Of a stretch of DNA of 57,091 nt, positions 1 through 57,091 are shown piece by piece; the stretch's first letter is position 1; each line of letters begins with the position of its first letter. Made by a program: the position numbers and the translations under genes. The notes beneath the pieces are model-generated. The model was given only the letters and a program-made list of their open reading frames with translations, was not told the DNA's origin and did no database searches. Origin of the DNA: Gammaproteobacteria bacterium (GTDB taxonomy: Bacteria > Pseudomonadota > Gammaproteobacteria > Pseudomonadales > Azotimanducaceae); assembly GCA_018656865.1 (NCBI GenBank), contig JABHYO010000042.1, forward strand, positions 1 to 57,091. The letters run 5' to 3'.

Positions 1-21
1 AAGGCGCCCCTACGCAGCGCT

Positions 22-447
22 ATGGCAATAGTCGAAAACCGACTAGGCAATGATTGCGGCATTTACTACGAAAGCTATGTCGCCGATCTTATCGATATCG
101 CCACCGAAAATCCTGATGCCGACAACCGACGGGCATTCAGCGAGTTTCTGGTTTCGCTCAGCGACCGCGGCATCATCAGCAAACGCCAGGCAAAGTCACT
201 CTACAATCGCTATTTCAACGTGAAGTTTGTTTCTCTCGATGGCGACTACAGCACCTGTTCTCAGGTCTGCCCGGTCAAGGAAAAAGTGCTGCTTGAGATG
301 CGCCAGGAACTGCTGGACAAAGAAACCGGACTACTCAAAGCCAGTAACGACGCGAGCAGCTACTATCGTGCAGATCTGCTTCTAAAAGAAGCTGAGATCG
401 TTCTTGAAGCCACGTGCCATGCCTGCACCGGGGGCGCCGCACAATGA
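22..447 (+). CDS. Hypothetical cysteine-containing protein, first gene of envelope operon
   Basis: I do not recognise this 141-residue protein. It has no signal peptide or membrane segment, so it is probably cytoplasmic. It is mostly charged and helical, with two cysteine pairs, CSQVC near residue 80 and CHAC near residue 133, which could bind metal or form disulfides. Its stop overlaps the ATG of the next, ExbB-like gene (ATGA at 444-447), which implies translational coupling and a shared role with the envelope operon. The window begins only 21 bases upstream, so the promoter and any earlier operon genes are not visible. Confidence 0.7.
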   Translation: MAIVENRLGNDCGIYYESYVADLIDIATENPDADNRRAFSEFLVSLSDRGIISKRQAKSLYNRYFNVKFVSLDGDYSTCSQVCPVKEKVLLEMRQELLDKETGLLKASNDASSYYRADLLLKEAEIVLEATCHACTGGAAQ

Positions 448-1028
448 TTTATCCGGTGGCATCCTACCTCGCTGGCGGCATGGTCGGTTTCGCCGCAACT
501 CTGGTACTCATCGCGGATGCATGGAACACCGACGTGATAGCCTGGACCATGACCAATCTGGGTCAGTCCGTCTGGTTCTTTCTCGGCTGTCTCGGCCTAT
601 ATCTGATCACCCTCGGCAGACTGCGCTACCGACTCGAAGAAAGGCCCAGCTATCAGACAATCGTTCAACTGGATCAGCTAAGCGATGTCTGGATTCATGT
701 CTTTGTCGGAATCGGTGTCGTCTGGACCGCCATCGGTATGCGTAGCGCACTCGTCAGCACCCTCTCCGTGCCGGAATCCCTCGCCAGCGATGCGGGCCAG
801 GTACTGACCCGACTGGTTGACGGCGGCATTCTGCTGGCCCTTTCAACGACCATTGTCGGCGCAATCGGCGGCTATCTTATGCGTCTTTTCAAAACCCTCT
901 CTCTCGGTGCGCTGCTCACTGAGTATTACCACTGCCAGGAACGTGATGGCTTTGAGACTGCCCTCGATCACCTGAAAAACATCGAACGCCTGCTGGAAGC
1001 ATCGAACTTTAACAGGAGTGCATCATGA
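444..1028 (+). CDS. MotA/TolQ/ExbB-family proton-channel-like membrane protein
   Basis: This 194-residue inner-membrane protein has about four hydrophobic segments. The last two follow the family pattern: a Gly-rich helix (IGVVWTAIGM) and a helix with LALSTTIVGAIGG that matches the conserved Thr-Thr-x-x-Gly region of ExbB/TolQ/MotA. Family members form a pentameric channel around an ExbD/TolR/MotB dimer and turn proton flow into force on envelope proteins. The start was set at 444, giving a 4-base overlap with the gene before; an upstream ATG at 414 lies inside that gene. Its own stop overlaps the next start, also by ATGA. It is short for the family and has little cytoplasmic domain. The family call is good; what it drives is unknown. 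Confidence 0.75.
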   Translation: MIYPVASYLAGGMVGFAATLVLIADAWNTDVIAWTMTNLGQSVWFFLGCLGLYLITLGRLRYRLEERPSYQTIVQLDQLSDVWIHVFVGIGVVWTAIGMRSALVSTLSVPESLASDAGQVLTRLVDGGILLALSTTIVGAIGGYLMRLFKTLSLGALLTEYYHCQERDGFETALDHLKNIERLLEASNFNRSAS

Positions 1029-1618
1029 GGAGTCGCCATCAGGCACAGCTCTTTGATACCGATAGTCTGCAGGCTGACGTGATGCGGTTCATGGCGATCA
1101 TCGCCTTCTGCCTGATTGCCATTCTGGCTCTCGTACAAAAGATGGAAAACGACCCCTTACCGTCTACCAAATCCAAACCAGAACAGGAACAGGAACAGGA
1201 ACAGGAACAGGTAATACCTGCCACAGTCTCGCAACCGGCACCGGACAGAATTCCTCCAGCTATTGCCAAAACGTTAACCCTGAGGTTTGTCTCAGACGGG
1301 GTCTTCCTGAAGTTAATTCGTCAGGAAAGCATAAGGCTCTATGGTCAATCCGGCGATGAGTTCCGACAGCTCAAATCCAATTTCACACTCGAATCGGTGC
1401 CGGCAAAGGGCAATCTCTATGAAGTCATGCCGAATTCTTTGCCTCAAGCAGTCCGTGCAGTATTTACCCGTCACCAGGATACCGATCTCTTCCTCGTCAG
1501 CCTGCCCGATTCGATCGCCGGAGAAGTGGCAAGACTGACCTCACGTCACGCTGGTAGCGGTGGCGAAATGCTGATCGACGAAAAAGGACTCGTACGCTAT
1601 GAGCAAGATAATCAGTAG
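1025..1618 (+). CDS. ExbD/TolR-like single-pass protein with Glu-Gln repeat
   Basis: This is a 197-residue protein with one N-terminal membrane helix (about residues 19-38). It begins with LQADVMRFMAII, placing an aspartate at the membrane entry, as in the proton-carrying Asp of ExbD/TolR/MotB. A Glu-Gln repeat linker at about residues 53-62 follows, then a periplasmic domain that I cannot assign. Gene order, size and topology match the partner of the upstream channel-like gene, whose stop overlaps this ATG. The linker is encoded by five copies of GAACAG. It is probably an ExbD-type stator or rotor axle, but the periplasmic part differs from classical ExbD. Confidence 0.68.
   Translation: MRSRHQAQLFDTDSLQADVMRFMAIIAFCLIAILALVQKMENDPLPSTKSKPEQEQEQEQEQVIPATVSQPAPDRIPPAIAKTLTLRFVSDGVFLKLIRQESIRLYGQSGDEFRQLKSNFTLESVPAKGNLYEVMPNSLPQAVRAVFTRHQDTDLFLVSLPDSIAGEVARLTSRHAGSGGEMLIDEKGLVRYEQDNQ
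1181..1210 (+). repeat. Hexanucleotide microsatellite (GAACAG)x5
   Basis: Five perfect tandem GAACAG units lie in frame inside the ExbD-like gene and encode alternating Glu and Gln. The unit is a multiple of three, so slippage would change linker length without a frameshift. Confidence 0.9.
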
Positions 1619-2573
1619 CCTCTTCATACTCGTGGCGGGTTGTATCTTTCAACCTGACGCATTCGCACTCTCCGGCGAACTGGGCACGTGGCTCCGCTCA
1701 AATGCTGGACCGGCACTTGCAGACCTTATGAAGCGGGAACCGAGATTTATCGGCGAATCTATCGATATCGTCGCTCTAAAACAGGGTCAGCCGACCAGCA
1801 TCGATACTGCTCTCACCAATGACATCAGCGAGGAGGTGCGTCAGATCCTGCTGGCAAAACCTGGCATACGTATGCCTCTAAAGTCCTGTGAACCCGGCCG
1901 GGCCAATGTTGTTGTCGGAATTCGAATCGACCGGCTCGATCGCCACCGACACAGGGTGATGCTGGCGCTTCTGGATCTCGAAGAAAATATTTGGATCAAC
2001 CAATCCCCTCAGGTGTGGACGGGGAAACTGACGACGAGACAGTACCGACTTCACTCCCAACCGGCGATTTCCAGTTGTGGAAGCACAGACAGCACTAGCG
2101 GGACTCAAATCACGAGCCAAACTAAGCAGCCGGCTCGGCTAAACGTCCTTTCTGAGATCACTCTCAGTAAACGCAAAACGAACTGCAGAGGACACGGACA
2201 ATCCTGCGTCGAAATTGAATTCGAGACCTTCGATGACGCCTACATTTTCGAGTTCTATACCCTGGGTGGCCGGCTGGTCTCGCAGGCATGCAACCGCGAA
2301 CCCAAACTACAGTATGGCGTCACAAGAAAAGGATTGAAGATCCCTGTATCGAAACATCCGGATCGGCCCTCACTGGGGTTCTATGTCGTGGCAACACGCA
2401 ATCCTGTAACAGCCTCAAAACTAAAGGAACGACTTGGCGCAATCGGTGGTCAGTGCGCGGGCAGTCCTGACGATGCCCAACTGCAGGATCTCGCAGAGGT
2501 CGTCGCTTCCGCTGACGTGCAATGGCGCGCCCTGCACTTCGTGAATCACCGTGGCCACATTCGTCAAATCTAA
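1599..2573 (+). CDS. Secreted protein of unknown function in ExbBD-like operon
   Basis: This 324-residue protein has an N-terminal signal peptide (hydrophobic stretch, cleavage near the FALS motif, about residue 24). It therefore sits in the periplasm or outer membrane. The C-terminal half, from about residue 195, has the pattern of a surface-presentation domain (DDAYIFEFYTLGG, later LGFYVVAT) loosely like the DUF4384-type folds found with stress or signalling proteins; this is weak. Several cysteines suggest disulfides. The start overlaps the preceding gene by 20 bases. No better function can be given. Confidence 0.6.
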   Translation: MSKIISSLFILVAGCIFQPDAFALSGELGTWLRSNAGPALADLMKREPRFIGESIDIVALKQGQPTSIDTALTNDISEEVRQILLAKPGIRMPLKSCEPGRANVVVGIRIDRLDRHRHRVMLALLDLEENIWINQSPQVWTGKLTTRQYRLHSQPAISSCGSTDSTSGTQITSQTKQPARLNVLSEITLSKRKTNCRGHGQSCVEIEFETFDDAYIFEFYTLGGRLVSQACNREPKLQYGVTRKGLKIPVSKHPDRPSLGFYVVATRNPVTASKLKERLGAIGGQCAGSPDDAQLQDLAEVVASADVQWRALHFVNHRGHIRQI

Positions 2574-2588
2574 GCCCAGGAGCCTGAC

Positions 2589-3065
2589 ATGCCATTTCTT
2601 GCAGGAATGCTGACCGGAATACTCATCGCCAGTATGTACGCGACGAATCTGTATGAGGAACTCTGGCAGGAATTCAGCCTGACCTATGTAGACATGCAGC
2701 CGGTGTCATCAGAGCCAGGCGAGCAGGCGACAACGGATGCCCCGATTTCACCACAGACTGAAATACAGCCAACTGTAAAAAACCAAGATCAAATCACGGT
2801 CCAGATAAGAGAGGAGGAGAGTGCCCCTGCAGTGGCTCCACAGAGCGAAGAGTTCCAACTGGCATGGATACCGTTTAGAAGCGAAACATCCGCATCAGGG
2901 TTCGCCAACAAACTGTCGCAGCAACTTGGGATTCGGTTCCAGGTGATCAAGAGAGGGCCGGGGCAGTATGAGGTCGGCTTTCGCTATGCATCGGGACAGC
3001 AGCGAGACGAGGTGCTCGAATTTGTCGAATCCCTGACCGGTTACAGAGCGCCTCACAACTCATGA
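2589..3065 (+). CDS. Membrane-anchored SPOR-like protein
   Basis: This 158-residue protein starts with a short hydrophobic helix (residues 1-20), then a low-complexity Pro/Gln/Thr-rich linker to about residue 90, then a compact C-terminal domain. That domain (FQLAWIPFRSETSASGFANKL and VIKRGPGQYEVGFRY) resembles a SPOR domain, which binds glycan strands lacking stem peptides. A good ribosome-binding site (AGGAG) precedes the ATG. Its stop overlaps the start of the lytic transglycosylase gene by four bases, so the two products are probably made together at the cell wall. The SPOR call rests on pattern only. Confidence 0.55.
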   Translation: MPFLAGMLTGILIASMYATNLYEELWQEFSLTYVDMQPVSSEPGEQATTDAPISPQTEIQPTVKNQDQITVQIREEESAPAVAPQSEEFQLAWIPFRSETSASGFANKLSQQLGIRFQVIKRGPGQYEVGFRYASGQQRDEVLEFVESLTGYRAPHNS

Positions 3066-3709
3066 CCAGATCCTGCCTAATCATAGTCTTGTTGGTCCTG
3101 CCGCTTCACATCAGCGCGGGTACCATTCCTTATCTGAGGTGTTTTGAAATCGCTAGCGAAAGACACAGGGTTCCGCTGCCGCTCTTGATCGGCGTTGCCA
3201 GAGTAGAAAGCAACTTTGATCCAGGCGCCCGATCTTCTGCCGGTGCTCACGGCATTATGCAGGTTCGCTGGCCTGTCACCGCGAGACACCTCGGCATCAG
3301 GAAGGTCTCCGAACTCTATAACCCATGCCTGAACATCGATGCCGGCGCCTCCTACCTGCGCCAGTTACTTGATCGCTTCGACACACCGGCAATGGCCCTC
3401 GCCGCCTACAACTGGGGGCCGACCCGACTTGCTCGGGGCGGAAGAATACCGGACTCCGTGCGCAATTATGTCGAACAAGTTCTAGCATCAAGACCGCAAA
3501 CGGATGTTGTGAACGCAAAGGGAGTGATTCGTCTCAACCGGTTTAAAAGCCCTTACCGGGCTGCTGAATATGTCCGTGCCCTGAAGCGATTTGCTGCTGA
3601 TGCCCCGGTCGAAATCCGCCAGATGTCGAACTATGTCGATGTCATGCTGGATCGCGGTCGTCTATCGGATCTGGATCACGCCCGGCTTACACGGCTGTTG
3701 AATCTCTAA
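3062..3709 (+). CDS. Lytic transglycosylase, SLT domain
   Basis: This is a 215-residue secreted enzyme with a signal peptide in the first 20 residues. The SLT goose-lysozyme-like fold follows: catalytic Glu49 in RVESNF, then AGAHGIMQV and the AYNWGP motif near residue 115. Family members cut peptidoglycan glycan strands to 1,6-anhydromuramic ends. The Gly-Ile-Met-Gln motif is intact, so activity is expected. A C-terminal tail of about 80 residues beyond the domain is unassigned. Coupling to SPOR-like and ExbB/ExbD-like genes suggests controlled local opening of the wall, perhaps to let a machine through. Confidence 0.85.
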   Translation: MTRSCLIIVLLVLPLHISAGTIPYLRCFEIASERHRVPLPLLIGVARVESNFDPGARSSAGAHGIMQVRWPVTARHLGIRKVSELYNPCLNIDAGASYLRQLLDRFDTPAMALAAYNWGPTRLARGGRIPDSVRNYVEQVLASRPQTDVVNAKGVIRLNRFKSPYRAAEYVRALKRFAADAPVEIRQMSNYVDVMLDRGRLSDLDHARLTRLLNL

Positions 3710-3722
3710 AGGAGAACTCTCT

Positions 3723-4082
3723 ATGAAGAAAATCACAATTGCCTTACTAGCGGCGACGACACCGACACTTCTCATTGCCGACAACTTTGTCTATAACGCC
3801 GAGGTACTCCGCACTGAGGCCATCACCGTCCGAGAGGTTTCCGATACTCCTGACCCACATTGCTACAGTAAAAAACCCGTATCCTTTACGGAACTGCTGC
3901 AGTGGGATGTGACCTGTGAGCAACCCAGACTGGTGGAACGAAACGTGTTCGAAGTTACCTACAAGATCGACAACAATGAATTCACCACGGTTGTGGACAA
4001 CCCCCCCGGCGATTTCATTCCAGTTAGGCTATCCTTTGAACCTTACAACGACTATCTGGCCCAGCGATCCGGCTACGAGTGA
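3723..4082 (+). CDS. Small secreted beta-rich protein of unknown function
   Basis: This 119-residue protein has a clear signal peptide (cleavage after about residue 19) and follows a strong ribosome-binding site (AAAGGAG). The mature part contains YNAEVLRTEAI and FEVTYKIDNNEFTTVVDNPPGD. This pattern is seen in the C-terminal part of small gammaproteobacterial envelope proteins with glycine-zipper domains, but no zipper is present here. Two cysteines may form a disulfide. It is the last gene of the operon, 13 bases after the transglycosylase, and a hairpin follows directly. Confidence 0.65.
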   Translation: MKKITIALLAATTPTLLIADNFVYNAEVLRTEAITVREVSDTPDPHCYSKKPVSFTELLQWDVTCEQPRLVERNVFEVTYKIDNNEFTTVVDNPPGDFIPVRLSFEPYNDYLAQRSGYE

Positions 4083-4112
4083 CCCTGATCATCGACGATT
4101 TGATCAGGGTCA
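4080..4112 (+). terminator. Inverted repeat after envelope operon, possible terminator
   Basis: A perfect 12-bp inverted repeat (TGACCCTGATCA and its complement) with a 9-base loop starts on the stop codon of the preceding gene. No T-run follows, so it is not a classical intrinsic terminator. It could block 3' decay or act with Rho. Confidence 0.45.
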
Positions 4113-4206
4113 TTGCCCGGGTTTCGACCGGCGGTATAGTGCCCGGGGCTTACCTCACTGACCGTGCATTTGGGATTCGTTCCCGACTGTGGAAAAATTC
4201 CCACTT

Positions 4207-5589
4207 ATGACGACAAACACCTACATACTCGATATCCCAACGGATAAGCGCCGGCAGCTAGCTGCACGCTGGCTTTGGCTCAGCATCCTGGCACTTTTCG
4301 GCGCAGGGATCTTCTCGGTATTGCTTGTACTTGCCCGTACACCGGTTATTGGCGAAATTATTCCTTACGCCGACTTTTTTCACACCGCCCTCGTCATCCA
4401 TGTGGATCTGTCAGTGCTGGTATGGATTCTGGCCTTTGCCGGGATTCTCTTTAGTCTCTCCGGCAGACCCGGTGACTATCGATTCAATCAGCTAAATTTC
4501 ATTATTATTGCCACCGCGACTGTCATGATTGCAGTGACAGGTTTCCTGCCGGACGCTCGTCCGATTATGAGCAATTACGTACCCGTACTCGAACATCCCC
4601 TTTTTATCGCCGGGCTGGTCCTGTTCGCCGTGGGTATGGGCGCGCAGATTGTGACGGCCATGGTCTTTTCACCCTCTATCGGAACAGCCGCCAGTGCGAA
4701 CGGTGTCATAAGATTCGGTCTGAACTGCACCGCAGTCTCAATACTGGTGGCACTGATAACATTTTTCTGGTCCTGGTTCAGTCTGCCGACTCAACTCGTC
4801 AGCGACCAGTACTATGAACTGCTGTTCTGGGGCGGCGGCCATGTTCTGCAATACACCTATACACTGCTCATGATGATCTGCTGGCTATGGCTTGCGAGTA
4901 TCGCTGGTATTCCGCAGTTAATGAGCAAAAGAGTGGTGATGCTGATATTTGTCGCAGGACTGCTCTCAGTCTTTATCGCGCCGCTGATTTATCTCCGTTA
5001 CGACGTCACTCACCCCATGCACAGGCAGATGTTTACCTGGCTGATGAGCTTTGGTGGCAGCCTCGCAACTCTGCCGCTGGGCTTCGCTATCTATATCGGC
5101 CTGCTGCAACGTGCACCTGAAACAGACGAACAGCGTTCTGCTCATGCAGCGCTGATGAGTTCGTTGCTGCTTTTTGGTGCCGGTGGCGTCATCGGCTTCA
5201 TGATTACCGGCAGCGATGTCACCATTCCAGCCCACTATCACGGCTGTATCGTTGGTGTAACGCTCGCACTAATGGGCACGGGCTATGACCTGATGGTGCG
5301 TCTTGGTTATCCCAAGGTCAATTTCAAGCTCGCCAGGATTCAACTTTGGACCTACGCTATTGGACAGTTTCTGCACATCGCCGGTCTGGTCTGGTCCGGT
5401 GGCTACGGAGTCGCCCGGAAGACAGCCGGGGCCGAGCAGGGCCTGGACACCCTGGGCCGAGTCGCGGGCATGGGACTAATGGGACTTGGCGGCCTTATTT
5501 CAGCCATCGGTGGCTTCCTGTTCATCGTTGTTGCCTACAAAGCCTGGCGGGCAAATTCTAACCGTCCCAACGCCGATACTGTTGTATAA
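4207..5589 (+). CDS. Orphan haem-copper oxidase subunit I-like membrane protein
   Basis: This 460-residue protein has about 12 membrane helices. It resembles subunit I of haem-copper oxidases (usually labelled cbb3-type subunit I-like). Candidate haem and copper histidines are H59 and H65 in an early helix (FFHTALVIHVD), a GGGHVLQYTYT helix, THPMHR, PAHYHGCIVG and FLHIAGLVWSGG. There is no adjacent subunit II or III of the same type, so whether it reduces oxygen alone, reduces NO or acts in assembly or sensing is unknown. The ATG at 4207 was preferred over an ATG at 4189. It overlaps ctaA convergently by 32 bases, and the oxidase locus context is clear. Confidence 0.7.
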   Translation: MTTNTYILDIPTDKRRQLAARWLWLSILALFGAGIFSVLLVLARTPVIGEIIPYADFFHTALVIHVDLSVLVWILAFAGILFSLSGRPGDYRFNQLNFIIIATATVMIAVTGFLPDARPIMSNYVPVLEHPLFIAGLVLFAVGMGAQIVTAMVFSPSIGTAASANGVIRFGLNCTAVSILVALITFFWSWFSLPTQLVSDQYYELLFWGGGHVLQYTYTLLMMICWLWLASIAGIPQLMSKRVVMLIFVAGLLSVFIAPLIYLRYDVTHPMHRQMFTWLMSFGGSLATLPLGFAIYIGLLQRAPETDEQRSAHAALMSSLLLFGAGGVIGFMITGSDVTIPAHYHGCIVGVTLALMGTGYDLMVRLGYPKVNFKLARIQLWTYAIGQFLHIAGLVWSGGYGVARKTAGAEQGLDTLGRVAGMGLMGLGGLISAIGGFLFIVVAYKAWRANSNRPNADTVV

Positions 5590-6463
5590 GAATTAAAAGC
5601 AGACACAAGGCGAAAATATTGTGCAGGCTGGCCAACTCGACACTGTGCCGCACCATTTCTGCTGCAACAACTCCCAGTAGACTGACGGTAAGCACCAGCG
5701 GCAAAAGCGAACGGGCGGAGGAGACTTTCAGTCTTACCAGCGCCACATAAGCCATGATGATGATCGCAATCGTCCCCATGAGCTGGTGAGCCAGCAGGAC
5801 AATACCCTCCTGGCCACTCGTGATCATTTCTCCCGACTCAATGTTCAGCATGCGCAGTGGATTGAAAGCCTCAACCGAGGCATCGACAACCCGGCAGGAA
5901 AAAAGACCATCACAGCCGGTCGCTGCGAAGTTGGCACTGACCCAGGCTCCTGTGACAATCGAGACAAAAACCAGGCAAAGCGCAATCAGTGTCGTCCGTT
6001 CACCCTGTTTCCGTTCCTTAAAATTGAGCAGGTACCAATAGAGTGATGCTGCCAGCAACATGCCGCCAACCAGATTGACTGTCGTGATCCAGGGCCGGGC
6101 AAGATCCGGTGTATAGAAGCCAACCACGGACAAAATAATTGTGATTACAAATATCACAATCGGGCAGGTCACACCGAGGGTCTGAACGCGGCGATACCAA
6201 AGCGCCAAAGTCACCAGGCCAAGAGCGATGATGCCGAAAATACTGGCCATCATCCTGTGCAGAACCCGCAATCCCTTCTTGGGGTCATTGGCCCCGATGG
6301 TGACACCGGGCTCATCGTCCAGTTGAAAAGAGTATTCGAAGCATTCAGGCCAGGGTTCGCAATCGATACCCGAATCGCCGAGTCGGATGTAGCCACTCAG
6401 CATGGACATGACAACTGCAAACACCAGCCCCACCAAAGCGAGTAAGAATAGCGTCCTTCGCAT
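5558..6463 (-). CDS. ctaA: Haem A synthase (CtaA/COX15 family)
   Basis: This 301-residue, roughly eight-helix inner-membrane enzyme oxidises haem O to haem A for the aa3 oxidase. Visible signs are the N-terminal LSGYIRLGDSGIDCEPWPEC region, which matches the conserved GxxxRLTxSGLSxxxWP part of the family, RVLHRMMAS with a haem-ligand His, and histidines near residues 222 and 275. Its ATG overlaps the TAA of the upstream sco gene by one base, and it is the third gene of ctaB-sco-ctaA. Haem A synthase is needed only for haem-A oxidases, consistent with the cox genes nearby. Confidence 0.88.
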   Translation of the reverse strand: MRRTLFLLALVGLVFAVVMSMLSGYIRLGDSGIDCEPWPECFEYSFQLDDEPGVTIGANDPKKGLRVLHRMMASIFGIIALGLVTLALWYRRVQTLGVTCPIVIFVITIILSVVGFYTPDLARPWITTVNLVGGMLLAASLYWYLLNFKERKQGERTTLIALCLVFVSIVTGAWVSANFAATGCDGLFSCRVVDASVEAFNPLRMLNIESGEMITSGQEGIVLLAHQLMGTIAIIIMAYVALVRLKVSSARSLLPLVLTVSLLGVVAAEMVRHSVELASLHNIFALCLLLILIQQYRRWDG

Positions 6464-7074
6464 TACATAACCCGCTGAAGTACCTGCACCATTTCTTCCT
6501 TCCGGTGCGGAATCGTAAAGTAGCCAACAAACTCACCGGCGGGATTAACCAGCGCAATATTGGCCGAGTGTTCAATCATGTAATTCTCGGTTTCATCCGT
6601 TTTCCGGAAGGCGACTCTAAGCTGATAGCCCAGAGATGTCAGTTGCTCCAACTCACCTGTAAGCCCTATAAAACTGGGATTAAACGCTGTGACATAACCT
6701 TTAAGCAGCTCGGGCGTATCCCGTTCAGGGTCAGCACTAACCAGTATGATTCGGGGAGGTTGCGCCATCTCCGAGACAACCTGATTGAGGATCCCCAGGG
6801 TCGTCGGACAGACGTCCGGACAGTAGGTAAACCCGAAAAAAACCAGGCTCCAGTTATCTTGCAGCACTTCTCTGCCTACTTTGCGATCCTCATGATCCGT
6901 AAGCTGAAAAGGCTCAATCGGTACAGGGTTGTTAATGGCCACAAAGCCCGAATCATGCAAATCCGATAATTGCGAACTCTGTCTGTGATAGTTCGCCAAC
7001 AGCAACAGCGCCAGCAAAGAGCCTGTCAGTGTCAGCCACATAGCGGCCCTCTGCATAGATTTTCGTTCCGTCAT
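6463..7074 (-). CDS. SCO1/SenC-family copper chaperone
   Basis: This 203-residue thioredoxin-fold protein is anchored by an N-terminal helix (about residues 12-28). The copper-binding CPDVC motif is at C85 and C89, and the partner histidine is in MIEHSAN near residue 168. SCO proteins deliver copper to, or reduce, the CuA site of cytochrome oxidase subunit II. It lies between ctaB (15-base gap) and ctaA (1-base overlap). It is the first of three SCO-related sequences in this locus. Confidence 0.88.
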   Translation of the reverse strand: MTERKSMQRAAMWLTLTGSLLALLLLANYHRQSSQLSDLHDSGFVAINNPVPIEPFQLTDHEDRKVGREVLQDNWSLVFFGFTYCPDVCPTTLGILNQVVSEMAQPPRIILVSADPERDTPELLKGYVTAFNPSFIGLTGELEQLTSLGYQLRVAFRKTDETENYMIEHSANIALVNPAGEFVGYFTIPHRKEEMVQVLQRVM

Positions 7075-7089
7075 TGGGATAACTTTATG

Positions 7090-8049
7090 TCAGATCACCA
7101 CATAGTGGTCAACCAGCAGGGCACAAAACAGAAGGCCGAGATAGGTGATCGAATACCTGAACATATTAATGGCAGTCTTTGGATTATGTCCCCTGATAAG
7201 CTCAACACAGAGGTATAGAAAATAGGCGCCGAGTAACAATGCTGCAACCAGGTAGAGCACGCCGCTCATGCTGATGAAATACGGCATGGTCGTGATCGGC
7301 ACCAGAATCAGGGTATAAATCAGAATGTGAATGCTCGTCGTTTTAACACCGTGTGTCACCGGTAGCATGGGTACGTCCGGTATTTTGCGATACTCATCGA
7401 TCCTATCGATGGCAAGCGCCCAAAAATGTGGCGGTGTCCAGGCAAAGATGATCAGCAGCAGCAGGATACCGCCACTATCAATGCTACCTGTTACTGCGGT
7501 CCAGCCAAACAATGGAGGCGCCGCACCAAACAACCCGCCAATGACTATATTTTGCGGCGTTGCACGCTTCAGGTAGATGCTGTAAATCACGCCGTATCCG
7601 AGCCAGGAAATAAAATTGAGTAGTGCTGTCAGCGGATTGACCAGGTAATAGAGTATGGCAAGACCACTTACACCTGTGAGCAGGATGAATATCGTGCCTT
7701 CCTGGGTTGAGACCCGCCCCTGGGCTACAGGCCGGTTCATGGTTCGCGCCATCTTCGCATCAATAGTGGCGTCGAGAAGATGGTTCAGTGCAGCAGCTGA
7801 TCCCGCCACCAGCGCAAGCCCGAGATTACCAAACAAGAGAATGTCCCAGGCCACCATGCCCTCAGCAGCAAGAAACATACCCACAGCAGAGCACAGCAAC
7901 ATGAGAAGGATGACGTTCGGCTTACAAAGCTCCAGATAATCTCGCCAGGCTGGTCTGGCGGTTACTTGTTGCGGGACAGACATATGATCAGTTCTTGGTT
8001 TTTGCGACATAGTAGCCGTACACCGGGGGTGTTCATTGACCTGGCTCAT
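7090..8049 (-). CDS. ctaB: Haem O synthase (protohaem IX farnesyltransferase)
   Basis: This UbiA-family prenyltransferase has about nine helices. It adds farnesyl to haem B to make haem O. Motifs are LELCKPNV at the start of the domain, NHLLDATIDAKMARTMNRP (the Asp-rich N-x3-D-x3-D metal/diphosphate site) and YTxxLKR-like YSIYLKRATPQNIVIGG. An open frame runs up to 8292, but the extra residues are not family-like and overlap the divergent cox3 start. The ATG at 8049 has a GGAAG upstream; ATGs at 8010 and 7983 are alternatives. It is first of three genes with sco and ctaA. Confidence 0.88.
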   Translation of the reverse strand: MSQVNEHPRCTATMSQKPRTDHMSVPQQVTARPAWRDYLELCKPNVILLMLLCSAVGMFLAAEGMVAWDILLFGNLGLALVAGSAAALNHLLDATIDAKMARTMNRPVAQGRVSTQEGTIFILLTGVSGLAILYYLVNPLTALLNFISWLGYGVIYSIYLKRATPQNIVIGGLFGAAPPLFGWTAVTGSIDSGGILLLLIIFAWTPPHFWALAIDRIDEYRKIPDVPMLPVTHGVKTTSIHILIYTLILVPITTMPYFISMSGVLYLVAALLLGAYFLYLCVELIRGHNPKTAINMFRYSITYLGLLFCALLVDHYVVI

Positions 8050-8107
8050 TTCTGGATCACTTCCGTTGTCGAGCCGGTTCGGCTCAAATTCAACTAAAGT
8101 GCAAGCG

Positions 8108-8135
8108 AGTGTAGCAGAATATAATCCCACACAAA
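8108..8135 (-). promoter_or_regulatory. Candidate sigma70 promoter for ctaB-sco-ctaA
   Basis: Read on the minus strand: TTTGTG, 16-base spacer ending in TGC, then TACACT, an extended -10 (TGCTACACT). It lies about 60 bases upstream of the ctaB ATG. This is a pattern match only. Confidence 0.4.
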
Positions 8136-8137
8136 TT

Positions 8138-8166
8138 TTGCGGCCTTCTTTTTTATTTGATACAGT
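8138..8166 (+). promoter_or_regulatory. Candidate sigma70 promoter for cox operon
   Basis: TTGCGG, a 17-base AT-rich spacer, then TACAGT, about 105 bases upstream of the cox3 ATG in the divergent 222-base gap between ctaB and cox3. This is a pattern match only. Confidence 0.35.
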
Positions 8167-8271
8167 CTTTGCAGGGTCGGTTGGTTTTCCTCCCGTATCG
8201 TGCGGGCGCCCGCTATTAAGACCCCCCAAATTAGAATAAGTCCAAAAAATCTCAACGGGAGTCCAAACACG

Positions 8272-9042
8272 ATGCAAGAAGCAGCTGTACATTCAGAGCA
8301 TGAAACCAGCGTCTGGCCCATGGTTGTCGGTGCCAGTGTACTACTGGCAGCGATGAGTCTGCTGACCTATTTCCACTGGCAACAACCTACTTTGGGCGTG
8401 ATCCTGGCCGGACTAACCGTTGCGGTTCTGGCCATTGGTGTCACTGGCTGGGCGAGGGAGTTCTTTCAGCATGGCACGGAAGAAGGCCTGGGGCCCATAG
8501 CTGTTGCCGCCTTCATCATCTCTGAGGTCATCATATTCGGTACGGTCTTCGTTACCTTCTGGCTCTACCGCATCACCCATTTCGATACCTGGGGTTCCTA
8601 CGTCCCGGAAGGTCTGGACGCTACATTCGCCATCTGGCTGACACTCATTCTCTGGTCATCGAGCTTCACAATCGTCTTGTCTGAACGCGCTTTCTCACGA
8701 GGTGATAAAAATGGTGCCATGACATGGCTGATCGCCACAATTGTCCTGGGTTCTCTTTTTGTTGTATTGCACATGAATGAGTGGGTGCATCTGGTCGACG
8801 AAGGCTTCACCGTCAGCAGCAATGTCTTTGGCTCATCCTTCTACGCTCTGACCGGCGTACATACTTCACACGTTCTCGTTGGCCTCGGCATTCATCTGGT
8901 ACTGCTGAGCGTACTCGCCAATGGCATGATGACCTCTGACAGACCCACTTTCTACAAGGGTGCCGCCCTCTACTGGCATTTCGTCGACATCATGTGGCTG
9001 CTCGTGGCAGCCAACGCCTACCTTATCGGAGGCTCTGCTTGA
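8272..9042 (+). CDS. ctaE: Cytochrome c oxidase subunit III
   Basis: This 256-residue, seven-helix protein stabilises the oxidase core. The family appears in the Glu of EVIIFGTVFVTFW, LSERAFSRGDK, and the C-terminal GVHTSHVLVGLG and YWHFVDIMWL motifs. The start at ATG 8272 is supported by GGGAG 12 bases upstream; an in-frame start at 8200 gives an unlike N-terminus. Its TGA overlaps a TTG that begins the next gene. It leads an operon ordered cox3-sco-cox2-cox1-small protein, an order unlike the classical ctaC-ctaD first arrangement. Confidence 0.92.
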   Translation: MQEAAVHSEHETSVWPMVVGASVLLAAMSLLTYFHWQQPTLGVILAGLTVAVLAIGVTGWAREFFQHGTEEGLGPIAVAAFIISEVIIFGTVFVTFWLYRITHFDTWGSYVPEGLDATFAIWLTLILWSSSFTIVLSERAFSRGDKNGAMTWLIATIVLGSLFVVLHMNEWVHLVDEGFTVSSNVFGSSFYALTGVHTSHVLVGLGIHLVLLSVLANGMMTSDRPTFYKGAALYWHFVDIMWLLVAANAYLIGGSA

Positions 9043-9830
9043 AACCTGGTTTTCTCTCCAGGCTGGGGCTCACCTTCGCTCTGACCTGCCTGTCGATGTC
9101 ACCCACTCTGGCTCTGAAGAGCACCGAGGCCGACGGAGATTTCGATACCAATATGCTTCGGATCGACGAAGGCAAGTACCTGGGCACGACTGTGCCCAAT
9201 GTGAAAATAAGAACGGGTGATGGCCAATCCGACCTGTTCTCTCTTATCGGTGACGACCCGGCATTGGTACTTCTTGCCTACTACACCTGCGGTCACACCT
9301 GCCCCGCAGGCATTCAGTCGCTCTCCGATCTGTCTATCGACCTGCCGGAAACCACCTACAACGTCATCGTTCTGTCTTTTGACAAGGACGATACACCAAT
9401 GACCATGAATCACGTCGAATCCAGCCTGGACACCGTCCCAGACAACTGGACATTTGGCCTGTTACCCGAACAAGCAAGCAAAGAACTGACCGATGCACTG
9501 GGCTATCATTTTTTCTTTTCGGAAAGGGATCAGACCTTTGTTCATCCCGCTGCCGTGGTATTCCTTTCGCCCCAGGGCGAGGTCATGCGCTATCTGTACG
9601 GCACGGACCTTTCCAGTGATGATGTGGAACTCGCCCTAATCGAAAGCCGGGATCGCAAGCCCAGGTTGGGTGAACTGGTCGACATGGTCAAGCTAACCTG
9701 TTTTCAATTTGATCGATCAAAAAGCCGATACGTCATCCACCCTGCTCTGATCTTTGGTGGAGCGGGTATAGGCGTTCTCGGATTAGCGGGCATTGCTGCC
9801 CTGACATATAAAAAAGAAGAAGGAGTATAA
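9039..9830 (+). CDS. SCO1/SenC-like protein with C-terminal anchor
   Basis: This protein of about 263 residues most likely starts at TTG 9039, which overlaps the cox3 stop (TTGA); the frame is also open further upstream inside cox3. It has a signal peptide, a thioredoxin-like SCO domain with CGHTC at C84 and C88 and a His in FVHPAAVVF, and a single C-terminal membrane helix ending in KKEEGV. Copper delivery or thiol reduction at subunit II, encoded next, is the likely job. The C-terminal anchor sets it apart from the first SCO at 6463-7074. A decayed near-copy lies at 12613-12774. Confidence 0.82.
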   Translation: MKPGFLSRLGLTFALTCLSMSPTLALKSTEADGDFDTNMLRIDEGKYLGTTVPNVKIRTGDGQSDLFSLIGDDPALVLLAYYTCGHTCPAGIQSLSDLSIDLPETTYNVIVLSFDKDDTPMTMNHVESSLDTVPDNWTFGLLPEQASKELTDALGYHFFFSERDQTFVHPAAVVFLSPQGEVMRYLYGTDLSSDDVELALIESRDRKPRLGELVDMVKLTCFQFDRSKSRYVIHPALIFGGAGIGVLGLAGIAALTYKKEEGV

Positions 9831-9832
9831 AG

Positions 9833-10504
9833 ATGGAATGGTTTTCTGCCGCGATGGCTGCAACCGAATCTTCCACCGTACCTCTCGCCTACCCTGCAGA
9901 CAGATGGGACCAGATCTATGACATCTGGATCTGGCTGGTTACCGCGATTTACATCCTTGTCGCCGTACCCATGATCTACTTCCTGATCAAGTACAGGTAC
10001 AAGGAAGGCGTGAACGAGAAGGGCGCCGAGGAACACGGCAGTTTCGGCCTTGAAATCCTCTGGACAATCATACCGTTGATTATCGTTATCTACCTTGCCG
10101 TTCAGAGCGCCGCATTCTATACCGAACAACGTACACCTCCACCAGATTCTATGGTGGTGAAGACAACGGGCATGATGTGGACCTGGCAGTTCGACTATCC
10201 CAACGGTAAGACCACCTACTCTGAACTTGTCGTCCCCGTGGGTAAACCTATCAAGCTGGAACTGACCTCAAACGATGTCCTCCACGCGTTCCATATTCCT
10301 GCAGCAAAGACCATGGAAGACGCGGTCCCTGGACGGGTGACCCGAATGTGGTTTCAGTTTAATGAAACCGGCGAATTCAGATCCTTCTGTCGTGAGTACT
10401 GTGGTACCGCCCACGCTTACATGCTGGCAACTATCAAGGTCGTCGAGCAGGACGAGTTCGACGCCTGGTTAAACCCTGGTAGCGCCGCTGTTGGTGCAGA
10501 ATAA
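9833..10504 (+). CDS. ctaC: Cytochrome c oxidase subunit II
   Basis: This 223-residue protein has an N-terminal periplasmic stretch, two membrane helices (about 27-49 and 65-85) and a cupredoxin domain. All CuA ligands are visible: H151, C186, E188, C190, H194 and M197 (CREYCGTAHAYM). There is no fused cytochrome c domain, so the enzyme is aa3 rather than caa3. No lipobox is visible. AGGAG lies 8 bases upstream of the ATG, just two bases after the SCO stop. Confidence 0.93.
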   Translation: MEWFSAAMAATESSTVPLAYPADRWDQIYDIWIWLVTAIYILVAVPMIYFLIKYRYKEGVNEKGAEEHGSFGLEILWTIIPLIIVIYLAVQSAAFYTEQRTPPPDSMVVKTTGMMWTWQFDYPNGKTTYSELVVPVGKPIKLELTSNDVLHAFHIPAAKTMEDAVPGRVTRMWFQFNETGEFRSFCREYCGTAHAYMLATIKVVEQDEFDAWLNPGSAAVGAE

Positions 10505-10525
10505 GAATAAGAGGAGTACTAACTG

Positions 10526-12124
10526 ATGTCAGAAGCCGTTGCTACCCAACCCACACCCTGGTTCCGGGCAAGTTTCAAAGAGTGGATTTTCACCACCGAC
10601 CATAAGAAGATTGCTGTTCTCTATGGAATGACCTCGCTGCTGTTCTTTTCCGTCGCGGGTCTCATGGGGATGGCGATACGATTCGAACTGACCGCTCCCG
10701 GAGTCCAGTTCCTGGATCCGGACTTGTACAACTACCTGCTGACTGGTCACGGCGCCGTGATGCTGCTCTGGTGGGCAATTGCCTTCTGGGGCGCTTTTTC
10801 CAATTTCCTGATACCACTATTTATTGGGGCGAGGGACGTGGCCTTTCCGCGGTTGAATCAGCTTTCCTACTGGTGGTTTTTCTCTGCCAGTATTCTGGTG
10901 CTGATTACTCTGATCCCGAGCGAGAATATCAGGATGATGTGGACAGGTTATCCCCCGTTTTCGTTGAATGACAATGCAGGACCAACGGCAATATACGTCC
11001 TCATCATTATTCTAATCGCCGGTTCGACCCTCGGAACCGGTGTGAACTTCATCACCACCGTATTACGTATGCGGGCGAAAAACGTAACGCTGGGCAATAC
11101 CAACCTTATGACCCACGCCCTGATCTCCTCCATCGTTGTGCAGCTGGTCGGTGTCCCCGCCTTTGTCGGGGCAGTGATAATGCTGTTCCTCGACAAGTAC
11201 ATCGGTACGCAGTTTTTCAGCGCCAGTTCCGGCGGAGATCCAGTGCTCTACCAGCACCTTTTCTGGTTCTATTCTCACCCAGCTGTATACGTCATGATTC
11301 TGCCGGCTTTCGGTGTTTTCTCGGAAGTGCTGTCAACCATGTCACAAAAACCCATTTTTGGCCGGGTCTCTATGATCTGGGCTATCTGGGGAATCGCCGG
11401 ACTAGGCTTCATCGTCTGGGCACACCATATGTTCACATCCGGCATGCCTGACTGGCTCAGGATCTTCATGTCTTTCACGACAGTACTCATCGGCGTACCG
11501 ACGGGCATCAAGATTTTTAACTGGGTAGCAACACTGCACAAAGGCGCCATCAAGCTGAATACCGCCATGTTGTTTACACTGGGCGGTATCTTCATGTTCC
11601 TGATTGGCGGTCTGACTGGTATCCCGCTGGCATTGCCTGCGTTTGATATCCATGTTCATGATTCAGCCTTTGTCGTTGGTCACTTCCACTATGTACTGGG
11701 TATGGCCGTCACTCTGGGTGCTTTCAGCGGTGTTTACTATTGGTATCCCAAGATCACCGGCCGCATGATTAATGAAGCTATCGGCAAGACCAGTTTCTGG
11801 CTCATCATAGTGGGCTCCAATCTTCTGTACTTCCCGATGATGATGGCCGGTCTTGAAGGTATGCCGCGTCGATACGTGGACTACCCGGAAATCCAGTACT
11901 GGATTGATATGCAGGAGATCGCCACTGTGGGCGGCGTCCTTCTCATGATTGGTGTAATTGTCACCTTCATCGCCTGGTTCAAAGGACTTTCCGGTCCTGA
12001 AGCAGGTCGAAACCCCTGGAACTCGAATTCACTGGAATGGCGTCTGGCATCACCGCCGCCTCCCCATAATTTCGATAGCTACCCGGTTGAGGTCGATGAA
12101 GACTGGACTCCGTACAAGTACTGA
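10526..12124 (+). CDS. ctaD: Cytochrome c oxidase subunit I, A2-type
   Basis: This is the 532-residue, 12-helix catalytic subunit. Ligands are intact: H75 (LTGHGAVM) for the low-spin haem, H251 with Y255 (the cross-linked His-Tyr), H300-H301 for CuB, and H386 and H388 (HFHYVLG). The helix VI motif is YSHPAVY (249-255) instead of GHPEVY, so the D-channel glutamate is absent and Tyr-Ser replaces it, the mark of A2-type oxidases. A good ribosome-binding site (GAGGAG) precedes the ATG. The gene follows cox2 in the same operon. Confidence 0.94.
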   Translation: MSEAVATQPTPWFRASFKEWIFTTDHKKIAVLYGMTSLLFFSVAGLMGMAIRFELTAPGVQFLDPDLYNYLLTGHGAVMLLWWAIAFWGAFSNFLIPLFIGARDVAFPRLNQLSYWWFFSASILVLITLIPSENIRMMWTGYPPFSLNDNAGPTAIYVLIIILIAGSTLGTGVNFITTVLRMRAKNVTLGNTNLMTHALISSIVVQLVGVPAFVGAVIMLFLDKYIGTQFFSASSGGDPVLYQHLFWFYSHPAVYVMILPAFGVFSEVLSTMSQKPIFGRVSMIWAIWGIAGLGFIVWAHHMFTSGMPDWLRIFMSFTTVLIGVPTGIKIFNWVATLHKGAIKLNTAMLFTLGGIFMFLIGGLTGIPLALPAFDIHVHDSAFVVGHFHYVLGMAVTLGAFSGVYYWYPKITGRMINEAIGKTSFWLIIVGSNLLYFPMMMAGLEGMPRRYVDYPEIQYWIDMQEIATVGGVLLMIGVIVTFIAWFKGLSGPEAGRNPWNSNSLEWRLASPPPPHNFDSYPVEVDEDWTPYKY

Positions 12125-12131
12125 GGGCGAG

Positions 12132-12353
12132 ATGGAACAGCAACACACATCAATCGATCCCGGTACCAAGAAGGTTGTGTGGGTGATAGCGTCAATCATG
12201 GCGCTGTCTTTTCTATTCGGCGTGGGGATGTTCCTCCCCGCCGAGCACCGCGCAGACAAGCTTGACGAAATGATGGGCCGCTACCAGGCCCGTAAACCAG
12301 GTACCGATCAGAAGAAGCCTGTACCGAAGAAACGCATCTATCTGGGGGATTAG
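12132..12353 (+). CDS. Small single-pass membrane protein at end of cox operon
   Basis: This 73-residue protein has one membrane helix (about residues 13-33) followed by a basic, Pro/Lys-rich tail. It starts at ATG 12132, seven bases after the cox1 stop, with GAGGGCGAG upstream. Position suggests an accessory or subunit IV-like part of the oxidase, but no family can be named. A longer in-frame reading from 11958 runs inside cox1 and is rejected. Confidence 0.65.
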   Translation: MEQQHTSIDPGTKKVVWVIASIMALSFLFGVGMFLPAEHRADKLDEMMGRYQARKPGTDQKKPVPKKRIYLGD

Positions 12354-12389
12354 TAGATCTTCGGCAAGCTTTGCTTGCCGAAGATCTAC
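12353..12389 (+). terminator. Perfect 17-bp hairpin at end of cox operon
   Basis: A perfect inverted repeat with arms of 17 bp and a TTT loop starts on the last base of the small protein stop codon. No T-run follows the stem. It probably ends or stabilises the cox transcript, or is a repetitive palindromic element. Confidence 0.6.
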
Positions 12390-12396
12390 GCCGAAA

Positions 12397-12506
12397 GTCA
12401 CTGCACCGCAGGGAAGTGACGAAAGGCAAACAACCTGGAAGCCGCTACGCGGCTGAAGGTTGTAGCGGCAGCTATGACGATTTCGTGTTACTAAACACTA
12501 AATCGT
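12397..12506 (+). repeat. Cluster of imperfect hairpins
   Basis: Three further inverted repeats follow the 17-bp hairpin: GTCACT/AGTGAC (12397-12420), CAACCT..AGCCGC/GCGGCT..AGGTTG with small mismatches (12431-12462), and ACGATTT-C-GTGTT/AACAC-T-AAATCGT (12477-12506). No gene is evident here. This looks like mosaic palindromic intergenic DNA. Confidence 0.5.
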
Positions 12507-12612
12507 TGTTGCGAGAGCAAAGTAGTCCGCAGAGCACACTCAAACAACGAATTTTTGGCGAATGCATCAGAAGTTGATCTCGGTCAATTCTGTGAGGCCG
12601 CTTCTTTAATAG

Positions 12613-12774
12613 AGTCTAGTTCTGGGTAGCGACGAAGAAAAGAATCTGGGTACAACAGTACCCAACATGGAAGTAAGAACCAGTGCCGGTCAAACCAACC
12701 TGCTCTCTCTCATCGGCGATGATTCGGCACTGGTTCTTCTTACTTCCCCCCTCGCAGATATACCTGCCCTGTAA
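12613..12774 (+). pseudogene. Remnant of a third SCO-like gene
   Basis: The frame reads (DEEKN)LGTTVPNMEVRT, then GQTNLLSLIGDD, SALVLL and a stop. It aligns block by block with residues 43-79 of the intact SCO-like protein encoded at 9039-9830 (LGTTVPNVKIRT, GQSDLFSLIGDD, PALVLL). It lacks a signal peptide, the Cys-x3-Cys copper site and everything after. An in-frame stop lies just upstream at 12610. It is a truncated duplicate of the oxidase-operon SCO, 3.5 kb from its parent. The rest of 12507-12996 shows nothing else coding. Confidence 0.75.
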
Positions 12775-12996
12775 GCATCAAGGCACCTCCCTCACCTGAA
12801 CTGTCTATCACCCTCTGAAAACAGTACAGATAGGTTGATAAAGCGATGGGCCGCTATTTTTCCTAAGGGCTCTGCATAACATCCTGGCAGCGGCCTGTGG
12901 CCGGTTGATCATCGAAAATAACCCAGCTTGATACACCCCCAGGGTTGATTCGGCTCCAGTACACTGTCGGTCGTCACATTGAACAGCCGTATCGCC

Positions 12997-14202
12997 ATGA
13001 ACAAAGCCGACATGCCTTCTGTAGATCAACTGATTGATCGCCTCGAGTCCTTTATGGACAAGCACATCTATCCAAATGAGGATCGTTATCAGGAACAATT
13101 GGATGCGCTCGAAGACCGGTTTTCCACCGTGCCTCTGATGGAAGAACTGAAGGCCAAGGCCAAGGCTGAGGGGCTCTGGAATCTCTGGATGCCAAGGGAT
13201 CACGGCGGCCTTTCGAATGAAGAGTATTGCCCGCTGGCTGAGATCATGGGCCGTGTGCTCTGGTCACCGGAGGTCTTCAATTGCAATGCCCCGGATACCG
13301 GCAATATGGAAGTCTTCATGAAATACGGTACGGAAGCGCAGAAAGAAGAGTGGCTGACGCCTCTTCTGGAAGGTGAGATTCGTTCATCCTACTGCATGAC
13401 AGAACCCGATGTGGCATCGAGCGATGCCACCAATGTCAAAACATTGATCAAGAAAGAAGGTAGTGACTATATCGTCAATGGACGTAAATGGTTTATCACC
13501 AATGCGCCGTACGAAAGGACAAAAATCCTGATCGTGATGGGCAAGTCAGACCCTGAGAACACCAACCGCCACCTGCAGCAGAGTCAGATACTGGTCCCGA
13601 AAGACACTCCTGGAGTTAAGGTTATTCGAGCACTGACGACCCTTGGCTACGACGATGCCCCACTCGGTCACGCCGAAGTTCTATTCGAGAATGTACGTGT
13701 ACCGGCGGAGAACATTCTGTTGGGTGAAGGTAGAGGCTTCGAGATTGCCCAGGGTCGCCTCGGCCCGGGACGTATACATCACTGTATGCGGCTCATAGGC
13801 AGTGCCCAGCGAGCGCTGGAATTTGCCTGTCGACGAGCAACAGAACGCGAGACCTTCGGCCGTAAACTGGCCGAACACCAGTCGGTGTTGGAGGATCTCG
13901 CCAAATCATTCAATGAAATCGAACAGGCACGTTTGCTGACGCTGAAGACCGCAAGGAAAATCGATGACGTCGGCGCCAAAGATGCGAGAGACCTAATCGC
14001 TGCATCAAAAATCACAGTACCGCTGATGGCGCAGACCGTCATTGATCGCTGTATGCAGATTCACGGCGCTGGCGGTCTTACCGGCGACTATCCGATGGCG
14101 GAAGCGTTTAACTATGCCAGGTGGTGTCGACAGGCCGATGGGCCGGATCAGGTGCATATGATGTCGCTGGGGAAGCAGCTGATACGTCGCTACGCCGGAT
14201 GA
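12997..14202 (+). CDS. Acyl-CoA dehydrogenase family protein
   Basis: This FAD enzyme of about 401 residues has the N-terminal helical domain, the middle beta domain (YCMTEPDVASSD) and the C-terminal domain with RLGPGRIHHCMR, FGRKLAEHQSV and QIHGAGGLTGDYP. The Asn-Cys-x-Ala-Pro-Asp-Thr-Gly-Asn-Met motif near residue 90 matches the ACAD10/11-like branch, which often handles unusual acyl-CoAs. ATG 12997 was preferred over TTG 12979; the ribosome-binding site is weak. It is followed by a TerB-like and an acyl-CoA synthetase gene. A paralogue lies at 54009-55259. The substrate is not predictable. Confidence 0.88.
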   Translation: MNKADMPSVDQLIDRLESFMDKHIYPNEDRYQEQLDALEDRFSTVPLMEELKAKAKAEGLWNLWMPRDHGGLSNEEYCPLAEIMGRVLWSPEVFNCNAPDTGNMEVFMKYGTEAQKEEWLTPLLEGEIRSSYCMTEPDVASSDATNVKTLIKKEGSDYIVNGRKWFITNAPYERTKILIVMGKSDPENTNRHLQQSQILVPKDTPGVKVIRALTTLGYDDAPLGHAEVLFENVRVPAENILLGEGRGFEIAQGRLGPGRIHHCMRLIGSAQRALEFACRRATERETFGRKLAEHQSVLEDLAKSFNEIEQARLLTLKTARKIDDVGAKDARDLIAASKITVPLMAQTVIDRCMQIHGAGGLTGDYPMAEAFNYARWCRQADGPDQVHMMSLGKQLIRRYAG

Positions 14203-14241
14203 TGCCATGACTTGAGTGATTCAGAGGGCTATGATTAGGGC

Positions 14242-14694
14242 GTGGAATTTCAGACCTTTTTTGACATTTACATGCGTCCTCGTAGCAGGGAACTGCTCAA
14301 ACGCGATGGTATCGAGTTCCGATATGCGGCGGCGTCTCTTCTCATTGCCTGCTCCAAGTCAGACATGGATGAAGACCCGAAAGAACGCGCCGTTATCCGA
14401 GACATTCTTAAAGTAACATTCGACATCTCTGATCGAACTATCGACCGCCTGCTGGAATTTGCTGACACTGCCAGCGAGGAGGAATACCTTGGTGAGATCA
14501 ATTCTCTAATCAATGAACAGTTTTCCGAACGCGACAAACGGTTCATTTTGGAAAAGCTCTGGTGTGTCACCCACGCAGACGGTCGAATAGCCGATGAAGA
14601 ACTTGAATTCCTCCACCGCGTCGCTGGCGACATTAATATGACGTCGGAAGATGTCGAGACCGCGAGAATCCTTTCACAGCACTCGATAAACTGA
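14242..14694 (+). CDS. TerB-like domain protein
   Basis: This 150-residue, all-helical acidic protein starts at GTG 14242. Repeated signatures (AASLLIACSKSDMDEDPKER and LWCVTHADGRIADEEL) match the two metal-binding helical halves of the TerB/TerB-like family, often linked to membrane stress. No ter operon partners are nearby. It sits 40 bases after the acyl-CoA dehydrogenase and about 100 before the synthetase. Role unknown. Confidence 0.75.
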   Translation: MEFQTFFDIYMRPRSRELLKRDGIEFRYAAASLLIACSKSDMDEDPKERAVIRDILKVTFDISDRTIDRLLEFADTASEEEYLGEINSLINEQFSERDKRFILEKLWCVTHADGRIADEELEFLHRVAGDINMTSEDVETARILSQHSIN

Positions 14695-14791
14695 TTTATT
14701 GCTCCAGGTTCAGAATCTTTTCCAACCGCTTCATCTGGAAACTACCGACCCCCTTTGATTATGATGGTGGCTTAAAGGGGAGGAGCGATCA

Positions 14792-16408
14792 GTGACTGAT
14801 TGGCATTTTGCAACTGCATACGAAATCATCGCCGACAGCATCGGTGACAAGCCTGCATTAATCTGCGGCGATATCACACGTAGCTGGGATGAATATGATG
14901 ACCGGGCCGCCAGGATCGCGACTGTTCTTACCGAGCATGGCCTGAAGCCCGAAAGTAAGGCTGGCATCTACCTTCACAACAGCAACGAGTACCTCGAAGT
15001 ACACCACGGCGTCATGAAGCTGAGGGGTTGCCCCATTAATGTCAATTATCGGTACCGCGAGGACGAACTTGTTTACCTGCTGAACAACGCGGACGCCGAG
15101 GCGGTGATCTACCAGGCGTGCTATGCGGACCGTATTGAATCGATCCGCGAACGTCTCGACAAGGTAAAGTGTTTTATCCAGGTTGATGACGATTCCGGAA
15201 ATACGCTGCTCAATGGCGCACTTGACTATGAACAGGCCATAGCGGCCTCTGTCCCTATGGCAAGAATCAACCGCTCGGCTGAAGATCTCTACATGCTGTA
15301 TACCGGCGGCACCACGGGTCTGCCGAAAGGTGTGATGTTTGCCAATGGTGAACTCTGTATCGCGATGTCCAGCCTTGGCGAGATGACAGGGGCACCGGTC
15401 CCGGAAACGGTCGACCAGCTAAGTGGCTGCATCGCCCAGTCAACAGCACAGAACATACTGCCCATTGGTCTCGTCTGCTGCCCACTCATGCACGGAACGG
15501 GCATGTGGCTTGGCGCAATGCTTCCGAATCTTGCCGGGGGCGCCACGCTGACCATCAACCACCTGGGGTTAGATCCTGACCAGTTGTGGCAGGAGGCTAT
15601 TCGACACAAAGCATCTATTGCCACCATCGTCGGCGATGCCTTTGCCCGCCCCATGCTAAGCGCGCTCGATGCGGCCGTTGATCGCGGCGAACCCTATGAC
15701 ATCTCCAACGTCAAACTGATGATTTCTTCAGGCGTGATGTGGTCAAAAGAAATCAAGGAAGGGCTACTGCGCCACAATGATATGACGCTTTTCGACGCCA
15801 TCGGATCCACGGAAGGCAGTATGGGCTCGTCGGTAACGACCAGAGATGCAGTTACACCGACGGCCAAATTCGAACTGGGAGAGAACGTCAGTGTTTTTGA
15901 CGACAATGACCATGAGGTTCAACCGGGTTCCGGTGAAATGGGAATGGTAGGTACTCAGAGCCCCATGCGTGGTTATTACAAGGATCCTGAGAAAACCGCA
16001 AAGACGGTCCGAGAGATAGACGGCGGGCGCTGGGTCTTCCCCGGTGACTACGCCACCATTGACGCTGACGGAACCCTTAACCTTCTCGGCCGCGGCTCCA
16101 TGTGCATTAACACAGCCGGTGAAAAAGTATTTCCAGAAGAGGTGGAAGAAGCGCTAAAGAGTCACAGCGAAGTCGAAGACTGCCTCGTTGTGGGTGTTCC
16201 AGATGAGCGCTTCGGCGAAAAAGTGGCAGCCGTCGTTTCACTGCGAGGCGAATCAACGGAAACAGAACTGATTGATTTCTGCAGAGAGCATATCGCCGGA
16301 TACAAACTACCCAAGCACGTTCTGCTCGTCACGCATGTACAGCGAGCTCCCAACGGTAAAGCAGATTACAAGTGGGCGAAACAGACAGCGCTTGACCTGC
16401 TCGGCTAA
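14792..16408 (+). CDS. Acyl-CoA synthetase (AMP-binding)
   Basis: This 538-residue ANL-superfamily enzyme activates a carboxylic acid to acyl-AMP and then acyl-CoA. Motifs are YTGGTTGLPKGVM (P-loop, about residue 169), GSTEGSMGSS, GDYATIDADG and the hinge LLGRGSMCINTAGEKVFPEEVEE, with the catalytic Lys in APNGKADYKW. GTG 14792 is preceded by GGGGAGGAG. It resembles FadD3-type or medium-chain synthetases. Convergent with the rhodanese gene, 12 bases away. Confidence 0.88.
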   Translation: MTDWHFATAYEIIADSIGDKPALICGDITRSWDEYDDRAARIATVLTEHGLKPESKAGIYLHNSNEYLEVHHGVMKLRGCPINVNYRYREDELVYLLNNADAEAVIYQACYADRIESIRERLDKVKCFIQVDDDSGNTLLNGALDYEQAIAASVPMARINRSAEDLYMLYTGGTTGLPKGVMFANGELCIAMSSLGEMTGAPVPETVDQLSGCIAQSTAQNILPIGLVCCPLMHGTGMWLGAMLPNLAGGATLTINHLGLDPDQLWQEAIRHKASIATIVGDAFARPMLSALDAAVDRGEPYDISNVKLMISSGVMWSKEIKEGLLRHNDMTLFDAIGSTEGSMGSSVTTRDAVTPTAKFELGENVSVFDDNDHEVQPGSGEMGMVGTQSPMRGYYKDPEKTAKTVREIDGGRWVFPGDYATIDADGTLNLLGRGSMCINTAGEKVFPEEVEEALKSHSEVEDCLVVGVPDERFGEKVAAVVSLRGESTETELIDFCREHIAGYKLPKHVLLVTHVQRAPNGKADYKWAKQTALDLLG

Positions 16409-16420
16409 CTATTTTGTTAT

Positions 16421-17059
16421 TCAGGAGCCGGGCACCGTCGTCAGTCCCAGCACTTCCCAATCCTGCATACCTCCGCGATACCACTTTATCTTGTGAGCGG
16501 GGTACCCATACTTCATGAGGACCAGAATATTCCTCGGAGACTGACCGCACCACATGCCATTGCAGAACATGACCAGTGTCTTGGCCTGACTGAAGTCCCA
16601 TAGTTCGTCGTCCTGAACCGCACCAAATCTTTCCATCATGATTTCACCGATGGTCAGAGGGTTGGATGTTTCGGGATTCAGGAGTGTCCAGGGAATATTC
16701 ACGGACCCTGGTATGGTCCCCTTCTTGACCCAGTCAGGTGTACGCGAATCTATCACGAGAATACCTTCATCTTTTCCTGCCTCAACCAGATAGTCGAGCA
16801 TCTCAAGCTCACCGATGGTTTCTACACCGGGGGCCAGCTTGATGGGACGAATACAGAACGGCGGGCAGGGCCGTGAGGTAATAGCGTAGTCGGAATTTAC
16901 CGTATTTCGGTTATCCTGATTTCGCAAAATCTCCACTGACTTACCTTCATGCATGACGGTAACTGAAGTCAGCTCTTTAGTGATACCAACCGGTTTGTTT
17001 TCAGCAGCGACAGAAATATTTGAGATCAGAACAAGTAATAGAATAGCGGCCAGTTGCAT
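16421..17059 (-). CDS. Secreted rhodanese-like protein
   Basis: This 212-residue exported protein has a signal peptide (cleavage near VAAEN, residue 19) and a C-terminal rhodanese domain (about 85-205). It keeps VIDSRTPDWVKKGTIPGSVNIP and an active-site loop CNGMWCGQSPR with the catalytic Cys and a second Cys. A CPPFC pair at about residue 65 may form a disulfide. AGAGG precedes the ATG. It lies 82 bases after the membrane gene at 17142 in the same direction as the cymA-like gene, so it may be the last gene of the mtr transcript. The substrate is unknown. Confidence 0.8.
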   Translation of the reverse strand: MQLAAILLLVLISNISVAAENKPVGITKELTSVTVMHEGKSVEILRNQDNRNTVNSDYAITSRPCPPFCIRPIKLAPGVETIGELEMLDYLVEAGKDEGILVIDSRTPDWVKKGTIPGSVNIPWTLLNPETSNPLTIGEIMMERFGAVQDDELWDFSQAKTLVMFCNGMWCGQSPRNILVLMKYGYPAHKIKWYRGGMQDWEVLGLTTVPGS

Positions 17060-17141
17060 GTGGACCTCTTATTTGCGGGGATGTCCCCATGTCCTTGGAC
17101 TAAAGCACATTTCGGTACTCCGAGCAAAGCAACAAAGAGTG

Positions 17142-17966
17142 TCATTCCGTTACCGCAACTGGAATCTTCGACTCAAGGGCCGTGGATCGCAACAGTACCT
17201 GCCCGCATCGAATCAGTAACCAGACAAACAGAAGTGGCAACAGCATTCCCCGCACTAACATGATGACGATTAGTTCTACGATTGCTCCAGCGGCAAGATC
17301 GGTTACTCCCTGCTGGTTATCATCGCCTATCAAGCTGGAGGCAACATTCCATGAACCTGAAAAAAAACCTCCTTCTGTCACCGCATTCATATAGCTCGTT
17401 CTGAGGTCGCTGAGCTGATCCCGGGCTATCTCGAGCGCCGTATGTGCCTGTTCTTTTTGGTGATCGAAATAAAGTTTATCCAGAACGCTTATTGTCCCAA
17501 CTTCGATGACGAAGAAAAAACGCACAAGTATGACGAGAACCGATAGCCGCACTGCCCAGTGCCGGGCGGTCCCAAAGAGAACCCAGACGATAAAACCGGT
17601 CAACAATGCCATCGTCGTAACGACCTTCATCACAAGACTGGAGGTCGCAATAAGAACGAGTTTCTGCAATCCGAGACCGGCAAGCGCATAAAGGACGAAG
17701 CTGGAAAACCTTTCAATCAGATCATTCAGCGGATCGAGTATCTCCCCCAGATTTACGCCCATACCCGCGCCCACACTGATGCTGAGTTGGATCGATTGAA
17801 TAACCGATATCAGCCCATTCAATGTTCGAGCTGTGGCATAGATAATCAGATTGTCCGTCATCGCCGCTGACAGATAGGTTTCGGCCGCCAGATCCAGATC
17901 GGGCATCCAGTTTAGGGTGACTGCCAGCAGCAAGAGCACACCAGCAGCCAGGTGTTGAGTGTTCAT
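17142..17966 (-). CDS. Multi-pass membrane protein of unknown function
   Basis: This 274-residue protein has a signal-like N-terminal helix, then membrane segments at about 95-115, 118-135, 140-160 and 230-255. A charged, helical stretch (YFDHQKEQAHTALEIARDQLSDL) lies between the last two. I do not recognise the family. It follows the tetrahaem cytochrome gene by 79 bases on the same strand. Confidence 0.65.
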   Translation of the reverse strand: MNTQHLAAGVLLLLAVTLNWMPDLDLAAETYLSAAMTDNLIIYATARTLNGLISVIQSIQLSISVGAGMGVNLGEILDPLNDLIERFSSFVLYALAGLGLQKLVLIATSSLVMKVVTTMALLTGFIVWVLFGTARHWAVRLSVLVILVRFFFVIEVGTISVLDKLYFDHQKEQAHTALEIARDQLSDLRTSYMNAVTEGGFFSGSWNVASSLIGDDNQQGVTDLAAGAIVELIVIMLVRGMLLPLLFVWLLIRCGQVLLRSTALESKIPVAVTE

Positions 17967-18045
17967 AACTCAAAGCATAGCGTATGGCGAGGCGTCCGCC
18001 AGTATTTTCAGATTGACGGAGCGGAATCTGGCCGTGGATTGTAAT

Positions 18046-18621
18046 TCATGGTGAGCGAGGCAACGCGTGCGCCATACCCTTGTGGCAATCGATACAGGTT
18101 TTTCCGTTTTCACCAAGAGACTGATGAAGTTTGACCGCTATCGCCGACTGACCTTCCATGGCTTCAACCTGGTGGCATGTCCGGCAGTACCTGGAGTCAT
18201 TGGCGCGATATTCGGCCCAGACCTTCTCTGCCATTTCTGCCCGGTGCGCTTCCCATTTCTCCGGCGTATCTACCTTACCCATGAGTTCCGGAACGATATC
18301 TGCCGATACAATAATCTTAGTCGCCATCAACTCAAACCAGTTGTCCTTAGGTAGATGGCAGTCAGAACAGGCTACCCGCATGCCCGATGGATTGTTGAAG
18401 TGGCTGGACTCTTCATATTCTGCCCGGATGTTGACTTCATGGGAGTGGCAGGAGAAGCAAAACTGGGTGCTACTGGTGGCATGAACGATAAAGTTGGTCG
18501 TGCCCAGACCAATGGCACCCACCACGAGCATAATGAAGCCACCTGCAGGGATGCCAAGCATCCACCAACGTACAGGCCGCTGCCAGATTCTGTTCCAAAG
18601 GGCTTTCAATTTGCCGCTCAA
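18046..18621 (-). CDS. NapC/NirT (CymA-like) tetrahaem quinol dehydrogenase
   Basis: This 191-residue inner-membrane cytochrome has a short cytoplasmic N-terminus, one membrane helix (about 18-42) and a periplasmic domain with four CXXCH motifs: CFSCH, CSDCH, CRTCH and CIDCH. The family draws electrons from the quinol pool and passes them to periplasmic cytochromes; CymA feeds the Mtr pathway in Shewanella. It starts at TTG 18621, overlapping the mtrC stop (TTGA), so it is translationally coupled. Its presence makes the pathway complete from quinone to the cell surface. Confidence 0.86.
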   Translation of the reverse strand: MSGKLKALWNRIWQRPVRWWMLGIPAGGFIMLVVGAIGLGTTNFIVHATSSTQFCFSCHSHEVNIRAEYEESSHFNNPSGMRVACSDCHLPKDNWFELMATKIIVSADIVPELMGKVDTPEKWEAHRAEMAEKVWAEYRANDSRYCRTCHQVEAMEGQSAIAVKLHQSLGENGKTCIDCHKGMAHALPRSP

Positions 18622-20777
18622 TGTCCCGGCGCCGATGGATTATTGAGCCCGTGTACTTCCGTCACGTCCGCACTACGACCCTCTCCATGGCAGATCTCGC
18701 AGGTTTCCGTACTGACCCCTGATTCAATAGACGCTTCGGTCGCCTCGAAATCAGCTCCATTCTGTTCCATATGTGCCCTCGCTAAATCATCGTCATGGCA
18801 ACCCGTACAGGTCGATGTCTGAGCCGTGACAATCGTATCATCTGCAGGATCGACCACATCACTTCCCATATCCACCGTCACGCCGAGCACTGTGTCGGCC
18901 AGCGGCAGTTGGAAGGAGTCGTCAACATGACAGGTCCGGCAATCTGCTATTTCACCAGGAAAGTGAACCACATCAGTATCAAAGGGCTCACCTCGAATCA
19001 CCAGAGGATTATCTCGAACCGCTGCCGCATGAATGCCATGAGTCATTCGACGCATTTCGATTGATTCTCCGGCATCGGTCGCGAGCCGGGGATGATGACA
19101 GGCCTGGCACCCGACTTCAGTATTGGTACGCAGGTCGCCATGAAACTTCATGACCCCATGGCAGGCATTACATTTTTCAGCGCTGACTACCTGGCGGCGC
19201 GGCTGGGCTGTCGCATCGTCGATTGCAAAATAGTAGGGCTCCTGAACAAAGGGCACATAACCGTCATCAGCCTTCATTCTGCCCTCAAAGATCGCAAGGC
19301 CACTACCGCTGGCTGCTCTGAAAGGAGGCTGAGTGCCATCTGGAATCGCCACATCGGAAGTCATGGTGTAAGTACCGTCACCATTGTCGATCGCAGAAGT
19401 GAGCGCATCGGTGCGGGCGTAGTATGGTTTACCGGTAGTTGATGCACCGGTATTTGTAAATTCGTCGGTATTCCAGGCGAGCGCCAGGCGTAACCGGCCA
19501 TCGGTCCACCGGCTGTCGGTAAGAATATCGTAGGCCGTATCATCCTTAGGATTGGTTACCGAAAATGTCACCATAGGTTGCTGACCGGGCGCCGCGTTCT
19601 GAACGCTGGTAATGGCAACAGAGATCTCAGCCATATCTTCAATCGCATCGTTGCGATGATTGCCAATAACGCTACCAGCAATACCACTGGCACTGTGGCA
19701 ACTCTGACAGCCGCTGTTGTCCGTCTGGCCGCCAGCATGTGTGGAAAAATTCAGGTCGTCGTGACAGGACCCGCAGGCGGCCATCGTCGGCACCTCGTGC
19801 CAGTTATCACCATCACTGGTAACACTGACTGCCGTAATCGGCGCATCCGCCGTTGCGGAACCGGTATGACATTTCGCACAACTGATAACATCCTGGGGAT
19901 AAACGAGATCACTGTAGTCATGGCTAGAATCGCGATAGCCCCAGACAATGTACGGGTCTCCGGCGATCACGCTTGGCAGGTCCTTACCCATGTGGATCCG
20001 GTGCGTCATTGCCGCCATGTCCATTTCCTCCAGGGAGTTCGGTTCCGTGGTGCCGAGGTTGTGACAGACCACACACATGTCTTGCTCGATCCTGCCGCCG
20101 CCGTGGATCGCAAGCGGATTGTGACAGGTGTTGCAGGTTTCCGTTGTGGCTATATTCCTTGTCTCGATTCCCGCAGTGGCACCCGTCATCGGCACCCAGT
20201 CATAGACCGGATTGACAGGAACGCCACCACTGAACTGGATGGCGACACGATGTGTCAATGAAGGTTCATAGATGACCGCCAACGGTTCCGTAACATTTCT
20301 GATGTCGGTCGCCATGGTATAGGTATAGCTGCCATCACCATGATCAACGAGTTCACCACCCCTCTCCGAAGTTGCCTGGATTGCGGGAGGGTTCTGTGGA
20401 TTGACGTTCGGCGTCTTCTGGCGATTGATATAGGACTGCCAGCGCGTTGAATCGCCATTAGCGGCAGGAATCAGCTTGGCGATATGAATCCGTACGTTGC
20501 CGGAAGTCAATCCGGTCAATGCAAAATTATCGCCATCGGCCAGCGTGAGATGTATCTGTGTGGTTTCGCCGATCTCAACACCTGTGATGTTCACCTGCAC
20601 CTCAACGGCTTCGGTATAGGTGTTGAGCTGATCCGGAGCCGGTTCCGGCGTTGCCGGTGGCGGCGCCTGGTTAGAAGGTGGCGGACCTGGATCGACATCC
20701 GGCGCGCTGGAGCCGCCACCACCACCACAGGAAGATAACATCAGCATGAAACTCAGTATCAATCCGGCTTTCTTCAT
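18618..20777 (-). CDS. mtrC: OmcA/MtrC-family decahaem surface lipoprotein cytochrome
   Basis: This 719-residue protein has a lipobox ending LSSC (Cys17) and a Gly/Pro-rich linker. Domains of beta-barrel type (about 50-190 and 350-480) alternate with two pentahaem groups. I count ten CXXCH motifs: CNTCH, CVVCH, CAKCH, CGSCH, CQSCH, CNACH, CQACH, CRTCH, CTGCH and CEICH. The 5+5 split and alternating domains match the OmcA/MtrC family, which passes electrons to minerals, humics or other cells. ATG 20777 overlaps the mtrB stop by ATGA; a GTG at 20783 is an alternative. Confidence 0.88.
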   Translation of the reverse strand: MKKAGLILSFMLMLSSCGGGGGSSAPDVDPGPPPSNQAPPPATPEPAPDQLNTYTEAVEVQVNITGVEIGETTQIHLTLADGDNFALTGLTSGNVRIHIAKLIPAANGDSTRWQSYINRQKTPNVNPQNPPAIQATSERGGELVDHGDGSYTYTMATDIRNVTEPLAVIYEPSLTHRVAIQFSGGVPVNPVYDWVPMTGATAGIETRNIATTETCNTCHNPLAIHGGGRIEQDMCVVCHNLGTTEPNSLEEMDMAAMTHRIHMGKDLPSVIAGDPYIVWGYRDSSHDYSDLVYPQDVISCAKCHTGSATADAPITAVSVTSDGDNWHEVPTMAACGSCHDDLNFSTHAGGQTDNSGCQSCHSASGIAGSVIGNHRNDAIEDMAEISVAITSVQNAAPGQQPMVTFSVTNPKDDTAYDILTDSRWTDGRLRLALAWNTDEFTNTGASTTGKPYYARTDALTSAIDNGDGTYTMTSDVAIPDGTQPPFRAASGSGLAIFEGRMKADDGYVPFVQEPYYFAIDDATAQPRRQVVSAEKCNACHGVMKFHGDLRTNTEVGCQACHHPRLATDAGESIEMRRMTHGIHAAAVRDNPLVIRGEPFDTDVVHFPGEIADCRTCHVDDSFQLPLADTVLGVTVDMGSDVVDPADDTIVTAQTSTCTGCHDDDLARAHMEQNGADFEATEASIESGVSTETCEICHGEGRSADVTEVHGLNNPSAPGH

Positions 20778-22954
20778 TTCCACTTACCTTCAGGCGTATA
20801 GCGCACGGCTATACTGAACATGTTAACAACTTCATTGGGGGGGTTCTGACCACCCGTCAATACCTTTGCAATATCTCCAATACCCAGGTTCGACCAGGCA
20901 TAGTCGTTTTCTTTGTATCGATACCAGGTGTGCTGAGCAGAAAGGGTGAGGCTGTCCCGGACCTGCCAGTCGAGCTTCGCCTCTACACGATGCAAACGGT
21001 GTTCAATGGCAGGGAGGTCACCTCCGACAAGGTCTCTTGCGCTAAAGGTTCGAACGTTGTTTTCCTCGCTCGTATCAAGCCCCATATATTCAGTGCCCAA
21101 ACTCAACTTCTCGCTCAGCCTGATAGACATGCCAATGCCGGCACTGATCGCCGCCGTATCCTGGCCGACTGTATAATCACGTGTTGGGTCTGACCCCTGC
21201 GGCAGCGGCAACACATTTCTATTGGCGGGCTTTTCAATACCACCGCTAAAGTCCCGCCCTGTCTGATCCCTGTCACTACGATCCCAGGCAAGCCAGGCCC
21301 AGGCTTGATACTTCTCGCCGCCAGAATAGCTAAGGTTGGCTCCGGCTCTGTGGCTCGCCGCATCGGTCAGCCCAAGTTCACTCTTATCGAATTCAACTTC
21401 CTGGCTAGAGGCTGTCAGCTCGAGCTGCCAGTTTTTACCCGGCAGCCAGCGGGTTCGCCAGTCGATTGAGACTTTTTCAAAATTGGCCAGATGATATTGC
21501 CGAAGCAGGGGGTGATTGCTCCAACGCTGATCGTCAGGAACCTGGCTGACAAGCTCAACGGCCGTCATCTGAAAAAAGGGTCTGGACCACTCGTAGGTCG
21601 AACCAGCATGGTCGTCTAGTCTCACCTGCACCCGGTGCTGCAGCGGACCTTGTCTTGCTGAGCTGAGAGTAAAACGCCAGCTATCCAGCTCAGTATCCTC
21701 AACGGCAGCAAAGTTACGATAGGACTCCTCGAATACATAAGATGCTTTCAGGCGCTGACCCCCGGGCAGCCTGTAACTGGCTTCCAGTGTGTAACTGTCG
21801 GTTTCCTTCTCAAGGGGCCGGTTAAATAGAGCAAAGCGTGATGACGGCTGATCCAGGCCGTCGCCAATGACGGCATTCCAGGCAAACCGGGATGCCGTAT
21901 TTTCCCTGGCCCTGTACCGGTACCTGAAATTCAGTGCAGCTCGCCGGAATGGTCGCGTCAAAACGAATAAATTTAGATGCCGGGTTTCAAGTCGACCATC
22001 AAGTGACGTCAGTGGTCGGGACTGGTTGACCGCCAACATCGGGTTAACGGTATAAGGTGGCAGATCGTCATCCTGCTCCGTTCTTGACACCGCGCCGCCC
22101 AGCACAAACTGAATTCTGGGCATCAGGCGCCAGGATGCATTTAGCGACAACGCTGTCTGGTCATAGTCGGGTTCAGTGGCTATTCCCCCTGTACCTGCAG
22201 GGTAGTCAACCGAAGAACCCAAACCACTTTGGTACGGATTCTGCCAGGTCACGAGATCCTCGTGATTGCTGAAGCGTACCAGAGTCGTTGTTGCCTGGAG
22301 CGCCAGATCTTTGAAATCCAGATCGGCCTCCATCTCAATACGCAGGGTGTCCTGATCCACAGGTTCGGGGATGAGTACTGCCTGCGGGTTGGCAGCATTC
22401 GTGTATATCGCAGCACCGGTCAACCGGGTTCCGACCCGTTCCATGAACTCGATTGTGCCGCTCACGGCCAATCCCGGATTAAAGCGTTTACCCAGGACAA
22501 TGTTCAGTTGCTTGCGCTGTATGTCCTGATCGAAATCCCGTGTTGCCTGAGTCAGATCGAAGCCGGGAACATTGACTGCTGGTTGCCAGGACAGCGGCAG
22601 CCTGAGTTCAGCAGATCCAACATAGGGAGTCAGCCCCGTGTCATTACCGCGAGCTGCCGATTCCGAGTAGCCTACGCTGAAATCGAAACTATTGGCGGCC
22701 TGAAGGCGGAACGATACTTCTCGATTCCGCAGGCCGAGATCCCTCGCCTCAAGCTGCCAGTGCCGATCGACAACTTCTGACCGCCACTTAACACTACCGT
22801 TAACATGCGCACCTTGCTCATACAGGCTGTTGTATTGACCAAACCTAAAAGTGTCATCAGAGGTGTAAACTGACCCAATAGTGATATCACCCTCTCCCAG
22901 CACTAGCGAGGGCACCAGAATCCATGCCAGCAAAAGAAACAAGCGCATTCTCAT
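20774..22954 (-). CDS. mtrB: MtrB/PioB-family outer-membrane beta-barrel
   Basis: This 726-residue protein has a signal peptide (cleavage after about residue 20) and alternating hydrophobic strands throughout, as in the 26-strand MtrB porin that sheaths MtrA. It begins the mature part with GDITIGSVYTSDDTFRFGQYNSL, typical of the family start. There is no cysteine in the whole protein, so the N-terminal Cys pair reported for Shewanella MtrB is missing. The start overlaps the mtrA stop (ATGA at 22951-22954). Confidence 0.86.
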   Translation of the reverse strand: MRMRLFLLLAWILVPSLVLGEGDITIGSVYTSDDTFRFGQYNSLYEQGAHVNGSVKWRSEVVDRHWQLEARDLGLRNREVSFRLQAANSFDFSVGYSESAARGNDTGLTPYVGSAELRLPLSWQPAVNVPGFDLTQATRDFDQDIQRKQLNIVLGKRFNPGLAVSGTIEFMERVGTRLTGAAIYTNAANPQAVLIPEPVDQDTLRIEMEADLDFKDLALQATTTLVRFSNHEDLVTWQNPYQSGLGSSVDYPAGTGGIATEPDYDQTALSLNASWRLMPRIQFVLGGAVSRTEQDDDLPPYTVNPMLAVNQSRPLTSLDGRLETRHLNLFVLTRPFRRAALNFRYRYRARENTASRFAWNAVIGDGLDQPSSRFALFNRPLEKETDSYTLEASYRLPGGQRLKASYVFEESYRNFAAVEDTELDSWRFTLSSARQGPLQHRVQVRLDDHAGSTYEWSRPFFQMTAVELVSQVPDDQRWSNHPLLRQYHLANFEKVSIDWRTRWLPGKNWQLELTASSQEVEFDKSELGLTDAASHRAGANLSYSGGEKYQAWAWLAWDRSDRDQTGRDFSGGIEKPANRNVLPLPQGSDPTRDYTVGQDTAAISAGIGMSIRLSEKLSLGTEYMGLDTSEENNVRTFSARDLVGGDLPAIEHRLHRVEAKLDWQVRDSLTLSAQHTWYRYKENDYAWSNLGIGDIAKVLTGGQNPPNEVVNMFSIAVRYTPEGKWK

Positions 22955-23778
22955 CGAGTCAACCTTGCGCCTGACGGATGATTGGAACCATGAACGCGGC
23001 TGTGGCAGTTAAGGCAGCTCTTCCCGATGAGATTGGGTGATCTGGCAGCTATGCCACCGCCGTCGTTCAATTCGCCCACATGATTCACGCCCATGTGACA
23101 CTGCTGGCAAAGGAAAGGGGGTCTCGAATCAAGCATTGCCGGCTGGACCGAGCCGTGCGGCTTATGACAAATTGTGCAATCTTCGGTTACCGGATCGTGC
23201 TCGAACAGGAAAGGTCCCCGGTAGTCACTGTGGCATCTGGTACAGACATCGGTAGCCATATCCCCGTGCAACAGGTTTTCGTTGGCAGACCCATGCGGTG
23301 AATGACAATCAGTACAGTTAACTTTGCCCTCGGCAATGGGATGGCGGGACGGCAGATGCTGCGATGATCGTAAATCCCCGTGACAGGAAAGACAGAGTTC
23401 AGGTTCACTCAGGCCTTCACCATGTGATCGGTGACAAAGATTGCAGGTAGTTCCCGCCAACTCATGTCCGCTACCCTGCCAGTACATCATCCTGCTGCCT
23501 TCATGGCAGCTAACGCAGCGCTCACCGGCATCGTCTTCTGCTAACGAGAAAGTTGTGTCGGGGCTGGACACGACTGGGTTGCTCAGATGTGCTTCACTGG
23601 TTCCATGACAGGCGGTGCAACCCACATCGTTACTTCGATGGGCAAAACCATCGGTCTGCGACCTGTGGCAGGTCTCACAAACTTCTGCCGCCGAAGAAGC
23701 CAGCGGAAACACTGAACTCAGCAACAGCAACAACAGTAGTCTTTTCAGCCGAGTCACAATCCTACGACCCCCCGTCAC
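22951..23778 (-). CDS. mtrA: MtrA/DmsE-family periplasmic decahaem cytochrome
   Basis: This 275-residue secreted cytochrome has a signal peptide (LLLLLLLSSVFPLASSAAE) and ten CXXCH motifs: CETCH, CTACH, CVSCH, CNLCH, CLSCH, CTDCH, CTRCH, CTICH, CQQCH and CLNCH. It is shorter than Shewanella MtrA (333 residues) but has the full haem set. In the family it threads through MtrB as a molecular wire. GTG 23778 is supported by AGGT eight bases upstream. It is the first gene of mtrA-mtrB-mtrC-cymA-like, all overlapping. Confidence 0.88.
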   Translation of the reverse strand: MTGGRRIVTRLKRLLLLLLLSSVFPLASSAAEVCETCHRSQTDGFAHRSNDVGCTACHGTSEAHLSNPVVSSPDTTFSLAEDDAGERCVSCHEGSRMMYWQGSGHELAGTTCNLCHRSHGEGLSEPELCLSCHGDLRSSQHLPSRHPIAEGKVNCTDCHSPHGSANENLLHGDMATDVCTRCHSDYRGPFLFEHDPVTEDCTICHKPHGSVQPAMLDSRPPFLCQQCHMGVNHVGELNDGGGIAARSPNLIGKSCLNCHSRVHGSNHPSGARLTR

Positions 23779-24086
23779 ATTCTGTTACCTACTATTGTTA
23801 CGATTTAGAGAAACTCAACCATGATGTGCATCAGAATTGACCGACATTTCTAAAGATTTCAAATCTCTGGATCAACCCTGATGTACAGGTCATCTCCAGA
23901 CTCGACCAGGCCTGCGTTGCTCAAGGTCAGGAACAAGAGAGCAAGCATCAATCTGCCTGCACCGGGCTGAAATGTTTTCACCGACTAAACCTATGGCTGT
24001 TTCTCCGTTTTTCGGTCGTCGGACATCGGGCATGGATATGAAAAATACACTAAGAATGCAAAACTCCTACTCGTTCCGGGGCTGAC

Positions 24087-24143
24087 GAAATTCACCAAAA
24101 TTATCGAAATTCACCAGAATTATCGACATTCACCGGAACTATA
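24087..24143 (+). repeat. Three tandem 19-bp direct repeats upstream of TonB receptor
   Basis: Units at 24087-24105, 24106-24124 and 24125-24143 follow the pattern GAMATTCACCRRAAYTATM with no spacer. The first two differ at one base. The 19-bp period and position about 210-270 bases before the receptor ATG suggest a tandem binding site (iterons) for a regulator. Confidence 0.7.
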
Positions 24144-24211
24144 TAAGTATCACACGTTGCATTATTGCCATGTTCACCGTCGCTCTGATCCGCTACAAAG
24201 TACCGTGCAGC

Positions 24212-24237
24212 GAGGTACCCCCAGGACTGAGTACCTC
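24212..24237 (+). promoter_or_regulatory. Inverted repeat in receptor leader
   Basis: GAGGTAC and GTACCTC form 7-bp arms around a 12-base spacer, about 120 bases before the receptor ATG. It could be an operator or leader hairpin. This is a short pattern, so weak. Confidence 0.35.
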
Positions 24238-24354
24238 CTATGTTTGTATTTTGCTAAAACAGACCCCTGGATTTCTTTCAATATGTCTGTTTTCAGCACT
24301 GGCGAACAAGAAAACCTGACGTCCTTGTATCAATCAACAAGAGAGGAAATACAT

Positions 24355-26853
24355 ATGCAGACCTGTAGGCACCACCTGCGGTATCTTGCTGCTGCTGTCG
24401 GACTGGCAGCATTTGGAGCGACCCCCGGCATCCTTGCCGCTGAAATTGAAGAAATTGTCGTTCAGGCTCGCGCGGAAGAAAAGTCGGTTCGCGACATTCC
24501 TGTCGCGCTTACAGCCGTCGGCGAGGAACGAATGAACAACTTCGGTATCGAGAGCTTTACTGACCTCGAAGCCATCACGCCGCAATTGTCCATTAGACGG
24601 GCAGGCAACGGCAACGGCGCCACCATCGGCATCAGAGGTATCGGTTCAACCACGACCAGTATCGGTATCGAACAGTCAGTTGCCCTCATGATTGACGGCG
24701 TCTACTTTCCACAGGGTAGGGCCATCAACGAGGGATTGCTGGATGTCAGCCAGGTTGCTGTCCTCAAAGGTCCCCAGGCTCTGTATTTCGGTAAGAATGC
24801 TACAGCAGGTGTTGTTTCGGTCATGACCAACAACCCTGGAGATGAATTCGAAGCAAGTATTCGCATCAACAACGAATTCAAATCTGACGATCTGACACTG
24901 GAAGGAATGATTTCTGTCCCGATCAACGACAAGATCGGCGTGCGACTCGTCGTGCAAAAATCAAAAATGGACGAGGGTTGGATTGAAAACAGTGGAGTCG
25001 ATGAGCCTGCCGCTTATCAGACCACCGATGCGGCAACCTTTGCGCAGCAAACCTACTTTAATCCGGCAGCAGAATCGAATTGGCCCCAGGAAGAGTCCAC
25101 CTATGTCCGGCTTACTCTTGCCGGTGATTTGTCAGACACCTTCGACTACAACATAAAAGGTTCCTACGCCAAGTTCGAACAAGGCACTCCAAGCGGTGCG
25201 CTGGAAATGTTTAGCTGCCGGGCAATGAACGGCATCGCCCACACTTCGGCTACTGTTGCCCCTCAACCAGCTGGTCGCCAGACGCCTCTTAGGGAACCAA
25301 TAGCGTTGCCAAATGTTGACTGTGCCCCGGATGGTGGACGCGGCTGGAACAACGTACCACCCGAAATCGCTCGTACAAACGCCCTGTTAAGTCAGTTCGG
25401 TGGTGAGGACGGTGATCTCTACGAGTCTTATTCAATCACCGGTAACTTCAACTGGGCTTTTGACAACTATGATTTGAATCTCATATTGAACTATCACGAA
25501 CAGGAAGCTGAATGGGTAGGCGACCAGGACGCGTCCGGTGTTACTTCGATTTTTGCAGGTGAAAAGAACGATTTCGACAATCTGTCTGCTGAGTTCCGAA
25601 TGGTTACCAGACTGGATCAGCCTGTGAACTTCGTCCTGGGCGGTTACTTTCAGAAAACCGAACGCTATTTCAACCAGGTCGTCAACTTCGCTGGGGCGCG
25701 CAATACGGCAGCCGCAGCTAATGATGAATACACAGCCTACGACAAGATTTCAGAAACCGATGGGGAAACCCAGTCAATTTACGGTGAAGTTATCTGGGAC
25801 ATCGCTGACCGCTGGCAGATGACCGCTGGTGTGCGTTATATCGATGAGACCAAGGACTCGTATTTCATTCAGCCATATGTGAATCCTTTCTTCCTGGGTC
25901 TGTTTACCGTATACGACCCTGCCAACCCGGCGACCCGTGCCGTCGCGGATCAGTCCTTCGACGACGTCATTCCAGAAATGACTCTGCGTTGGGAGACAAC
26001 GGATGATCTGACTCTGTACGCAGCCTACAAGGAAGGCTTCAAATCAGGTGGCTTTTCCAACAGCGCAATCCTGAGCAACCTGTCACCAAACGGCTTTAAC
26101 GACTTCATCTTCGAGCCTGAAGAAGTCAAGGGCGGAGAAGTCGGCGCCAAGGCAGCAGTACTGGACAGTTCCATGCTGCTGACTTTTGAAGTCTTCTTCT
26201 ACGACTTCGAAGACCTGCAGGTTGATTACTTCAACTCAGCGCAGTTTGCCTACGTTACGGAAAATGCTGGTGGCTCAGAGACTAAGGGTGCTGAGTTGCA
26301 AGTCGAGTGGTTGACACCGATAGAAGGGTTGTACCTGTCAGGGTCGATTTCCTACTTAAGCTCTACCTTCACTGAATTCGAGAGCTTCTGTTCAACCGGT
26401 CAGACCCTGGCACAGGGTTGTGTCCTCCCGCCGCCACCCGCGTCGGAAACCGCCGCCCGTCAGAGTCTGGACGGCAATGATCGCCCGGGCGCACCGGAAT
26501 GGAGTGGTTTTGTCGCTCTGAACTACGAGCGTCCTCTGGGGGAGAACCTGTTGTTCGGCATTACGGCCAACGCTCAGTTCCGAAGTGAACAGGGTCTGGT
26601 GGCTCAGGATGCGACAGCTACAGCAGATTCATACCAAACCTATGACGCCAATATCCGTGTCGGTGCCGCCGACGGGAAATGGCAGCTTGCGTTGATCGGT
26701 AAGAATCTGAGCGATGAATACGAATTCCGTTTTGGTGGCAATGTTCCCGGTACAGGTGGCAACACAGGTACTGCTGAAGGTTTCCCATCGGATTTGCAGG
26801 GTGTGGCCATTCGGCCTCGCCAGGTGGAACTAGAGTTTACTTATAACTTCTAA
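24355..26853 (+). CDS. TonB-dependent outer-membrane receptor
   Basis: This 832-residue receptor starts at ATG 24355 after GAGAGGAAA. The signal peptide ends near ILAAE (residue 28), followed by EEIVVQAR, a TonB-box-like segment. The plug domain (SVRDIPVALTAVGEE to about residue 150, with VEVLKGPQ-like VAVLKGPQALYFGKNATAGVV) is followed by a beta-barrel ending in the expected aromatic residue (LEFTYNF). This subfamily usually imports organic or lipophilic substrates rather than iron carriers alone. The downstream dehydrogenase and Baeyer-Villiger-type genes suggest uptake of a carbon source; that link is inferred. Confidence 0.92.
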   Translation: MQTCRHHLRYLAAAVGLAAFGATPGILAAEIEEIVVQARAEEKSVRDIPVALTAVGEERMNNFGIESFTDLEAITPQLSIRRAGNGNGATIGIRGIGSTTTSIGIEQSVALMIDGVYFPQGRAINEGLLDVSQVAVLKGPQALYFGKNATAGVVSVMTNNPGDEFEASIRINNEFKSDDLTLEGMISVPINDKIGVRLVVQKSKMDEGWIENSGVDEPAAYQTTDAATFAQQTYFNPAAESNWPQEESTYVRLTLAGDLSDTFDYNIKGSYAKFEQGTPSGALEMFSCRAMNGIAHTSATVAPQPAGRQTPLREPIALPNVDCAPDGGRGWNNVPPEIARTNALLSQFGGEDGDLYESYSITGNFNWAFDNYDLNLILNYHEQEAEWVGDQDASGVTSIFAGEKNDFDNLSAEFRMVTRLDQPVNFVLGGYFQKTERYFNQVVNFAGARNTAAAANDEYTAYDKISETDGETQSIYGEVIWDIADRWQMTAGVRYIDETKDSYFIQPYVNPFFLGLFTVYDPANPATRAVADQSFDDVIPEMTLRWETTDDLTLYAAYKEGFKSGGFSNSAILSNLSPNGFNDFIFEPEEVKGGEVGAKAAVLDSSMLLTFEVFFYDFEDLQVDYFNSAQFAYVTENAGGSETKGAELQVEWLTPIEGLYLSGSISYLSSTFTEFESFCSTGQTLAQGCVLPPPPASETAARQSLDGNDRPGAPEWSGFVALNYERPLGENLLFGITANAQFRSEQGLVAQDATATADSYQTYDANIRVGAADGKWQLALIGKNLSDEYEFRFGGNVPGTGGNTGTAEGFPSDLQGVAIRPRQVELEFTYNF

Positions 26854-26873
26854 ATCCACACATCCTTGAGAAC

Positions 26874-26902
26874 AAAAAACCCCAGCTTCGGCTGGGGTTT
26901 TT
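26874..26902 (+). terminator. Rho-independent terminator after TonB receptor
   Basis: An A-run, a GC-rich stem CCCCAGC/GCTGGGG with a stable TTCG loop, and a following TTTTT make a textbook intrinsic terminator. The A-run lets it act in both directions. Confidence 0.92.
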
Positions 26903-26990
26903 GTTTCTGGCTTTCGAGCCTTCCACGGGCTGGTGCCATCCACCAGAACTGTCTATTCTTCCAGAGCCTATCAACAAGAACTGCTCGAGC

Positions 26991-28064
26991 ATGAAAACCC
27001 AGGCTGCTGTTGCATTTAACGCCAACGACCCCTTTTCGATTGAAGAAGTTAAACTTGCCAACCCGGTTGAAGGCCAGGTCAGGGTCAAGATTTCGGCCTG
27101 TGGCATCTGCCGCAGCGACCTCAGCGCCCTTGAAGGCAAAGAAACCATTCAGTTTCCTGTGGTACTAGGGCACGAAGCAACCGGCAACATCGACGCGGTG
27201 GGTCCTGGCGTGTCCGGGCTAACGGAAGGCGACGAGGTCATTCTTTCCTGGACGCCAGAATGTGGCAGTTGCCCCGCCTGTTGTCGGGGAGAGGTGCATC
27301 TCTGTCATGGCATCAACATGACCACCGGTGGCGAAGGTCCGCTTTCGATGGGAGATACCAGACTTGACCGCTTTATGGGACTCGGCGCCTTCTGCGAACA
27401 CGTTGTTGTTCCCCAGGCCATGGCAATTCCTCTGAATACTTCACTTCCCCCAGAACACTCGTGCCTGATCGGTTGTGGCGTCACAACCGGTTTTGGTGCC
27501 GCCGTCAATACCGCTGCCATCCGTTGGGGTGAATCAGTCGCCGTGCTCGGTTGCGGCGGCGTCGGTCTTGCCGCGATTCAGGGCGCACGCATCGCGGGCG
27601 CCGCCAGAATAATCGCTATCGATCCCATCGAAGAGCGCCGTAATGCGGCCCTACAGGTGGGTGCCACGGACGCCTTCAGCCCGCAGAACATTGTCAAAGC
27701 GGTCATGAATCTGACCGGCACTGGCGTGGACTGTGCCATCGAATGCGTCGGCAGCATCCCGACCATGCAGGACGCATTTAATATGACGAGGGAAGGAGGA
27801 AGAACAATAGTCGTTGGCCTGCCGGGTTATACAGAAATGCTCGATATTCCCGCTATCATGCTGCTGCGCGAGAAAAAGCTGACAGGATCAATCTACGGTT
27901 CCGCTTCGCCACATGTAGACTTCCCTAAAATCGCTGCCCTGGGTGAAACCGGTCGGCTCGATTTCGCGTCACTGGTCGACAAGACTCGGCATTTCTCTGA
28001 GATCAACCAGGGCTTCGAAGAAATGCGGGAAGGAAAGCTGACCCGGGTTGTACTGACTTTCTGA
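26991..28064 (+). CDS. Zinc-dependent alcohol dehydrogenase (MDR family)
   Basis: This 357-residue enzyme oxidises an alcohol with NAD. Catalytic zinc ligands are C37 (CGICRSD), H61-E62 (GHE) and a later Cys; the structural-zinc lobe is C91, C94, C97 and C105. The Rossmann motif GCGGVGLAAIQGA follows at about residue 183. ATG 26991 was chosen because the residues before it overlap the terminator and are not family-like. It is followed after 62 bases by a flavin monooxygenase, which could act on the ketone or aldehyde product. Confidence 0.9.
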   Translation: MKTQAAVAFNANDPFSIEEVKLANPVEGQVRVKISACGICRSDLSALEGKETIQFPVVLGHEATGNIDAVGPGVSGLTEGDEVILSWTPECGSCPACCRGEVHLCHGINMTTGGEGPLSMGDTRLDRFMGLGAFCEHVVVPQAMAIPLNTSLPPEHSCLIGCGVTTGFGAAVNTAAIRWGESVAVLGCGGVGLAAIQGARIAGAARIIAIDPIEERRNAALQVGATDAFSPQNIVKAVMNLTGTGVDCAIECVGSIPTMQDAFNMTREGGRTIVVGLPGYTEMLDIPAIMLLREKKLTGSIYGSASPHVDFPKIAALGETGRLDFASLVDKTRHFSEINQGFEEMREGKLTRVVLTF

Positions 28065-28126
28065 CTTCAGATCCCGCGCAGCAGACGGTATATTGCGACA
28101 AACGCTTTGCGACAAGGGAAGGGATT

Positions 28127-29587
28127 TTGGCTGAACATTTTGACGTACTGATCGTTGGAGCCGGTATCTCCGGCATCGGCAGTGGCTACCATCTGCAGCA
28201 TCAGTGTCCGAATAAGTCCTTTGTCGTTCTCGAGGGTCTCGATAGTTTCGGTGGTACCTGGTGGACGCACAAATACCCGGGGATTCGCTCCGACAGCGAC
28301 CTCTATACCTTCGGATATCGCTTTAAGCCGTGGACCGGTGTTCCCATCGCCACTGCGGACGAAATCCTTCAGTACATGGAAGAGGTTATCGAGGAAAACC
28401 ACCTCGGTCAGCATATTCGCTACAACCACTGGATCAGTAAAGCCAACTGGTCAAAGGAAGAACAGACCTGGACCGTCAGCGGGAAGAACAAAGTCAGCGG
28501 GGAAACGTTCGAGATCACCTGTAACTTCCTCTGGATGTGCCAGGGCTACTACAAACATGCAGAAGGGTACACACCGGACTGGAAAGGCATGGACGACTAC
28601 GAAGGCAGAATCGTCCATCCCCAGACCTGGCCCGAAGATCTCGATTACAAGGGCAAGAAAGTGCTCTGCATCGGTTCCGGGGCAACGACCGCAACGGTTG
28701 TCCCGGCAATCGCGCCGGATTGCGAACACATCACTGTTCTGCAGCGCTCCCCGACCTATTTCACCCCAAGAAAGAACGTAATCGAAACGGCGGATCATCT
28801 ACGCAAGCTGGGAATCGACGAGACCTGGATTCATGAAATCGTCAGGCGTGAAATCCTCTACAACCAGCAGGAATTCACTCAACGATGTGTTGAGGATCCC
28901 GATGGTACGGCGAAAGAACTGCTCGACGGCGTGAAAGCGTACCTGCCGGCCGGCTATGACATGACGCATTTCACGCCAAAGTACCGCCCGTGGCAGCAGC
29001 GCATTGCCTTTGTCCCAAACGGCGACATCTTCAAGGGCATTGCATCGGGAAAAGCCAGCATGGTGACCGGTGAGATTGATCGTTTTACGAAAAATGGTGT
29101 GCGCCTGAAATCCGGGGAGGAACTGGAGGCGGACATCATTCTTACCGCTACCGGTTTTAATCTCTGTGTGCTCGGCGACATTGATTTTTCGATCGATGGC
29201 AGCCATATCGACTTCTCAGACACCGTGACCTATCGCGGCATGATGTTCACGGGCGTGCCCAATATGGTTTGGATTTTTGGATACTTCCGAGCCAGCTGGA
29301 CCCTGCGTGTGGACCTGATCGGTGACTTCGTCTGCCGTTTGCTCAACCACATGGGCAAAAAGCAGGTCCACAGTGTCGAACCGGTTCTCAGACCTGAAGA
29401 CAAGAGCATGGAGTTGCACAGCTGGATCGAGCCTGACAATTTCAATCCGAATTATCTGATGCGATCCATGCACCTCCTGCCAAAACGCGGTGACAAGCAT
29501 GAGTGGATGCATACCCAGGATTACTGGCTGGAAAAGGACGAGATCCCTAAGATTGATCTGGACGACCCCGCATTTACCTATCGCTAG
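28127..29587 (+). CDS. Baeyer-Villiger-type flavin monooxygenase
   Basis: This 486-residue class B flavoprotein has the FAD motif GAGISGIG (residues 11-18), YPGIRSDSDLY, the fingerprint YEGRIVHPQTWP (F/Y-x-G-x3-H-x3-W) at about 161-172, and the NADPH site GSGATTATVVPAI. Such enzymes use NADPH and oxygen to insert oxygen next to a carbonyl or to oxidise N or S. TTG 28127 has AAGGGAAGGG upstream; no ATG is available. With the alcohol dehydrogenase it could turn an alcohol to a ketone and then to an ester or lactone. Confidence 0.86.
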   Translation: MAEHFDVLIVGAGISGIGSGYHLQHQCPNKSFVVLEGLDSFGGTWWTHKYPGIRSDSDLYTFGYRFKPWTGVPIATADEILQYMEEVIEENHLGQHIRYNHWISKANWSKEEQTWTVSGKNKVSGETFEITCNFLWMCQGYYKHAEGYTPDWKGMDDYEGRIVHPQTWPEDLDYKGKKVLCIGSGATTATVVPAIAPDCEHITVLQRSPTYFTPRKNVIETADHLRKLGIDETWIHEIVRREILYNQQEFTQRCVEDPDGTAKELLDGVKAYLPAGYDMTHFTPKYRPWQQRIAFVPNGDIFKGIASGKASMVTGEIDRFTKNGVRLKSGEELEADIILTATGFNLCVLGDIDFSIDGSHIDFSDTVTYRGMMFTGVPNMVWIFGYFRASWTLRVDLIGDFVCRLLNHMGKKQVHSVEPVLRPEDKSMELHSWIEPDNFNPNYLMRSMHLLPKRGDKHEWMHTQDYWLEKDEIPKIDLDDPAFTYR

Positions 29588-29654
29588 ATGGGTTCTTCCC
29601 CCGGCCCGCCTGATCAACTAAAGTACGCTCTCTCCGATACTGGCAGAGAATTTC

Positions 29655-30218
29655 TTGCTAAAAATTTTAACCAACATCCGTTTCGCTATTCTCATGTTGC
29701 TTCCTATTGTTGCCGGTGCCGCAGAAACGCCCAGGAAGCTTGATTGGCCAGACTTTCGAAGCGGCATTTTTCAATCCGGTGACCTGTATATCGCAGGCCA
29801 ACCTCTGACAGAAACTGCCATGCAACGACTCAAATCGGAGGGTGTGACAACTATCGTCAACCTGCGTACACCGAAAGAGATGGCTAGCAAAAAGTCCACA
29901 CCCATCGCAGAAGCTGATCTCGTCGAGGCGCTCAGCATCACCTATCATCACCTGCCTTCCGGCGGCGAAGACTATCCCTACTCGTCAGAGACGGTAAACA
30001 CATTTGCCGACATCCTGAACAAAACACCAGGCAAGGTGCTGCTTCACTGCAACAGTGGGCGTCGGGCTGTACACCTCTGGGTCGCCCATCTTGTGGCAAA
30101 TGAGGGGATCGATATTGATGAAGCCGTCAGACTGGGTCGGGCCGCCAACTTTGGCACCGTACCTTTGGAAGGCTATCTTTCCAAACCCCTGACCTACCGT
30201 CAGGTCACTTCAAAGTAA
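29655..30218 (+). CDS. Secreted DUF442/dual-specificity-phosphatase-like protein
   Basis: This 187-residue protein has a signal peptide (cleavage near AGAAE, about residue 23) and a phosphatase-like fold. The active loop reads HCNSGRRAVHLW (C132), so Arg sits at Cys+5 as in DUF442/beta-lactamase-hydrolase-like proteins, rather than Cys+6 as in true HC-x5-R tyrosine phosphatases. The GQPLTETAMQRLKSEGVTTIVNLR opening also fits DUF442. TTG 29655 is the listed start and is uncertain. Its export is unusual for a phosphatase. The family is linked elsewhere to sulfide and persulfide metabolism. Confidence 0.75.
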   Translation: MLKILTNIRFAILMLLPIVAGAAETPRKLDWPDFRSGIFQSGDLYIAGQPLTETAMQRLKSEGVTTIVNLRTPKEMASKKSTPIAEADLVEALSITYHHLPSGGEDYPYSSETVNTFADILNKTPGKVLLHCNSGRRAVHLWVAHLVANEGIDIDEAVRLGRAANFGTVPLEGYLSKPLTYRQVTSK

Positions 30219-30232
30219 CAGGAGCCGCGGGC

Positions 30233-31267
30233 ATTTTTCTCAATCACTCGAAGGCTGCGGCTCTCACCGAACAGGCAAAACCACCCACGCTGGTTGCACT
30301 ACTGACTCGAACAGCACGTCTGCAGCGAAGTGAATGGGATTCACTCAACTGGCTCTACCGATGGCTGGTCATGGTTCGGGCCGTGGTCCTGGTCATGACA
30401 GTTTCCAGTGTCATCGTCGGCATCCTAATGGCAGCAGCTGTTACAGATCTTCAGTGGGATCGTGTCCTGGCTCTGGTTCTCGGTCTGACAATGGCACATG
30501 CCACCAACAACCTGGTCAATGACTGGACCGATCAACGGATGGGTGTGGATCGGAATAACGACTTCCGACGCCGCTACGGCACCCATGTCCTGGAAGAAAG
30601 CCTCGTGAGCCAGCGCACATTCGCCCTCACAACACTTCTGACAGGCATCGCCGCACTAACCTGCGCCGGATATCTGATTGCCGGTATTGGCCTCAACATC
30701 CTCTACCTGACCCTGATCGGCGCGCTCTTTGTCTTCTTCTACACCTGGCCACTAAAACATTTCGCTCTTGGTGAGCTTGCGGTCCTGCTTGTCTGGGGTC
30801 CTCTCATGACGGCTGGCTCTTATTATGTTCTGACTGAAGGCCTGACACTCCAGGTCTTTCTTGTCTCTCTTGTCGTCGGCGCGGGTCCGACACTGGTCAT
30901 CCTCGGCAAGCACATGGACAAGTACAAACAGGATTGCATTCTGACCATCAGAACTCTGCCAGTCGTCATCGGTCTGCGTGCCAGCAGGGTACTCTCAGTT
31001 CTCCTCATCGCAGGTCAGTGGCTACTAATCACTTATCTGGTTTTAAATTCGGGATACGGGTTTCTTGCCTGCGCGCTTTCTCTACCCGCACTGAAATCGC
31101 TTCTGACCTCGCTTCGCGCCGACAGGCCGTTGGCAAAGCCGGACGATTTTCAAGAGGAAGTGTGGCCGCTATGGCATTCAGCGTTCGCTTTCAGCTACTG
31201 CCGGAATTTTGGCTTCGCCCTTCTGCTGGGACTGATTGCAAATACCATATTCTTGAGCGTCGCTTAA
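30233..31267 (+). CDS. UbiA-family prenyltransferase, start uncertain
   Basis: This membrane protein has about nine helices and the UbiA Asp-rich site NNLVNDWTDQRMGVD, a basic loop after it, and later LGKHMDKYKQDC as the second Asp motif region. It resembles MenA-type transferases that join a polyprenyl chain to an aromatic ring. The first ATG, 30371, falls inside the first helix region, with coding-like sequence (LLTRTARLQRSEWDSLNWLYRW) in frame before it. No ATG, GTG or TTG exists upstream in that open frame; an ATT at 30233 has AGGAG eight bases upstream and is used here as a tentative start. The safe minimum is 30371-31267. Confidence 0.65.
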   Translation: MFLNHSKAAALTEQAKPPTLVALLTRTARLQRSEWDSLNWLYRWLVMVRAVVLVMTVSSVIVGILMAAAVTDLQWDRVLALVLGLTMAHATNNLVNDWTDQRMGVDRNNDFRRRYGTHVLEESLVSQRTFALTTLLTGIAALTCAGYLIAGIGLNILYLTLIGALFVFFYTWPLKHFALGELAVLLVWGPLMTAGSYYVLTEGLTLQVFLVSLVVGAGPTLVILGKHMDKYKQDCILTIRTLPVVIGLRASRVLSVLLIAGQWLLITYLVLNSGYGFLACALSLPALKSLLTSLRADRPLAKPDDFQEEVWPLWHSAFAFSYCRNFGFALLLGLIANTIFLSVA

Positions 31268-31270
31268 TAC

Positions 31271-32317
31271 CTATTTTTTCTCTGAAAGGATCAGTGCCGG
31301 TGAACCGTCTACTACCTCACCGATCACGATGGCTTCTGTTTCTTTCGTTAGCAAATGCGCGTCGGCGGGCGTCATGGAAAAGAGTAACCCGCCTGAGGTT
31401 TGGGGGTCATTCAACAACAAGATAGTCGCTTCACTCACCTCACCCTCCAGCACGAGGCTTTCACGAACAAAGTTGTAGTTCGCTTCGTGTGCACCACACT
31501 TGATCCCCTGAGCAGCTGCTTCTGCGGCACCAGGTAGAGTCGGGACCGCTTCAGCGAATATGCGAAGTGATGTCTCCGAGTTACGACTCATTTCCAGTGC
31601 GTGTCCAAGAACACCGCTGCCGGTAATATCCGTACAGGCGTGGACATCCAGTTCCGCAGCAATGTCTCTGGCATGCTTATTCAACTGCTGCATTGATGCA
31701 ACGGCGGCTTCAAAAGCCTCAGCATCGCACAACTGCGAGTTGGCCGCAGTCATGATAATTCCGGTCCCAATAGCTTTTGTCAGCACCAGCAGATCGCCGG
31801 GTTTCGCACCTCCCACTGTCCAGTGCCTGTTTTTTCTGACTTCACCGGTCACCGATAGACCAAAGTTCAACTCGGAACTTTTGATGGAGTGACCGCCCAA
31901 CAATGCAGCACCCGCTTCGTGCAGCTTCTCAACAGCTGCCTCCAGCATCGCCTCGATCGCCTCTTCGGGAACAGACGTCACCGGCCAGCAAAGCACTGAA
32001 GTAGCGAATCTGGGTTCGCCTCCCATTGCATAAACGTCGGAAATCGCATTTGCCGCAGCGATGGCACCAAAATCAGTTGGGCTGTCCACCATGGGCGGAA
32101 AGAAATCGATGGTATGCACCAGATCCATGCCATCGGCGGGACCACGGGTAACCGCCGCATCATCGTAACCATCCAGGCCTACAACAATATCGGTCGATTT
32201 CGACACGGCTATTCGCTTGATCACTCGATCCAGAGACTCTGGATCCAATTTAGCCGCTCAGCCGCCAGCCTTGACGCCACTCGTCAGACTGACGGATCCG
32301 GCTTTATCTCCTTTCAA
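31271..32317 (-). CDS. selD: Selenide, water dikinase with in-frame UGA selenocysteine
   Basis: SelD makes selenophosphate from selenide and ATP for selenoprotein and selenouridine synthesis. The plain open frame begins at TTG 32248 (LDPESLDRV), which lacks the active site. Upstream, in the same frame, TGA at 32260-32258 is preceded by codons for SLTSGVKAGG and followed by AAKL. This reads GG-U-AAK, exactly where SelD proteins have the catalytic Cys or Sec and Lys. Including it from TTG 32317 (GGAG nine bases upstream) gives 348 residues, against 347 in E. coli, with Sec20 and Lys23. Downstream motifs DDAAV, DFFPPMVD, GGHSI and NDPQTSGGLL are intact. It lies 17 bases after the acyl-CoA ligase stop. 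Confidence 0.88.
32227..32245 (-). promoter_or_regulatory. SECIS-like hairpin for selD UGA
   Basis: On the selD strand, GATCCAGA-GTC-TCTGGATC forms a perfect 8-bp stem with a GUC loop, beginning 12 bases after the UGA. The apical GU about 20 bases from the UGA fits the bacterial SECIS (SelB-binding) rule. Confidence 0.7.
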
Positions 32318-32334
32318 TGTCTCGTTCTCCAACC

Positions 32335-33909
32335 CTATATCAGTTCACGTTTAAGTATCTTGCCACCCGGGTTTCTCGGCAGGGGTTCGTCTCGAACTCG
32401 CATAAACCTGGGCACCTTGAATTCCGCCAGATTCTCCTCGCAAAGCCGTTTAACTTCTTCCGTTTCGATGACCTGTCCATCCCGGGGAACCATGATTGCC
32501 ATCACCTGTTCTCCGAAGATTTCGTCCGGAACCCCAATAACAGCAACCTCGGATACGGCCGGGTGCTGGTTGATCACAGTTTCGACTTCTGCCGGGTAGA
32601 TGTTTTCCTGACCCCGAATAATCATGTCCTTTTCTCGGCCTGAAATATAGAGCCTGCCCTCATCGTCCAGGTATCCCATGTCCCCTGTGTGATACCAACC
32701 TCCCTTCATAACTTCTTCCGTTGCAACCGGATCCTTCCAGTAGCCGCTGAAAAGCTGGGGGTTTCTGATCAGAATCTGACCCACCTGATTCTGGGACAGT
32801 TTCCTTTCCTCATCATCAACAATCCGAATCTGGGTTCCAGGATGAGGTAAACCACAGGAATCAGGCCTTACCAACGCGTCCAACTCGACAGTGCCGCTGT
32901 TGCACTCGGTCATCCCGTAACCCTGTACCTGCCCGGTATGTGGCAGTGCCTCGGCAATGCGTTTCATCACCGCCGTCGGTGTAGACGAACCGCCAAAAAA
33001 AACCATCGGGATGCTGCTCAAATCGTATTTTGAGAAGTTGGGTGAGGCAATCAACAGAGCCCAGATGGATCCCAGCGCAAACAGGTTGGTAACCCTGTGT
33101 TCCTGAACGGTTTCAAGCAGGTCATCAATCTTCCAGGTTTTTAGGAATATGGAACGGGTACCTCCACAAAAACCACCCAGAAAAGACTTACAGCCACCGG
33201 TGTAGTTCAGGGGGATAGGAATACACAGAACCTGCTCGGAACCGGCACCACGACTCTCAGCCCTTCCTCGCAGGTAGGAGTACAAAAGCGAACGATGGCT
33301 GTTTACTGCTCCCTTGGGATGTCCCGTGGTGCCCGCAGTAAAAAATATAAAGGCTGGCTCAGTTTCGTCCACAAAGCGAAAAGGGATCTCATCCGGCAGC
33401 GTTCCCTCGGTCAATCTGGAAAAGGGCAAAACGTCACCCTCGGGCTGACCCGTAGTTGCAACAATATGTTCCAGCGAGGGTAGTTCACCCATGAGCGGCA
33501 GGATTCTGCCCACGAGTTCGGGGTCGGTTAACACCACACGGGGTTCAGTCAGCGCCAGTTGATATTTCAGCTCCTGCTGCTGGTACCTGATGTTCATCGG
33601 GCAGACAATGGCTCCGATGCACACTGCAGCCCATGCGGCAACGCCGAAAGCCGGTTCCGTACCCAGAAGGATAGCAACCCGATCGCCCTGCTCAACGCCA
33701 AGCTCATGCCGCAGCACGTGCGCTGCCTTCAATACGTCATCGCCCATTTGCCTGAAGGTTATTTCCCGACCTTCGTAAACAATGGCCACCTTGTTGCCAT
33801 GAGTTTCCACTGCACTAAGGAAAGCTTCAGCCATGCTTCTGTTTCTATCCGGAAAGGCCTGTTCCAGGGGATCGTAGACTTCAGCCTGAATGATGTCCTG
33901 CCAGCTCAT
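32335..33909 (-). CDS. Acyl-CoA ligase (AMP-binding)
   Basis: This 524-residue ANL ligase has FFTAGTTGHPKGAV (P-loop), YGMTECNSGTVE, the GDMGYLDDEGRLYISGREKDMIIRG hinge region and catalytic Lys in NPGGKILKREL. The start at ATG 33909 (MSWQDIIQAEV) has GGAG seven bases upstream; the open frame back to 34062 is not family-like. It resembles 2,3-dihydroxybenzoate/long-chain type ligases broadly and no substrate can be named. It is probably co-transcribed with selD. Confidence 0.88.
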   Translation of the reverse strand: MSWQDIIQAEVYDPLEQAFPDRNRSMAEAFLSAVETHGNKVAIVYEGREITFRQMGDDVLKAAHVLRHELGVEQGDRVAILLGTEPAFGVAAWAAVCIGAIVCPMNIRYQQQELKYQLALTEPRVVLTDPELVGRILPLMGELPSLEHIVATTGQPEGDVLPFSRLTEGTLPDEIPFRFVDETEPAFIFFTAGTTGHPKGAVNSHRSLLYSYLRGRAESRGAGSEQVLCIPIPLNYTGGCKSFLGGFCGGTRSIFLKTWKIDDLLETVQEHRVTNLFALGSIWALLIASPNFSKYDLSSIPMVFFGGSSTPTAVMKRIAEALPHTGQVQGYGMTECNSGTVELDALVRPDSCGLPHPGTQIRIVDDEERKLSQNQVGQILIRNPQLFSGYWKDPVATEEVMKGGWYHTGDMGYLDDEGRLYISGREKDMIIRGQENIYPAEVETVINQHPAVSEVAVIGVPDEIFGEQVMAIMVPRDGQVIETEEVKRLCEENLAEFKVPRFMRVRDEPLPRNPGGKILKRELI

Positions 33910-34095
33910 CGTAGCTCCACAAATTGATACCAGATCTCCGGAATGGATTCGCTCCGATCCCGAATCGCGTACCTTAGCCGGAGTGGCCCAACGAATCCAG
34001 ATGGAACATGTTGCAGAAATGATCTTCTCAACCCTATAATCAGGCCCCTGAGCCGACCTCATTGGCAGCGTCTGCCAAGAAAAGGAGTACCGACA

Positions 34096-34635
34096 ATGGC
34101 ACCAATCAGAGTTCCGAAACCCAAATTCCTCCCACAGGACCAGTGGGACATGCTTGTTGGGGAACGTCTATGGGAAAAGACCGACACCGGCTGGTCTGAA
34201 GTTCACGAAAAAGCGAGACCCAGTCTGAAAAGCCGGACCGACAACGCCGGGCTGGACGTTCAGATGTACCTTCAGACCGACGGCCCCTGGCAGGCTCAGG
34301 GAGGCCCAACCGTTTTGATGACAACCATCGGACGTAAATCGGGAAAAGAGCGCGCAATCGGGACCAACTACGTCCCCTATAACGGCTCAATGATCGTGGT
34401 CGGCTCGTGGGCCGGACTGCCATGGCCTCCGCAGTGGGCGCTTAATCTTGAAGCCAACCCCAAGGCCTGGCTGCAACTCAAGGAACGCAAATGGGAGGTT
34501 GTCGCAAGCGAGCTGACTTCTGAAGAAAAAACCCGGATCTGGCCGGCGATGACCAGCCTATTCCCGCTCTGGTGGACCTTTCAACAATTCAGTGAGCGGG
34601 AATTCAGACTATTCAAGCTGACCCCGGTAGATTAG
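34096..34635 (+). CDS. Nitroreductase family deazaflavin-dependent (DDN-like) protein
   Basis: This 179-residue protein has a split-barrel fold signature: VLMTTIGRKSGKERAIGTNYVPYNGSMIVVGSW and NLEANPKAWLQL. These match the DDN/F420-H2-dependent nitroreductase family; in proteobacteria without F420 the cofactor may be different. The N-terminal 55 residues (VPKPKFLPQDQWDML) are an extension. ATG 34096 follows AAAGGAG. It is divergent from the acyl-CoA ligase. Confidence 0.8.
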   Translation: MAPIRVPKPKFLPQDQWDMLVGERLWEKTDTGWSEVHEKARPSLKSRTDNAGLDVQMYLQTDGPWQAQGGPTVLMTTIGRKSGKERAIGTNYVPYNGSMIVVGSWAGLPWPPQWALNLEANPKAWLQLKERKWEVVASELTSEEKTRIWPAMTSLFPLWWTFQQFSEREFRLFKLTPVD

Positions 34636-34727
34636 ATAGAGGACTAACCCGGTAGTTCGATACTTCCACTGTATTGAGCTACCACCTGATCGACAGTCAA
34701 CGTCGACATCATATATGGAGCTGGACA

Positions 34728-35381
34728 ATGGCTAACAACGAACAACTGGCCGCCGCACGCAAAGGTGCGCAGGCATTGAATAAATGGCGTCTGGAGAATC
34801 CGGGCATCGCACTCGACCTGAGAGATGCAGAACTTAATGGCGCCGATCTGGAAGGCGCCGATCTGTCGAACAGTGACCTGCGGGGCGTTTCTCTCGTGGG
34901 TGCCAACCTCTGCAAGGCTGACGTGAGCGAATCGAATCTCTCGATTGCCGATCTCTCCGGTGCCAACCTTGCGGAACTTGTTGGTGTCATGACCAATTTC
35001 AGGGGTACACATTTTACCGGTGCCAATCTCAGCGGTGCACAGATCAGTGGATCGGACTTTGTATCCGCCCAGATGAACGAGGCCAATCTCCAAAACGCAG
35101 CACTATTCAGTTCCAACCTTAAATGGACTGAGCTTGCGGGAGCCAATGTGACCGGCATGCATTTTGGTCGCTCATCAATGGCAGACTGCGACCTGAGCCA
35201 GACCATTGGGCTCGATGGTGTCGTGCATCACATGTACAGTTCCATCGGAACGGATACTCTGCTCCATTCGTTGAAAAATGCTGACGCTGCAGCTCGCCCG
35301 GCAATCCTGTCATTTTTCCGCAGTACCATTGAACCGGAACTGGTCGAAGAACTGGAAGTCCTGTTGAGTAACTACGGCTAG
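34728..35381 (+). CDS. Pentapeptide-repeat protein
   Basis: This 217-residue protein has about 20 A(D/N)LXX repeats from residue 30 to about 155 (AELNGADLEGADLSNSDLRG and onward), which would form a right-handed quadrilateral beta-helix. A helical C-terminal segment of about 55 residues follows. There is no signal peptide. Start at ATG 34728 after GGAG. Such folds mimic DNA or act as scaffolds; no specific role can be assigned. Confidence 0.85.
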   Translation: MANNEQLAAARKGAQALNKWRLENPGIALDLRDAELNGADLEGADLSNSDLRGVSLVGANLCKADVSESNLSIADLSGANLAELVGVMTNFRGTHFTGANLSGAQISGSDFVSAQMNEANLQNAALFSSNLKWTELAGANVTGMHFGRSSMADCDLSQTIGLDGVVHHMYSSIGTDTLLHSLKNADAAARPAILSFFRSTIEPELVEELEVLLSNYG

Positions 35382-35394
35382 GGACAATCGCCCG

Positions 35395-36747
35395 CTATCG
35401 GCGCCTGACCGCCCAAATGTAGAAGGCGAAACCCACCAAACCACCAATGAGGACCACAAGCCACTCGTAAGGCCAGATGAGTGCCGACGGACTGAATGGC
35501 AGGTACAACATGCCCAGAAGTACTGACATGATCAGCGCAAGGTAACCGACCAATGTGCCGAAACGCACCCTGAAAGGTCTTTCCATTGCGGGTTCTGTTT
35601 TCCTCAATCGTATGAATGCCCAGGCAACAAAACCATAGGCAACAACGATCATGAAGCTCCCGGCATCGACCAGCCAGACAAGTACGGTTCTGCCGAAAAA
35701 CGGTGAGATGCAGGAGAGCACACCAATAAAGAGAACGCAGACATGTGGCGTCTGGTACCTGGGATGAACCCGGCTGAAAATTTCAGGGATCATCCGCGAT
35801 TCGGAAAGCGCGTAAAGCACCCGGCTGCCACCAATGATAAACGCGTTCCAGCTTGTCAGAATGCCACCGATACCTGCTACGATCATAAGCGCCCCGGCCT
35901 GTTCTGAACCCCAGGTTTTACTCATGGCATCTGCAGTCGCAACCGATGCCATTGCCAATTCCTCCCCCGACAACGATAAACCCACCGCAAAGGTGATGGC
36001 GATATACCAGAGCACCGCCATGCAGACCGACAGGACGATCATCTTGCCGATCTGATCCCGAGGCAGGTTGATTTCCTCTGCTGACTGCGGAATGACATCG
36101 AAACCCACCATCAAAGCAGGCACCATAATCAGCACCGTCAGCATACCGGTCACACCGTTTTTCATGAGGGGGCCCGCTTCTACCTGAGATTCAAAACCAA
36201 GCGCACCGGCAAGAAAAAGCACACCCACGATCACAAACAGCCCTGTTACAAGCGTCTGCACAAACGCCGCAAATCGGATGCCGATGTAATTAATGAAAGT
36301 CATGACAACGGCACCACCGATACCGATGGCAACCATACTGGCATACACGTCTGAACCCTCGACCGTATAGAGGTAACCCTGCCGCAATTCCGGAAAAAGA
36401 TACTCCAGTGCAGTGGGTAATGCCGCCGATTCGAAGACACAAACATTCACGTAGGCCATGACGATGGCCCAGCTGGTAATAAAGGAGGCAGTGAAACCGA
36501 GGGCCCGATAGGTGTAGACATGCTCACCGCCCACTTTAGGCATGGCCGCCGCCAGCTCAGCATAAGTCAGGCTGATCAGAATTACGGCGATTCCGCCAAT
36601 AACAAAGGCAATCGCCGTACCCAGGAAACCTGCCCGTGTCAGCCAGTCACCGGTCAGCAGCACCCAGCTCCAGCCGATCATGGCACCGAATGAAAGGGCA
36701 ACGACTTCTTTTCTGCCAATGGATTTAGCAAACTTTGGTGATGACAT
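35395..36747 (-). CDS. APC-family amino acid permease
   Basis: This transporter of about 450 residues has twelve predicted helices. The N-terminal FGAMIGWSWVLLTGDWL motif matches the substrate-binding GxG region of helix 1 in APC permeases, and ELAAAMPKVGGEHVYTYRALG follows. The start was placed at ATG 36747 (MSSPKFAKSIGRKEV). The frame is open back to 36990 but that part overlaps the divergent RND gene and is not family-like. Substrate unknown. Confidence 0.85.
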   Translation of the reverse strand: MSSPKFAKSIGRKEVVALSFGAMIGWSWVLLTGDWLTRAGFLGTAIAFVIGGIAVILISLTYAELAAAMPKVGGEHVYTYRALGFTASFITSWAIVMAYVNVCVFESAALPTALEYLFPELRQGYLYTVEGSDVYASMVAIGIGGAVVMTFINYIGIRFAAFVQTLVTGLFVIVGVLFLAGALGFESQVEAGPLMKNGVTGMLTVLIMVPALMVGFDVIPQSAEEINLPRDQIGKMIVLSVCMAVLWYIAITFAVGLSLSGEELAMASVATADAMSKTWGSEQAGALMIVAGIGGILTSWNAFIIGGSRVLYALSESRMIPEIFSRVHPRYQTPHVCVLFIGVLSCISPFFGRTVLVWLVDAGSFMIVVAYGFVAWAFIRLRKTEPAMERPFRVRFGTLVGYLALIMSVLLGMLYLPFSPSALIWPYEWLVVLIGGLVGFAFYIWAVRRR

Positions 36748-36931
36748 AGAGCTTGCTGAAAAAATATTCAGCAACGATAGCATATGGCAGGAAACGGAAT
36801 ACTTATTGTTAATGTGCAAATTGAGCGCCGAGTCTGCGTCCGTATTCTCATACGCGACAACGGCGTGCTGTGTTCCGGTACGCTCAGGGCTGCTATGATC
36901 CAGATCCCCTGAATGAATGGATTGAGCTGTC

Positions 36932-39900
36932 TTGGAACGTCTGATCAGGTCCGGACTCAGTAGCGCAATACCGGCCATTATCGCCATCATCGCACTTGTA
37001 TCCGGCGTTATCGCACTTCTGCTAACACCACGGGAAGAAGAGCCTCAGATCGTTGTTCCCATGGTGGATCTCCTGATCGAAGCGCCAGGGCTCAGTGCGA
37101 AACAGGTCGAACGCCAGATCACGACACCTGTTGAAAAACTAGTGGCACAGATCTCCGGTGTCGAGCATATCTATTCCACCACAAGAACCGGCGCTGCAAC
37201 GGTCACCATCCGCTTCCATGTAGGTGAAGACCGTGAAGACGCATTGCTCAACACATACAACAAACTTTATTCGAATCAGGAACGAATCCCGACCGGTGTC
37301 AGCAACTGGTCTGTCAAACCAGTAGAGGTCGACGACGTACCGATCGTCATCCTGACCCTTTGGAGTGACACACCTCAGCTATACGGTGACTACGAACTCC
37401 GCCGGATGGCGAACGAAATTTCAACCGAACTGAAAGCCATTCCAAGAACCAATCGCGTCAATATCATTGGCGGCCGTCCCCGAATGATTCAGATTCTGTT
37501 TGACCCAGAAGCCCTGTTCGCCAGACAGACGACACCCATTGATCTCATTACAGCATTGCAACTTTCAAACAAGCTGCAACAAGCCGGTACCATCACAAGC
37601 AACAATGCAGTTAGCGTCATTGAAAGCGGGGATCACTTCAATACGGTCGCTGAGTTAAAACAGATGGTGGTCAATGTCGTCAATGGCGAGACTATCTACC
37701 TACACGAAGTTGCTGAAATCATCGACGGACCTGCACCTCCTACGCATTACACCTGGCTGGATTTCACGCCCAGCAATCCTGAAGGCCAGGCAACGGCGCA
37801 AAAACAACCCATGGTTGCCATCAGCATTGCCAAACAAACCGGAACCAATGCTGTCTGGGTCGCCGATGAGGTTACCGGCAGAATTGCCGACCTCGCACAG
37901 ACCATTTTGCCACCCGAGGTTCACGTCGAGGTCATCAGGAATTACGGCAATACGGCGAATGAAAAGGTTAACGACCTGGTCGGGAGCCTCGCAATAGCTA
38001 TCGCCACTGTCATTGTCTTCATCGGCATTTTTTTGGGCGTCCGGCATGCCATCGTCGTCGGGCTCGCTGTACCAATCTGCTACGGTATTACCCTCGGCCT
38101 GGATCTCATGTTCGGATACACCATCAACCGCGTAACATTGTTCGCACTGATCCTGTCCCTTGGCTTACTGGTCGATGATCCCATCACGGGAATCGACAAT
38201 ATCAGTCGCTATATAAAGCAAAAATCCGGTGTGATGATGGATCAGATCGTCGGCGCCATGATGGAAATTCGCACAGCCCTGCTTATGTCGACGGTAACCA
38301 TCGTCATGGCTTTTGTCCCGCTGGCTTATATCACGGGCATGATGGGCCCCTACATGGCGCCTATGGCATTCAATGTGCCGGTCAGTGTCATAACCTCGAC
38401 CATCGTCGCCTTTCTGGTCACCCCCTGGCTCGCATCCAAACTGCTGCCCCGTGAGACAACAATACAGGTGAACCAACCAGGAATTTACTCCAGATACGTC
38501 GCACCTTTAGTGACCGATCGCAAACTGGCGAAACGATTGCTGTTTGTCGTATTTTTGCTCTTTGCTGTCTCTGTATCTCTACCCGCCTTCAGACTGGTTC
38601 CGCTGAAGCTGTTGCCATTTGACAACAAAGATGAGCTGCAGATTGTCATCGATATGCCTGAAGGCAGCAGCCTTGAACAGACCGCGGCGATGGCGACCAG
38701 GGTGGGAGCACGCCTGCGACAAATGCCGGAAATCAAAACCCTGGCCTATTTTGTCGGCACACCCTCGCCCATGGATTTTAACGGCCTGATCAGGCACTAC
38801 TACCAGCGACAGGCTCCGCACCTGGCAGATATCAGGCTGACGCTCATCGAGAAATCCCGCCGGGCAGATCAATCACACCAGCTTGTGCTGAGGATGCGTG
38901 AAAGCCTGAAGGATCTGGCCGTAGACGATATTAAGATCCGGGTGGTGGAAGTACCGCCAGGACCTCCGGTACTTTCGACGCTTGTGGCAGAAATTTACGC
39001 TGACGACACGATAGACTACGACACCCAGCGAAATGCCGCTGGGGTTGTTGCGCAGCGTCTAGAGGCGGAGCCTCATGTGGTCGATGTCGATACCCTGAAT
39101 GAAGTCCCTGCCAATCGCTGGCGGTTCGTCACTGACAAGGAAAAAGCAGCCCTGTCAGGCATAGCAACCACCGATATTAGTACTACCATCGCCACCGCCA
39201 ATCAGGGCATCACTGCAGGTTTCCTCAACCTGCCAAGAGAAAGTAATCCCCTACCCATTAATCTGCGCCTGACAGAAGCAGATCGAAACCGCACCGCTGA
39301 TCTGCTCAATCTCTATGTCAAAGGGAGACCGGGATTCGCAAAAACTTCGGTCAACCTTGGACTGGACGATGCACCACAACCTCTGGTTGCACTGAGCGAG
39401 CTTGGCAGATTTGAACCTGGGAAGTCCGATCTACCCATCTACCACAAGGATCTGCAGCCCGTTACCTATGTGACTGCCGAGATTTCCGGCAGGACACCCG
39501 CCGAAGTCATCGCCGACATTCACGCAGATCAGGGCAAGGATGATGTCAGCCCTTCGGACTGGCAATCCCGCACCTACGTCAGCCCCGGTGGCACCAAAGG
39601 CTGGGAGTTGCCTGAAGGAACCCGTCTGACCTGGGGTGGAGAAGGTGAATGGCGCATCACCTTAAGAGTGTTTCGTGATATGGGGCTCGCCTTTGCCTTC
39701 GCCCTGACCGTGATCTACGTTGTGCTTAGATTTCAGGTCGGTTCAGCAACAATTGCACTTCTGATCATGTCGTCTATCCCTCTCACCTTTGTCGGTATCA
39801 TGCCCGGCTTCTACCTGCTCAACCTGTTCACGGCGGATCCAATAGCGGGCGCGCCAGATCCAATGCTCTTTACCGCCACGGCCATGATCGGCATGATCGC

Positions 39901-40198
39901 ACTTGCGGGAATCGTTGTTCGCAACTCACTTATCCTGGTTGAGTTCATCACCCAGGCACGAGAGCGCGGAGAGAGCGTGGTCGACGCTGTCACTCAGGCC
40001 GGCGACATTCGGTTGCGACCCATCCTCCTGACCGCTGGAACAACACTCCTGGGTAACATCATTATTATTCTCGACCCTATATTCAACGGCCTCGCCCTGG
40101 CTATCATCTTTGGCATCGTGTCTTCGACACTGTTTACACTGTTGGTTGTACCAGCAGCCTACTTTCTGCTTTTCGACAATACCGGTGATCCGCTATGA
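36932..40198 (+). CDS. RND-family efflux pump inner-membrane subunit
   Basis: This 1088-residue transporter has the family layout: first helix (about 10-32), a large periplasmic loop (PREEEPQIVVPMVDL), helices 2-6, a second loop and helices 8-12. The proton-relay pair is kept in LGLLVDDPITGIDNI. HAE-like MMGPYMAPMAFNVPV is also visible. TTG 36932 is the only start in the open stretch. Its stop overlaps the adaptor ATG (ATGA), so pump precedes adaptor, the reverse of the usual order. No TolC-type channel gene is in the window. Confidence 0.9.
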   Translation: MERLIRSGLSSAIPAIIAIIALVSGVIALLLTPREEEPQIVVPMVDLLIEAPGLSAKQVERQITTPVEKLVAQISGVEHIYSTTRTGAATVTIRFHVGEDREDALLNTYNKLYSNQERIPTGVSNWSVKPVEVDDVPIVILTLWSDTPQLYGDYELRRMANEISTELKAIPRTNRVNIIGGRPRMIQILFDPEALFARQTTPIDLITALQLSNKLQQAGTITSNNAVSVIESGDHFNTVAELKQMVVNVVNGETIYLHEVAEIIDGPAPPTHYTWLDFTPSNPEGQATAQKQPMVAISIAKQTGTNAVWVADEVTGRIADLAQTILPPEVHVEVIRNYGNTANEKVNDLVGSLAIAIATVIVFIGIFLGVRHAIVVGLAVPICYGITLGLDLMFGYTINRVTLFALILSLGLLVDDPITGIDNISRYIKQKSGVMMDQIVGAMMEIRTALLMSTVTIVMAFVPLAYITGMMGPYMAPMAFNVPVSVITSTIVAFLVTPWLASKLLPRETTIQVNQPGIYSRYVAPLVTDRKLAKRLLFVVFLLFAVSVSLPAFRLVPLKLLPFDNKDELQIVIDMPEGSSLEQTAAMATRVGARLRQMPEIKTLAYFVGTPSPMDFNGLIRHYYQRQAPHLADIRLTLIEKSRRADQSHQLVLRMRESLKDLAVDDIKIRVVEVPPGPPVLSTLVAEIYADDTIDYDTQRNAAGVVAQRLEAEPHVVDVDTLNEVPANRWRFVTDKEKAALSGIATTDISTTIATANQGITAGFLNLPRESNPLPINLRLTEADRNRTADLLNLYVKGRPGFAKTSVNLGLDDAPQPLVALSELGRFEPGKSDLPIYHKDLQPVTYVTAEISGRTPAEVIADIHADQGKDDVSPSDWQSRTYVSPGGTKGWELPEGTRLTWGGEGEWRITLRVFRDMGLAFAFALTVIYVVLRFQVGSATIALLIMSSIPLTFVGIMPGFYLLNLFTADPIAGAPDPMLFTATAMIGMIALAGIVVRNSLILVEFITQARERGESVVDAVTQAGDIRLRPILLTAGTTLLGNIIIILDPIFNGLALAIIFGIVSSTLFTLLVVPAAYFLLFDNTGDPL

Positions 40199-41289
40199 AA
40201 CTGTACAGCCCCAAGCTAATCAGTGCCATATTCGCATTTACAACACTCGCTTTGCTGATCCTGTGGATGGCCGGATCCTTTACTCCTGTTGTTGATTCTT
40301 CTCTGAGAGCTCCACAGACATTCTCCATCGATCAAAAGTATCTGCACAGTATCAAGCCACAGCTGACCACCACATCGGAATCAATCCCGGGTACAACAGT
40401 TGCCCGTGACGAAACCATCGTCTCCTCACGCCTGCTGGCACGGATCAAGCAAATTCATGTACGAGCAGGTGACACCGTCAAACGGGGCGAGACGCTGATC
40501 GAGCTGGAAAAAGAAGATCTGATCGCTCGAGTCAATCAGGCAAAAGATCAGGTCAAGTCCATCACCGCCCTAAGAGACGATGCGAAACTGAAGCTGGCAC
40601 GCACCCGAGAACTGGCCAGCAGAAAGCTGGCTGCTTCCGCCGAGGTCGACGCCGCTACAGCCAGTTTCAATTCCCTTTCGGCCCAGCTTGACCATGCATC
40701 TCAGACATTACAGGAGGCCAGTGTTATCCACAGTTACGCCGAGATCGCAGCTCCCATCAATGGGCGTATCGTTGATCGCCTTGCGGAACCCGGCGACACC
40801 ATCTCACCTGCGCAACCGCTCCTCCTCCTCTATGACCCTGTGTCGATTCGCGTCGAAGCATCTGTTCGCGAATCGCTGGCCGTGAAGCTGGAGCCAGGTC
40901 AGGAAATTTCAGCCATCATCGATGCTATAGACCTGCATGTAACAGGACACATCGATGAAATCGTTCCAGCCGCCGATAGTGCTTCCAGAAGTTTTCAGAT
41001 CAAAACCTCGCTCAACTACAATCCCGGACTGATGCCGGGCATGTTTGCCCGACTCCAGATACCCACGACCAGGAGGCAGGAAATACTTGTCCCTGGAAGT
41101 TTTGTCACCGAGGTCGGCGAACTTAATCTTGTCTACCTCTATACGGACCAGCAGATAGAACGTCGCTATATCAAACTGGGTCAAACATTCGGGACCAGTG
41201 TTGTTGCGACCGCCGGTCTCGCCGCTGGCGACATTGTAATCACGCCCAAGGAGGCAACGGCACAATTGTCATCAGCCGCCTCGCCCTGA
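40195..41289 (+). CDS. RND periplasmic adaptor (membrane fusion protein)
   Basis: This 364-residue protein has an N-terminal membrane anchor (about 8-30), a lipoyl half (IKQIHVRAGDTVKRGETLIELE), a long coiled-coil hairpin (about 115-185), the second lipoyl half (YAEIAAPINGRIVDRLAEPGD) and beta-barrel domains. Adaptors bridge the pump at 36932-40198 to an outer-membrane channel. It is coupled by a four-base overlap. Confidence 0.9.
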   Translation: MKLYSPKLISAIFAFTTLALLILWMAGSFTPVVDSSLRAPQTFSIDQKYLHSIKPQLTTTSESIPGTTVARDETIVSSRLLARIKQIHVRAGDTVKRGETLIELEKEDLIARVNQAKDQVKSITALRDDAKLKLARTRELASRKLAASAEVDAATASFNSLSAQLDHASQTLQEASVIHSYAEIAAPINGRIVDRLAEPGDTISPAQPLLLLYDPVSIRVEASVRESLAVKLEPGQEISAIIDAIDLHVTGHIDEIVPAADSASRSFQIKTSLNYNPGLMPGMFARLQIPTTRRQEILVPGSFVTEVGELNLVYLYTDQQIERRYIKLGQTFGTSVVATAGLAAGDIVITPKEATAQLSSAASP

Positions 41290-41524
41290 TGCCCACAGCC
41301 CTTGTCGGATACGCTCTCTTTTCGGGTCTGGCCACCTTATATCCGTCAGCTCGCTGATCACACTACTTTCGCTCCCAGCTTTGGATCATCCCTGAATTCT
41401 GCGCAAAGTTTCACGACTTCGGCCGGATAGAACAGAATGCACGGGAGAGCGGCACCGTTGACCTGTTTTAGTTGATTTTCAGTCCCCTGCTACTTTCTGT
41501 AGTATCGACTGCACCGGGGGAAAC

Positions 41525-42934
41525 ATGTCCGACAAACAGCTCTTCGCCGTGCATGCAGTTGTGCTATCTGTACTGCTTGCGCTTGCTTACCACGAAGTTC
41601 GCAACCACTACTTTGTGTGGGATACCATTCCGTTCGTCCTGGAAAACCCTTGGATTCACGAGTGGACATTCGACAATGTCATCGCGATGTTTACCAAGGC
41701 ACACATGGCAAACTGGCAGCCTGTCGTACTCCTATCCCATGCACTCGACTTTACACTCTTTGGCAATAACGCCGGTCTACATCACCTGACCAACCTCGTT
41801 CTGCACATTGCCAATGCCCTGCTGCTCTATGCGCTGATCTCACGAATTCTCCTGCTGACTGGAAGACCCGCCAGACTGGCTGGCTGGATCGGGTTTCTGA
41901 CCGCTCTGATCTTCGGGTTACATCCGCAGCACGTGGAAAGTGTCGCCTGGGTGGCGGAACGCAAGGATGTGCTCTACTCCTTCTTCGCTCTCATCAGTCT
42001 GCTGCTCTACCTGAAATATTCCGGCACGGGGGAAAAACGGCCAGCCAGCTTAATCTGGCCATTTGTCTTTTTCTGCATTTCCATTGCCGCCAAACCCATG
42101 GCCGTAACATTGCCCGTCATCCTATTACTGCTGGACATCTATCCTTTGAATCGCTGCAAGAGTCCATCCGATCTGGCAGCACTAATAATCGAAAAGCTTC
42201 ACTACTTTCTCGTCACTGCAATCGTCATTGTCATTACGCTCACTACTCAGTCCCTCGCCATGCCAGATGCAGTCGATTTACCACTTTGGGCAAGGGCGCT
42301 CAATGCGATCGACAACACACTGTTTTACGTCGCCGGATACGTGTGGCCGGTCGACCTGTCGCCCTTCTACCCCTATCCACAGGATGCGGCATACCTGCAG
42401 AGTGCATCATTCTGGCTTCCTGGATTACTCTTTCTGCTAGCGACATCAGTTGTCACAGTATGGATGTTCTATCGTGGCGTACAGTGGCCGCTCCTGTTGT
42501 TCGCCTTCTACCTGGTTACCCTGTCTCCGGTATCCGGGTTGATCCATGTTGGTCCGGCAAAAGCCACAGATCACTATGTCTATCTAGCGACGATCCCGTT
42601 TTCATTGCTGACAGCCCTCGCCATTGCCTGGGGATGGACAAAGGCTGACCTTGCCAAACTTCTTTCGATCTCTCTCACCATCCTGTACCTCGTTTCTCTC
42701 CTGCTAATGACACAGCTACAGGTTACCTACTGGAATAACCCACTGACACTCTGGAGCCGTGTGGCGCAGCTGTACCCGGAGTCACCTTTTGCCCATCGCA
42801 ACCTTGCAGCGGCTTATGTCCAGCTCGGCGACCAACAACAAGCTCTGCATCACGCCGAGCTCAGCCTGAAGTTTGGATCGCCAGATATCGAATACGTAAG
42901 AAAGCTGCGGGCACACGCTGGACAGCAACAGTAA
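41525..42934 (+). CDS. TMTC-like GT-C membrane protein with TPR end
   Basis: This 469-residue protein has ten or more helices. GLHPQHVESVAWVAERKDVLYSFFALIS is the hallmark of the TMTC/DUF1736 O-mannosyltransferase-like family (GT-C fold), and FVWDTIPFVLENPWI carries the early luminal loop with an acidic residue. The end (FAHRNLAAAYVQLGDQQQALHHAELSL) is a single TPR-like repeat. It probably transfers sugar from a lipid carrier to a protein or lipid, or is a family relative lacking activity. 41290-41524 before it has no visible gene. Confidence 0.8.
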   Translation: MSDKQLFAVHAVVLSVLLALAYHEVRNHYFVWDTIPFVLENPWIHEWTFDNVIAMFTKAHMANWQPVVLLSHALDFTLFGNNAGLHHLTNLVLHIANALLLYALISRILLLTGRPARLAGWIGFLTALIFGLHPQHVESVAWVAERKDVLYSFFALISLLLYLKYSGTGEKRPASLIWPFVFFCISIAAKPMAVTLPVILLLLDIYPLNRCKSPSDLAALIIEKLHYFLVTAIVIVITLTTQSLAMPDAVDLPLWARALNAIDNTLFYVAGYVWPVDLSPFYPYPQDAAYLQSASFWLPGLLFLLATSVVTVWMFYRGVQWPLLLFAFYLVTLSPVSGLIHVGPAKATDHYVYLATIPFSLLTALAIAWGWTKADLAKLLSISLTILYLVSLLLMTQLQVTYWNNPLTLWSRVAQLYPESPFAHRNLAAAYVQLGDQQQALHHAELSLKFGSPDIEYVRKLRAHAGQQQ

Positions 42935-43059
42935 CGCCCAATCAATGCTGCCAGGATTACCGTCATGTTCTGCAAACAGAGGATACTCATGTTGAGGTCC
43001 GACAGGTTTGAGAAAGGATGCCGGGCAATTTGTTGCTGGCCCTCAGCGTGGACAATTGA

Positions 43060-43707
43060 CTACTCTGCCACTACGCGGTTCAACCACCATAGTCTGATGC
43101 TATAAGAAAGTGCTGGAACCATCAGCAGCACCACAATCAGCAGATACACTGAACCAATGTTTTGAACGCTATCCCCAAGATAGGTATAGAGACCCGCCAG
43201 CGTCAGATTTCCCACCAGGGTTATCAGCAGAAACTTACCGAAAGGATAGCGATGGAAGCCAGCAACCATCAGACTCATCTCGGCAAGAACGGGTATGCCG
43301 CGACAGAAAAGCAACAGGATATATCCATACTTTGAGAGCTGCATGGATAGTTTTCTGAATTCCGGATCGTCATGCCAGCGGTTGAAGTGAAAGCGCCGAA
43401 AGTAGTAACCGAAACCATATCCTAGAAAACAGCCTGCAGTCAGGCCTATCGTGCAGGAGACAAAGGCCATCGGTGCTCCGAGCAACATACCCGCACTGAC
43501 ACTGACGGCACTGGACGGTACTGGGATAAAGATATCCATAGCCAGAAGCGCTGATGTTGCGACGAAAACTTCCGCAGCCCGTTGACCCGACATCAGCTCG
43601 AGTGTCAGAGCATCGAACTCTTCGCCCCAGAGAAGGAATGGCAAAATGATGAGCACAAGGAGAACAACGTGAAAGGCAATCAGAACCTGTCTGGGCTTAA
43701 TCCGCAT
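43060..43707 (-). CDS. DedA/VTT-family membrane protein
   Basis: This 215-residue protein has about five helices and the VTT-domain signature: FIPVPSSAVSVSAGMLLGAPMAFVSCTIGLTAGCFLGY, LLLFCRGIPVLAEMSLMVAGFHRYPFGKFLLIT. The proline-rich F-x-P motif and the conserved R-G-x-P are intact. DedA proteins move lipids such as undecaprenyl phosphate or affect membrane potential. Its neighbours are unrelated. Confidence 0.82.
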   Translation of the reverse strand: MRIKPRQVLIAFHVVLLVLIILPFLLWGEEFDALTLELMSGQRAAEVFVATSALLAMDIFIPVPSSAVSVSAGMLLGAPMAFVSCTIGLTAGCFLGYGFGYYFRRFHFNRWHDDPEFRKLSMQLSKYGYILLLFCRGIPVLAEMSLMVAGFHRYPFGKFLLITLVGNLTLAGLYTYLGDSVQNIGSVYLLIVVLLMVPALSYSIRLWWLNRVVAE

Positions 43708-43802
43708 CTCCTCAGGAGATTTTAATTCAGTGGGATATACGATACCCCAGGCCGCAGATCATGTAAGCAACCATCAGTCACGTCAATCAACCGGCTGTCT
43801 GA

Positions 43803-44441
43803 TTACCGCCAGTTTTGTTTGATCAGCTTTCTTTCTTCGTCGGTCTCGATGGTTGAACCAGCCATGTGTTCGCGAACAAAGGCATCTATGGTACCAATAT
43901 CCCCTGCTCCCGCCGGCTGATAACTATTCAAAGGTACATCTTGGCGGGGAACCTCAACTTCGATTCGCCAGCTGGTATTCTGCCGGCACACTATCCGATG
44001 CGCTGTGCTCGTCACCAGCTCACGACAGAATCCGCCATCAAGTCGCCTAAAACTGGCGATCACCTCAATGTAGTCATCTCCCTGTACAAAGCGTTGACCT
44101 GATTCCAGTTCATCGACAACCGCATAGTCGATGGTGGACTGCGGCGCCAAAATAAAACTACCGATTGTTAGCAGGAAAACAGCAGCGGCCATTGCAAACA
44201 GTTTCGTCGCAGACCTGCCACTTTTGACTCGCACAAGTGCGCGTATCTCCTCCGGTACGGGTTTATCGTCGATCTGACGGGCGTGAGATATCATCAATTC
44301 GTCGACCGCCCTGATGGCATCCAGTTCCCGACGCAATGCAGGCTCTTTCAGCAATCGCTCACTGAAACGAATCAGGTCTTCTCCAACCAACTCTCCATCC
44401 GCATAGGCAGAGAGTAATGTCAGATCCTCATCCTGGATCAT
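43803..44441 (-). CDS. Anti-sigma factor
   Basis: This 212-residue protein has an N-terminal anti-sigma domain (LTLLSAYADGELVGEDLIRFSERL, residues 7-30), one membrane helix (about 82-100, KLFAMAAAVFLLTIGSFIL) and a periplasmic domain with two cysteines. Such proteins hold their ECF sigma factor at the membrane until a periplasmic signal triggers release. There is no zinc-binding His-x3-Cys-x2-Cys motif. Its ATG overlaps the sigma stop by one base (TTAATG), so they are coupled. Confidence 0.82.
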   Translation of the reverse strand: MIQDEDLTLLSAYADGELVGEDLIRFSERLLKEPALRRELDAIRAVDELMISHARQIDDKPVPEEIRALVRVKSGRSATKLFAMAAAVFLLTIGSFILAPQSTIDYAVVDELESGQRFVQGDDYIEVIASFRRLDGGFCRELVTSTAHRIVCRQNTSWRIEVEVPRQDVPLNSYQPAGAGDIGTIDAFVREHMAGSTIETDEERKLIKQNWR

Positions 44442-44965
44442 TAAATTTCTCCACCTATCTGTTTGCGCAAACTTGTGCGCGCCCTGGCAACTCGACTCAT
44501 GACTGTTCCCACCGGTAACTCAAGTGCTTCAGCAACCTGTGCATAGCTCAAACCCTCAACGACTATCATGGATAGTATGACCCGGTGATCTTCCGTGAGT
44601 TTCTCAAGCGCCTCACCTATCGCATCGTATCGCCGAACGTCGTCAATCCGGGTTTCAACGGGATTTGATGGAATGTCCGCAACATGGCTGACTTCTTCAC
44701 CTTCCTCAGAGTAACTGTCGTGGTTACGAATCTTTCGTTTCCGTATCTCATCGATCCAGAGGTTCTTACAAACACGAACCAACCATGCTTTTGGCGCATC
44801 AACCGGTAACCCGCCTGTCAGCACTCTTTCCACTGTCGCCTGTACGAGATCGTCAGCATCATGCAATGAACCTGTTAATGAAAGCGCATAACGTCGCATC
44901 GAACCCATCTCTTCAACCAGGTATCGGCGTAACACTTCATCCGCTAAAACTGTCCGTTCACTCAT
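44441..44965 (-). CDS. ECF RNA polymerase sigma factor
   Basis: This sigma-70 family protein of about 174 residues has region 2 (LSLTGSLHDADDLVQATVERVL, then PKAWLVRVCKNLWIDEIRKRK) and region 4 (LEKLTEDHRVILSMIVVEGLSYAQVAEALELPVGTVMSRVARARTSLR). Start at ATG 44965; GTG 44998 is an alternative. A GGAATA-N15-CGTT promoter lies directly upstream, with its expected transcription start at or beside this ATG, so the message may be leaderless or translation may start lower (for example GTG 44935). It is divergent from the subtilase. Confidence 0.88.
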   Translation of the reverse strand: MSERTVLADEVLRRYLVEEMGSMRRYALSLTGSLHDADDLVQATVERVLTGGLPVDAPKAWLVRVCKNLWIDEIRKRKIRNHDSYSEEGEEVSHVADIPSNPVETRIDDVRRYDAIGEALEKLTEDHRVILSMIVVEGLSYAQVAEALELPVGTVMSRVARARTSLRKQIGGEI

Positions 44966-44969
44966 ATTC

Positions 44970-44994
44970 AACGTACTGCCGGTGAAACTATTCC
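44970..44994 (-). promoter_or_regulatory. ECF-type promoter for the sigma/anti-sigma operon
   Basis: On the minus strand: GGAATA at 44994-44989, a 15-base spacer, then CGTT at 44973-44970, immediately before the sigma ATG. It shows the same -35, spacer length and -10 as the divergent promoter at 45001-45025. Confidence 0.62.
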
Positions 44995-45000
44995 ACACAG

Positions 45001-45025
45001 GGAATAGATTTCCGCTAAAATCGTT
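45001..45025 (+). promoter_or_regulatory. ECF-type promoter for the subtilase gene
   Basis: GGAATA at 45001-45006, a 15-base spacer, then CGTT at 45022-45025, about 30 bases before GTG 45055. It matches the GGAA-N15/17-CGT type of ECF promoter. Confidence 0.65.
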
Positions 45026-45054
45026 ATTCTACGTGATCTTGAACCCTGTGAGCC

Positions 45055-45720
45055 GTGCATATTAGCTATTCCTTCAGCAAGCTTGCGATTCGATACCTTC
45101 GCCGTATCGGCGTACCTCTGCTCGTCTGCATGAGCCTAAACACTTCGGCCGGAGAAATCGATCACGTTGATCGGGAACTGGAAGATATTCGCGAGCAGCT
45201 TAATGACTGGCTCAAAGGCAGGACTACTGAACAGGTTGAGCAGCGGGTTGAACGAAATGTTCGTGCCAGGGTTCGGCAATCCATCGAGCAAACCGTCACT
45301 GAAAACATCGCAAACAGCGTCGCCGATTCCGCTTTACAATCACTGGAAACGGCACTACCCGGCAGGCCGGATATCACCCCCACCGAAGTGAAGCAGATCG
45401 ATTCAGCCAGCGCAAAGCTGAAATCCGATACGGTCCAACCCGAACTGGATGCACTGATCGCCTCTCAGTTGTCCAGAATCGAGCGCGAAGTCGATCTCGT
45501 TCTCGATACAGTTCAGGACAAAGAGGGCAACTCAGCACTCGCCAATGAATGGCTGGTCATGACCGACAGAACAACACTGGATCATCTTGAATCGGAAGGC
45601 TACCTCATTAGCCACCTGGAAGAATTGAGCGGGCTGGGTTATCTGCTTGGTCGACTCAAGGCGCCGGAGACATTCGAACCCGGAGAAATCACTACCGTCC
45701 ATGTTCTGGACAGCCCCTAG
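45055..45720 (+). CDS. N-terminal half of an interrupted subtilase
   Basis: This 221-residue reading starts at GTG 45055. It has a signal peptide (cleavage near TSAGE, about residue 33), a long helical charged region (residues 36-140) and an end (EWLVMTDRTTLDHLESEGYLISH, LSGLGYLLGRLKAPETF) typical of the N-terminal propiece before an S8 protease domain. It stops at TAG 45718-45720. The frame then continues open through VVVDLNHVYLPQ, like the VDYNHLY linker in related proteases, into the catalytic half at 45781. The whole was probably one gene, 45055-46581. Confidence 0.7.
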   Translation: MHISYSFSKLAIRYLRRIGVPLLVCMSLNTSAGEIDHVDRELEDIREQLNDWLKGRTTEQVEQRVERNVRARVRQSIEQTVTENIANSVADSALQSLETALPGRPDITPTEVKQIDSASAKLKSDTVQPELDALIASQLSRIEREVDLVLDTVQDKEGNSALANEWLVMTDRTTLDHLESEGYLISHLEELSGLGYLLGRLKAPETFEPGEITTVHVLDSP

Positions 45721-45780
45721 GTCGTTGTCGACCTGAACCACGTCTATTTACCACAACGGGATAACACAGGTATACCTTCT

Positions 45781-46581
45781 GTGGCTAAGCCCGCGAATTC
45801 CACAACGACGAATACCGCCTGGTCGCGCATCGGCATGATCGATTCAAGCATCGATCAAAGTCATTCTGTATTCAGAAACAGTCGAATAAGCGAATCCTTG
45901 TTTACACCTCGAGGTTTCGACAGGACAAGCCAGCACGGTACTGCAATTGCATCAATTTTGGTCGGTAGTTCTGAGACTTACAACGGCATGAGTCCAGCCA
46001 GCAACCTCTACAATGGTGTTGTTTTTGCGACTGATGAGTTTGGGCGGGAATTTTCCACAACGGCTTCCATCGTCAGAGCAATCAACTGGTTGGCTGAGAA
46101 CAATGTCAGACTTATCAATATGAGTCTGGCTGGACCGGACAATGCCATTTTGAGGCGTGCCATCGGCTCGGCATGTGCTCGCGGTATTACACTGGTCACT
46201 GCCGCCGGGAACGCCGGACCAGCCTCTCCTCCTCTCTTTCCAGCCGCCTATGACTGCACTATCGCCGTCACGGCCGTGGACAACGATGGCGCACCTTATC
46301 ATCGCGCCAATAGAGGGAAACACATCGACTACGCGCTGCCCGGGATCAATATTCGCCATGCTGCGGAAGAGGGAACATTCAGGGAATCCAGCGGCACGTC
46401 TTTCGCCGCTGCATTACTCTCAGGCCTGATCTCGACACGACTGCCGACGACGCTCGGTCAGGTCAGCGAGGTCAAAGTGAGACTCAATGCGCTGGCCACA
46501 GATCTGGGACAGCCAGGTCATGATCCCGTTTACGGACAGGGCGCTATCTACTCTCCGTCTACAGCTCGTACTTCATACTAA
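45781..46581 (+). CDS. S8 subtilisin-like protease, catalytic half after TAG
   Basis: This 266-residue domain starts at GTG 45781 if read alone. It carries the full triad: D21 (GMIDSS), H52 (QHGTAIAS) and S207 (SGTSFAA), with the oxyanion Asn in TAAGNAGPA. It lacks its own signal peptide; export would need the in-frame upstream half across TAG 45718-45720. No ribosome-binding site is evident at 45781. Either the locus is a young pseudogene, the TAG is read through, or there is a sequencing error. Its 3' end overlaps the convergent barrel gene by 23 bases. Confidence 0.78.
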   Translation: MAKPANSTTTNTAWSRIGMIDSSIDQSHSVFRNSRISESLFTPRGFDRTSQHGTAIASILVGSSETYNGMSPASNLYNGVVFATDEFGREFSTTASIVRAINWLAENNVRLINMSLAGPDNAILRRAIGSACARGITLVTAAGNAGPASPPLFPAAYDCTIAVTAVDNDGAPYHRANRGKHIDYALPGINIRHAAEEGTFRESSGTSFAAALLSGLISTRLPTTLGQVSEVKVRLNALATDLGQPGHDPVYGQGAIYSPSTARTSY

Positions 46582-47461
46582 GCATATAGACCCTCTGGTC
46601 GTAGTCAGCGGATTCAAGGTTCGATCGGTAGTCGTTCCGATGAACCCCGGCCACCAGGGCAAAAGAGTCCGACATTGGCCAGGTAAGCTGAAACTCGAAT
46701 CGTCGCCTTCGATCATGTCGAAAGCCGTCCAGCAAGGGATGTATGGCTTTCTTATAATCTCTACGCTGATACCGAAAACCCAGTTCCACCGTCAGATCTT
46801 CCTCTCCTATACTAATCTCCTGCTGGTAACTGATGGCGATCTCTCCGGCATCGTTGTTGAAGATATGGTCTTCAGCCTCATCTCTTAGAAATTGCACACG
46901 GGTCGTGATGTACTTCTTTAGCCCGTTTAGGAACAGATACCCGCGAACACTGATTTTGTGCTGCTTGTTATCCCTGGATGAATCAATGTCGAAAGATTCG
47001 TCGGAGTATTCATAGGCCGCACGCAGGTAGGTTTTTTTGGTCGGAAACCATGCAATCGTTGGAGAAACCTGGGTCAGGTTTAGAAAACCCTCGTTGTCGA
47101 GCCAATAGTCTATATACCTGATACTCAAGCCAAGATCGAAAGAGCTAAGTCTGCGTTGAACTGCAAGTGATACCAGGCCAAGACGACCATCAAATGCATC
47201 GTATTGGTTGTACTGCTTTTCACTCAAGATAAGACTGGCTGATAAAGACGATCCTCCAGCGGTCTGATACTCGACACCACCAGAGACGCTGAGGTCTACA
47301 AACTGATCACCTGTCTCCGTGGTCAGGTCGACATCATCGACAGCTACATTGCTGTCATAGCCATAGCCGAGTTCCATTTCCGTCGACCAGTCAACCCTAA
47401 CCTCAGCCTGAACCGAAAGGCCAAGAAAACAAAGGAAAACGAAAAGCCACCGACTACGCAT
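46559..47461 (-). CDS. Outer-membrane beta-barrel protein
   Basis: This 300-residue protein has a signal peptide (cleavage after VQA, about residue 19) and repeated amphipathic strands such as YEYSDESFDIDSSRDNKQH and FRYQRRDYKK, ending in a barrel-like MLSMKYEL. It looks like a small barrel of the DUF560/surface-assembly or capsule-export kind. There is no haem or metal motif. It is convergent with the subtilase. Function unknown. Confidence 0.72.
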   Translation of the reverse strand: MRSRWLFVFLCFLGLSVQAEVRVDWSTEMELGYGYDSNVAVDDVDLTTETGDQFVDLSVSGGVEYQTAGGSSLSASLILSEKQYNQYDAFDGRLGLVSLAVQRRLSSFDLGLSIRYIDYWLDNEGFLNLTQVSPTIAWFPTKKTYLRAAYEYSDESFDIDSSRDNKQHKISVRGYLFLNGLKKYITTRVQFLRDEAEDHIFNNDAGEIAISYQQEISIGEEDLTVELGFRYQRRDYKKAIHPLLDGFRHDRRRRFEFQLTWPMSDSFALVAGVHRNDYRSNLESADYDQRVYMLSMKYEL

Positions 47462-47560
47462 TGATTCATCATAACCTCAAACCTGTTTCGCACTGAAAGC
47501 AGATTTACCTCTCTGCAAAATCGGCGTATGTTGAACAAGCGAACCTAGTGGAGAAATTTT

Positions 47561-48535
47561 ATGCGCTTGATGCCGATACTTCTGGTGTTTCTCATTTCAC
47601 TGCCTGTACTTGCCGCCGGTGAACCACCGCTGATGAGTCGTGCCGACTACGATCAGCTAATGAAAGACATATCTAATTGGGGCAGGTGGGGCAATGATGA
47701 TGAACTAGGCACACTGAACCTGATCACAGACAAGAAGCGCAAGCGCGCTGCGAGGCTGGTGAAAAAAGGGATCTCGGTATCTCTCGCTCTCGATCTCAAC
47801 AAGGTAAAGGATCCTCTCAATCAGAACCCATTTCTGCATGAAGTCGGTACCAGTGAATTTGGCGGTCACCAGGTTGCAGCAGACCGGTACGAGGTCGAAT
47901 ACCATGGGTTCGCCCACTCACATATGGATGGGCTTCCACACTTTGCCCACAAGGGTTATTTCTACAACGGTGTACCCTACGCTGCCGCTATACCGACCGG
48001 CACAAAAAAACTCGGGATACACAATGCCGGCATCAAAGGTGTTTTCACGCGCGGTGTACTTGTAGACATGCCAGCGCACCTTGGGGTTGATTATCTCGAT
48101 CCAGGCACAGCCATAACCGCCGATGACATCACCGACTGGGAAAAGAAAAACCGGGTTCGGATCGGTAGCGGCGATGTCCTTCTGATCAGGACCGGTCGCT
48201 GGGAAAAAGTCAGGCAGGATGGACAATGGAATTTTCTGGAAAAGGCTGCCGGTTTGCACGCCTCTGTCGCGTCCTTCCTCAGGGAGAGAGACGTCGCAGT
48301 GATCGGTTGTGACGGCGTCAGTGATGTGATGCCTTCCGGTGTCGAAGGCCGGGTCAATCCACTGCATGAGCTGGTACTGGTCGGATTGGGCATGCCAATT
48401 CTAGACAACCTCGACCTCGATCCTTTGGCTGAAGTTGCCGCAGCTCAGAAGAGAACCACCTTTCTTTACGTCGGCGCACCGCTTCGCGTTCCAGGTGGCA
48501 CGGGCTCCCCGCTCAATCCACTGGCCGTTTTTTAG
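47561..48535 (+). CDS. Secreted cyclase/kynurenine-formamidase-family hydrolase
   Basis: This 324-residue protein has a signal peptide (cleavage near LAAGE, about residue 20) and a metal-hydrolase fold. The metal motif is HSHMDGLPHF at about 126-135, matching the H-x-H-x-D-x3-H pattern of the cyclase family, and GDVLLIRTGRWEK and VIGCDGVSDVMPSG follow. Members open amide or lactone rings. GTGGAGAAA precedes the ATG. Confidence 0.82.
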   Translation: MRLMPILLVFLISLPVLAAGEPPLMSRADYDQLMKDISNWGRWGNDDELGTLNLITDKKRKRAARLVKKGISVSLALDLNKVKDPLNQNPFLHEVGTSEFGGHQVAADRYEVEYHGFAHSHMDGLPHFAHKGYFYNGVPYAAAIPTGTKKLGIHNAGIKGVFTRGVLVDMPAHLGVDYLDPGTAITADDITDWEKKNRVRIGSGDVLLIRTGRWEKVRQDGQWNFLEKAAGLHASVASFLRERDVAVIGCDGVSDVMPSGVEGRVNPLHELVLVGLGMPILDNLDLDPLAEVAAAQKRTTFLYVGAPLRVPGGTGSPLNPLAVF

Positions 48536-48579
48536 CAGTATTGTGCAAAACAGAAAACTTGCTTCGTTGAGGAGATAGC

Positions 48580-49182
48580 ATGCTCGAAGATCTGGCCAAC
48601 ATCAGCGAGTTTGTCGGCGCAATCGTCGTCCTGATTTCTCTGGTCTTTATTGGCTACCAGCTGACACAGACTCGCAAGCAACTGCGTGCCGATGCGCTGC
48701 AACAACGAATCAATACCCGGCTCCAGACATGGAATGACCAGCTCGACAAGGCTGCCTACCAATCCGCTCTCGAAAAGATTTTTGAATTCGAACTGTATAG
48801 AAAAGACGTCAAGCTCTATGAATTGGAACAGTTAACCCGCGCAGAACAACAAGCCATGTTCAATGCTTTGGCGATTGAACTGGTCTACTTCCAGAATCTT
48901 TACTACCAGAGAGCAGAAGGCATGATCAACCATGACCAAAGCCTGCCTCTTGACTATATTCGCGTATTCTCCATGGCACCGCGACGCCGCCAGTGGAAAG
49001 ATCAGCTTCGAATAAGCAATCATTTTCCACCGGAGTTCATCCTCCATGTCGATGCCATCGTTAAGAAATATGATGAAGTGGAACGACGAATGGAATCCGA
49101 TCAGGATGCAGACTTCGACGCTGTTGTTCAGGAAGTATTCGAACTACCTGCACCACCAAACTGGTTGGGAAAATCTGACTAG
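48580..49182 (+). CDS. Membrane-anchored helical protein of unknown function
   Basis: This 200-residue protein has one N-terminal membrane helix (about 9-27, FVGAIVVLISLVFIGYQLTQ) and a long helical cytoplasmic domain. This type (helix then Q-x2-R basic stretch) is common in marine gammaproteobacteria but has no assigned role. GAGGAGA precedes the ATG. Confidence 0.75.
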   Translation: MLEDLANISEFVGAIVVLISLVFIGYQLTQTRKQLRADALQQRINTRLQTWNDQLDKAAYQSALEKIFEFELYRKDVKLYELEQLTRAEQQAMFNALAIELVYFQNLYYQRAEGMINHDQSLPLDYIRVFSMAPRRRQWKDQLRISNHFPPEFILHVDAIVKKYDEVERRMESDQDADFDAVVQEVFELPAPPNWLGKSD

Positions 49183-49263
49183 CTGAACTATCAAGCTCTT
49201 GATTCACATCATTGCCAGATACGCACGCTTCAACCTTAATGGTATTGACGATTCAGGAGATCC

Positions 49264-50361
49264 ATGATGAAAGCTTTCTGCCTGCTTATATTGATCAGTT
49301 TTTCATTCTCCGCCAACGCCGATGATGAACAGCTCCGTGACGTCATGCGCCACCTGGCTGACAGCCTGCTCACACTCATGCCGATCGTTCAGAACAGAGA
49401 CTTCGACGCGGAAAAATTCGAACTGGAAGCTCAAAGACTGCACCGCTATGTCCAGCAAGCGGAACGCCATTTCGATGACCAACCCGTCAGCGCCCGAATC
49501 ACCTACGGCATGCTTAAAGAACGGATTGAAGAGGCCTCCCGACTGTCCGCCGATAGCAGTATGATCAGTGCAAGATCCCTTCTTTCTGAATCCCTTGAGC
49601 TCTGCGCATCCTGCCATGCCCAGGATCGGAAAAGCAGGCCCGGATTTGGTATTTCCAGGCTGCGGGAACTTGACGAATTTCAGGCGGCTGAGTTCAGTTT
49701 TCTTTCAAGGGACTATGCTTCAGCGCTCACCTCCTACAAGAACTTCCTTACTGCTGAAAAGTCGGATGGCCACCGTCGCAGTCTGGCGCTCGATCGAATT
49801 CTGTCGATAACTACAGAGATCTATGGTGATCTTGATGCCGCCCTGCAGGTTCTCAAGGAAATCAGACTTGTCTCCGAATCAGAAAAAATCAGAGTCACCA
49901 GCTGGCAATCGGTCTTCCGTAATCTCAAGAGCCAGTCGCCGCTGGTCTCACCGCTCGCCCCGCAGGACATCAGGGATATGGATCGCTTCCTGACAAACGA
50001 CTGGCCGGCCATGCAGTCATTTATGAACTGGAATGAGCAGCAGGCCTACTGGATGATGATCCGAAGGAAACTTAATACTTTTCTGGAAAATGGTCCAAGC
50101 GCTGAGGAAACCCCTGTCCTGCTCTACTGGCAGGCGGTTGCGGACCGATCTACACACTTCCAGTTCTACGAGTCTTTGTCTCGCCGCTATCTGGAGCGTT
50201 GCATGCGGGAATACCCGGGGCATGCCTATGCCAGGAAATGTTTCGATGAATTCGAACTCCTCATGATCGTGTCTTTTTCAGGCTCAGGAGGAATCAACAT
50301 CCCAGTCGAAGTCCGTGAGGAAATCAACGAATTGAGGAGAATCGTCTACTCAAGGGATTAG
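49264..50361 (+). CDS. Secreted protein with single CXXCH haem motif
   Basis: This 365-residue exported protein has a signal peptide (cleavage near SANAD, about residue 20), then a helical domain (24-125) ending in LELCASCHAQ, one c-type haem motif. The rest (about 140-360) is helical and looks TPR-like (AAEFSFLSRDYASALTSYKNFL). The N-terminal part could be a cytochrome c'-like helical bundle. AGGAGA precedes the ATG. It overlaps the CBS gene stop by four bases at its end. Confidence 0.75.
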   Translation: MMKAFCLLILISFSFSANADDEQLRDVMRHLADSLLTLMPIVQNRDFDAEKFELEAQRLHRYVQQAERHFDDQPVSARITYGMLKERIEEASRLSADSSMISARSLLSESLELCASCHAQDRKSRPGFGISRLRELDEFQAAEFSFLSRDYASALTSYKNFLTAEKSDGHRRSLALDRILSITTEIYGDLDAALQVLKEIRLVSESEKIRVTSWQSVFRNLKSQSPLVSPLAPQDIRDMDRFLTNDWPAMQSFMNWNEQQAYWMMIRRKLNTFLENGPSAEETPVLLYWQAVADRSTHFQFYESLSRRYLERCMREYPGHAYARKCFDEFELLMIVSFSGSGGINIPVEVREEINELRRIVYSRD

Positions 50362-50756
50362 TACAGCTCGGCGAGGCCATTGAGCACCAGCGCCTGGTAA
50401 TCGACAATGCCGATAATCTGGCCTTCCAGCAGAACAGGTGCGGTGGCAAGACCAAACTGATCGAACATACGTGAGCAGTACCGGACGTCCATATCCGCGT
50501 GGACGGATACAACCGGCTTACTCATGATCTCGTAAACATTAACCCGGTCCGGATGTCGGTCTCTGGCCAGAACTTTCTTTGCAATGTCTGACAGAAGTAC
50601 GATTCCGTACTCGTCGTTCTCATCACGCTTGTTGACGACAAGTGCCCTCGCGTCGCCATCACGCATGGCAGAGATCGCTTCTGCGACCGTCGCCACACCA
50701 TCAATCATCAGGTAGCGATCCCGCATGATATCTTTGACTCGAAGTATCTTATTCAT
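50358..50756 (-). CDS. CBS-domain protein
   Basis: This 132-residue protein is a tandem CBS pair (DIMRDRYLMIDGVATVAEAISAMRDG and VYEIMSKPVVSVHADMDVRYCSRMFDQFGLATAPVLLEG). CBS pairs bind adenosine nucleotides and gate transporters. Its start overlaps the stop of the PII-like gene by four bases, and it ends the DUF1538 operon. Confidence 0.88.
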   Translation of the reverse strand: MNKILRVKDIMRDRYLMIDGVATVAEAISAMRDGDARALVVNKRDENDEYGIVLLSDIAKKVLARDRHPDRVNVYEIMSKPVVSVHADMDVRYCSRMFDQFGLATAPVLLEGQIIGIVDYQALVLNGLAELY

Positions 50757-51103
50757 AATGCGTCCTTCACCGTTTCGGTCAGTTGCTGGATCTGGTGCCG
50801 AACACCGATCGCATCCTCTATATCGATCTGCACGGCAATTCCTGTCCCCGGCCTCTCATCAAATTCACCCGCACGACCAACTTGTTCCAGTATATGGCGG
50901 CTGAGATGTTCCTCAACCAGAAACAGCAGAACGTCCCGCTGCGTTTCCAGTTCGAGGCCCAGAAAGGTCTTGGTTGGCTCAAGGCCTTCACCCCTCGCAT
51001 TGTTGATAATGGTGGTGCCTGTAGCTCCAGCCTCGCGGGCAGCCTCCATCACGGCAGCGGTCTTGTCATCCTCGACAAAAGCGAGGATCAGCTTAAATCG
51101 CAT
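50753..51103 (-). CDS. PII-like (GlnB-type) regulatory protein
   Basis: This 116-residue protein shows the PII ferredoxin-like pattern: MRFKLILAFVEDDKTAAVMEAAREAGATGTTIIN, a T-loop-like segment (ARGEGLEPTKTFLGLELETQRDVLLFLVEE) and GTGIAVQIDIEDAIGV. It lacks the uridylylation Tyr51 context. It is coupled to a CBS gene and follows two DUF1538 genes, so it probably gates that transporter in response to nucleotide binding. Confidence 0.82.
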   Translation of the reverse strand: MRFKLILAFVEDDKTAAVMEAAREAGATGTTIINNARGEGLEPTKTFLGLELETQRDVLLFLVEEHLSRHILEQVGRAGEFDERPGTGIAVQIDIEDAIGVRHQIQQLTETVKDAL

Positions 51104-51131
51104 CTTGTGACCTCCTCAACGGTTATCTTAA

Positions 51132-51899
51132 TCATGTCTTCTTCCTGTTGAATGCAAATTTTTCCGCCAATTGTGCATACGCCATCACACTGATAATCGG
51201 AAACAGGGAGGCAAATGCAATCAGGCCAAACCCGTCGATTAGCGGATTACGACCCGGTACGCTCTCTGCAAGTCCCAATCCAAGTGCAGCTACAAGTGGC
51301 ACCGTCACCGTCGAAGTGGTGACGCCGCCGGAATCGTAGGCAAGCGGAACAATGAGTGATGGGGCGAATCGTGTTTGAATAATCACCACGATGTAGCCCA
51401 CGATAATGTAGTAGTGAATCGGATCCCCGGATACGATCCGGTAACAACCAAGCGAGATACCCACCGCAACACCCAGGGCAACAGCATGCCGGAGCCCCGT
51501 TGTGCCAATTGCACCACCTGACACCTCGTTGGCCTTCATCGCCACGGCCATCAACGACGGTTCTGCAATTGTCGTGGCCCAGCCGATCGCAAAGGCGAAC
51601 AGATAGACCCAGTAGTAGTTGAGCCAGTGGAAATCCAAATCTACCAACTGGTGACTCAGCACAAAGGCATGATCCGTCAGTTGTGTTGCCATCACCCGCC
51701 CGAGTGGGAACAGTGCTTTTTCTAATCCCATCAGAAACAAGCTGAGCCCCAATAACACATAGATAAAACCACCGATGACACGGGCCGGCTGTGCGATGGG
51801 TCTTCTAATAACCAAAAACTGAAATCCAAAGATAATCGCCACAATAGGTATGACATCGCGAACAGTCTGCAGCAGTGTTGCTATCAGCTCCTGGATCAT
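51132..51899 (-). CDS. DUF1538 membrane protein, second copy
   Basis: This 255-residue protein has about seven membrane helices. It keeps FATTIAEPSLMAVA-like WATTIAEPSLMAV and [38 protein letters not shown], near-identical to its neighbour at 51910. The start at ATG 51899 has GAGG eight bases upstream. The pair probably forms a heteromeric transporter. The substrate is unknown. Confidence 0.85.
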   Translation of the reverse strand: MIQELIATLLQTVRDVIPIVAIIFGFQFLVIRRPIAQPARVIGGFIYVLLGLSLFLMGLEKALFPLGRVMATQLTDHAFVLSHQLVDLDFHWLNYYWVYLFAFAIGWATTIAEPSLMAVAMKANEVSGGAIGTTGLRHAVALGVAVGISLGCYRIVSGDPIHYYIIVGYIVVIIQTRFAPSLIVPLAYDSGGVTTSTVTVPLVAALGLGLAESVPGRNPLIDGFGLIAFASLFPIISVMAYAQLAEKFAFNRKKT

Positions 51900-51909
51900 G
51901 GACAAGACC

Positions 51910-52647
51910 TCAACTGAACAACATGCCGTAGCACATAACAAAGATCATTGGCGTCAGCGATGCGAAGGCGATGAGGCCAAAACCGTCCAGCATCGGGTTC
52001 CGGCCTTTGATCGCCGATGCAAGACCCACGCCTAGCGCCGTCACAAGCGGTACTGTGATGGTGGACGTGGTCACTCCACCCGAGTCATAAGCAATGCCAA
52101 TTATCTCCTTCGGCGCAATAGCGGTTACGATTACGACCGTGATGTAGCCCCCAATAATGAGATTCTGAATCGCCCAGCCCTTGATAATTCGAAACACGCC
52201 GACAACGATGGCAAAGCCGACCGAAATTGCGACGGTGACACGAAGTCCAAGGGCATATTGATCTATGGCTTCCTGCGTTGACTCGATCACATTCGCTCCA
52301 GCTGCGATAACCGCCGCTTCTCCAGCGACCGCAATTAAGGCCGGTTCGGCAATGGTCGTACCAAAACCCAATGCAAATGCAAAAACGACCAGCCAGAACA
52401 GGCTGCCCTTGCGGGCAAAATCGTTCGCCATCGACTCGCCGATGGGGAAGAGCCCCATCTCCAGACCGTTCATAAAAAAAGTAAGGCCCAGAAGCACCAG
52501 TGCCAAACCAACAATCAGATCGACCAGGTTAGGCAGCGGCTGTTGCAGTACAAACAATTGAAAGAAGACGATGACAACAACGATCGGCGCGAGGTCTCGG
52601 CCGCTGCTTAGAAGCGACAAAGAGAACTTTCGCATGAAATCCAACAT
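51910..52647 (-). CDS. DUF1538 membrane protein, first copy
   Basis: This protein of about 245 residues has the same fold as the next gene: [18 protein letters not shown] and [37 protein letters not shown] are shared, so the two are paralogues. ATG 52647 was preferred over TTG 52650. An operon DUF1538A-DUF1538B-PII-CBS on the minus strand is evident. The upstream lipoprotein gene ends 25 bases before. Confidence 0.85.
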
Positions 52648-52672
52648 CAAATGTTCAGTACCACCCTGTCTG

Positions 52673-53161
52673 CTAGCGACTTATGTCCTTGAGCAGGGAT
52701 TGAAATGCATCATAAATCGCGACTGACGCCGGTCCGGTATGCATATATTCACCAGGACTAACCTCATGTATTCGATCGATCGACCCATCGAAGACGAGTT
52801 TCCCCACCTCATCCCTCATCTCAATAACAATGCGGGCGACAAATCTGACGTCGCCCCCCTCTGACACTCTTTCATCGAAGTTGCTGAACCTGCCTGCCAT
52901 TGGCAGTTCATCCTGCCTATAACTTAACCTTACCTTCAGCGTCGCATTCCGATCCAGGGGTTGCAGACCTTTTTCAGAGAGAACCGAACTGAGATTGGTG
53001 ACCATTAAAGTTTCAAGAAACTTAGGCAGGTTAACGGGTTCTATTGAAAAAGTATCAGCCGTGGGTTTCGGACAACAGGTTTCGACACTTGAGCCGACGT
53101 CACCACCGGAACTGACGCAGCCGGTAATCAGCGATGCCAGCAGGATCAGGAAAAATCTCAT
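52673..53161 (-). CDS. Small lipoprotein of unknown function
   Basis: This 162-residue protein begins at ATG 53161 with a lipobox LITGC (Cys15) and then a domain of alternating strands ([32 protein letters not shown]). It may be outer-membrane. A Cys-Cys pair follows the anchor. It lies just upstream of the DUF1538 operon on the same strand. Unrecognised. Confidence 0.7.
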
Positions 53162-53308
53162 AGATAAAGAATAGACAGACATACTCAGGTAATCATAGCA
53201 TTAGGGATTCAGTCGACCGTCTGAATCAAGCAGGAACTTGATATCAATCACTTTCCACAGCGACACGGTCCAATGAACGAGCACTGATATTACAGGAGAC
53301 AACGGTAC

Positions 53309-53635
53309 ATGAGTGCACGAGACTGGCAGGTTTTCGACTCGGCAGAATTGATGGAGAAGGTAGCCGGTTCGGAAGCTAAGATACTTGAGTTCCTGCGTGT
53401 TCCGTCTCTTAGCGTATCCATCTATCGACTACCCGCAGGGTGTAAGGATATGCAGGCGCCTCACATGGAAGACGAGGTTTACTATTGTCTGGAAGGCAAG
53501 GCACGACTGCGCGTAGAAGACAAAGTCCACGACATCGCGGCGGGTAGCATCCTCTTCGTCAGGGCAACTGCCGCCCACTCATTTTTCGATATCGAAGAAG
53601 ACCTGACGGTTTTGGCTTTTTTCGGAGGTGGTTAG
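53309..53635 (+). CDS. Small cupin-domain protein
   Basis: This 108-residue protein is a single beta-barrel. PHMEDEVYYCLEGKARLRVED supplies cupin motif 1 (one His and Glu), and AGSILFVRATAAHSFFDIEED gives motif 2 with its His. It starts after CAGGAGA at ATG 53309. It could be a metal-binding enzyme or regulator; function unknown. Confidence 0.85.
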   Translation: MSARDWQVFDSAELMEKVAGSEAKILEFLRVPSLSVSIYRLPAGCKDMQAPHMEDEVYYCLEGKARLRVEDKVHDIAAGSILFVRATAAHSFFDIEEDLTVLAFFGGG

Positions 53636-54002
53636 CGCCTGCGGCACATAGCCAGGCCATCGGCCTGGATACATAAAGCGCCTGCGGCGCGGGTACTGCC
53701 TAAAACAATCCAATAATCTGGAACACTGCCCGCGAGACGGTTCAACCAATCCAGAAAGGCCAGACCGAAAGTCTGGCCATGTAAAGCGCCTGCGGCGCGG
53801 GTACTGCCTAAAGCGATCCAATCATCTGGAACACTACTCGCGACTCTTCTCAGCCAACCCAGAATGGCCAGACCAGAAAGTCTGGCCATGTAAAGCGCCC
53901 GCAGCGCGGGCACTAACCGATGCAAACCAGGTATCTGGAACACTGCTCGCAATTGCGATCAGCTGATCAAGAACAGCCAGGCTATTGGCCTGGCATATTA
54001 AA
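53635..54002. repeat. Array of about 108-bp mosaic palindromic repeats
   Basis: One short copy (53635-53677) is followed by three full copies (53678-53785, 53786-53894, 53895-54002). Each begins GCGCCYGCRGCGCGGG, carries a middle TCTGGAACACT block and ends with a hairpin (GGCCAGAC..GTCTGGCC, or GCCAGGC..GCCTGGC in the last) and then a short TAAA. The minus-strand reading at 53632-53952 is this repeat translated and is not a gene. Confidence 0.8.
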
Positions 54003-54008
54003 GAGCGC

Positions 54009-55259
54009 CTACCAGAGGTCGTATTTCTGCAGTTCTGCTCTGCCTACCACCATGTGATGCACTTCATCAGGGCCATCCGCAAATCGAAGGTGCCTTTGAT
54101 CTGTATACATCTCAGCCAGTGGAAACCATTTCGATAGTCCCGCAGCGCCGTGCATTTGAATTGCCTGGTCGATAATCTGAGCGGCCTTCTCCGGCACGCT
54201 TGCCTTGACCGCACTGACGTAGACCCGTGCCTCCTTGTTACCAAGTACATCCATGGCTTTCGCCGCCTGCAAAACAGACAGTTTCATGGCGTTGATCTCA
54301 ATACGTGCCCTAGAGATCACTTCCAGGTTTTTACCCAGCTTGGCGAGAGGTTTGCCAAAAGCAACTCGAGTTGCTGAACGCTTCACCATCAGCTCCAGCG
54401 CTTTCTCTGCCTTGCCAATCGATCGCATACAGTGGTGGATACGGCCAGGGCCGAGCCTCACCTGGGAAATTTCGAACCCTTTGCCGACACCAAGCAAAAT
54501 GTTTTCCTTCGGCACCCGTACATTGTCAAATTTCATATGCATGTGGCCGCGAGGTGCATTATCGTGACCAAAGACGTCCATCGCACCCAGAATTTCGACA
54601 CCCGGTGTATCCATCGGCACCAGAATCTGTGACTGCTGTTGGGAAGGTGCCGCATCAGGGTCAGTTTTGACCATGGTGATCATGATCTTGCAACGGGGAT
54701 CGCCAGCGCCGGAGATATAGTACTTCTCTCCATTGATAACCCACTCATCTCCTTCCAGCACCGCCGATGTAGATATATTCTTGGCGTCCGATGATGGTAG
54801 TCCGGGTTCTGTCATGACGTAGGCAGATCGGATGTCGCCATTAAGAAGTGGCTTCAACCATTCTTCCTTCTGCGCCTCGGTACCTACCCGCTCGAGCACT
54901 TCCATATTGCCGGTATCCGGCGCACTGCAATTAAGCGTTTCCGACGCCAGCGCAACCTTGCCCAACTCAGTCGCAATATAGGCATAGTCAAGATTGGTCA
55001 GGCCCTCACCGATCTCCGAATATCCCGGCAAAAAGAAATTCCATAATCCGGATTCTTTAGCTTTGTCTTTCGCTCCTTCCAGTAATTCCAGCTGACGCGG
55101 ATGCCACGACCAGCGGTCCTCCTTCTCTTTATTAAGCGAATCAAATTCTTCCGATATCGGTTCGACATTCTCCGCAATATGCTTCTTCACTGCGTCCATC
55201 AAGGGCTGTGCCTGTTCAGACATAGCGAGATTAAAAAGGTCGGCTTCAAGATCAGGCAT
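54009..55259 (-). CDS. Acyl-CoA dehydrogenase family protein
   Basis: This 416-residue FAD enzyme closely resembles the one at 12997-14202, sharing NCSAPDTGNMEVL, TEPGLPSSDAKN, RLGPGRIHHCMRS and QMHGAAGLS. ATG 55259 follows CTGGAGAAACCC. The catalytic Glu is not obvious. The ACAD10/11-like branch is likely. It ends at the repeat array. The substrate is not predictable. Confidence 0.9.
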   Translation of the reverse strand: MPDLEADLFNLAMSEQAQPLMDAVKKHIAENVEPISEEFDSLNKEKEDRWSWHPRQLELLEGAKDKAKESGLWNFFLPGYSEIGEGLTNLDYAYIATELGKVALASETLNCSAPDTGNMEVLERVGTEAQKEEWLKPLLNGDIRSAYVMTEPGLPSSDAKNISTSAVLEGDEWVINGEKYYISGAGDPRCKIMITMVKTDPDAAPSQQQSQILVPMDTPGVEILGAMDVFGHDNAPRGHMHMKFDNVRVPKENILLGVGKGFEISQVRLGPGRIHHCMRSIGKAEKALELMVKRSATRVAFGKPLAKLGKNLEVISRARIEINAMKLSVLQAAKAMDVLGNKEARVYVSAVKASVPEKAAQIIDQAIQMHGAAGLSKWFPLAEMYTDQRHLRFADGPDEVHHMVVGRAELQKYDLW

Positions 55260-55496
55260 GGGTTTCTCCAGAGCTTATATTCAGGGACTTGAGACTATCA
55301 CTGCGCTTTACCGACGGACAACATATCCAGGCAGAAATTCGCCATCGTGATACGACCTCATTACCCTGGATGGCGTCCAGAAGTAGCTATCACGATTCAT
55401 TTTGGCGCCTACCTCGTATTAAATTTCCAATTACCGTTTCTCCAATTCAGACACGGGAATTCTTTAATGCCGTCTCCTGAATCCGCTGAAGACCGC

Positions 55497-55524
55497 CTGA
55501 CAAAAGACTCATTCGCGATACAAT
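55497..55524 (+). promoter_or_regulatory. Sigma70 promoter for tldD
   Basis: CTGACA, a 16-base spacer and TACAAT lie about 30 bases upstream of the tldD ATG. The rest of the 293-base gap with the acyl-CoA dehydrogenase has no gene. Confidence 0.55.
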
Positions 55525-55552
55525 GCGGACCTATAAGACCTGGAGATAAATC

Positions 55553-56920
55553 ATGGGCTCACTACTCGCACCGGCAGGCGTCGACTACGCGGAATCTCGC
55601 CAACATGAACTGCGCAAGACCCGAATCGTTATGGTGGACGGGAATCTGACTACCAACAGCGAAACCACGGAGGGTGGCAGCAGTGCCCGCGTCTTCAACA
55701 AAGGCTACTGGGGGTTTGCTTCAACTCCTACCATGGATGATGACGGCGCCCGAAAAGTAGCTAAAAAGGCTGTCGAGAACGCTCGTACCATGTGCCGGTT
55801 CGGCGATCAGCCCAGTCTCGACCTGCCCCTGGGACACCATGTCGGAGAGTACGGCTATAACGGTCGCCCTCCGCTGGGGCAGAAAGAAACCGTGGATCTG
55901 CTAGAGACCCTCAACGCGCACTGTAAAGAGAAGTATCCGACGCTAAAGTCAGCTTCCTTCATGATTATGCAGGAAGCCCATGAGAAACGGCTCGCGACCA
56001 GCAATGGTAGCGAGGGGCTTTCCACGACAAACCGAGCAGCCTTCTACATTATTTTCTCGGCGGAAGACCGGAACGGACGTCCCGTTGAACTCATGGAAAC
56101 TTTCTCCGGAAGGGGCAATCTCGCCGATCTGGAGCTGTCGCTCGATCTGCTGACGCCAAGATTGGATGAGCTACACGGCCATCTTCAGGCAAAGTGTAAT
56201 GCTGTCGCCCCGAGGGGTGGCAAACAGACAGTCATCATTTCACCGGCACTCGCTGGCATGCTCGCACACGAGGCAATGGGGCACCCCTGTGAAGCAGATT
56301 CTGTCATCGGTGGAGCGGTCACCGCAAATCTGGTGGGCCAACCGGTGGCAAGCGACCTCGTCACTATGGTCGATCTTGCCCACAGCTACCAGGGCGAAGA
56401 ACTGATGATTCCGGTCTACATTGACGACGAGGGCACCGAGGCAAAGGATGTCACGCTGATTGAAAACGGCATTCTGAAGTCTTTTATGACCAACCGTGAG
56501 TCCGCAGCAAAACTCGGCATTCCGGCATCGGGAAACGCCCGCGCGTACACCTTCAATGACGAACCACTCATCCGCATGAGGAATACAGCCATTCTCCCTG
56601 GGAAGAGCAAGTTGGAAGATATGATTGCCGATGTCGAAGACGGCTACTACCTTATGCATACCGGCAACGGTCAGGCAGACTCAACCACCGAATTCATGTT
56701 TGGTATCCAGCTCGCCTATGAAATAAAAAACGGCAAGCTGGGCAACGCCATTACCGACACCACCGTATCGGGCACTGCGATCAACATGCTGAAAACCGTT
56801 GATGCTGTCTCCGACGACATGTATTGGGAGTGCAACGGCTACTGCGGTAAAAAACAGCCAATGGTGGTTTCCCTGGGTGGCCCCGCGCTGCGGGCACAAG
56901 TTCATCTGGGTGGCGAATAG
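55553..56920 (+). CDS. tldD: TldD-family metalloprotease
   Basis: This 455-residue protein carries the HEAMGH motif (H239, E240, H244) that binds the metal in TldD, plus GGKQTVIISPALAG before it and the glycine-rich C-terminal region. TldD with TldE/PmbA forms a heterodimeric protease that degrades unfolded peptides and processes small modified peptides such as microcins. GGAG precedes ATG 55553. The TldE partner gene starts with no gap at 56921. Confidence 0.9.
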   Translation: MGSLLAPAGVDYAESRQHELRKTRIVMVDGNLTTNSETTEGGSSARVFNKGYWGFASTPTMDDDGARKVAKKAVENARTMCRFGDQPSLDLPLGHHVGEYGYNGRPPLGQKETVDLLETLNAHCKEKYPTLKSASFMIMQEAHEKRLATSNGSEGLSTTNRAAFYIIFSAEDRNGRPVELMETFSGRGNLADLELSLDLLTPRLDELHGHLQAKCNAVAPRGGKQTVIISPALAGMLAHEAMGHPCEADSVIGGAVTANLVGQPVASDLVTMVDLAHSYQGEELMIPVYIDDEGTEAKDVTLIENGILKSFMTNRESAAKLGIPASGNARAYTFNDEPLIRMRNTAILPGKSKLEDMIADVEDGYYLMHTGNGQADSTTEFMFGIQLAYEIKNGKLGNAITDTTVSGTAINMLKTVDAVSDDMYWECNGYCGKKQPMVVSLGGPALRAQVHLGGE

Positions 56921-57091
56921 ATGAGTATAGAAATCAACAACACTGCAGAACGCGTTCTTGCCCAGATGCTTGATATCGGTTTTGAACATGCCCAGGTCTC
57001 TGTCACGATTTCCGAGCAGGATGAACTCAATATCATGCACAATGAGCCAAGCCTGCTGAGATCTACCGAGGATTACGCCCTCAATCTAACC
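56921..57091 (+). CDS. TldE/PmbA-family protein, N-terminal part
   Basis: ATG 56921 begins immediately after the tldD stop (TAG ATG). The 57 residues visible (MSIEINNTAERVLAQMLDIG, then HAQVSVTISEQDELNI) match the start of PmbA/TldE proteins. The gene runs off the end of the window, so the 3' part is not seen. Confidence 0.82.
   Translation, partial: MSIEINNTAERVLAQMLDIGFEHAQVSVTISEQDELNIMHNEPSLLRSTEDYALNLT

Follow-up and report, generated by a model that had tools for sequence, protein, structure and literature searches.

Does a selD gene interrupted by a TGA codon encode a full-length enzyme that carries selenocysteine (Sec) at this position, or does the codon mark a shorter protein or a damaged gene? 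This question is raised by a gene on the reverse strand of a 57,091-nucleotide stretch of gammaproteobacterial DNA, hereafter called the window. The frame at 31271-32317 (-) reads LKGDKAGSVSLTSGVKAGG-TGA-AAKLDPES... and is then open to a TAG codon, with the TGA as its sole internal stop (Table 1). TTG 32332 is the other in-frame candidate start. We conclude that the window gene very probably encodes SelD (selenide, water dikinase; selenophosphate synthetase) as a selenoprotein, with a probability near 0.96, wherein Sec insertion is predicted from the sequence evidence described below.

An earlier note on this DNA had proposed a selD whose Sec codon is hidden by the TGA, and this proposal is upheld by the position of the codon, a SECIS-like hairpin, the presence of Sec machinery genes, and five further TGA-containing genes. 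The note had also stated that a plain reading from TTG 32248 lacks the catalytic residue, and a mechanical ORF listing indeed gives a 325-residue product from this start. Its expectation that gene callers would report a truncated protein holds for the mechanical listing, but not for every pipeline. For example, the annotation of the RefSeq selD of Pusillibacter faecalis (WP_213543930.1) continues straight through its TGA.

Table 1. Features of the selD locus and of related genes elsewhere in the genome. Positions without a contig name are those of the window.
Feature	Position	Strand	Remarks
selD CDS	31271..32317	-	348 residues, Sec at 20; stop TAG 31273-31271
Predicted selenocysteine codon, in-frame TGA	32258..32260	-	at the catalytic Cys/Sec position
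Conserved Lys codon (K23)	32249..32251	-	three residues after Sec20
Bacterial SECIS-like hairpin GATCCAGA-GTC-TCTGGATC	32227..32245	-	loop starts 20 nt after TGA; -9.9 kcal/mol
Shortened ORF, 325 aa	31271..32248	-	from mechanical ORF listing; start TTG 32248
Possible ribosome-binding site GGAG	32327..32330	-	nine bases ahead of TTG 32317; identified by eye
AMP-binding enzyme gene (acyl-CoA synthetase-like)	32335..34062	-	directly upstream of selD, same strand
UbiA-family prenyltransferase-like gene	30371..31267	+	convergent with selD
Ndh-SelD fusion with Cys (L002, L023)	C49:5422-7578		718 aa
Predicted selenoprotein L173	C136:28602-28967		best hairpin -7.5 kcal/mol
Predicted selenoprotein L174	C115:3494-3886		best hairpin -10.2 kcal/mol
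Predicted selenoprotein L176	C107:2408-2623		best hairpin -7.7 kcal/mol
Predicted selenoprotein L177	C11:748-1188		best hairpin -11.9 kcal/mol
Predicted selenoprotein L178	C131:7584-7928		best hairpin -3.4 kcal/mol; misses energy limit

The read-through protein matches the SelD model TIGR00476 with 329.8 bits (cut-off 125) over residues 11-319, and thus the match spans the TGA. In alignments with the PDB sequences 2yye and 3u0o, U20 falls on the Cys of both proteins and the Lys follows three residues further on. In addition, the window SelD keeps 41 of the 43 columns that are at least 95% conserved in 122 other rows (U counted as C), departing only by G127A and F234S.

To survey the codon used at this site, we aligned 111 loci comprising the window gene, a second SelD gene from the same genome (a fusion described below), the best 80 of at least 494 named-genome loci, and the 29 best matches from a search of same-family genomes. 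The site carries a Cys codon in 87 loci (TGT in 48, TGC in 39) and TGA in 23, including the window gene; in the one remaining locus (L113), a contig end cuts the sequence ahead of the site. Of the best named-genome loci, 15 of 80 carry TGA, as do seven of the 29 same-family loci, while all 12 same-genus loci placed in our tree carry Cys. Thus, the TGA falls where homologues carry Cys or TGA, and the frame, the PDB alignments, and this codon survey together confirm that codon 20 stands on the catalytic Cys/Sec position with Lys at 23, as had been read from the window alone.

Stand-alone TGA SelDs occur in seven of 99 other same-family genomes, or in eight of 100 sampled when the present genome is counted. 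Of 369 genomes searched at the level of the class, 81 give a match at 1e-40, and a TGA lies inside the match in four of them (the present genome, G443, G363, and G245). The 770-codon TGA-containing frame of G245 was considered as a candidate Sec form of an Ndh-SelD fusion, but the stretch preceding its SelD portion is not oxidoreductase-like by eye, and we therefore take it to be a SelD that stands alone within an open frame of GC-rich DNA. Of 29 loci added later at class level (L181-L209), 27 have Cys and two TGA; one member, L207, is presumably a Sec-SelD of the Pasteurellales type within the same class. The EF-G of the present genome gives its highest scores with the PDB chains 4fn5 and 6n0i, both of Pseudomonas, followed by a set of chains with 2rdo of E. 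coli among them, which likewise points to Gammaproteobacteria as the probable class.

Some partial or weak matches were also seen. The locus cut by a contig end (contig C22 of genome G003) is a SelD fragment that groups with a TGA SelD and whose N-terminus lies beyond the contig end. The same genome holds a fusion-sized SelD match, and G003 possibly carries a second pair of Sec and Cys SelDs. Genome G045 has a weak match to the SelD superfamily (C98:4326-4838, E 1.4e-7) in a 325-codon frame with one TGA inside. A search of the "plasmids" collection matched 177 records, all below 60% identity. Two matches that lack an annotated gene come from records with nearly empty gene tables and are thus uninformative as to missed genes.

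If Sec is inserted at the TGA, then a bacterial SECIS (bSECIS) element would be expected shortly downstream. The window gene carries a hairpin there with a perfect 8-bp stem and a three-nucleotide GUC loop in which G is first. This hairpin fits every bSECIS limit given in PMC13188914, which are a loop of 3-9 nt, a stem of 4-16 bp, a spacing of 16-37 nt, a G within the first two loop positions, and an energy of -7.5 kcal/mol or lower. The same source states that some genuine SECIS elements fall outside this model (PMC13188914). The 60-nt fold around the hairpin has a z-score of -3.6.

When the published constraints were applied to 110 loci, hairpins were found more often after TGA sites than after Cys sites at each energy limit: 23/23 versus 23/87 at -4 kcal/mol, 22/23 versus 18/87 at -5, 18/23 versus 15/87 at -6, and 12/23 versus 9/87 at -7.5. 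An earlier version of this test, conducted at -5 with a provisional range, gave 17/23 versus 12/87. In the later class-level set, the test at -5 does not separate the two groups (one of three TGA genomes versus seven of 27 Cys loci); G443 passes, whereas G245 (-4.6) and G363 (-3.1) fail. Adding both sets by hand yields 23/26 versus 25/114 at -5. Among all TGA trinucleotides in the window (both strands, any frame, n=2296), 80 are followed by a qualifying hairpin at -7.5 kcal/mol and 30 by one at -9.9. The hairpin test replaced whole-fold z-scores, which are too weak as a test for SECIS elements: the mean z-score of 57-nt folds is -0.69 after TGA versus -0.11 after Cys (p 0.04, or p 0.07 without the window gene). 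The 57-nt stretch from the TGA ranks 19th of 330 by energy within selD, and another hairpin of this form, with greater stability (-12.2 kcal/mol), occurs at about base 560, a place with no TGA to be read.

Relatives show only weak covariation in the hairpin. Two sets of them were aligned, and 90.5% and 89.3% of the alignment cells pair, compared to at most 42.9% and 61.3% in slid versions of the same alignments. Only one doubly changed pair is present in each alignment, and the covariation score is reached by 156/500 and 18/500 shuffles, respectively. The window hairpin is absent from these alignments because its position differs, and that of L110 was omitted likewise.

The genome (G000; 3.71 Mb in 221 contigs, 93.9% complete) carries the components needed to read UGA as Sec. 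The earlier note had asked for selA, selB, and selC, and all are present on one contig (C136): a tRNA-Sec gene (selC) with 68.2 bits (cut-off 47) and the anticodon TCA as assigned by ARAGORN, selA with 594 bits, and selB with 445 bits, the latter two above their cut-offs. The gene mnmH, whose product makes tRNA selenouridine, is found on C155 (344 bits, above cut-off). Of 100 sampled same-family genomes, 82 have a selA match above cut-off, indicating that Sec use is usual in this family. Such a match is also found in six of the eight same-family genomes with a TGA SelD, while the search for selA gave nothing above cut-off in G066 and G091 (88% and 81% complete). In the window itself, a scan with Rfam at gathering thresholds gave no matches, ARAGORN found no tRNA, and scans for promoters and terminators returned no more sites than in shuffles. 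The window also encodes a 235-residue pentapeptide-repeat protein at 34674-35381.

Five other genes of this genome appear to use TGA in the same manner. A search for AhpC/Prx-type proteins gave 13 matches, four of which contain one in-frame TGA, and a search for SelW-type proteins gave a single match with one in-frame TGA (motif CAQU). The AhpC/Prx-type motifs are UPYC (two genes), TGGU, and WUGC, and the TGGU gene on C136 adjoins selB. Thus, the five further predicted selenoproteins are four peroxiredoxin/AhpC-like proteins and one SelW-like protein with TGA at the redox-Cys site, and four of them have a hairpin at -7.5 kcal/mol or better. The placement of these motifs at redox-Cys sites is a presumed one, made with the help of Table 2 of PMC2398784. 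With the window SelD, the predicted selenoproteins number at least six, as counted among the AhpC/Prx, SelW, and Molybdopterin-family matches scanned.

A Sec-containing formate dehydrogenase was considered as the main client of the Sec pathway and rejected, given that none of 17 Molybdopterin-family matches, some of them cut by contig ends, contains a TGA. The Fdh-alpha model is matched above cut-off by one of ten such matches scanned (888 bits, C81). Five related proteins with frames of 932-949 codons were seen on contigs C27, C94, C62, C86, and C82 (L146, L147, L149, L150, and L152); these are nearest to models for the alpha subunits of DMSO-reductase II and ethylbenzene dehydrogenase, all below cut-offs.

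The genome also encodes a second SelD, with Cys at the site, a finding that the earlier note had named as grounds for rejecting its proposal. This protein is a fusion whose N-terminal oxidoreductase domain matches TIGR03169 with 442 bits (cut-off 310) and whose SelD domain matches TIGR00476 with 269 bits (cut-off 125) and carries the motif CGGC. Its score against the "fusion_not_SelD" model is 487, which is below the cut-off of 700. Contig C49, on which it resides, is 7.9 kb long and also carries a napA gene. The Cys fusion is no argument against Sec in the window gene; the pair resembles the Sec and Cys SelDs found together in Photobacterium profundum. However, with the fusion present, the genome can perhaps do without the Sec form.

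The two SelDs differ in their distribution among relatives. Strong fusion-type matches are found in the present genome and in 12 others among the 17 genomes of the genus that were scanned, wherein three of the 12 other frames span 336 to 540 codons and the rest 720 or more. In contrast, a stand-alone TGA selD is seen among these 17 only in the present genome, although many of the remaining assemblies are incomplete. A quick tree places the fusion within a group of same-genus fusions (support 92), whereas the window SelD (L001) stands by itself, with a branch length of 1.59 changes per column, and does not join the other seven TGA SelDs of its family; the tool warns that such long branches may be misplaced. 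In its best segment, the identity of the window SelD to the best 80 of at least 494 named-genome loci does not exceed 47%. Such a divergent gene, alone among the 17 genus genomes scanned, is mildly unusual, and these comparisons make lateral gain the likelier origin of the window selD. No fusion was found alongside the TGA SelD in the seven other same-family genomes searched, and four of these give a second SelD match, with E values of 7e-17 or weaker and frame lengths of 325 to 373 codons.

Contamination was considered as the source of the two SelDs and set aside, as the fusion nests within the genus and no contig looks foreign by its composition, which is not proof. Median tetranucleotide correlations to C136 are 0.82 for 15 window pieces, 0.80 for 29 other loci of this genome, and 0.78 for two C49 pieces, compared to 0.74 for 17 same-genus loci and 0.67 for 29 loci from other genera, with overlapping ranges.

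Other readings of the TGA must be weighed against Sec insertion. The codon might stem from a mistake in sequencing or assembly, or from a recent nonsense mutation that struck a selD of the Cys type; the gene would then be either an artefact or a copy in decay that the Cys fusion has made redundant. A Cys SelD elsewhere in the genome, the long branch of the window gene, and an assembly broken into 221 contigs are what one might expect in this case. However, a chance change would have had to strike the very codon at which relatives have TGA and, by luck, be followed by a SECIS-grade hairpin of a stability seen after only 30 of the 2,296 TGAs in the window. Moreover, the frame is otherwise open with nearly all conserved columns intact, and the same TGA use recurs in five other genes, leaving error or decay very improbable. 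It is slightly less probable still that the true product is the 325-residue protein, a SelD-like molecule without the catalytic residue that serves some other role. This ORF exists and its start codon is legal, but SelD likeness runs upstream past the TGA to about residue 7-11, and Cys or TGA occupies the site in all 110 readable loci of the 111 aligned.

A general reassignment of TGA to another amino acid would also account for several genes that require read-through, and we regard it as the most far-fetched of these alternatives. TGA serves as an ordinary stop in the window, where it terminates 18 of 49 non-overlapping ORFs of at least 150 codons, and the genome has tRNA-Sec, selA, and selB. 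Furthermore, the six read-through TGAs seen lie at redox or catalytic Cys sites of homologues, presumably so by their motifs for the five outside selD.

The roles of SelA, SelB, SelD, and MnmH are established parts of the selenium pathway. For the window gene read as a Sec-SelD, ribosomes would start near TTG 32317, the predicted start, and reach the UGA at codon 20. There, SelB bound to the downstream SECIS hairpin would deliver Sec-tRNA-Sec, and Sec would be inserted rather than translation being terminated. Sec20 and Lys23 are predicted to serve the ATP-dependent conversion of selenide to selenophosphate, which would feed SelA for the formation of Sec-tRNA and MnmH for the formation of tRNA selenouridine. 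The Cys Ndh-SelD fusion could prime the making of the Sec enzyme.

Sec-containing SelDs have long been known and are common among bacterial selenoproteins (PMC2398784, PMC1794560, PMC13188914, PMC4561486), with 357 such sequences reported in the GOS survey (PMC2398784). The window gene shares with this family the UGA site, the Lys three residues on, the downstream SECIS, and the selA, selB, and selC genes, and is no different in kind; only its sequence is divergent, and the quick tree, with its caution on long branches, does not group it with the Sec-SelDs of its own family. Thus, it is a further example of a long-known selenoprotein family and involves no new mechanism. The closest precedent for two SelDs is P. 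profundum, which has one Sec and one Cys form, the former branching outside its relatives' clade (PMC1273633). In that species, the Cys form adjoins ybbB and the Sec form is next to selAB (PMC1273633), whereas in the present genome the Cys SelD is fused to Ndh, and the Sec SelD and selAB lie on different contigs. Ndh-SelD fusions make up approximately 40% of Cys SelDs in the GOS survey (PMC2398784), and the C49 protein, but not the window gene, has the same architecture with a CxxC motif (CGGC). We found no description of a genome that pairs a Sec SelD with an Ndh-SelD fusion of the Cys type in the portions of the literature searched, which included PMC12013277, PMC2432076, and PMC5029168.

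The gene merits a corrected annotation, because without reading of the UGA the product of a central enzyme gene loses its catalytic residue, and the two-SelD arrangement is of modest extra interest. An earlier survey found Sec SelD in Gammaproteobacteria almost only in Pasteurellales (PMC4561486). The window gene is likewise a predicted Sec SelD within Gammaproteobacteria, but is not of the Pasteurellales type by motif, and the present sampling places Sec-SelD in eight of 100 genomes of one gammaproteobacterial family. The genome also adds a case in which Sec and Cys SelDs occur together, and such a genome lends itself to the question of how the first molecules of an enzyme that requires its own product come to be made. 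We speculate, while considering it unlikely, that there is a division of labour in which the Cys fusion, native to the genus and active without Sec, primes the system and the laterally gained Sec-SelD takes over when selenium is plentiful. If this were true, then the Sec-SelD, being dependent on its own product, would act as a self-amplifying switch for at least six selenoproteins and for tRNA selenouridine.
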